Positions 1-29,634 of a stretch of 29,634 nucleotides of DNA are shown in pieces. The stretch lies in IMG/VR virus record IMGVR_UViG_3300042865_000217, positions 1 through 29,634 of that record, one strand, 5' to 3'. Every line of letters starts with the position of its first letter. Position 1 is the first letter of the stretch. This stretch comes from a virus. A model generated the notes under the pieces. It was given only the letters and a program-made list of their open reading frames with translations. It did not search any database and was not told the DNA's origin. Position numbers and translations under genes: made by a program.

Positions 1-50
1 CCACCACGTATGCTCCGTCGAGTTGGTCGGGTGGGGTTGGAGGGAGCTGC

Positions 51-539
51 ATGCCTGGACCAAAGAAACTGCCAGCAGAAATAAAAGAGAAACGCGGAAC
101 ACTGCGAGCAGATAGAACGCCAGTAGTACAACTAACAAATCATCTACCACGCGTGAGCGAGGCAGATATACCAGATGATTTAGGTCCACTAGCACGTGAA
201 GCATGGGTACGTATCGTAGAACGCGCAGGAGAATGGATCGCTATCAGCGATCGTGATGCGCTACGTCTATTATGCAAGGCTATCGAGTTCCATCAAGAGT
301 TGGAGATGCGTATCGTACAAGATGGACCAATCATGTATGCTAAGAATGGATATGCGTACGCTAATCCAGCTGTAGGAATGCGCGCAACGCAGGAGGACAA
401 TATCCGAAAATGGATGGCGACATTGGGTCTAACAGCAGCAGATCGCGCAAGCCTCGGCGTAAGAATGGTAGAAACGCAGACGGCAATCGAGAGATTCGCA
501 GCACGACATCGCGAGAAGGCTGGGAACCGCGCTGGTTAA
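51..539 (+). CDS. terS: Terminase small subunit, P27-like
   Basis: This 162-aa protein resembles the P27 family of phage terminase small subunits, which recognise the packaging site on phage DNA and present it to the large subunit. The N-terminus MPGPKKLPAEIKEKRGTLR is the basic start typical of the family. It is followed by the 'DIPDDLGPLAREAW' segment and a helical body ending in 'GVRMVETQTAIERFAARHREK'. The ATG at 51 has a purine-rich ribosome site (ggaggga) just upstream. The gene leads directly into the large terminase, which begins inside it in another frame, as expected for a terminase pair. The family call rests on recognised pattern and context, not on an alignment. Confidence 0.88.
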   Translation: MPGPKKLPAEIKEKRGTLRADRTPVVQLTNHLPRVSEADIPDDLGPLAREAWVRIVERAGEWIAISDRDALRLLCKAIEFHQELEMRIVQDGPIMYAKNGYAYANPAVGMRATQEDNIRKWMATLGLTAADRASLGVRMVETQTAIERFAARHREKAGNRAG

Positions 540-2023
540 CGCCAGTAAACGCTGAAGATCTAGCGCGATCACTAGGCGATAACATCGCGGACTTCGCTGA
601 AGAACTTGTACCAATTGCGAAAGACAGCATCGCGGGTCGCAGTGGCGACCCGCTCCTCCTTCGTTATTGGCAACGAGAACTGCTAAGACATATATTCGCG
701 GTTAAAGAAAACAACACATTCGTACATCGATTCTTTCTCGTAGGGATCGCACGCAAGAACGGAAAGACAGCGCTAGCATCTACCCTTCCGTTGTACTTTG
801 GATTGTTCGGCGACTCTGGCGGCGAAATATACAGCGCAGCTGGCGACCGTGATCAGGCTAAACTAGTGATGAGCCACGCGAAGCGCGCTATCGATCTTTC
901 ACCAGAACTCGCAAAGCAAACTCGCGTATATCGCGACGCTATCGAGTTCCATCGTACTGGCACCTTATATCGTGCATTGTCCAGTGAGGCATTCACGAAA
1001 GAAGGTCTAAGCGCTACGCTCGTCATCGCCGACGAGCTAGCCGCTTGGCAATCACGCGAGCTGTTTGACGTGCTGTCCTTGTCGATGGGTGCGCGACGCT
1101 CGCCAATGATGATCGCGATTACTACGGCAGGTCCACGGGTCGACATGACAGGGACTGACAGCATCGCGTATACCTTGTACCAACTAGCGCGTCGGCGCAT
1201 CGCAGGAGAGAACGATGACCCTACGCTTGGAATGGCGTGGTGGGAAGCGGACGAGGACTCGTACGACAATCCCGATCTTTGGTCGCATGCGAATCCTGGA
1301 TTGCTAAGCGATCCCGCGATTCTTGACATCGCCGACCTGCTTAGCGCTAAACAGCGAACTCCGGAGGCTGAGTTCAAGACGAAGCGCCTCAACATGTGGA
1401 CTGCTTCGGCTGCCGCATTCCTGCCAGCTGGCACTTGGGATGCGTGCGCTGATCCAACACTGGAGCTGGGCGCTGACGAAGACATCGTGGTGGCATTCGA
1501 CGGATCGTTCAGCAACGACAGCACTGCTATCGTTGGATGCCGCATCGCCGATGGCGCTATCTTCGTGCTGGGGCATTGGGAGCGCCCACTAGATGATCTC
1601 TCTTGGCGCGTGCCAATCGGAGAAGTCGAAGCGCGCATGGAGGAAATCTTCCGTAGCTATCGCGTGCGCGAAATCGTCTGCGATCCATTCAGGTGGCAGC
1701 GGTCGATGGAAGAATGGGAATCTGCTGGTCTGCCCATCGTGGAGTTTCCGCAGAGTCCTGCCCGCATGGTTCCAGCAACAGCCGCACTATATGATGCGAT
1801 TGTTAACAAGCGATTAAAGCACAACGGTGATTCGCGCCTAGCGCGACACGTCGACAACGCCACGCCATATACTTCGCGTCACGGAACACAGATTCGTAAA
1901 GGACGCGAGCAGAACAAGAAGATCGACCTTATCGTAGCAGCCATCATGGCATATAGCCGCGCTGGCAGTCTGCTTACGGAAGTGCCTGAAAAGACACCGA
2001 ATGTGGAGTTTATCAGCCTATGA
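410..2023 (+). CDS. terL: Terminase large subunit (ATPase-nuclease)
   Basis: This 537-aa protein is the motor that pumps DNA into the prohead and cuts the concatemer. An ATPase domain carries a Walker A-like motif ARKNGKT at residues 114-120 and a Walker B-like LVIADE at 204-209. A C-terminal RNase H-fold nuclease follows, with acidic positions in VAFDGSFSND (361-370), IVCDP (422-426) and KKIDLIVAAI (503-512). The frame has no other ATG, GTG or TTG between 410 and the conserved region, and AGGAGG lies at 391-396, 13 nt before ATG 410. The gene therefore overlaps terS by 130 nt. The resulting N-terminus (first ~40 residues) is Ser/Arg-rich and looks unconserved. The stop overlaps the next ATG (ATGA). 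Confidence 0.93.
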   Translation: MDGDIGSNSSRSRKPRRKNGRNADGNREIRSTTSREGWEPRWLTPVNAEDLARSLGDNIADFAEELVPIAKDSIAGRSGDPLLLRYWQRELLRHIFAVKENNTFVHRFFLVGIARKNGKTALASTLPLYFGLFGDSGGEIYSAAGDRDQAKLVMSHAKRAIDLSPELAKQTRVYRDAIEFHRTGTLYRALSSEAFTKEGLSATLVIADELAAWQSRELFDVLSLSMGARRSPMMIAITTAGPRVDMTGTDSIAYTLYQLARRRIAGENDDPTLGMAWWEADEDSYDNPDLWSHANPGLLSDPAILDIADLLSAKQRTPEAEFKTKRLNMWTASAAAFLPAGTWDACADPTLELGADEDIVVAFDGSFSNDSTAIVGCRIADGAIFVLGHWERPLDDLSWRVPIGEVEARMEEIFRSYRVREIVCDPFRWQRSMEEWESAGLPIVEFPQSPARMVPATAALYDAIVNKRLKHNGDSRLARHVDNATPYTSRHGTQIRKGREQNKKIDLIVAAIMAYSRAGSLLTEVPEKTPNVEFISL

Positions 2024-2154
2024 GTAATCTGCTTGAAATCATCGGCGCTATTTGCGTGCTAGTAGGACTGTGGGCTATTGACCCGATGAGTCTGCTAGTT
2101 CTGTTCGGCGTGCTCATGATTACTATTGGATATAAGCGAGGAGATAACAAGTGA
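2020..2154 (+). CDS. 44-aa two-helix membrane peptide between TerL and portal
   Basis: This short reading frame starts with an ATG overlapping the terminase stop (ATGA) and ends overlapping the portal GTG (GTGA), so it is exactly fitted between two certain genes. The product begins MSNLLEIIGAICVLVGLWAI and continues DPMSLLVLFGVLMITIGYKR, ending GDNK. That gives two hydrophobic segments (about residues 5-20 and 22-38) with a positively charged tail. The precise nesting argues that it is translated. The function is unknown; a small membrane protein at this position could be a holin-like or assembly-site protein, but nothing in the sequence decides this. Confidence 0.7.
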   Translation: MSNLLEIIGAICVLVGLWAIDPMSLLVLFGVLMITIGYKRGDNK

Positions 2155-3470
2155 GCATTCTACGCCGAATCATCGCAGGACAAGAGCAGCGCTCGCTCAG
2201 CCTGCAGAACCTTACGCCATTAGCGTTCGATAAGGTTCCGTTCTTGGGGCTACGGGAAATCGATAGCAAGGCAGCGCTAGGACTCAGCGCGGCGTACGCG
2301 AGCGTGCGGCTGCTGGCTGACGTAGTTTCTTCTTTCCCTGTCGATTCGTATCGCCGCGAGAATGGCATTCGCCGACCATTCCGAACCAATGGGCAGAAGC
2401 CATCATGGATGGTTACGCCGATTCCAGATGAGCCAACATATACTATTAATCAGGTGATCAGCGAAACAGTCGTGTCGTTGTTCATGGATGGAAACGCATT
2501 CCTATACGCACCGCGAGATGAGCAGGGTCGCGTGCTAGAAGTGCGCGTGCTAGATCCGCGACGCGTCGACATCTTCCGAGAGGATCGCGTTGTCAAGTAC
2601 AAAGTATACCAAGATGAGCGATCCAATCCGATTGTCTACGGTCAGGAAACAATCCTGCATATTCCACTTATTGCGCTTCCTGGTGAAATGCGTGGAATCA
2701 ATCCGATCTCACAGCTCCGCAATACGCTATCGCTCGGATTGACACTTGAAGACTACGCGACGCATTTCTTCCGAACTGGTTCAACACCGACAGGCATCAT
2801 CGAGGTGCCCAATGAACTGACCAAAGAACAAGCGGAATCATTGAAGTCAGGGTGGGCACGCCACCACTCCGGATCCAATATCCACACTCCAGGAGTGCTC
2901 ACTGGCGGTGCCACATTCAAGCCGCTAGCCTTCCAACCAGAGGACGCGCAACTGCTCGCTTCGCGCCAGTTCACGGTTGAAGAGGTAGCGCGCATCTTCC
3001 GCGTGCCAACAAATCTTATTCAGAGTACGGTAGCTGGCGCTGTTTCATACGCCAGCGTAGAACAACAGAACCTCGCGTTCGTGCAGTATACGCTTCGTCC
3101 TCTAGTTGAGATGATCGAGCGACCTCTGAGCACACTGATTCTGGTTCCGGACGCATTCGTTAAGTTCACTATGGATTCGCTGCTTCGCGGAACTACTAAG
3201 GATCGATTCGAAACATATCGCATCGGACTGCAGGAGGGATGGCTGTCTGTCAATGACATCCGGAGATTCGAAGATCTTCAGCCTATCGATTCTGGTGATT
3301 CCTACCGCATGCCGCTGAACGAAGCAGACGCAGGTATTGCGTCGCTCCGCCAGCGCGCTGACATTGCGGCTATGCTAACACAGGCTGGATACGAGCCAGA
3401 GCAAGCAGCAAATCTAGTCGATATCAATATCGCGCACACTGGCGACACGCCACCAAGCGCGACTGCATGA
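2151..3470 (+). CDS. Portal protein, HK97 type
   Basis: This 439-aa protein matches HK97-like portal proteins, the dodecameric ring at the capsid vertex through which DNA enters and to which the tail is joined. Family-like segments include 'AALGLSAAYASVRLLADVVSSFPVD' broken across residues ~38-62, 'MDGNAFLY' near 110, 'RNTLSLGLTLEDYATHFF' and 'ARIFRVPTNLI' near 280. The start is GTG 2151, overlapping the preceding stop, with GAGGAG about 8 nt upstream. The length is normal for the family. The position directly after terminase and before protease and capsid is the canonical order. Confidence 0.92.
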   Translation: MSILRRIIAGQEQRSLSLQNLTPLAFDKVPFLGLREIDSKAALGLSAAYASVRLLADVVSSFPVDSYRRENGIRRPFRTNGQKPSWMVTPIPDEPTYTINQVISETVVSLFMDGNAFLYAPRDEQGRVLEVRVLDPRRVDIFREDRVVKYKVYQDERSNPIVYGQETILHIPLIALPGEMRGINPISQLRNTLSLGLTLEDYATHFFRTGSTPTGIIEVPNELTKEQAESLKSGWARHHSGSNIHTPGVLTGGATFKPLAFQPEDAQLLASRQFTVEEVARIFRVPTNLIQSTVAGAVSYASVEQQNLAFVQYTLRPLVEMIERPLSTLILVPDAFVKFTMDSLLRGTTKDRFETYRIGLQEGWLSVNDIRRFEDLQPIDSGDSYRMPLNEADAGIASLRQRADIAAMLTQAGYEPEQAANLVDINIAHTGDTPPSATA

Positions 3471-3480
3471 GGGAGCCAAT

Positions 3481-3744
3481 ATGAGCATTGTAGCAGGACA
3501 AGTTTCGATAGGCACAGCCGCTACTCTAATCTATGACGCGACGAACTCAGACAAATGTGAGATCACGTTTCAAACTAAAACTAAGGACGTGTTTATCGGT
3601 GAATCTGACGTCACTTTGAACAATGGGTTTCATCTTGTAGCAGGTCAGACCGTGACGCTGAAGATTGGTCGTAATGATGCGATCTACGGAATTACCGACA
3701 GTTCGTCGCACACGATCTCGTATTGGGTTTACGTACCTAACTGA
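3481..3744 (+). CDS. Small beta-rich virion protein (hypothetical)
   Basis: This 87-aa protein is rich in short alternating polar and hydrophobic stretches, such as QVSIGTAATLIYDATNSDK, VFIGESDVTLNNGF and LVAGQTVTLKIGRNDAIYGI, suggesting a small beta-sandwich. Similar-looking small proteins ('...VYIGxxxV...G..L..G....L...DALYAI') are common in phage head genes, and a role as a head decoration or accessory protein is possible. It starts ten bases after the portal stop with a GAGGGAGC ribosome site, and its stop overlaps the ATG of the protease gene. I do not recognise a defined family name. Confidence 0.7.
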   Translation: MSIVAGQVSIGTAATLIYDATNSDKCEITFQTKTKDVFIGESDVTLNNGFHLVAGQTVTLKIGRNDAIYGITDSSSHTISYWVYVPN

Positions 3745-5240
3745 TGCCATACTATATCACTGACTCGGCAGAGGGATGCGAAGGTTGGGCTACGATTAAA
3801 GGCGACGGCGAAGTGCTAGGCTGCCACAGCAGCAAGCAGGACGCGATCGACCAAATGGTCGCGCTCTCACTCGCAGAGGAAATCGAACCTGGCGGCGAGC
3901 GCGCTCTGCCAGATAACTACCGACCCGCACTCGCCGACGATGTGCCCGAGGGTCGCGCCTGCGGCAACTGCGCCTTCTACAACGAGGACGATGTGCAGGG
4001 CGACAAGGCGTGGTGCGAGCGCTGGGACGATTATGTCAGCGGCGCGTATTACTGCAACGCTTGGCAGCCGCGCGAGGACGATGACGACGACGAGGACGAC
4101 GATCAGGAAGAGCGCGCTCCGATTAATCCTGATGGATATTCTCCTACTTCTGGCATGAAAGCAGAAGCCCAGCGCGGACTCGACTGGCGCAGCGAGTTCG
4201 GTCGCGGCGGCACTGAAATAGGTATTGCTCGAGCACGCGATATCGTGAATGGCAAAAATCTGCCATTCGAAACAGTACAACGAATGGTAAGTTTCTTCGC
4301 GCGACATGAAGTCGACAAGCAGGCTGAGGGATTCAGCCAAGGCGAGGATGGATATCCTAGCAATGGTAGAATCGCATGGGCACTGTGGGGAGGAGACGAA
4401 GGTAAGCGATGGGCAGAGAATATCTCTGACAACGCAGAACGCAAGGAGAACAAGAATATGGCTATCGAGTATCGGCAGTTCCATACCGAGATTCGGCAGG
4501 AAGGCGACGGACATACCTTCGAAGGATATGCCGCTATTTTCGACGCTGAGTCCGAAGGTCTAGCATTCCGCGAAGTGATCCGTCCTGGAGCATTCAGCAA
4601 GTCTGTTGCTGCTGCTAACAGGGGAGAATGGGAAGTGAAGGCACTTCAGGATCACGATCCTAAGTACTTCCTCGGATCAACCAAGACTGGCACGCTCTCG
4701 CTTCAGGAAGATGATCGCGGACTTAAGGTTCGCGTATCCCTGAATCCGGAGGTGACGTTCGCATCCGACCTCGCTGCTATGCTGCGACGCGACGGAGCTG
4801 CGATGGGTATGTCCTTCGGCTTCAGCGTTCCGTCAAAGGGTGACGGATACAACGACGACGGAGTGCGCGAGCTGACGAATGTGCGACTGCACGAAGTGAG
4901 CCTGCTTACAGGACACGAGCCAGCCTACCCTGCTACGGTAGGACTAGGCGCTGTTCGTGCGCTCTCGCAGCGCACTGAGATCGATGCGCAGAAACTTATG
5001 CGCGCATTCGACACGCTGCTTGCTGGGGCTCCGGATGCGGAAGCAGCAGAAACACTAGATCTCGCGATCCGCAAGGTCGCGCCAGATCTGCGTGAAAATG
5101 ATGATGTTGACAGCCCTAAAGTGGTTGTCGAAGTCACGCAGGAAACAGGATCGGACGAAGCGATTCGTGCGGTTCCGTTCTCTGTGCGAGAACGCCAACT
5201 AGCGCTTGCTAAGTTGGAAATGAAGCAACCGAATCGCTAG
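3744..5240 (+). CDS. Multidomain prohead protease (HK97/S78 type) with N-terminal extensions
   Basis: The C-terminal ~260 residues look like an HK97-family prohead protease, which trims the capsid protein and other head proteins during maturation. Candidate catalytic residues are H304 (QDHD), S357 (GMSFGF) and E384 (RLHEVSLLTG). The preceding 238 residues are unusual. Residues 1-45 (YYITDSAEGCEGWATIKGD...) look like a small phage head-associated domain. Residues 73-104 carry four cysteines (C73, C76, C91, C104) in a pattern reminiscent of high-potential iron-sulfur or zinc-binding proteins. An acidic linker (111-123) follows, then a conserved phage domain (LPFETVQRMVSFFARHEVD...GYPSNGRIAWALWGG). 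A second in-frame ATG at 4458 has its own ribosome site, so a shorter protease-only form is likely. Confidence 0.87.
   Translation: MPYYITDSAEGCEGWATIKGDGEVLGCHSSKQDAIDQMVALSLAEEIEPGGERALPDNYRPALADDVPEGRACGNCAFYNEDDVQGDKAWCERWDDYVSGAYYCNAWQPREDDDDDEDDDQEERAPINPDGYSPTSGMKAEAQRGLDWRSEFGRGGTEIGIARARDIVNGKNLPFETVQRMVSFFARHEVDKQAEGFSQGEDGYPSNGRIAWALWGGDEGKRWAENISDNAERKENKNMAIEYRQFHTEIRQEGDGHTFEGYAAIFDAESEGLAFREVIRPGAFSKSVAAANRGEWEVKALQDHDPKYFLGSTKTGTLSLQEDDRGLKVRVSLNPEVTFASDLAAMLRRDGAAMGMSFGFSVPSKGDGYNDDGVRELTNVRLHEVSLLTGHEPAYPATVGLGAVRALSQRTEIDAQKLMRAFDTLLAGAPDAEAAETLDLAIRKVAPDLRENDDVDSPKVVVEVTQETGSDEAIRAVPFSVRERQLALAKLEMKQPNR
4443..4460 (+). promoter_or_regulatory. Internal ribosome site and start codon inside the protease gene
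   Basis: AAGGAG at 4443-4448 stands nine bases before an in-frame ATG at 4458-4460, codon 239 of the long gene. Translation from here would give a ~260-aa protein beginning MAIEYRQFHTEIRQ, which is a normal length and N-terminus for an S78 prohead protease. Two products, 498 aa and 260 aa, from one gene are therefore plausible. The signal is seen in the sequence; its use is inferred. Confidence 0.6.
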
Positions 5241-5318
5241 GGCGCAGCACGAGGGCATTCGCACCACTGCTGGACGTACCACCGAATAGGTTCAAATAGT
5301 ATAAACAAGGAGATAGAA

Positions 5319-6500
5319 ATGTCTGAAGTAACTCAGGCGCTCTATAGTCAGTACCGCAACGATTGGGAAGAGGCTAAGTCACTTCTCGCTCGAGCAGCTG
5401 ATGAGAAGCGCGAATTGACCGCAGAGGAAGAGCAGCGCTGGGATGCGTTGAACACCTCGATGTCGTCAAAGAAAACCAAGATCGATCAGGTCGCAGAGGC
5501 TGAGGATCGCTCCGAGAAGATCGGCGCACTCGCTGAACGCGCACTCAAGGTCGAGAAGTCCGTTAAGGCAGACAACGATGCAGACGTACTCCGAGCAATC
5601 GCCACTGGCGAGAAGCGCTCAGGTAAGTTTGAGATTCGTGCACTGGCTAGCGGCTCAGCGACTGTTCCCGTGACGTTCGCAGACTTCGTTGTCGTTGCGC
5701 TTTCGCAGGGCAACCCAGTTTACGAAGGTGCCACCAAGATCCGCACAACCACTGGCGAGAACATCACTGTTCCGCGAGTGACGGCGAATCAGGCGACCAC
5801 TTTCGTCAGCGAAGGTTCGACCATCTCGCCTGCTGATCCAACGATCAGCAGCATCACGCTGTATGCAAACAAGATTGCCTCGATGACTCTTCTCAGCAAT
5901 GAGTTGGTTCGCGATGCAGGCTTCGATATCACGCGAGTGGTCGGTGAGGCTGCGGGTCGCAGCATCGCTTTCCTCGCTGGTTCGGCATGCACCCTCGGTA
6001 CTGGTACTGTCCAGCCGACGGGATTCATCACCGCAGCGACCAACGCACAGTTGTCGACCGCTACGAAGGCTGGTACGGTTGCGTCCACCTTCTTTGATAG
6101 CCTTGACCTTGTGACGCTGCTCTACGCTCTCGGTCCGGATTACCGAAACGCCAACACGCAGTGGCAGCTCTCGAGTGCTGCTCTTTCGAAGGTTCGGAAG
6201 ATGCAGGACACGAACGGCATGCCAGTCTGGGTTCCTGGACTTGCAGCTGGTCAGCCTGATACGCTGCTCGGCTACCGCGTAGTTGAGAATGTTCACATGG
6301 CTGCCGTCGCTTCTGCGTCGAAGTCCGTTGCGATCATTCACGCTCCGTCCTATTACATCCGCGAGCTGCCGATTGAAGTCGCGTCCTCAAGCGAGTACGC
6401 CTTCAACGCTGCGCAGATTGCCATCCGAACGCTATACGCGCTCGATGGAAACCTGCCAGATCTGACGGCTCAGCGCGTGTTGGTTTCCGCCAACACCTGA
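5319..6500 (+). CDS. Major capsid protein, HK97 fold
   Basis: This 393-aa protein has the two-part layout of HK97-type capsid proteins. A charged, helical N-terminal region (residues 1 to ~100, e.g. EEAKSLLARAADEKRELTAEEEQRW) would act as the scaffolding delta domain removed by the protease. The mature shell domain follows, from about 'FEIRALASG' onward. Its E-loop-like stretch is GATKIRTTTGENITVPRV, and further on come 'TLLSNELVRDAGFDI' and the C-terminal 'SYYIRELPIEVASSSEYAFNAAQIAIRTLY' (here split at ~residue 350). ATG 5319 has AAGGAG eight bases upstream. It follows the protease gene directly and is followed by a very strong hairpin, consistent with a highly expressed gene ending a transcript. 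Confidence 0.93.
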   Translation: MSEVTQALYSQYRNDWEEAKSLLARAADEKRELTAEEEQRWDALNTSMSSKKTKIDQVAEAEDRSEKIGALAERALKVEKSVKADNDADVLRAIATGEKRSGKFEIRALASGSATVPVTFADFVVVALSQGNPVYEGATKIRTTTGENITVPRVTANQATTFVSEGSTISPADPTISSITLYANKIASMTLLSNELVRDAGFDITRVVGEAAGRSIAFLAGSACTLGTGTVQPTGFITAATNAQLSTATKAGTVASTFFDSLDLVTLLYALGPDYRNANTQWQLSSAALSKVRKMQDTNGMPVWVPGLAAGQPDTLLGYRVVENVHMAAVASASKSVAIIHAPSYYIRELPIEVASSSEYAFNAAQIAIRTLYALDGNLPDLTAQRVLVSANT

Positions 6501-6523
6501 TCCTAGCTAACTAGGGTAGAGTT

Positions 6524-6559
6524 GCCCCTGCCGCTAGACTTCGGTCTGGCGGCAGGGGC
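6524..6559 (+). terminator. 16-bp hairpin with UUCG tetraloop after the capsid gene
   Basis: GCCCCTGCCGCTAGAC (6524-6539) pairs with the matching downstream arm (6544-6559) around a TTCG loop, with one G-T wobble. There is no long T tract afterwards, so it may be an actinobacterial-style terminator without U run, an RNA 3' end stabiliser or a processing site. Its 3' arm contains the GGCAGGGG box of the repeated element described below. Confidence 0.75.
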
Positions 6560-6625
6560 ACTCGCGTTCAGATATCTCTAACGCTAGTCCAGTGCGTCTG
6601 GATACGGGCTCTTTCGAGCTCGAAA
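6551..6625 (+). promoter_or_regulatory. Composite intergenic element, copy 1
   Basis: GGCAGGGG (6551-6558) lies 33 nt before CTAGTCCAGTGC (6584-6595), which is followed by a GGATACGG-like box and then the 14-bp perfect palindrome TTTCGAGCTCGAAA (6612-6625). The same boxes recur at identical spacings at about 23.2, 24.0 (inverted), 26.7 and 28.0 kb. In this copy the GGCAGGGG arm pairs with upstream rather than downstream sequence. It precedes the glycosyltransferase gene. Promoter, operator or RNA-processing roles are all possible. Confidence 0.75.
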
Positions 6626-6660
6626 TAGTGCTTGCTTTATAAGCAGGTTCGAGGCATGCT

Positions 6661-6676
6661 GACCGACTCTTCGGTC
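6661..6676 (+). other. Small hairpin just before the glycosyltransferase ribosome site
   Basis: GACCGA (6661-6666) and TCGGTC (6671-6676) form a 6-bp stem with a CTCT loop, ending directly against the ribosome site AAGGGAGG (6677-6684). It could tune access to the start at 6690. A second small hairpin, TGCTT-TAT-AAGCA, lies around 6632-6644. Confidence 0.45.
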
Positions 6677-6689
6677 AAGGGAGGCAAAT

Positions 6690-7922
6690 ATGCGTATTGG
6701 TTGGACTTCGAATGCTCCATGGTCGCCTACGGGATACGGGATGCAGACACAGGAGATTGTACCTAGGCTGGTAGCCGACGGACACAAGGTTGCCATCATG
6801 GCTAATTATGGGCTGGCTGGAACCACCCTCGAGTGGAATGGCGTTCCCGTTATGCAGCAGGGGATGGACGCATACAGCAATGACTTGACGCCAGCGCAGA
6901 TGGGCTGGTGGATGGCGCAGGAGCCGCAGGTTCCTGGACTTGGCATCACGCTCTACGATGTGTGGGTATACAAGTCTCCGCAATGGGATGACCTGCCTAT
7001 TGCTTCATGGACTCCGATTGACCATAGCGTCGTGCCAGCCGAAGTGAAGGCGTGGTTCGACAGGCGAGGCAGGGGCAAGTGGGCAATCGCGATGAGCCGC
7101 TTCGGCGAGCATGAGCTGCTGCAGGCTGGCATCTCGCGCGAGAACCTGTTCTACGCTCCTCATTCTTTCAATGAAAACATCTTCAAACCAACGGAAAGCG
7201 AAATCCGCAAAGATCTGAATATCCCAGAGGATGCGCATCTTACGATGATCAACTCTGCGAATAAGGGCATCACGCCGATCCGCAAGTGTTTCCCTGAAAT
7301 GCTGCTCGCGTGGTCAACCTTCGCGAAGTCTAAGCCGAACGCATATCTATATCTGCACACGGACTTCTTCGGTCTTGCGAATGGCGTCAAACTGGAGCGG
7401 CTGCTTCAGGCAGTCGATGCGCCAGCAGATCGCGTGCGTATCGTGCCGCAGTTCGAGTTTAGGCAAGGGCTGTCTTCAGATGTATTGGCTCGGCTCTATA
7501 CAGCTGCAGACGTACTACTCATGACCTCGCGCGGCGAGGGATTCGGCGTGCCAGCTATCGAAGCACAGGCATGCGGCACTCCCGTTATCGTCACAAACTG
7601 GACTGCGCAGCCTGAGCTGGTCGGATCCGGATGGAAGGTCGATGGGCAGCCAGAATGGGACGAACTGCAGACTGGCTGGTGGATGGTTCCGGAGGTGAAG
7701 CGCATCGTCGCAGCGCTCGAGGAATCATACGAAATGAAATCAACCGGACAGGCTAAGGCGGCATCGGAGTCTGCGGTTGCGTTCGCCGCTGGGTACACCA
7801 CCACGAAAGTATACGCAGAACACTGGCAGCCTATCCTGAAAGAGCTCGAACAGCGCATCACCAGCGGAGCCGCTAACGCGCTAAACCGAGAGCAACGCAG
7901 GGCAGCCAAGCACAAGAAATAA
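6690..7922 (+). CDS. GT-B glycosyltransferase (GT4-like)
   Basis: This 410-aa protein looks like a retaining family-4 type glycosyltransferase, which moves a sugar from a nucleotide donor to an acceptor. The C-terminal half carries the characteristic EX7E motif, E283 and E291, in SRGEGFGVPAIEAQACGTPV, the usual donor-binding region. The N-terminal half begins MRIGWTSNAPWSPTGYGMQT, as in Rossmann-type N-domains of this family. The C-terminus NREQRRAAKHKK is strongly basic. No signal peptide or membrane helix is seen, so it acts in the cytoplasm. It lies between the capsid and connector genes, set apart by a hairpin and repeated regulatory element upstream. This suggests modification of a virion protein, but the acceptor cannot be read from sequence. 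Confidence 0.85.
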   Translation: MRIGWTSNAPWSPTGYGMQTQEIVPRLVADGHKVAIMANYGLAGTTLEWNGVPVMQQGMDAYSNDLTPAQMGWWMAQEPQVPGLGITLYDVWVYKSPQWDDLPIASWTPIDHSVVPAEVKAWFDRRGRGKWAIAMSRFGEHELLQAGISRENLFYAPHSFNENIFKPTESEIRKDLNIPEDAHLTMINSANKGITPIRKCFPEMLLAWSTFAKSKPNAYLYLHTDFFGLANGVKLERLLQAVDAPADRVRIVPQFEFRQGLSSDVLARLYTAADVLLMTSRGEGFGVPAIEAQACGTPVIVTNWTAQPELVGSGWKVDGQPEWDELQTGWWMVPEVKRIVAALEESYEMKSTGQAKAASESAVAFAAGYTTTKVYAEHWQPILKELEQRITSGAANALNREQRRAAKHKK

Positions 7923-7931
7923 GGAGCTGCG

Positions 7932-8531
7932 ATGGCGATTACTAACGGATACACCACTGGGTCAGCTGTTAAGGCTGCGCTTGGTATCATCGATTCGGAT
8001 TCCGATTCGCAACTCGACCTAGTGATCGAGTCCGTATCGCGTTTGATCGATGACTACACAGGACGCTTCTTCTATAACGCTGGTACCGTGACGGCATATT
8101 ACGAGGCTGACGAATACCTCACATTGCCGATTGACGACTTCGTAAGCGTGTCCTCACTGACCGCCGACGATGACGCGAACGGCGATTACGAAACTACTTG
8201 GGGAACCGCAGATTATGCCCTCATGCCGTACAATGCTGCCACAACAGGTCGACCGTACAATATGATTCAGGCTACAACATGGGGAGCGCGCACCTTCCCG
8301 ATCACCGTCACGAGAGGCGTGAAGGTAGTTGGCGTGCGTGGCTGGTCGAGCGTGCCTAAGCCTGTTGAGGTAGCAGCCATTATCCAGAGCGGCAGGATCT
8401 TCAACCGAAGGAATACTCCGTTCGGAATCGCGGGATCGCCTGAGGTTGGGCAAATGCGCCTGCTCGCGCGATTGGATCCGGACGTGGAGCAAATGCTGCG
8501 CGCATATCGCGTGCCTCCGCAGGCTGTTTAA
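7932..8531 (+). CDS. Head-tail connector (adaptor, gp6-like)
   Basis: This 199-aa protein fits the family of phage head-tail adaptors that bind beneath the portal. Typical features are the N-terminal helical segment (VKAALGIIDSDSDSQLDLVIESVSRLIDDYTGR, split here) and the later 'DFVSVSSLTADDDANGDYETTW' and 'VVGVRGWSSVPKPVEVAAI' stretches, which are common in these proteins. ATG 7932 has AAGGAG upstream. The stop TAA overlaps the next ATG. Position after portal, protease and capsid genes and before the tail genes supports the call. Confidence 0.82.
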   Translation: MAITNGYTTGSAVKAALGIIDSDSDSQLDLVIESVSRLIDDYTGRFFYNAGTVTAYYEADEYLTLPIDDFVSVSSLTADDDANGDYETTWGTADYALMPYNAATTGRPYNMIQATTWGARTFPITVTRGVKVVGVRGWSSVPKPVEVAAIIQSGRIFNRRNTPFGIAGSPEVGQMRLLARLDPDVEQMLRAYRVPPQAV

Positions 8532-8977
8532 TGGATACATATGCAGTAGGTACAGCACTCGCGGCAAGATTCTCCGGAATCACGCCACCAACAGGATACG
8601 ATCCGATCAAGCAGTCCACAGTATTCATGCCAGATGCGATCTCGACCTTCCCTGCTGTCGTGATTATGCCACCAGATTCTACGCTTTCCTATATGATGAA
8701 CAAGCAGATTGACGAGCTGTACACATTCACCGTACGCTTCATCATTCCGCGCTCGGCAGGTTTGGATCGTGGCATGAAGGCACTCTACACTTGGCGCGAC
8801 CATCTCGTGAAGGCAGCGGTAGGCAATCAGAATCTCGACGTGAGTGGCGTGTATTCTTGCATGGTTGTCGGCGTGACTATGGGCGACGTAGCCTACGGAG
8901 GCGAAGAGGATCTGCTGGCTGTGGATCTCCGCACCGAAGTGCGTGCACGATCCGTAGTTTCGGATATCGCACCCTGA
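8531..8977 (+). CDS. Neck or tail-terminator-like protein
   Basis: This 148-aa protein sits in the usual neck gene position between the adaptor and a gp10-like protein. It starts MDTYAVGTALAARFSGITPP and has a C-terminal part (GVTMGDVAYGGEEDLLAVDLRTEVRA) that resembles the beta-strand ending of phage head-closure or tail-terminator proteins. I cannot decide between these roles. Its start overlaps the previous stop (TAATG) and its stop overlaps the next start (TGATG), showing tight translational coupling. Confidence 0.65.
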   Translation: MDTYAVGTALAARFSGITPPTGYDPIKQSTVFMPDAISTFPAVVIMPPDSTLSYMMNKQIDELYTFTVRFIIPRSAGLDRGMKALYTWRDHLVKAAVGNQNLDVSGVYSCMVVGVTMGDVAYGGEEDLLAVDLRTEVRARSVVSDIAP

Positions 8978-9498
8978 TGGCTGAGCGCGAGTTCATCCAG
9001 ATTAATCTTACGCCAAGCACGCTGGTCGATAAAATGGAAAAGAATCTTGGCGATAAAGCGATAAACACATTCCTAGTCAAACTCACAGGAAAAATGGCGG
9101 CACAAACTCGCGATCGCATGCGTGCTAACTATCGCGCTGCTGGTATCGGAATCCGACATCCATCTGATGGTCTTTATGCTGCGATTCGGCAAAAGCGCAT
9201 TCGTAGACAATACAGCGAGATCGGTTATTTCATCGCTCCGCTGAGCAAGACGCGACTCATCCGACGCGCATTCCGCAGGGATATCCGTCAAGTTGTGTCT
9301 TGGGGAGCGCATCGGCATCTTATCGAGTTTGGGCACAGGATTGTTACTTCGTCAAGGAGAGATACTGGAAAACGAGCGAGAGCATTCCCGTTCATTCGTC
9401 CAGCGTTCGATTGGGCGCAGCGACAGATCGATGTACAGTTGGGTCCACAGCTGCAGAAGTTTATTGACGGACAGCCAGCTGTGAAACCAGAGAAATAG
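8977..9498 (+). CDS. HK97 gp10-like minor structural protein
   Basis: This 173-aa, strongly basic protein has the look of HK97 gp10-like proteins, which help join or complete the tail. Segments include 'AINTFLVKLTGKMAAQTRDRMRANY' (split), 'HPSDGLYAAIRQ' and 'ALIEFGH'-type 'HLIEFGHRIVTSS', followed by 'ARAFPFIRPAFDWAQRQI', a typical ending. The frame is open upstream to 8791, but ATG 8977 overlaps the previous stop and begins the plausible protein MAEREFIQINLTPS, so I chose it. Confidence 0.75.
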   Translation: MAEREFIQINLTPSTLVDKMEKNLGDKAINTFLVKLTGKMAAQTRDRMRANYRAAGIGIRHPSDGLYAAIRQKRIRRQYSEIGYFIAPLSKTRLIRRAFRRDIRQVVSWGAHRHLIEFGHRIVTSSRRDTGKRARAFPFIRPAFDWAQRQIDVQLGPQLQKFIDGQPAVKPEK

Positions 9499-9505
9499 GA
9501 GACAT

Positions 9506-9703
9506 ATGCAAGACACAAAGAGCAATGAACGGCTAGTCAAGATCGCGCCTGTTCCGGGAATGTTTATTCCGGGAATCGAGGCGGCGATTGCCGAAGTAAC
9601 ACGTGACGAAGCAGACAGGCGCATCGCGACTGGCGCGTTCGTCGAAGTAGTTGATAAGCCAACAGCACCAGCTGCGGCGAAGCAAGCAGAAGATAAGGAG
9701 TAA
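9506..9703 (+). CDS. Small protein before the tail tube gene (DUF2635-like?)
   Basis: This 65-aa protein begins MQDTKSNERLVKIAPVPGM and has a central part 'FIPGIEAAIAEVTRDEADRR' and a low-complexity Ala/Lys/Glu tail. The 'VKIAPVPG' opening is reminiscent of the short phage proteins grouped as DUF2635, which also sit near the tail tube gene, but the resemblance is weak. It has an ATAGGAG ribosome site and ends four bases before the tail tube ATG, so it is almost certainly in the tail operon. Confidence 0.6.
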   Translation: MQDTKSNERLVKIAPVPGMFIPGIEAAIAEVTRDEADRRIATGAFVEVVDKPTAPAAAKQAEDKE

Positions 9704-9706
9704 TAG

Positions 9707-10696
9707 ATGGCTACTCGCGTACTTCAGAGAGTTCAAGGAGCATTGGAGTCAACTGCTGGCACATTCGCCAATGCTACACGCAAACTATACGGATCAGAGA
9801 TCACGCACGAGCGAACGATTGCATCGATCCGACCAGATTTCTTGGATGGAACATATAACCAGAGCCGCGCAGTCTACGAGGGTATCGAGACGAACGCATT
9901 CTCGGTGACTGGTCCATTCGCATTCAATCAGGGTGTATTCTGGCTGAACGCTGCTGTCGGCAGCTCTACTGCCGTAGGCGCTTCGGCTCCGTACACTTGG
10001 ACATTCAACGCTGCATCCACCGCTGACACGACCCGATCGTTCTCGCTCGAGTACGCTTGGGCGGATGGCGGTGCAGGCATTCCTGCTTCGTTCCGTATTG
10101 CGGGCAACAAGGTGAACGCGCTCACGATCAGCTGGGCTAAAGACGATGTAGTCACGTTCGAGGCTGGTATCGTATCATTCAAGGGAATGACGCAAGGCAC
10201 TGCGCTTAGCGCAACTCCGAGCGATACGGTCGAACAGCATGCGGTTGGAGCCAACAGCATCGTCTATATCGATGCTTCTGCTGGCACGATTGGCACGACC
10301 GCTGACAGCAATGTCGCGCTCGCTTCGCTTGCGATCACCAATGGTTTCGCAACGCGATACGGTCTTGACGGCACGCTTGTTGGCGCAGCACTGGATCGCT
10401 CCGCTAAGACGGAAGCAGTCCTCACGCTAACGCGACACTTCCAGAATGACAGCGAGCTCGACGCTTGGGAAGCGAAGGATCTGCGAAAGATTCGTATCGT
10501 TACCACAGGAGCGACGCTCGGCGCTGGAAACTATGAAATGACTGTCGACTTCTACGGCGTGATTGACGAAATCACCCAGACGGATGTTGATGGCAATGTA
10601 GCTCAGGAAATCACGCTCCGTCCATACGTGGATGGAAGCACCGTGACTGTGCCGTTCTCAGTAGTTCTGAAGAACAATCAAAGCACTATCTCCTGA
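9707..10696 (+). CDS. Major tail tube protein
   Basis: This 329-aa protein lies just before the chaperone pair and tape measure gene, the canonical place for the tail tube subunit that stacks in rings to form the tail. It opens MATRVLQRVQGALESTAGTF, similar to tube proteins, and includes the 'SFSLEYAWADGG...FRIAGNKVNALTISWAKDDVVTFEAG' region seen in beta-sandwich tube folds. The C-terminus (ITLRPYVDGSTVTVPFSVVL) is also beta-rich. A GGAG site precedes ATG 9707. The call relies mainly on position and general pattern. Confidence 0.82.
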   Translation: MATRVLQRVQGALESTAGTFANATRKLYGSEITHERTIASIRPDFLDGTYNQSRAVYEGIETNAFSVTGPFAFNQGVFWLNAAVGSSTAVGASAPYTWTFNAASTADTTRSFSLEYAWADGGAGIPASFRIAGNKVNALTISWAKDDVVTFEAGIVSFKGMTQGTALSATPSDTVEQHAVGANSIVYIDASAGTIGTTADSNVALASLAITNGFATRYGLDGTLVGAALDRSAKTEAVLTLTRHFQNDSELDAWEAKDLRKIRIVTTGATLGAGNYEMTVDFYGVIDEITQTDVDGNVAQEITLRPYVDGSTVTVPFSVVLKNNQSTIS

Positions 10697-10714
10697 TAAA
10701 GAATAGGAGGCATC

Positions 10715-11008
10715 ATGAGAAACTTTGAAGTAAAGATTGGCGAGCTGGCGTTCACTATGCGTGCGATGTCGGCTCGCCAATTCATCCAGGTACAGCGCGG
10801 AGAAATCGATGAAGCAGGGCTTATCGAACTGCTCGCTGCTTCTGCAGTAAATCATCCATTCGGTGAAGGCGCAGACGCATTCCTGGACGGATGCGATGTG
10901 GATACAGCACTAGCACTACTTAAAGGTTGGGCTGCGCAACAGACGGAAATCGCGAACCCAAAAGCGAACGCCAGCAACTCTCCAGAGCTCTCGCAGCCGC
11001 AAGCCTAA
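10715..11008 (+). CDS. Tail assembly chaperone, short form (gpG-like)
   Basis: This 97-aa protein is the short partner of the frameshifted tail chaperones, which coat the tape measure protein during tail assembly. It lies between the tube and tape measure genes, is small and acidic, and its last third contains the slippery heptamer. AGGAGG stands eight bases before ATG 10715. Most ribosomes would end at TAA 11006-11008. Sequence similarity to the lambda protein is not expected; the call rests on position plus the frameshift signal. Confidence 0.8.
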   Translation: MRNFEVKIGELAFTMRAMSARQFIQVQRGEIDEAGLIELLAASAVNHPFGEGADAFLDGCDVDTALALLKGWAAQQTEIANPKANASNSPELSQPQA

Positions 11009-11202
11009 ACTCTGGCAAGCCACAACGCGTAACTATGAACTACGCGCTCGAGGCGCTGGCGAGAAGGTGGCACATTCCACCATGGGAACTAGAAAATGCA
11101 TCTAGCCCTGAATGGATTATTCTTGGGCTATATTACCAAAAAATAGAAGCAGAGGCACAGGCTTCTAGCATGAAATCGGCAAGGAGTAAGAGTGGCAGAT
11201 AA
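10715..11202 (+). CDS. Tail assembly chaperone, frameshifted long form (gpGT-like)
   Basis: A -1 slip at CCCAAAA (10957-10963) joins the first 83 codons of the short form to an open frame that runs to 11202. The joint reads ...EIANPK then SERQQLSRALAAASLN, for a 162-aa product, by rereading base 10963. The downstream part (YALEALARRWHIPPWELENA...EWIILGLYYQKIEAEAQA) strongly resembles the second half of tail chaperones in other siphoviruses, with its 'P-W-E-L...W' helical segment. It ends eleven bases past the tape measure GTG, as is usual. The second frame also has an internal ATG at 11035, but it lacks a ribosome site. Confidence 0.82.
10957..10963 (+). other. Programmed -1 frameshift site CCCAAAA
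   Basis: The heptamer C CCA AAA is set in the short chaperone's frame as X XXY YYZ, so both tRNAs can re-pair after slipping back one base. It lies 45 nt before the zero-frame stop. I see only weak pairing potential downstream (an AGAGCTCT palindrome near 10990), so no strong stimulatory structure is claimed. Confidence 0.8.
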
Positions 11203-13642
11203 TCGTGCTAGTATCGTTATTGAATCCAAGGCTGCAGTTGCTCCAGGATTTCGACAGGTCAAGCGCGAGTTTGACCTGCTCAAGTCCGCAGGCAAGCAAG
11301 TCAACAATATCTTCACAGGTATTGGTCAAGGCATTGGTCAGCGTTTCGCTGGCGTTATGTTTGACGCTGTCCAAGGAGTCACCGATCTATTCACGCAGGC
11401 TGTTCCTAAGGCGCTAGAATACTCAGCCTCCATCCGTGAGATTACCGATGCAACTGGAGCAAGCGCAGAGCAGTCATCCATTCTTGCGGGAACCCTCAAG
11501 ATTCTTGGCATTCCAACTGAGGGACTTGCCACCACATTTCGAACTCTATCGAAAGAAATCGTAGGAAGTGAAGAGAAGTTTGATGCGCTAGGGATCAAGA
11601 TCCGCGACATCGACGGAAATCTTCTTGACACCGTAACCATCCTTGACAATGCACGCAGTGCATTTAACCGCATGGGCGATGGCGCAGTTAAGACTAATCT
11701 TGCTATCGATCTGTTCGGAAAGAGCGCGCTCGATTTGCACGGATATCTGCAACTGTCCGACGAAGCAGCGGCGAGTGCCGCTTCTGAGCTCGAGAAGATG
11801 GGTCTTGTCCTAAGCGACGAAACGGTGAAGGCTGCTGACGATGCAGAACGTACCTTCAACCTTCTCGGAATGACTGTTGATGGTCTTCAGATTACTCTTG
11901 CGAATCAACTTCTGCCATCTATCATTAACATCGTGAATGCCATTCGCAACTGGGTAATGGAAAATCGCGAAGGATTGCTCAAGACTCTTTCTGCTGTCAC
12001 TGGTGCAATCGGTGGATTCATCTCTGGCTTGCTTGGCGCAACTGATGCCGCATCTGGATTCATCAACAGCCTTCGTGGTAGCAGCGCAGCTATTAACACT
12101 ACCAAGGCTGGTATTCAGGCTCAGATCGTTTCCCTAAAGCAGCAGATTGCAGCATATAAGGATAGCAAAGGAGCAGCTGGTAATGCTGCTGGAGGTTCTG
12201 CTAAGGTAACTGCTGCGCTAACTCGTCAAATCGCGAAACTCAAAGAACAGCGCGATGCGATCAACGAAGTTATGCGAGCTCAAATCTCGCAGGCTAGAAC
12301 TGCGTTCGATGCGATGTTGGCTGGGCTTGATTCATCCGAGCGTCAATTCCAACTGGATGAGCGACGAAAAGAGCTGGCTCAAGACCTTGCTGACATCGAG
12401 CAAGAATCTGCTGATGAGAAACTCAAGTCGCAGCGAGAGATCGCGTCACTCCGCGCGGAACGAGATCTCGCGATTGCCGCTGAGTCTGATCTTGACGAAC
12501 AGTTCCAGATCGCTGTAGAATACGCAGAAAAAGAACAGCGTCTCGTAGAACAATACGCAGAAGATCAGACTCGATACGAGAAAGCAGTTGCTGACGCACG
12601 CGCAAAAATCGCCAAGTTCGAGGCTGAGACGAAGCGACAGGCGGCACTAGACTCTGCGCGTGGACAGATTCAGTCAGCAATTGACCTGTCTCAGAAGATT
12701 CAAGAGCTGGCTCTTTCTGATAAAGACTTCGTCAAGAATATCGCTGAACTGCGACTTATTGAACAGCAGCAGGAATCCGCGCTCAAGATCGCAATTGCAA
12801 ACGGTGACTCTGAAGCGGTCAAGCAAATCGAGATCAACCTTGCGCTGGCTCGCGATGCGATCCGCGCTCAGGAAGAAACCAAAGAGATTGCCGCACATCA
12901 GAAGCGCCTAGAGCGAGAGAAGGAAAAGAAGGCGGCTGTAAAGAGCAGCAACGATGCTTTCCTTATTGCGCTACAGCAGCAGCTCGCTGGTCTTGAAACA
13001 CAGTTAGCAGCTCAAAAAGATAACAATGAGGCTGTTCGAGATTCCGCTCATGATCACGGTTTGCTTATGGAGCAACTTGAGACTGATCAGCCCGTAGTTG
13101 ATTCATTCGCTGAGGCGTTCAAAGATGCGGCGAAGGCTGGTCAAGATTTCGCGCAGGCGCTGCGAGATATCAAGAGTGCCTTGGGATTCATTGGATCTCT
13201 AGGAGACATTCTTGGAACCATTGCTTCTCCGTTTGGCATGATTGGTGAAAATCTTGGCGGCATTGGTCAAACTCTTGGCAATATCTTTGATGGCACTCCA
13301 GGTGCGCCACCAAAGCCCAAGCCCAAGCCGAAGGAAACAGCTACGCCACCTCGTCCTCTCGCAGGACAGTTTGGCGGTCGTGCGTATGGAGGTCCAGTCA
13401 ACGCTGGCGACGCATTCATGGTTGGCGAGAAAGGTCCAGAGCTGTTCCTTCCGAACTCCGCAGGTATGATCGTTCAGGGAGCCAACGCTGGCGGCATCAA
13501 CATTACCGTGAGCGCAGGTGCATTCCTCGGAAATACGCAGGACGCGAAGGACTTCGCTCGACGTATCGCTGGCGCACTCGAAGACGAGTTGTCACGCCGA
13601 CGCAAGATTCAGCCCAACCTTAGCAGAAGGATGGCAGTATGA
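11192..13642 (+). CDS. Tail tape measure protein
   Basis: This 816-aa protein is the longest in the window and directly follows the chaperone pair. Tape measure proteins fix tail length and may help DNA cross the membrane. It starts at GTG 11192, with AAGGAG upstream. Early residues (APGFRQVKREFDLLKSAGKQ, near 17-36) are typical of these proteins. Hydrophobic segments occur near 265-290 and 660-695. A long charged coiled-coil stretch runs from about 360 to 620. The C-terminus (GPELFLPNSAGMIVQG, then 'ARRIAGALEDEL') is also characteristic. At about 0.15 nm per residue the tail would be near 120 nm, an inference from family behaviour. Confidence 0.92.
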   Translation: MADNRASIVIESKAAVAPGFRQVKREFDLLKSAGKQVNNIFTGIGQGIGQRFAGVMFDAVQGVTDLFTQAVPKALEYSASIREITDATGASAEQSSILAGTLKILGIPTEGLATTFRTLSKEIVGSEEKFDALGIKIRDIDGNLLDTVTILDNARSAFNRMGDGAVKTNLAIDLFGKSALDLHGYLQLSDEAAASAASELEKMGLVLSDETVKAADDAERTFNLLGMTVDGLQITLANQLLPSIINIVNAIRNWVMENREGLLKTLSAVTGAIGGFISGLLGATDAASGFINSLRGSSAAINTTKAGIQAQIVSLKQQIAAYKDSKGAAGNAAGGSAKVTAALTRQIAKLKEQRDAINEVMRAQISQARTAFDAMLAGLDSSERQFQLDERRKELAQDLADIEQESADEKLKSQREIASLRAERDLAIAAESDLDEQFQIAVEYAEKEQRLVEQYAEDQTRYEKAVADARAKIAKFEAETKRQAALDSARGQIQSAIDLSQKIQELALSDKDFVKNIAELRLIEQQQESALKIAIANGDSEAVKQIEINLALARDAIRAQEETKEIAAHQKRLEREKEKKAAVKSSNDAFLIALQQQLAGLETQLAAQKDNNEAVRDSAHDHGLLMEQLETDQPVVDSFAEAFKDAAKAGQDFAQALRDIKSALGFIGSLGDILGTIASPFGMIGENLGGIGQTLGNIFDGTPGAPPKPKPKPKETATPPRPLAGQFGGRAYGGPVNAGDAFMVGEKGPELFLPNSAGMIVQGANAGGINITVSAGAFLGNTQDAKDFARRIAGALEDELSRRRKIQPNLSRRMAV

Positions 13643-14043
13643 GCCTGACGCAGCCAACGCTGTCAACTAGCTCGACCACTATCACATTCCAGCATCCAGC
13701 ACGCAGCGCGCAGACTCGAGCGACATGGGAGAGTGTAGGCGGCAGCCGAATAACCGCGAACGGAACTATCCGGACGTGGAGCATCGGCTATCGCTACCGA
13801 TACGCACTCAGTTTCGAGTATTGCGATATCGCTACTTGGGACGCGCTAGTGGATATGTACTGGTCGAACAATAACTCGCAAACTACAGCAATCTTCACGT
13901 GGACTGACGGTCCATGGACAGATGCGCGTTCCGGAGTAGAAGTGCGCATCGATGAAATCACCGATCTGCAAACTCCATATCCAGATCCCACGCGAGCCGA
14001 CTTCACAGTAGTACTTGTCGAGGTTGACGCTCGCACCACCTAG
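13639..14043 (+). CDS. Minor tail protein (distal tail-like)
   Basis: This 134-aa protein overlaps the tape measure stop (ATGA) and precedes the large tail-tip protein, the usual place of a distal tail protein or tail-tip connector. It is rich in aromatic and beta-forming residues (RTWSIGYRYRYALSFEYCDIA, split) and ends 'DFTVVLVEVDART'. No catalytic motif is seen. The name is by position; it could equally be a different tail-tip component. Confidence 0.65.
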   Translation: MSLTQPTLSTSSTTITFQHPARSAQTRATWESVGGSRITANGTIRTWSIGYRYRYALSFEYCDIATWDALVDMYWSNNNSQTTAIFTWTDGPWTDARSGVEVRIDEITDLQTPYPDPTRADFTVVLVEVDARTT

Positions 14044-14052
14044 GAGGCAATC

Positions 14053-15861
14053 GTGACATTTAGCTCGAATCTGATTGCCGCCATCGGAGATACTCAGCAG
14101 CGACCGCTGATCAAACTCGAGATCGCGTGGGACGGCAGTGAATACATCGACGAATCTCCGTATATTATTGACGCTTCTGGTGTTGAGAGTATCGATGCCA
14201 ATACTGGCTCGCTACAGCCAGCCGAAGCGACTATCACGCTGGACAATCTGACTCAGCGATATTCAGCTGAGAACGATGATTCTCCGATCTATCCATACAT
14301 TCAGGGTGCGTTCATCGATGTTCGTGCCAAGTTGTCACTGGGATACTACCACGCAGGTCAAGAGAACTACCGCCAGATCGGCGTGTTCGTTGTCCGACAG
14401 CTGCTGCCGCAGGATAGCGAGCGCACTGCCATTCTTGCGCTCAGCGACATCTCTGCGAGATTCGTAGATACACCAGCGTTCTATGGTCCAGTCATCGATG
14501 TTTCGCTAGATAGCGTATTCGCCAACCTCGCTGAACGCGCTGGTCTTGGCACCGCGCAATATCGAACGGCTGGATCTGCATTCAGCACTGCGCAGTTCGC
14601 GGCTGCCGTCGGTGGTGGCATGTCTGAAGAGTTCGGGCTGCTCGCTATCGCAGAGGGTGGTCGTGTCTACGTCGACAATGGCGGCACGCTGGTATTCGCG
14701 GACAACGCGACGCGCGAGGCAGAGCTGCGTGCGCCACTGATTTCACTGGACAAAGGAACCTTCCCGTTCGAGATCAGCGTACTGCGCAATACATCATCGG
14801 CAATCAACCGCGTCACGCTGGAATACGAGGATCGCGCCTCCGCTGTTTCTGACGAAACCGTATGGCAGATCACTACGCCGATTAAGGTTCCAGCCGCAGG
14901 CACAGTAACAGGCTCATCGGTCGGCACGTACTTCACTCCAGGTCAGGTCACTATTGCGTTCAACGCACAAGACCAGACGCGCTGGATTCAGTACACACCA
15001 GTAGTATGGGCTACTGGCACTGCTAATCCTTCAGCCGCTACCGCAAACACTGATGCCTCCGGAACGGCAGGAACCGCTATCGTTATGGAGGCTGGCGACC
15101 CTGCCTCGCGGCTATCGCTTGACGGCAAACTGTATTACGAGATGACTCTCGGTGGTACAGCTACTGGTGAAGGCAATCGTGGACGAGTAATCTTCCGCAA
15201 CATGAACAGCGTACCAGTGTACGTGCGCGCTTTCACACTAGTCGGCAAACCAGCACGCATGTCCTCGCCGTACGCAGTTCAGGCTGACGATGGCGACGGA
15301 CAAGACTTGCTCGGTGGGCAGATCCTCGAACAAAGGATCCTAGACCCGTATCTGCCGTCCGTGGACGTGTCATATCAGCGAGCAGTGGATTTGCTGTATT
15401 TCCGTAGCGTTCGCCGCGTGCGTGTGTCCATGTCGTCAGCTCCAGGCATTCCGCTGAAGGCTGGCGAAGTATTCGCGGTACAAGATGATGCGCGAAACAT
15501 TACATACCTACAACAGGTATCTCAGATTCAGTGGGCATTCAATGCGCAGAACGGATACAACTGCAGCATCGAGGGTCTACCTTCGCTTCCTGGAGCTACG
15601 AGCGTGCAGCTGGGTGATTTCATTCCAGCTATCACTGACGCAATCAGCACGACAGAGCCGCAAGGTCCATGGTATTGGGCTCCGGATGGCGATCCAACAC
15701 ATTCATTACTAGCATGGGATGGCGTCACACAGTGGGGTCCAATCGAGCCATCCAATCTATTGCTAGATGAAGTGCAGGCAGTGTCTGATTCGTTCACCGC
15801 AACTGTGGAACTTCCACTAACTTGGAATACAAACAACTGGGACGAGCAAGTCTGGGGCTAA
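14053..15861 (+). CDS. Tail tip / baseplate-like minor tail protein
   Basis: This 602-aa protein begins at GTG 14053, seven bases after AGGAGG. Its opening (RPLIKLEIAWDGSEYIDESPYIIDASGVESID, split) and the 'LQPAEATITLDNLTQRYS' segment are the kind found in large siphovirus tail-tip hub proteins, where beta-barrel domains form the tail end. 'FVVRQLLPQDSERTAILALSDISARF' continues this pattern. The C-terminal third contains 'YWAPDGDPTHSLLAWDG', a tail-protein-like motif. It should be part of the virion tip that contacts the cell. No enzyme motif is evident. Confidence 0.75.
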   Translation: MTFSSNLIAAIGDTQQRPLIKLEIAWDGSEYIDESPYIIDASGVESIDANTGSLQPAEATITLDNLTQRYSAENDDSPIYPYIQGAFIDVRAKLSLGYYHAGQENYRQIGVFVVRQLLPQDSERTAILALSDISARFVDTPAFYGPVIDVSLDSVFANLAERAGLGTAQYRTAGSAFSTAQFAAAVGGGMSEEFGLLAIAEGGRVYVDNGGTLVFADNATREAELRAPLISLDKGTFPFEISVLRNTSSAINRVTLEYEDRASAVSDETVWQITTPIKVPAAGTVTGSSVGTYFTPGQVTIAFNAQDQTRWIQYTPVVWATGTANPSAATANTDASGTAGTAIVMEAGDPASRLSLDGKLYYEMTLGGTATGEGNRGRVIFRNMNSVPVYVRAFTLVGKPARMSSPYAVQADDGDGQDLLGGQILEQRILDPYLPSVDVSYQRAVDLLYFRSVRRVRVSMSSAPGIPLKAGEVFAVQDDARNITYLQQVSQIQWAFNAQNGYNCSIEGLPSLPGATSVQLGDFIPAITDAISTTEPQGPWYWAPDGDPTHSLLAWDGVTQWGPIEPSNLLLDEVQAVSDSFTATVELPLTWNTNNWDEQVWG

Positions 15862-15876
15862 TGTGAAGGGAGAGCT

Positions 15877-16806
15877 ATGTTCAATACAAACATCGTAAAG
15901 CCGACAGGGATTGTGACGGCTACGCTATCGCGACCTGATGGTTCGATAATCTCGCAGGAGCAGCATAATACCTTCACGCTGGTTGGCGCAACACGCCTTG
16001 CAGCTGCGCTTAACGGCGAAGCGGGTACGCTCACCGTCACAGATATTCAAGCATCTTCTGGCGGTGTCAGGATCTATGATTTTGACTCTACGACTGGATT
16101 CACTGGAACTAGCACTGTTGATTCTACAATCTACCGACAGGGAGCTGGCGCATTCAAGATCGAGGCTGCACCTTCGGGTACGCAGTACGTCTTTGACGCG
16201 ACCACTATCAGCAGCACCGCAGTTCCTGCTTCATCTTCCATCGAGCTGTCGCTTCGATTCACTACGGTGAGTCGAGTGAACAAAACAGACTCACAACTTC
16301 GTCTATTCACGGGCGGCAACGCATCTTCGTATTACGGAATCACACTAGGCGCGCTGGAAACAGCAGCTGGCGTGACCTTCGCCGATGCGACTTGGTCGGT
16401 CTGCCGCGTTCCTATCAGCTCGTTCTCGATCGAGGCTGGCGCTCCCTCGTGGAGTACGCTCAGCGGAATCGGTCTACAGCTAGTCGCTGGAACAGCAGGA
16501 ACCGCAACTGCCTATGTTGACAATGCGTTCGTGGTGAATGGGAGTCTTGACACGAGCAGCGCTGCTACGGCAGTGCCATCGGTGTACGATACTGTTGCTA
16601 CCACGAATAGCAGAGCAACGAGAACTGTCACTGCAACAGCCAGCTGGGGATTGTCTTCAGCCGTAGGTGAAACATTCTACGTCTTCGGTCTGCGTGACGG
16701 GAGCGGCAATCTGCTTGCAATCACTGGTTATTCAGCTGGTTCGGGAATCTACAAAGAACCGAACTCGCTTCTTAATGTGAGCTGGTCGCTCACGACTACA
16801 GCCTAA
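15877..16806 (+). CDS. Minor tail / receptor-binding-like protein with jelly-roll character
   Basis: This 309-aa protein lies between the tail tip and fibre genes. Its middle part (FDSTTGFTGTSTVDSTIYRQG...AFKIEA...ELSLRFTT) reads like a beta-sandwich carbohydrate-binding or lectin-like fold. It ends with a Ser/Thr/Gly-rich strand region and 'EPNSLLNVSWSLTTTA'. A role in host surface binding is plausible but not shown by any specific motif. GGGAGAG precedes ATG 15877. Confidence 0.6.
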   Translation: MFNTNIVKPTGIVTATLSRPDGSIISQEQHNTFTLVGATRLAAALNGEAGTLTVTDIQASSGGVRIYDFDSTTGFTGTSTVDSTIYRQGAGAFKIEAAPSGTQYVFDATTISSTAVPASSSIELSLRFTTVSRVNKTDSQLRLFTGGNASSYYGITLGALETAAGVTFADATWSVCRVPISSFSIEAGAPSWSTLSGIGLQLVAGTAGTATAYVDNAFVVNGSLDTSSAATAVPSVYDTVATTNSRATRTVTATASWGLSSAVGETFYVFGLRDGSGNLLAITGYSAGSGIYKEPNSLLNVSWSLTTTA

Positions 16807-16816
16807 GGAGGGTTAG

Positions 16817-18658
16817 ATGCCTAATAGCGGTACCGTAACAGCAGGCAGCGTCGCGCTAGCCTCTCAATACAATAATCTTCGCGACGATGTGCTGAATGTC
16901 AGCACAGGGCATACGCATACTGGCGCAGCCGATGCTGGCGCACAGATTGAAGGCACAGCTCTAAAGTCCACAGGCGCAACCGCTGGTCATGTTCTAACGG
17001 CAGGCACTGGCGGAACGGCTACGATTTGGTCGGCGCTTCCTGCTGGCGGCGGCGCGTTCACGGCTGGGACATTCGTTTCTGGCACCGTAAGCACTTTTGC
17101 TGGCGGAACTGCAACCACGAGATCTGGATACCCAATCACTTCAACTGGTGCAAGTGCAGTGATGTCACAAGCAGTAGTGACTGGTAGCGGAACGGTTTTG
17201 ATTGGCTTCACTCACGGCTATTACAAGCAGTCAACGTCTAGAAATGTGGCTGCGTTTTATCTGGATCAAAGTGGAACGGCGGGAACTGCTATCTCCGCAA
17301 TAAACTCAACAAGCGTTTCTCAAGTTAGCGGTGGCACAACCTACTGGGGTCCATACAGCGGGTATGGGTTTGATGCATCTGGTGATAGTTGGGTGGTTGT
17401 TGAACGATCTACGAGTGCTGGAACTGCGCGTTTCACATTGCGTAAATTCACGACATCAGCAACTAACAACTGGAACACCACTATCAAGCAAAGCACTACT
17501 GGTACCGTTGACGCAGAGTACGCCTATGGACCGTTCTATGGCGGCGTGCGATATGACCCTGGAAACGGTATCTGGTATGGCGGTGACTATGTTAGTAGCG
17601 GATACTCCGCCGTAACCGCGCTTTCTACAGCGTCGGTATTTATCGTCAACGACTCTAGCGGAAGCGTCTACAGCGCGCCTGTAGGCACTGGCGTCGTGAT
17701 GGAAGTTATGCACGCGATCCGTGTGCCGCAAGATGGCACAGCGACTACTGGTGGAACAATATATGCGGTCGCGCGACAAACTTCGCCCAGCGCTGGTGCT
17801 ACGGCGGTTCGCGTGTTAGCGTTCACCGTTGGTAGCGCGTCAATCACTCTCGCTGGCACCGCAATCAGCGGTCCGTCTCTGACAAGCGTGTTTGGCGAAA
17901 CTCCTCGTCACATTGAGTGGGACAACACGCAAGGAAAGATCATTGTAATTGGCTCTTCCAGCATCTCATTCTGGAACCGCACTTTTACAACACAAGAAGA
18001 CCGATCGCAAGTCCTTTCAAACTACCTCAACAATTCCACTGGATTTGACGACGGTTCAAACATAATTCAAAGAAACGCGGTATTCAGTCCGCAATATGGA
18101 TTGTTGCTTGCTAATCAGCAAGCAACCTATCCACGGGTGTTGCGATTCCCAGCAAAAAAGAGCGCAGTTGCTGGCGGGTTCTCGCAATACGGAATTGTGT
18201 ATATGGCGCAATTCTACTATTCGTCAAGCGAGTATGGAGCTTACCAACCAGGAGTTCTCTGTGGACCAGGATCGCCAACATTCTTTGCTGTTGGCGCTCT
18301 TGGACTAGGCGCACCATATGATCATTACAGGAAACTATGGAGCGCGCCGATTGCTGGAGATGTTGCTATTCAAGTGCTTGGCACAGCGAGCGGCAGTGCG
18401 TACAGGTTGGCAATTGTGACCTTTGGAGGTCCAGCAACGAGTATGAGCGGCTACGAATGTGAAGGTGCAATTCCGCTAACGATCACAACTTCTGGAACTG
18501 CGGGTGGATTTTCAACCAACACTTGGTCTATGCTCGTTCCAGCAACTTCCACTCTCAAAGTCTGGGCGCAAGAGGACTCGTTCCCGTGGGGTTCTACTGT
18601 TGGAAACACAACGGCATCTGTTTTGAAAGCCAAAGCAGATGTTATCCAGTTGGCATAA
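16817..18658 (+). CDS. Tail fibre / receptor-binding protein
   Basis: This 613-aa protein starts MPNSGTVTAGSVALASQYNN and soon has 'LRDDVLNVSTGHTHTGAADAGAQIEG', a HTHTG-type pattern common at the N-terminal, virion-attached end of phage tail fibres. The remainder is Gly/Ser/Thr-rich and beta-forming, with recurring blocks such as 'FTLRKFTTSATNNW', 'VRYDPGNGIWYGGDY' and 'HIEWDNTQGKIIVIG' that suggest a beta-propeller-like or repeat domain. No catalytic site is seen. AAGGAGGG precedes the start. Codon use shifts toward T/A-ending codons in the second half, as often seen in exchanged receptor-binding regions; this last point is by eye. Confidence 0.75.
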   Translation: MPNSGTVTAGSVALASQYNNLRDDVLNVSTGHTHTGAADAGAQIEGTALKSTGATAGHVLTAGTGGTATIWSALPAGGGAFTAGTFVSGTVSTFAGGTATTRSGYPITSTGASAVMSQAVVTGSGTVLIGFTHGYYKQSTSRNVAAFYLDQSGTAGTAISAINSTSVSQVSGGTTYWGPYSGYGFDASGDSWVVVERSTSAGTARFTLRKFTTSATNNWNTTIKQSTTGTVDAEYAYGPFYGGVRYDPGNGIWYGGDYVSSGYSAVTALSTASVFIVNDSSGSVYSAPVGTGVVMEVMHAIRVPQDGTATTGGTIYAVARQTSPSAGATAVRVLAFTVGSASITLAGTAISGPSLTSVFGETPRHIEWDNTQGKIIVIGSSSISFWNRTFTTQEDRSQVLSNYLNNSTGFDDGSNIIQRNAVFSPQYGLLLANQQATYPRVLRFPAKKSAVAGGFSQYGIVYMAQFYYSSSEYGAYQPGVLCGPGSPTFFAVGALGLGAPYDHYRKLWSAPIAGDVAIQVLGTASGSAYRLAIVTFGGPATSMSGYECEGAIPLTITTSGTAGGFSTNTWSMLVPATSTLKVWAQEDSFPWGSTVGNTTASVLKAKADVIQLA

Positions 18659-18667
18659 GGAGCGAAT

Positions 18668-18919
18668 ATGGCTAAATCGTTGATGATATCTGTAGACGCA
18701 AACAATGAGATTGTGACTTTTGGAGAAGACTTTGCTGGCGGCATTTTGGTGGAAACCTATCCAGCTGATTTTTGGAAATACAGCAACTCCAAATACAAGT
18801 GGAACGGGTCGCAACTAGTCAAGCGCGAATCTTGGGTGAATGATCCTACAGACGCAGAGTGGGATTCTCCATATGGAAACCATCCTTCTGCGCCAGAAAC
18901 TCCCGCTGAACCAGAATGA
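18668..18919 (+). CDS. Hypothetical protein after the fibre gene
   Basis: This 83-aa acidic protein (MAKSLMISVDANNEIVTFG...) has an aromatic middle (DFWKYSNSKYKWNGSQLV) and a Pro/Glu-rich tail. Such short proteins just after fibre genes can be fibre chaperones or accessory subunits, but I see no specific motif. AAGGAG precedes ATG 18668, and the stop overlaps the next ATG, so it is cotranslated with the membrane protein that follows. Confidence 0.6.
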   Translation: MAKSLMISVDANNEIVTFGEDFAGGILVETYPADFWKYSNSKYKWNGSQLVKRESWVNDPTDAEWDSPYGNHPSAPETPAEPE

Positions 18920-19098
18920 CCAAGAGCCAAGTTGACGCGATCCTAGAGCGCCTAGATCGGATTGAAGCCGATCTGTCTGCTGTTCGCTTTGAGATGGCAG
19001 AGACTCGCGGCGCGTATCGCCTAGCTAAGTTTGTGATTGCCCTGCTTGGACTAAGTGGACTGGGAGGTCTAACCGCTTGGCTTTCTAACGGAAAGTGA
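18916..19098 (+). CDS. Coiled-coil plus one membrane helix (XhlA/holin-like)
   Basis: This 60-aa protein has an amphipathic heptad-like N-terminal half ([20 protein letters not shown]) followed by a single hydrophobic helix ([21 protein letters not shown]) and a short NGK tail. This is the layout of XhlA-type proteins and of some small actinophage lysis proteins. It overlaps the preceding gene by an ATGA and the following one by a GTGA. A holin or holin-assisting role is suggested by architecture and by the lysin gene nearby. Confidence 0.65.
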
Positions 19099-20210
19099 GT
19101 CAACGCGCACTTGCACTCCTGCTGACATTGGCGACTCTGTTGCCGTTCGCTGCGAGCGCCTACGCGCTTGACAGCGCGGATGAGTGGGATCAACAGATTG
19201 ATTCCAACGGCATCATCACGCTCACCGACGGCACGATCCTGATTCAAGGCAGCAACAACGCTGGTCCTGGCTATCCGTGGCAGAACACGGTGACTGGCTT
19301 GACAACAGACTCATCGCTTGGCGAGACCATCTCGTTCGACTGGTCATACTGGACAACCGACGGTGCGTTCTACGACCAAGCGCAGATGCTGCTCAACGAG
19401 AGCTGGGTTGACCTTGCTATCTGGAATCAGGGCGGCTACGACCCGAAGCAACAGAGCGGCAGCCAAGAGGTCTATGTCACGGCAGGCGGCATCTTCGGAT
19501 TCCGCATTATGAGCATCGATTCCTGCTGCGGCGCTGGCTTCTTGGAGATCAGCAACACCACGTGGGTCGTAGGCAGCCCTACGCCGTCACCAGAGCCGAC
19601 TCCGGAGCCGACCCCTACACCAACCCCAGAACCCAGCGTAGAACCCACGCCGAGCCCAGAGCCGAGCGTAGAGCCTACGCCGACACCACAACCTACGGAG
19701 GCACCAGCCACGCCTGAGCCGTCGCCTGAGCCAACGCCAGAGCCGACACCAGCGCCAAGCGAGGAGCCATCAAATGAACCAACACCTACACCAACGCAGC
19801 CAAACCAGACTTCCTCACCCGAGCCGACGACCGCTCCATCAGAAGAGCCGTCGGAGCCTCCTACCGCTTCTCCTGATCCCACTCCTGTTCCTACTCCTGA
19901 GCCAACACAGCCCGCTCTGCCGAATGTAAGCGAAGCGGTAGAAGCGGTAGCGGAAGTTGCAGGAGCAGCTGTGGAAACAGTTGCAGATGCGCTTGGCGAC
20001 ATCGCGGCAATCGGCGAGATCGGTAAAGATCTTGACGCAACAGAAAAAGAAGAAGCGCAACCAATGGCAGTCGCAGTCATCTCTAGCCAGATCGCCAGCG
20101 TCGCAGCGGCGGCAGCAAATGCCGCACGCAGCTCAGGCGGTACGAGCGGTGGAGGTGGCAGCAGCGGAGGCGGCGAGATGGGCGCGCGCAGCAGAAAGGG
20201 TCGCCGCTAA
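19095..20210 (+). CDS. Secreted Pro/Thr/Glu-rich protein with a C-terminal hydrophobic segment
   Basis: This 371-aa protein starts at GTG 19095 with a clear Sec-type signal peptide, [20 protein letters not shown] then SAYA, with cleavage expected near residue 24. Residues ~26-160 form a likely beta-sandwich domain with a double cysteine ([14 protein letters not shown]). Residues ~161-277 are a long repeat-like linker of PTPEP, PSPEP and SVEPTP units, of the type that spans Gram-positive cell walls. The C-terminal ~94 residues are Ala/Val-rich, with a hydrophobic stretch ([17 protein letters not shown]), a Gly/Ser-rich run and a basic end (RSRKGRR). No sortase LPXTG or lipobox is seen. It may be displayed on the infected cell or be a host-derived adhesin-like gene. 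Confidence 0.8.
19579..19910 (+). repeat. Degenerate tandem repeat coding for the Pro/Thr/Glu linker
   Basis: The segment is made of imperfect repeats built on cca-gag-ccg-acg type codons ([17 protein letters not shown]). The unit length varies in whole codons, so the reading frame is kept. Such repeats commonly vary in number between related genomes. Confidence 0.7.
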
Positions 20211-20380
20211 TGTTTAAGAATGTTATCTTGGATCTTATTGGTGGAGCGTGGACTATTCTTGGTCTACTCTTTGCCGTAGTTGTTCTGCCAGAAGGACAAA
20301 CGCAAAGCACAATGGCGGCACTATTTATCTTGTTGACGATCGCATGGATCGCAACTGGACCATTGAGATGGAGGGAATAA
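20210..20380 (+). CDS. 56-aa two-TM membrane protein (holin candidate)
   Basis: This short frame starts with an ATG overlapping the TAA of the secreted-protein gene and ends with a TAA overlapping the next ATG. The product begins [20 protein letters not shown] and continues FAVVVLPEGQ, then a second hydrophobic helix (MAALFILLTIAWIATG) and PLRWRE. Two helices with a short loop and a charged end are typical of small holins. Location just before the lysin genes supports this, but sequence alone cannot distinguish it from other membrane peptides. Confidence 0.65.
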   Translation: MFKNVILDLIGGAWTILGLLFAVVVLPEGQTQSTMAALFILLTIAWIATGPLRWRE

Positions 20381-20637
20381 TGGCACGAAGCGAAGATCAT
20401 ATTGAAGACATCCACGAGCAGGGCTGGACTCGCGTGGACACTGCGCCAAACGAATGGGTTGCACTTGTACCAAACGATGACAACAGTGCCTTCGGCGGTA
20501 CGCTCTGGAAGCAGGGTGAAGACGGCAAGGAATACAGCGAAGGCTGCACAGCTGGTCATCCGATTAGCGCCGCGCTAGGCTTTGAGTCGGCAGCTCGCGC
20601 GATCGCAGTGATCGTCAAAGAAGAGAACGCTAAATGA
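20380..20637 (+). CDS. Hypothetical protein in the lysis cassette
   Basis: This 85-aa protein begins MARSEDHIEDIHEQGWTRVD and contains 'NEWVALVPNDDNSAFGGTLW', then an Ala-rich helix. The frame is open further upstream, but the ATG at 20380 overlaps the previous stop and follows GGAGGGAAT, so it is preferred. I recognise no family. It is cytoplasmic by appearance, with no signal peptide or membrane helix. Confidence 0.65.
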   Translation: MARSEDHIEDIHEQGWTRVDTAPNEWVALVPNDDNSAFGGTLWKQGEDGKEYSEGCTAGHPISAALGFESAARAIAVIVKEENAK

Positions 20638-21260
20638 GGATGCGGATCAAGTCTCAATTGTATAGCGACGCTGAGGCGCAGAAAAAGAAAGGCGCAATCC
20701 TTGACGATTGTGGACCTTCAAGCGCGGCAGCAGCCGTAGCCTATGTCAACGGATACGCGCCTGACTTTCAGGCATCCGATGGCGTAGCGGCGAAAGAGCG
20801 CGCCACTGGTTTCAAGGAGAAGCAAGGCGTGAGCGACAACGGCTCCAGCCTATCTGAACTTATCAAGACTGTGCGCGAACTAGGCGGCAAGGCACGTGCA
20901 GCCGACACCTTCGCCGAAGCGGTGGAAGCGGCTAAGGCTGGCGCTGCCCTGATTGTCTGGGTGCAGGCACCGATCGGCTACCCAGCGCAGGCGCTGTCCA
21001 AGTGGCATCGGAACTGGGCGTCGTACTGGCAAAAGAAAGATCCGAAGGTGATCGCCGCTGGATATGGGCATATGACCTCGGCATCCTACGATGCCGACGC
21101 CAAGACCTTCCAGTTCGCAGACCCTACCTTTGACGAGAAGCACCCGAAGGAGCAGTTCGCCGTGGCAATCACGGAGGCTGATCTGAAAGCAATCGCCTCC
21201 GGAAAACCAGGATCGCCTGCATCACACATCGTCATTGTGACGAAGAAGGAGAAACTATGA
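20634..21260 (+). CDS. C39-like cysteine peptidase, probable endolysin
   Basis: This 208-aa protein looks like a papain-fold C39-type peptidase. Candidate catalytic residues are C26 in DDCGPSSAAAA, H146 in GYGHMTSASYD and D163 in FADPTFD, the order and spacing expected for this fold. In actinobacterial phages such domains occur as peptidoglycan-cutting parts of endolysins. Here the protein is only 208 aa, with no recognisable second enzyme domain or wall-binding domain. The start ATG 20634 overlaps the preceding stop; ATG 20640 is an alternative. It is flanked by small membrane proteins, which supports a lysis role. Confidence 0.78.
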   Translation: MRMRIKSQLYSDAEAQKKKGAILDDCGPSSAAAAVAYVNGYAPDFQASDGVAAKERATGFKEKQGVSDNGSSLSELIKTVRELGGKARAADTFAEAVEAAKAGAALIVWVQAPIGYPAQALSKWHRNWASYWQKKDPKVIAAGYGHMTSASYDADAKTFQFADPTFDEKHPKEQFAVAITEADLKAIASGKPGSPASHIVIVTKKEKL

Positions 21261-21502
21261 GCAAGTTTACAGCATTCCTCGCAACGACCTCGGTAGACGA
21301 GGCGATCATTGACTTTCTTCGTACAGGTTTGAGCACCGCTATCGCCGTTAGCCTTGGTTTGGGAATCCCGCTAATGGACATCTCCGGAGGTGACTTCCGC
21401 ACAGTTCTGAGCGCCGCACTCGCCGCAGGATTGCAGGTTCTACAGACCTATCTCGATCCTTCAAATGACCGTTATGGTCTTAGCACGAAGCCAAAGAAGT
21501 AA
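21257..21502 (+). CDS. Holin-like membrane protein
   Basis: This 81-aa protein overlaps the end of the peptidase gene and has AAGGAG ahead of ATG 21257. It carries one or two hydrophobic stretches (STAIAVSLGLGIPLMDI and TVLSAALAAGLQVLQTYL) and ends 'DPSNDRYGLSTKPKK'. The hydrophobic helix followed by a 'L-DPSNDRYG'-type ending is typical of small holin-like proteins in actinobacteriophages (compare '...NPxDxxYG'). The role is inferred from this and from adjacency to the lysin. Confidence 0.7.
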   Translation: MSKFTAFLATTSVDEAIIDFLRTGLSTAIAVSLGLGIPLMDISGGDFRTVLSAALAAGLQVLQTYLDPSNDRYGLSTKPKK

Positions 21503-21622
21503 GAACCATACAACTAATTAGGTGGCGCGTATGGGCAAGCGGATTCCCATCGAATGGGGCAAGATTAGAACTAAGCCAGCTCTCTTGGTTGGCTGCGGGA
21601 ATAGTAGACATATGGAGGCATC
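21503..21622 (+). other. Short non-coding gap before the HTH gene
   Basis: The 120 nt hold a small hairpin (TTCCCAT-CGA-ATGGG, near 21545-21559) and a possible start, ATG 21531, after AGGTGG. That start opens an 85-aa frame which lies almost wholly over the next gene in another phase. I do not recognise a tRNA or a clear promoter here. Confidence 0.4.
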
Positions 21623-21868
21623 ATGTCGAAACTCGAGGCAGCACTGGTTGCTGCACGGAAGAAAAATAAAGGTACGCCATGCGGAGTGGGTATCTTACTT
21701 TCAACAATCAAAGGTGAAGACCGCGACGTATTTCTCTCCGCGCTCAGGGATCCAGCAGTTTCAAAAAGAATGCTCAGTGAAGTGGTAGAAACTACGTACG
21801 GAGTGCGCATCGCAGAAGGAACTCTCGCGCGACATCATCGCCGAGCGTGCATGTGCAATCATGAGTGA
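21623..21868 (+). CDS. Small helix-turn-helix-like protein
   Basis: This 81-aa basic protein has a central helical region (CGVGILLSTIKGEDRDVF, then SALRDPAVSKRMLSEVVE) and a C-terminal 'GVRIAEGTLARHHRRACMC'. The pattern 'C..G.LL..I...D...L...L.DP..S...L......G..I...T..RH.R..C.C' is familiar from small actinophage HTH proteins, thought to bind DNA. GGAGG stands six bases before ATG 21623. Its last codons overlap the metallophosphoesterase start. The operator and role are unknown. Confidence 0.7.
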   Translation: MSKLEAALVAARKKNKGTPCGVGILLSTIKGEDRDVFLSALRDPAVSKRMLSEVVETTYGVRIAEGTLARHHRRACMCNHE

Positions 21869-22910
21869 TCTTGAGAAGTCACTGACCGAAGCAGCTGCAT
21901 ACGAAGAGCTGCGCGCTGCGCATAATCGTGCGCTACGTGCCCTTTCAAAGAAAACTATCAACGAGCAGGAGCTGGTGGATGCTGTCTATCGTGCGGCACG
22001 AGATGCCGCTGCGATTATCAAGATTCCGCCAGTTCCTGCGCCAAAAGCAGACAAGCGCAAGGGATCCGCTGAAACATGCGTGGTGGTGCTGTCCGACTGG
22101 CAGCTCGGAGCTACGCGAGCGGGTGAGTATAGTATTGACATTGCGCGCAAGCGTATTGAGTTGCTAGCTCAGAAGGTTGAACGGCTGATTGCGATTCAGC
22201 GACAGGATCATCCTGTTGAAGAGATCGCAATCTACGTGCTAGGCGATATCGTCGAGTCCGACGGCAACATCTTCCCTTCGCAGTCGTATGAAGTGGAGTC
22301 TGGTGGTCTGTATGTCCAAATCTTCGAAGCGGCGCAGATCCTCGCAGACTTCGTACGCAAGATGGCGGCGCTTGCTCCGAAGGTGCGGGTGCGCAATGTT
22401 ATTGGAAATCATGGGCGACTCGGTCGCTACGGTGATCACTCGCCTGAGAGCAATGCAGATGCGATAACCTATCGCGTAGCTCGCGACCTAGTTCGCGAGC
22501 CGCGTGTTGATTGGCGCGAAGCATTCACGCTAGGCGCAAGGCACTGGTATGAAACCGATGATCTGCCAAGCGGCAAGGCATTCCTAGTTCACGGCGATCA
22601 GTTCCGCGGAGGCGCGTTCGGATTGCCGTACTACGCTATTGCTAAGCGCGCTCAGGGTTGGAATCTGAGTGTCGCACCATTCGACTTCCTATTCTATGGA
22701 CACTGGCACACGCCAGCGCGTCTTGTGATGTCGGACGGCTCGCATACTATCTGGGGCTCTCCTTCTATTGAGAGCGGCAACAGATATGCGCAGGAATGGC
22801 TGGCTGCTAGTGGCACGCCAGCGCAGTGGTGTCTGTTTTTCGGCAAGGATGGCGTGACGGCAGAATATCTGGTACGACTTGAAGACATTAAACGAACCGA
22901 CAAGAAGTGA
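21861..22910 (+). CDS. Calcineurin-like metallophosphoesterase
   Basis: This 349-aa protein carries the metal-binding motifs of the calcineurin-like phosphoesterase superfamily in the right order: D79-W-Q-L, GDI at 128-130 followed by VESDGN, GNH at 182-184, HGD at 244-246 and GHWH at 280-283. These enzymes hydrolyse phosphoesters, often nucleic acid or nucleotides, using two metal ions. The N-terminal ~70 residues are helical and lack motifs. The gene starts within the end of the HTH gene (8 nt overlap) without an obvious ribosome site, suggesting translational coupling. The substrate is not predictable. Such genes are frequent in actinophages at this position between structural and early regions. 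Confidence 0.88.
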   Translation: MSDLEKSLTEAAAYEELRAAHNRALRALSKKTINEQELVDAVYRAARDAAAIIKIPPVPAPKADKRKGSAETCVVVLSDWQLGATRAGEYSIDIARKRIELLAQKVERLIAIQRQDHPVEEIAIYVLGDIVESDGNIFPSQSYEVESGGLYVQIFEAAQILADFVRKMAALAPKVRVRNVIGNHGRLGRYGDHSPESNADAITYRVARDLVREPRVDWREAFTLGARHWYETDDLPSGKAFLVHGDQFRGGAFGLPYYAIAKRAQGWNLSVAPFDFLFYGHWHTPARLVMSDGSHTIWGSPSIESGNRYAQEWLAASGTPAQWCLFFGKDGVTAEYLVRLEDIKRTDKK

Positions 22911-23079
22911 GTACTGCGAAGTTTGTGAGGAGTTCACGTCGAAGGTTTACGCCTTCAACACAACTCCGCTAGGCATCGATTCGATGGGCAATCTCGTATG
23001 CGAAGAGAATGCCATATGCCTAGAATGCATCACGCTGCTCATCGCAATGGCGAAAGACAACATACTCCCAGACCAATAA
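22879..23079 (+). CDS. Small two-CxxC zinc-ribbon-like protein (TTG start)
   Basis: This frame encodes up to 66 aa with two cysteine pairs, YCEVCEEF and AICLECI, plus C55-region residues between them, a typical zinc ribbon arrangement. No ATG or GTG precedes the first CxxC in frame; TTG 22879 is the only usual start, and it lacks a clear ribosome site. The frame overlaps the phosphoesterase end by 32 nt. Because the Cys pattern is convincing, I treat the gene as probably real, with an uncertain start. Confidence 0.5.
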   Translation: MKTLNEPTRSEYCEVCEEFTSKVYAFNTTPLGIDSMGNLVCEENAICLECITLLIAMAKDNILPDQ

Positions 23080-23110
23080 TACGCTGGTAGCCTCACGGCG
23101 ATCCAGCCTA

Positions 23111-23158
23111 GACCCAGAGAGTCATGGCGCGAGCCTCCCGCTGCCACCTCTCTGGGTC
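23111..23158 (+). other. Stem-loop with 11-bp stem and inner GCGA-loop hairpin
   Basis: GACCCAGAGAG (23111-23121) pairs perfectly with CTCTCTGGGTC (23148-23158). Inside the loop, GGC-GCGA-GCC (23126-23135) can form a short hairpin with a GNRA loop. It lies downstream of the last gene of the previous unit; it may be a terminator or a structured RNA end. Confidence 0.55.
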
Positions 23159-23161
23159 GCC

Positions 23162-23189
23162 TGACCCTTCCGCTGACGCGGGAGGGTCA
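23162..23189 (+). terminator. Intrinsic-type terminator hairpin
   Basis: TGACCCTTCCGC (23162-23173) pairs with GCGGGAGGGTCA (23178-23189) around a TGAC loop, giving 12 bp with one G-T wobble. It is followed by TTTACT, a short T tract. It is placed to end transcripts coming from the left. Confidence 0.7.
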
Positions 23190-23215
23190 TTTACTATTGG
23201 AGCCGTGATTGTACA

Positions 23216-23290
23216 AACAGGGGCACCTGCCCTTGCCATCGTACAACCCTAGCCCAGTGCCGTCCTGTATGGGTTTGGTCGAGCTCGACC
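23216..23290 (+). promoter_or_regulatory. Composite intergenic element, copy 2
   Basis: AACAGGGG (23216-23223), with a CACCTG loop and a complementary arm, stands 33 nt before CTAGCCCAGTGCCGT (23249-23263). TGTATGG follows, and then the perfect palindrome GGTCGAGCTCGACC (23277-23290). The spacing from CTAG to palindrome is exactly that of copy 1. It lies upstream of the gene starting at 23439. Confidence 0.75.
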
Positions 23291-23438
23291 TTGGAAGGCT
23301 GGGGCGGCTCGAGCTCGAGAGCTCCTCCCAAAAATAGTCCGGAAACCATGGTTGCTTTTGTACAACCTTCGATGCATGATTGACTCAGGCGCTGAGGAAG
23401 CGGGTCATTCGACCAGCTGGCGCAAGAGGAGGACGAAA

Positions 23439-23687
23439 ATGCGAAAAAATATCGGAAGCGCACTCAATCAGGCGACGGGATGGCGAGAGATCCACGATCT
23501 CTATTGCCCAGATCTAATGATCGCGACGCGCAGCGATTTCGATGCGATCGCGGCATTCGAATCGATCCCGGAAGCAGTCGAAGATGCGGCGAACTCGAAT
23601 AACGAGTCCCACGAATACGCGCTCGAGAATATTGTCCAGATCTATGCGTGTGCCAAGAAGGCTGACAAGTCAAGGGAGGTACGATAA
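23439..23687 (+). CDS. Hypothetical early protein
   Basis: This 82-aa acidic protein begins MRKNIGSALNQATGWREIHD and includes 'DAIAAFESIPEAVEDAANSN'. ATG 23439 has AGAGGAGGA just upstream, so the longer open frame from 23352 is not used. It is the first gene after the main intergenic region and its stop overlaps the next start. I recognise no family. Confidence 0.6.
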   Translation: MRKNIGSALNQATGWREIHDLYCPDLMIATRSDFDAIAAFESIPEAVEDAANSNNESHEYALENIVQIYACAKKADKSREVR

Positions 23688-24016
23688 TGGGTAAGTTCAA
23701 GGATCTTGCAATCATCGAGGAAAACAAGAAGCAGGAACTGTTCCACGAGCAGGCGCTGCAGCTGCAGAGAGAGGCGAACGCACTAGCGAGTCGGATCGCT
23801 GCTCGCAAGGGCAGCGGTCTGTACCGATATCGCTTCGCTGGTCCATATGCGCCAGCGCAGTGCATCGACTGCGTGTCGGAGGTGCGCAAGCAGAACCCAG
23901 AAATGAAGCCGAACGATTGGCTGCCTGCAGTATGGGTCGGCTGGCAGTTTGACGCAGCATGTGACAGCTGCGACATGGTGCCAAACGGCGGCAGCAAAGA
24001 TCGAGCTCAAAGGTGA
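23687..24016 (+). CDS. Two-CxxC protein (putative zinc ribbon)
   Basis: This 109-aa protein has a helical, charged N-terminal half (ENKKQELFHEQALQLQREAN) and a C-terminal half with QCIDCVSEV and ACDSCDMV, two CxxC pairs likely to hold a zinc ion. A 'WLPAVWVGWQF' aromatic stretch lies between the pairs. It may bind DNA or protein, but no defined family is recognised. Its last codons fall inside the inverted copy of the regulatory element. Confidence 0.65.
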   Translation: MGKFKDLAIIEENKKQELFHEQALQLQREANALASRIAARKGSGLYRYRFAGPYAPAQCIDCVSEVRKQNPEMKPNDWLPAVWVGWQFDAACDSCDMVPNGGSKDRAQR

Positions 24017-24073
24017 CCGTATCTAACGGCACTGGGCTAGCTATGTATGCGGCTAGGGGCATTGTCCCCTGCC
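24000..24073 (-). promoter_or_regulatory. Composite intergenic element, copy 3 (inverted)
   Basis: Read on the minus strand, GGCAGGGG (24073-24066) is followed 33 nt later by CTAGCCCAGTGCCGTT (24040-24025), TAGATACGG and a GAGCTC core centred 34.5 nt after the CTAG start. All spacings equal those of the forward copies, so the whole unit is inverted. The gene downstream on the + strand (24089) has its own ribosome site AGGAGG at 24078. Confidence 0.7.
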
Positions 24074-24088
24074 AACAGGAGGACTAGT

Positions 24089-24313
24089 ATGTTACACGAA
24101 ATCAAGCAGGTCGAAGATACTCAGCCAAGTGAAGCAGGAGCGATTAGCGGATATGAAGCGGAATGCACTTGCGGATACAAGGTTCGGCGCTCGCTTCGTA
24201 CAATCGCAGTGATGGACGCTATCGAGCATTGCTTTGCCAGCACGTACAAGAATCACTTGCTTAATGGCAAGCGATCAGGCATAATGCCGTCAGACGACGG
24301 CTATGATTGCTGA
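24089..24313 (+). CDS. Hypothetical CxC protein
   Basis: This 74-aa protein begins MLHEIKQVEDTQPSEAGAIS and contains AECTCGYKVRRSLRTIA, a short Cys-turn followed by a basic helix, and ends YDC. AGGAGG is six bases before ATG 24089. Such C-x-C-G-Y segments are common in small phage proteins with a single zinc knuckle-like or rubredoxin-like turn, but the function is unknown. Confidence 0.6.
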   Translation: MLHEIKQVEDTQPSEAGAISGYEAECTCGYKVRRSLRTIAVMDAIEHCFASTYKNHLLNGKRSGIMPSDDGYDC

Positions 24314-24333
24314 AGCATATAGGAGGACTTGAT

Positions 24334-24861
24334 ATGCAGACGTTCTTACCGTATGATTCGTATCAGGAAACAGCTCGCTGCCTAGATTATCGCAGGCTGG
24401 GCAAACAGCGCGTTGAAACATTGCAGATTCTCAATGCTCTCAACGGACAGAGTCGCGGCTGGGTCAACCATCCCGCTACCAAAATGTGGCGCGGTCACCG
24501 CGTACACCTTATCTCGTACGGTATCGCTATCTGCGATGAATGGATTCGTCGCGGATACAAGGATACGTGCGGTCAAAAAATCCTAGGACATCTTGATGCT
24601 GCGTACGCTGCGCAGGAATATGACATTCCGCCATGGCTAGGTTACGAACCGCTACATTCATCGCATCGCAGCAATCTATTGCGCAAAGATTCCGCGTACT
24701 ATGGTCAGTTTGGTTGGCGCGAACGCGATGACATGCCGTATGTTTGGGTCGAGTCTGACGGCTGGGTCTGGACGGACAAGTCGGGTCGGGTCGGGTCGGT
24801 CGGGACGGCTGTACGACCCAAATCCGAACTCGACTTGCTTTATACAGCAGATCAGGCATAA
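24334..24861 (+). CDS. Pyrimidine-dimer DNA glycosylase-like protein
   Basis: This 175-aa protein begins MQTFLPYDSYQETARCLDYR and continues 'RLGKQRVETLQIL...NHPATKMWRGH...LISYGIAICDEWIRRGY'. This strongly resembles the small bacterial and phage family annotated as pyrimidine dimer DNA glycosylase / endonuclease V-like, which removes UV-damaged bases. The start at 24334 is supported by AGGAGG nine bases upstream; an upstream TTG at 24307 is less likely. The C-terminal 25 residues are coded partly by a GTCGG tandem repeat and look unconserved. Activity is inferred from family resemblance only. Confidence 0.72.
   Translation: MQTFLPYDSYQETARCLDYRRLGKQRVETLQILNALNGQSRGWVNHPATKMWRGHRVHLISYGIAICDEWIRRGYKDTCGQKILGHLDAAYAAQEYDIPPWLGYEPLHSSHRSNLLRKDSAYYGQFGWRERDDMPYVWVESDGWVWTDKSGRVGSVGTAVRPKSELDLLYTADQA
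24780..24804 (+). repeat. GTCGG tandem repeat near the end of the glycosylase-like gene
   Basis: About four copies of GTCGG in a row, then a diverged continuation (TCGGGACGG). The unit is 5 bp, so gain or loss of one unit would shift the frame of the last ~30 codons. Confidence 0.75.
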
Positions 24862-24891
24862 TGAGGGAGTTGGTTGAGGACGACCCGCTGG

Positions 24892-24914
24892 GTCGGTACC
24901 GACAGGAGGAAAAA
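24892..24914 (+). promoter_or_regulatory. Palindrome plus strong ribosome site before the HExxH gene
   Basis: GTCGGTACCGAC (24892-24903) is a perfect 12-bp palindrome directly touching AGGAGG (24904-24909). CGACCC-GCT-GGGTCG (24881-24895) can form an alternative, overlapping hairpin. Such mutually exclusive structures beside a ribosome site could tune translation, or the palindrome could be a protein site. Confidence 0.45.
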
Positions 24915-25733
24915 ATGACGAGGACTTGGGGCAAACTGGAAATCCGCAAAGGGACTAGCGTCCGAAAGTACTTTATCGATGGCGTGAAGCGCGAGGAGCT
25001 TCTCCCATTCATGCGCAAGGTTCTGCGCAACGAAGGCACGCCGAATCTCACGATGATCACTCGCAATCCTGGTCGCGGCGGCACTGCTTCCGTTAACTTC
25101 ATGGGAACAACAATCGAATTCAGTGATAAATCTAGTTTCCTTCACGAGCTCTCGCATACGCAAGTGTACGACGGCTATTGCGAACATTCAGGCAAGACGC
25201 GACGGCTGACGTGCGAATGCTCTCACTCCGTAGAGTTTCACGTGAACCTATTCAAAATGTATGCGCGATATCTCAGCAAGGATGAAGCGGCTACTGCGCG
25301 GCGAAGCGAATACCGCTACCATCCAGTAAACAGCGGGAAGGCTGCGCGCAAGGTTCGCAAGTTTGCGGAGTACCGCCAATGGAAGGCTAGCCGACGCGAG
25401 AACCGCAAGCAAGAGGTTGCTGATATCTCGCAAGAGAACCGCGACGCGGCGGCAAAGTTCAACCGCGAAGCAGCGCAAGATGCTTGGAACAGGATGGCTG
25501 AACGAAACGATTGGTCGCGTGCCTATCGAATCAATTGGTATGGACCGAACAGCATCTCTTGGACTACCGAGAAGGTATGGTACGATAACGATAAAAAAGA
25601 TTGGGTGCGCGAACCGCTTGCTGAACCAATCGCTCACGCTTGGGGACGCGGAACTACCGCGAAAGTTTACCCGAACGGCGAAGTCCGTTTGATTACTGGC
25701 AAGGTAGTGATGCGATTGGAGGTTCCGCGATGA
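24915..25733 (+). CDS. Predicted zinc metallopeptidase-like protein (HExxH)
   Basis: This 272-aa protein contains H77-E-L-S-H81 in SSFLHELSHTQVYDGY, matching the HExxH zinc motif. It is followed by a Cys/His-rich stretch (C89, H91, C100, C102, H104) and EFHVNLFKMYARYL, reminiscent of SprT-like proteins, in which a later His acts as third ligand. The N-terminal part carries 'TPNLTMITRNPGRGGTASVNFMG', and the C-terminal ~130 residues are charged and Trp-rich with no recognised motif. The start at 24915 follows AGGAGG with ideal spacing; an earlier ATG at 24861 lacks one. The substrate is unknown. Annotation as a protease rests on the motif alone. Confidence 0.62.
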   Translation: MTRTWGKLEIRKGTSVRKYFIDGVKREELLPFMRKVLRNEGTPNLTMITRNPGRGGTASVNFMGTTIEFSDKSSFLHELSHTQVYDGYCEHSGKTRRLTCECSHSVEFHVNLFKMYARYLSKDEAATARRSEYRYHPVNSGKAARKVRKFAEYRQWKASRRENRKQEVADISQENRDAAAKFNREAAQDAWNRMAERNDWSRAYRINWYGPNSISWTTEKVWYDNDKKDWVREPLAEPIAHAWGRGTTAKVYPNGEVRLITGKVVMRLEVPR

Positions 25734-25963
25734 ATAGCCGCAAGAAAGTGCTTGATCGCGGAACCGAGGGCTCTGGTAAGGGCGGTAAGGCGTGGGAGAT
25801 CTATGAGGAACTCCGCGCCGACGGCTCCGCGGAGCTGTTCGTTTACGTCAAGTCATTCCGCTTCGGTGGCTCCGTCCTGTTCGCAGCCGATATGGCTGCG
25901 GCGCGGAGCATCGTGGATGTGTACCTGCGCAGCGGGTACAATGCTGCGTGCAGTGTATGCTGA
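25730..25963 (+). CDS. Hypothetical small protein
   Basis: This 77-aa protein begins MNSRKKVLDRGTEGSGKGGK and includes 'AWEIYEELRADGSAELFVYV' and a C-terminal 'YNAACSVC'. The ATG overlaps the stop of the preceding gene and follows GGAGG, so the in-frame extension back to 25640 is rejected. The end of the gene lies inside the hairpin-rich leader described next. No family is recognised. Confidence 0.6.
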   Translation: MNSRKKVLDRGTEGSGKGGKAWEIYEELRADGSAELFVYVKSFRFGGSVLFAADMAAARSIVDVYLRSGYNAACSVC

Positions 25964-26085
25964 CGCAGCGAGTTGACTACGCTGCTGGTTGCAAGACCAG
26001 TGGCGTTCGGTTGGGCAACCAGCCGAACATTAGTTCAGGGTCGTGCGGCATGGGATCCTGCGGCGAGAGCCGTCATGATGCCGCA
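25943..26085 (+). ncRNA. Hairpin-rich leader, candidate structured RNA
   Basis: Several stems lie in a row between two genes. GCTGCGT/ACGCAGC (25943-25949 with 25963-25969) spans the upstream stop. CTGGT/ACCAG (25985-25989 with 25996-26000) forms a small hairpin. GTTCGGTTGG-GCAA-CCAGCCGAAC (26005-26028) forms a 10-bp stem with one wobble and a GNRA loop. TGCGGCAT/ATGCCGCA (26044-26051 with 26078-26085) encloses CGGC-GAGA-GCCG, a second GNRA-loop hairpin. This ends eleven bases or fewer before the AGGAGG of the next gene. It resembles a cis-regulatory RNA or structured sRNA; no known class is recognised. Confidence 0.5.
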
Positions 26086-26101
26086 AGCAGTAGGAGGTAG
26101 C

Positions 26102-26326
26102 ATGGCTACTAAGTTCAGCAACGCTGCGGAGGCAAACGCAGCAGCCGAGGCGCTCAATAGCGCCAGCGGTGCGCTCGCCGATGCGGCTCGAACAGTTGGC
26201 GCGTCAGATCCGTGGATCACGGACAAACTGACGCGTCAGTCTGGGTTCACTGGTCGCATGGCGGCAAAGATTCAGCGACTCGCTGATAAACTCAGCGAGC
26301 GCGAGAGCTCTGCGGACGCAGAGTAA
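26102..26326 (+). CDS. Hypothetical Ala-rich helical protein
   Basis: This 74-aa protein begins MATKFSNAAEANAAAEALNS and is Ala-rich and helical throughout, ending 'AKIQRLADKLSERESSADAE'. AGGAGG precedes ATG 26102 by six bases; the open frame continues upstream through the structured leader but that part is not plausible protein. The function is unknown. It may be a small coiled-coil or DNA-mimic type protein, which is a guess. Confidence 0.6.
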   Translation: MATKFSNAAEANAAAEALNSASGALADAARTVGASDPWITDKLTRQSGFTGRMAAKIQRLADKLSERESSADAE

Positions 26327-26344
26327 CAGAGGAGGAGGACTGTC

Positions 26345-26551
26345 ATGATCAAGCAGGAACGGAAGCGTCAATTCTGCAAGGGCTGCGGGTCGCGGATGCA
26401 ATATCCGTTCGTTGCCTTAAGCAGGTTCGATAATCGAACGAAAGTGTGCAGCGAGTGCGGCACTTGGGAGGCGATGATTCAGTTCGGCGCTATGGCTGAT
26501 GGAAGCAATCCACGTCAAGCGCTCGCTGGTCCAGGCAAGGCATCCGCATGA
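26345..26551 (+). CDS. Small zinc ribbon protein
   Basis: This 68-aa protein has FCKGCGSRMQYPF and VCSECGTWEAM, two CxxC pairs with about twenty residues between, the classic zinc ribbon layout. Small phage zinc ribbons often act in transcription or DNA metabolism, but no specific role is visible. GAGGAGGAGG lies just upstream of ATG 26345, and its end overlaps the next start. Confidence 0.68.
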   Translation: MIKQERKRQFCKGCGSRMQYPFVALSRFDNRTKVCSECGTWEAMIQFGAMADGSNPRQALAGPGKASA

Positions 26552-26778
26552 AGAAAGTCCGCAGCTCCGCTAGCGGAAAGCAGCTGGCATTCTGCCCGCA
26601 AGGGCATGGCGCTATGTATTGGATCGAGCAGTCAGGGAAGTACTACTGCTCGAGCCAAGAGCATGACGTCAGCGGCGCTGCGGCATTCTTCACAGAAGCG
26701 CAGTCAGAAGGTCTGCGCCGCAACACAACGAAGCGGCATATGGCAGGGGAGGTTGCCCCTGCCATACCTGCCGACTAG
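26548..26778 (+). CDS. Small zinc-binding-like protein ending in the regulatory element
   Basis: This 76-aa protein contains FCPQGHGAMYWI and YYCSSQEHDV, Cys and His pairs that could hold one zinc ion. The last residues (AGEVAPAIPAD) are coded by the hairpin of composite element copy 4, and the stop codon TAG is the TAG within its CTAG box. This suggests the C-terminus was set by the element rather than by selection on protein. The start overlaps the previous stop (ATGA). Confidence 0.62.
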   Translation: MKKVRSSASGKQLAFCPQGHGAMYWIEQSGKYYCSSQEHDVSGAAAFFTEAQSEGLRRNTTKRHMAGEVAPAIPAD

Positions 26779-26813
26779 TCTAGTGCCGTTATACACGGCT
26801 GAATGCAAGGAGG
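26742..26813 (+). promoter_or_regulatory. Composite intergenic element, copy 4
   Basis: GGCAGGGG-AGGTTG-CCCCTGCC (26742-26763) is a perfect 8-bp hairpin. CTAGTCTAGTGCCGT (26775-26789) follows 33 nt after its start, then ACACGGC, which forms GCCGT-TATAC-ACGGC. AAGGAGG (26807-26813) occupies the place held by the palindrome in copies 1-3, so the element runs directly into the ribosome site of the gene at 26821. Confidence 0.75.
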
Positions 26814-26820
26814 AACGATC

Positions 26821-26907
26821 ATGAGGACAATGATTGCTGAGGCGGCTACGGTTGCCATGGGGCTGCTCGCTATGGTGCTGTTGCTGGCACTTGGAAGCAT
26901 GTCATGA
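26821..26907 (+). CDS. 28-aa single-helix membrane micropeptide
   Basis: This very short frame has AAGGAGG eight bases before its ATG and sits right after regulatory element copy 4. The product, MRTMIAEAATVAMG then LLAMVLLLALGSMS, is essentially one hydrophobic helix. Its stop overlaps the ATG of the next small gene (ATGA). Strong ribosome site, position and coupling argue for expression. It may be a functional membrane peptide or a leader whose translation opens the downstream genes. Confidence 0.55.
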   Translation: MRTMIAEAATVAMGLLAMVLLLALGSMS

Positions 26908-27065
26908 GGCTGAATCGAAAGGGAAGTCCAGTAGTATATCAACAGGTGGCTACGCGATACCACCGACAGCTGCGACAGGCTGAGCGCTCCGCTATGCTAG
27001 CAGACATCACGCTGCTTTGCTACGGGCTGGCGTTCGTGGTATTCCTGTTCGCGGTGGTGGGCTGA
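26904..27065 (+). CDS. 53-aa membrane protein upstream of the exonuclease
   Basis: The frame begins at an ATG overlapping the previous stop and ends in a TGA overlapping the exonuclease ATG (TGATG). The product has a basic N-terminal half (MRLNRKGSPVVYQQVATRYH, RQLRQAERS) and one C-terminal hydrophobic helix (ITLLCYGLAFVVFLFAVVG). With the basic half inside, it would be a small bitopic membrane protein. No family is recognised. Confidence 0.6.
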   Translation: MRLNRKGSPVVYQQVATRYHRQLRQAERSAMLADITLLCYGLAFVVFLFAVVG

Positions 27066-28024
27066 TGCCAAAGCAGTACGAGTTCATCAAAGCAGAGCAG
27101 CGCAGCGAGGAGTGGCTGAAACTGCGCAAGGAAGGGCTGGGCGCTAGCGACATTCCTGCCGTTCTGGGCATCTCTCCGTACAAGACACCGTACCAACTCT
27201 GGGCGGAGAAGCGCGGCGATGTTCAGCCACCCAAACTGGGTGCGGCTGCAAATCGTGGCGTACTGCTTGAGGATTCGGTAGCGAAGTGGTACGAGCAAGA
27301 AAAGAATGTGAAGGTGCGCGTGTCGAATGGTGTTGTGCGCATGAAGAAATATCCATGGGCAATGGCATCACTCGACCGAACGATTGTCGGAACGGACGGA
27401 CTGCTCGAAATCAAGACGAGTTCATCTCCGCGCTGGTCGCTGTATCCTGTTCCTCCTGAAGTGGTGGCGCAAGTGCAGTGGCAAATGATGATCACGGGAG
27501 CGCCATGGGTTGACGTAGCCGCACTACTCGGAGGGCTGACCTTCCGTGTTGAGCGAGTTGAAGCGTCGAACCAGTATCAGCTGGAGATGTTCCGTAAGGC
27601 GCAAGACTTCATGGAGCGCGTGAAGTCTGGTCGTGCGCCAGCTGTTGCGGGATCCGATTCCGATTACTTCGCGCAGCTGCACCCGCAGCAAAGCGAGGAA
27701 TGGGAGTTGGCTGATTCCGCAGCTGATCGACTCGCAATAGAATACCGTGAAGCATCGGAGGAGGAACGGCTCGCAAGCGAAAAGATGCAGGATATCTCGA
27801 TGGCGTTGAAGGAAATGATTGGAGGTAAGGTTGGCATTATGGGTCGCGGATGGCAGGCTACGTGGAAACAGAACAAGCCATCGCTCAAGACAGACTGGCT
27901 GGAGGTAGCCGATTATGTGCGCGTGTGGGATCCAGCCACCTACGAGGAGCTATTGAAAAAGCATACTGAAGAGAAGGCTGGTTCGCGCGTATTCCGATTC
28001 AAGGTACAGAACGAAGGTGAATAG
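27065..28024 (+). CDS. YqaJ-type recombination exonuclease
   Basis: This 319-aa protein fits the YqaJ / lambda-exonuclease-like family, which chews 5' strands of double-stranded DNA to make tails for annealing. Motifs are WLKLRKEGLGASDIPAVLG (residues 17-35), RGVLLEDSV with E69, SLDRTI with D104, LLEIKT with E115 and K117, and QVQWQM with Q136-Q138, matching the D-ExK nuclease core. The frame is open 48 nt upstream, but ATG 27065 overlaps the preceding stop and begins the natural MPKQYEFIKAEQRSEEW. It is followed by regulatory element copy 5 and then the annealing protein, a classic exonuclease-annealase pair. Confidence 0.88.
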   Translation: MPKQYEFIKAEQRSEEWLKLRKEGLGASDIPAVLGISPYKTPYQLWAEKRGDVQPPKLGAAANRGVLLEDSVAKWYEQEKNVKVRVSNGVVRMKKYPWAMASLDRTIVGTDGLLEIKTSSSPRWSLYPVPPEVVAQVQWQMMITGAPWVDVAALLGGLTFRVERVEASNQYQLEMFRKAQDFMERVKSGRAPAVAGSDSDYFAQLHPQQSEEWELADSAADRLAIEYREASEEERLASEKMQDISMALKEMIGGKVGIMGRGWQATWKQNKPSLKTDWLEVADYVRVWDPATYEELLKKHTEEKAGSRVFRFKVQNEGE

Positions 28025-28095
28025 GCAAGGGCACCTGCCCCTGTTTATATACAGGACTAGCGCAGTGCCGTTAGACACGGCTAACTGCAAGGAGG
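28024..28095 (+). promoter_or_regulatory. Composite intergenic element, copy 5
   Basis: GGCAAGGG-CACCTG-CCCC (from 28024, starting on the last base of the previous stop) stands 33 nt before CTAGCGCAGTGCCGT (28057-28071). Then comes ACACGGC, forming GCCGT-TAGAC-ACGGC. AAGGAGG (28089-28095) is at the same distance from CTAG (32 nt) as in copy 4. Confidence 0.75.
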
Positions 28096-28102
28096 AATAG
28101 CA

Positions 28103-28891
28103 ATGGACGGAACGAACAAGAGCGAAACGAACGCTGCGGTTCTCGCAGCGTTGGAAGCGCCATTCTCGCCAGAGCTGGTGCGTGAACGCGTAGGTCACTC
28201 TGGGTTTAAAATGAAGTGGGTTCCTGCTCGCGCAGTCGCGCAGCGGCTAGATCAGGTTCTCGGTATTGCGGGATGGGATTTCTACGTGCATCCTGTCGGT
28301 GAAAGCAACACTGTTGCCGCCACCTTGACGATTCATTTCCCTGACGGTCGGTCAGCAACGCGAATGGATTTCGGATACGAAACAGGAGGCTCAGGCGAAT
28401 CGTTGAAAGAAGCATCTTCCGACGCGCTGCGCAGGGCTGCTTCTTTGTTCGGCGTAGCGCGGTATCTCTACATGGGAGAGCCAGCTCCGCGTGCAGCATT
28501 GCCGCCTAAGTCAGTGAACAGCGTGCGTGAAAACAGGTACGCGCCACCCGCGCCAGTTGACGGAAGCGTATTCGATTCGCGTTCCGACGATGCGCAAATC
28601 CTTAAGGCAGCGATGAGTTTCGCTTCGAATGTTGCTGAGGGCAACTGCCCAGAGCACGATGTTGCTTGGACACTGAAGCCAGCTGGGACTAGCAAAGCAG
28701 GTAAGCCGTACGCGGCATTCTATACTTGCGGAGCGAAGGATGCGAACGGCTGGTGCAGGAATAAGCCATCCCTGAAGTGGCTGGCTGCTAATCCGATTAA
28801 GGAGGAGCGAAGGGCTGAACATCTGATTGACCTTCCGATTGATCCGCCGAAGTTTACTTCGGATGAAGTCGGCGAAGAGTTGCCATTCTGA
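28103..28891 (+). CDS. Rad52-like single-strand annealing protein
   Basis: This 262-aa protein resembles the Rad52/Sak-type phage annealing proteins. The core is AQRLDQVLGIAGWDFYV (residues 46-62), then a strand with 'FPDGRSATRMDFGYETG', then 'GESLKEASSDALRRAASLFG' and 'VARYLY', a signature familiar for this family. The C-terminal third has C182, H185, C209 and C218, consistent with a zinc-binding module, and an acidic end (SDEVGEELPF) as often seen in single-strand DNA-binding partners. Paired with the exonuclease upstream, it would catalyse recombination by annealing. AAGGAGG is seven bases before ATG 28103. Confidence 0.82.
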   Translation: MDGTNKSETNAAVLAALEAPFSPELVRERVGHSGFKMKWVPARAVAQRLDQVLGIAGWDFYVHPVGESNTVAATLTIHFPDGRSATRMDFGYETGGSGESLKEASSDALRRAASLFGVARYLYMGEPAPRAALPPKSVNSVRENRYAPPAPVDGSVFDSRSDDAQILKAAMSFASNVAEGNCPEHDVAWTLKPAGTSKAGKPYAAFYTCGAKDANGWCRNKPSLKWLAANPIKEERRAEHLIDLPIDPPKFTSDEVGEELPF

Positions 28892-28903
28892 TAGGAGGAG
28901 AGC

Positions 28904-29634
28904 ATGAAGTACGAAGCAGTTATAGCACCATCGTTGCAGGGTATGGCGGTCGATATCATGTCGGTCAAAGCGCACCCTAAGAATATCAGGAAGCACAAGA
29001 TCGAAGCGATCCAGCGTTCGCTTCAGAAGTACGGTCAGATGAAGCCGATCGTGGTTCAAACCAAGACAGGCTACATCATTGCGGGAAATGGTACGTGGAG
29101 TGCTGCTTCCGCACTGGGTTGGGAAACTATTGCGGTGAACTACGTGGACGTAGACGACCATACCGCTATGGGATTCCTGCTCGCTGATAATAAGGCGAGC
29201 GACCTGTCGGCGTACGATACCGAGAAACTGAAGGATGCGCTCACGCTGCTATCGGATGGTCCAGGATTGTTCGATACGCTGTGGACTATTGACGAGTACG
29301 AGGACTTGCTAGCGCAGGATCCAGCTGCCGTCACTATGCCATACGAGGAGTTCAAGGGAGGCTACGCCGAAACAGAGGAGGAGCTGCGCGCACGACTGGA
29401 GCATGTCAATCGCGCAACGGATAACTCTGGTGCTAGCCGTTCAGCGATGAAGGAAGTGCCGCTGCTGATTAAAGCAGATGAGCACGCTGCCTTCGTTAAG
29501 CGATTGAAGACTGTTGGCGCCAAACTAGGCGAGAGCAGCATTCTGGGAATCATCTTCGCGTGCGTTGCGTATACCGAGGAACATCTCGGCATCGGCACAT
29601 CGCAGAGCGAAGGCAATACAGCAGGGGCACCTGC
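28904..29634 (+). CDS. ParB-like nuclease-fold protein, 3' end beyond the window
   Basis: The frame opens at ATG 28904 after GGAGGAG and stays open to the window edge (243 codons, no stop). The N-terminal ~110 residues match the ParB-like domain: HPKNIRKHKIEAIQRSLQKY, PIVVQ, then IIAGNGTWSAASALGW and 'LADNKASDLSAYD'. Such domains occur in phages as stand-alone proteins or fused to DNA methylases. The later part (RSAMKEVPLLIKADEHAAF...) is not recognised. The last codons enter the start of regulatory element copy 6. Partial. Confidence 0.8.
   Translation, partial: MKYEAVIAPSLQGMAVDIMSVKAHPKNIRKHKIEAIQRSLQKYGQMKPIVVQTKTGYIIAGNGTWSAASALGWETIAVNYVDVDDHTAMGFLLADNKASDLSAYDTEKLKDALTLLSDGPGLFDTLWTIDEYEDLLAQDPAAVTMPYEEFKGGYAETEEELRARLEHVNRATDNSGASRSAMKEVPLLIKADEHAAFVKRLKTVGAKLGESSILGIIFACVAYTEEHLGIGTSQSEGNTAGAP
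29620..29634 (+). promoter_or_regulatory. Composite intergenic element, copy 6 (truncated by window edge)
   Basis: AGCAGGGG-CACCTGC matches the first 15 bases of copies 2 and 5 closely. If the spacing holds, a CTAG box should begin at position 29653, outside this window. The gene above is still open here, so its stop would fall in the element, as in copy 4. Confidence 0.55.

Follow-up and report, generated by a model that had tools for sequence, protein, structure and literature searches.

What does a densely folded stretch of RNA do between two small phage genes? The question arises from a gap of 138 nt that separates two early-region genes, 25730-25963 and 26102-26326, of a phage fragment (IMG/VR record IMGVR_UViG_3300042865_000217), the whole 29,634 nt of which (29.6 kb) is referred to here as the window. 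The terminase and the capsid protein encoded in the window are 46% and 35% identical, respectively, to those of Pontimonas phage phiPsal1, and we therefore consider the host to be probably an actinobacterium of the Microbacteriaceae. The gap sits within a cluster of co-directional genes, ~1 kb upstream of the gene for a RecE-like exonuclease; a search for the latter in GTDB returned one 6-kb contig of a Rhodobacteraceae MAG and was of no use for host assignment. The upstream gene (+ strand), an open reading frame whose translation comprises 77 aa, ends in a UGA stop followed by C and had no match in PHROG, Pfam or phages. The downstream gene (+ strand) encodes an Ala-rich protein of 74 aa, and its ATG at 26102 is preceded by a Shine-Dalgarno AGGAGG (26092-26097, +). 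A search for tRNA and tmRNA found none, and the gap yielded no promoter in a sigma-70 scan.

The region 25943-26101 had been described as a chain of hairpins, and every element named in that description was borne out at its position. Along the + strand, H1 (25943-25969) overlaps the stop codon and end of the upstream gene (the fold of 25943-25972 has −17.3 kcal/mol, and 93 of 4000 codon-resampled versions were as stable), H2 (25981-26004) consists of 10 bp with a GCAA loop closed by a U-G pair (pair probabilities 0.94-0.99), and H3 (26005-26028), which adjoins H2 directly with 0 nt between them, likewise has 10 bp and a GCAA loop (0.68-1.0). They are followed by H4 (26044-26085), predicted as an 8-bp stem enclosing a GAGA-loop hairpin (26060-26064/26069-26073), with pair probabilities of ~0.5 in the outer stem and ~0.88 in the inner one and with rival local folds in competition, and by H5 (26096-26110), a small hairpin that holds the AUG in its loop (0.79-0.86). 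The whole region folds at −76.9 kcal/mol, and the comparison with dinucleotide shuffles, a check proposed beforehand, came out on the side of structure (z = −4.36, 0 of 200 shuffles; z = −4.25, 0 of 300 in a repeat run). This strength stems from H2 and H3: the stretch with H2, H3 and H4 alone (25978-26086) reaches z = −5.2, whereas the last 72 nt (26030-26101, H4 plus the ribosome site) are ordinary and fold no better than chance (z = −1.17, 34 of 300 shuffles). We also compared the gap with others in a set of 107 gaps of 60-420 nt, drawn from the window, 20 locus pieces of related phages, phiPsal1 and two flanking pieces of a close relative. In this set it ranks 11th by z, and no other gap is predicted to fold with two GNRA hairpins of 5 bp or more.

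The preliminary description went further and saw in these hairpins an RNA switch, on the grounds that 25984-25992 could pair instead with 26015-26023. The two 9-mers do match perfectly, but the alternative is uncompetitive: when forced, it yields −22.4 kcal/mol versus −33.6 kcal/mol for H2 and H3, i.e., it is 11 kcal/mol weaker, and it is broken in both relatives, where the substitution U25990C abolishes it and converts the closing pair of H2 from U-G to C-G. Nor is the ribosome site of the 26102 gene specially occluded, as its opening cost of 8.2 kcal/mol is 10th among 29 genes and falls by just 0.3-2.7 kcal/mol when the upstream strand is masked. The weak alternative fold, its loss in the relatives and the ordinary opening cost thus give no sign of a ribosome-site switch, and the pair of exclusive folds of similar energy, one of them hiding the ribosome site, that characterizes a riboswitch was not found. 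What stands of the proposed new structured RNA is that the RNA is strongly structured and absent from Rfam, while its reading as a switch is unsupported. The covariance-model search against Rfam 15 gave no match at gathering score to any curated family, and permissive thresholds gave sub-threshold overlaps only. Since two other gaps of this phage have tandem hairpins in the same layout (see below), the region looks more like gene-boundary punctuation than a new RNA switch or a ligand-sensing RNA.

Conservation could be followed over a short distance. The locus with both flanking genes was found only in two near-identical contigs (98-99% identity), and a search for the upstream gene in viral contigs and GTDB genomes returned the same two contigs only. 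Across the three genomes, U25990C is the single substitution in 159 nt; this local conservation says little because the close relatives do not diverge evenly, with no difference at all in 24067-25989. Other phages of the group, collected via their terminase (nearest at 63-87% identity), gave no match to the locus or its flanking genes, many of their records being fragments. Apart from the near-identical relative, a covariance model found no homologue when run over 612 kb of sequence from related phages and pattern-matched contigs and over the full length of 46 records. The exact H2 pattern occurs in 28 IMG/VR contigs, including the two near-identical relatives, and the remaining ones scored at most 12 bits with the covariance model. 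A match in G017 (15.3 bits) presumably represents the same orthologous region, judging by its length and place. Two sets of candidates were rejected: a blastn match in L149 (E 1e-4) is spurious and falls in a glycine-rich tail gene, and weak covariance-model matches in L163, L161 and L168 (~12-16 bits) were discarded when read in context, those in L163 lying inside called coding sequence. The 3' end of the element, GCCGCAAGCAGTAGGAGG, recurs in related phages ahead of another small gene, where a hairpin covaries in part; beyond this stretch the sites do not match the element, and homology is therefore confined to GCCGCAAGCAGTAGGAGG at most.

H2 starts 17 nt past the stop codon (25961-25963) and H3 finishes 65 nt past it; with both no more than 80 nt from the stop and a spacing below 15 nt, they are placed as hairpin-cluster terminators are. 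They do not form a classical Rho-independent terminator, in which a GC-rich stem is followed by a U-run: H3 is followed by ATTAGTTCA, and a terminator-consensus scan of 22000-29634 did not call the region because of this missing U-run. Among 38 gene ends, the most stable 100-nt stretches behind a stop codon are those at 6500, 25963 and 23079. Behind the stops at 6500 and 23079 come tandem hairpins, then a sequence that we call the E core and, later, a ribosome site, and 25963 follows this order but with a degenerate core. For example, the module after the capsid gene (6501-6609, +) has tandem hairpins at 6501-6516 and 6519-6563 and then the E core of copy E6 (6584-6609), and the module at the 23079 end (23080-23274, +) has tandem hairpins at 23111-23158 and 23162-23189 and then E1 (core 23249-23274).

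The E core is part of an intergenic module, E, with at least six copies in this phage: 6584-6609 (+), 23217-23274 (+), 24015-24071 (−), 26744-26800 (+), 28026-28082 (+) and a sixth at 29603-29634, which is cut by the window end and could be completed just beyond it from the close relative L064 (reverse strand, ~2823-2880). In E1-E5 a dyad, GGGGCANNTGCCCC, is followed after exactly 21 nt by the core, CTAGNNCAGTGCCGTTANACACGGC, and in three copies AAGGAGG comes closely after the core. One copy is inverted, which favours a signal at the DNA level (promoter or operator); the module was not found outside this lineage. When matches to the core were ranked over both strands of the whole window, two sequences in the hairpin gap came second (Fa, 25992-26017, +) and fourth (Fb, 26030-26055, +) among non-E matches, with 9.0 and 7.3 bits, respectively, versus >31 for the true copies in the window. 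Fb occupies the place of the E core in the other modules, and the centre of H3 lies 13 nt ahead of its TTAG. Shuffles of the gap reached the best core score in 7 of 2000 cases and the second match in 0 of 2000, small P values that serve as leads, given that the tests of E-core resemblance, like those of the long-range stem described below, were chosen post hoc. No GGGGCANNTGCCCC dyad is centred 21 nt before CTAG in the gap, as it is in E1-E5; the gap is therefore not a full E module. The E core in it is a degenerate resemblance only.

We tentatively favour the reading that the gap is a gene-boundary punctuation module in the phage mRNA. H2 and H3, behind the stop of the 25730 gene, would terminate or attenuate transcription as a hairpin cluster that lacks a U-tract and would also, or instead, be a barrier guarding the 3' end of the upstream transcript, i.e., the hairpins would stop or slow polymerase or nucleases. 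The next stretch would supply the degenerate copy of the E core, with the 26102 gene's ribosome site behind it. The core, which the phage places before several genes, may act as promoter or operator and presumably starts or controls their transcription, the promoter reading being one of position only. The punctuation reading is founded on the predicted stability of the hairpins, their place behind the stop, the layout common to three gene ends and the E-core resemblance, which is statistical, and gaps of related phages that also combine a hairpin, a promoter-like pair TTGACA-N18-TAnnAT and AGGAGG count for it. If it is correct, the gap is one of three strong hairpin-cluster boundaries in an uncultured relative of actinobacterial phages, and illustrates how phages of this kind may keep genes insulated with no U-tract terminator.

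Punctuation alone leaves one feature unexplained, namely a long-range stem, P1, with its associated codon-choice signal. In folds of longer context, 25953-25978 (+), which contains the UGA stop, is predicted to pair (probability mostly >0.9) with 26112-26139 (+), within the first codons of the downstream gene, thereby enclosing H2, H3, H4 and the start-codon hairpin; this stem was not among the pairings first described. It is the main reason for keeping in play a role in translational coupling, in which P1 would close a multibranch domain that ribosomes arriving at the upstream stop would open, so that both proteins are made together. P1 is present in the minimum-energy fold of 25943-26140, and the stretch 25953-26139 has z = −6.65 (0 of 300 shuffles). 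The duplex between 25950-25980 and 26105-26144 (−35.0 kcal/mol) was equalled by 0 of 1480 other segments of the window. Synonymous resampling of the downstream codons reached its energy in only 36 of 4000 cases (and the total fold in 135 of 4000), which is moderate evidence that P1 is under selection. Against coupling, resampling of the upstream codons did not weaken the total fold, which was as stable in 2749 of 4000 cases; the opening cost of the ribosome site is ordinary and, as noted, hardly depends on the upstream strand; and 138 nt is a long gap for a mechanism that a review describes as most efficient at small distances (PMC12548453). We regard coupling, the main rival of punctuation, as possible but unlikely. 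Should the closing stem be real, a DNA phage would pair the stop codon of one gene with the start of the next and so couple two proteins. A variant, which we consider improbable, is a lineage-specific multibranch mRNA domain of ~190-200 nt, closed by P1 and with the pair of GCAA hairpins inside, in which ribosome passage, possibly with UGA readthrough, would set the ratio of the two proteins.

Other explanations bear on the hairpins or on the frame. A lineage-specific RNA, either cis-regulatory or small, whose role would involve a ligand, a protein or processing or which would act as a put-like cis antiterminator, would account for the strong fold and for adjacent GCAA-loop hairpins that are unique among the 107 gaps; Rfam, however, gives no match, among the sequences searched the covariance model found its homologue only in the near-identical relative, and the alternative fold proposed for it does not compete, which makes such an RNA a doubtful candidate. 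Translation of the gap itself, by readthrough at UGA-C or from an upstream start, would place the pairing within a coding linker between two ORFs that share a frame. The 46 intervening codons are free of stops, U25990C is a synonymous third position in the shared frame, and the codon score of 0.04 lies above what stop-free shuffles give (mean −0.31, P = 0.012). The same score, however, ranks at the 6th percentile among true coding segments, the choice among synonymous codons is unremarkable (P = 0.10), third-position GC is not raised, an open frame has a chance of ~20% and a shared frame one of 1/3, and a clear AGGAGG precedes the ATG at 26102. A weak case is left for in-frame readthrough past UGA C into the 46 open codons, and we hold a translated gap to be highly improbable. 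Finally, z lies below −3 in about a quarter of the gaps across this phage group and the part with H4 and the ribosome site does not surpass its shuffles, as might be the case for a functionless chance structure in a GC-rich gap; but H2 and H3 are far beyond shuffles and the layout recurs at two other gene ends, and chance is accordingly a very unlikely source of the whole.

Structured gaps were also observed elsewhere in this phage and its relatives. No non-coding stretch of the window is more stable than 6501-6689 (z −8 to −9), which has a 16-bp UUCG hairpin and others, and many relatives have comparable hairpins behind the capsid gene. A structured leader precedes a small gene in L160 (10866-10996), L153 (11023-11156), L157 (7509-7636) and L169 (5590-5718), and its last hairpin carries some compensatory base changes; GCCGCAAGCAGTNGGAGG is common to the present locus and to the leader in L160 and L169, and in L169 and L172 the ribosome site is able to pair with an ACACC stretch upstream. 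A promoter-like module occurs in L161 (10403-10552), L168 (1324-1497), L149 (9620-9783), L151 (8506-8670) and L164 (12752-12896), in the order hairpin, TTGACA-N18-TAnnAT with a GTGACGTCAC palindrome in the spacer, leader hairpin and AGGAGG. The palindrome varies together with a second half-site (GTTGC in L151), and the module looks like a repressed early promoter. In phiPsal1 (L066), the gap before the capsid gene (5568-5763) starts with GGGGCCGGAAGGTTTCGACAGC, recalling the 5' end of tmRNA, and ARAGORN found no tmRNA in it.

Among known systems, the put RNA of phage HK022 consists of two side-by-side stem-loops in a phage early transcript. It brings about processive antitermination by RNA-only action (PMC11658703), and the two side-by-side hairpins are the sole resemblance we draw; its host group is another, and the present hairpins do not stand where an early transcript begins. 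The large, ornate phage-associated RNAs GOLLD and ROOL (PMC12286853) are likewise structured RNAs of phage intergenic regions, whereas the element described here is far smaller and without an Rfam match at gathering score. In the Min Jou interaction of MS2, which couples coat and replicase (PMC11339067), an upstream gene also pairs with the start region of the next and passing ribosomes would open the pairing; in our case the stem uses the last codons and the stop, is much longer and does not strongly shut the ribosome site. Hairpin-cluster terminators, for which poly-U is unneeded, lie at most 80 nt after the stop with less than 15 nt between hairpins (Gupta and Pal 2021, PMC8355165), and the tandem hairpins behind gyrA of M. 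smegmatis are cited as such a case (PMC8355165). Our gap differs from them in its GNRA loops and in a co-directional gene that follows 138 nt on, and termination is here something we infer; it shares with them two adjacent stable hairpins, <80 nt from the stop and <15 nt apart, without poly-U. A hairpin-cluster boundary is thus the most economical reading, of a kind described in bacteria generally and with a form of its own in this phage lineage.
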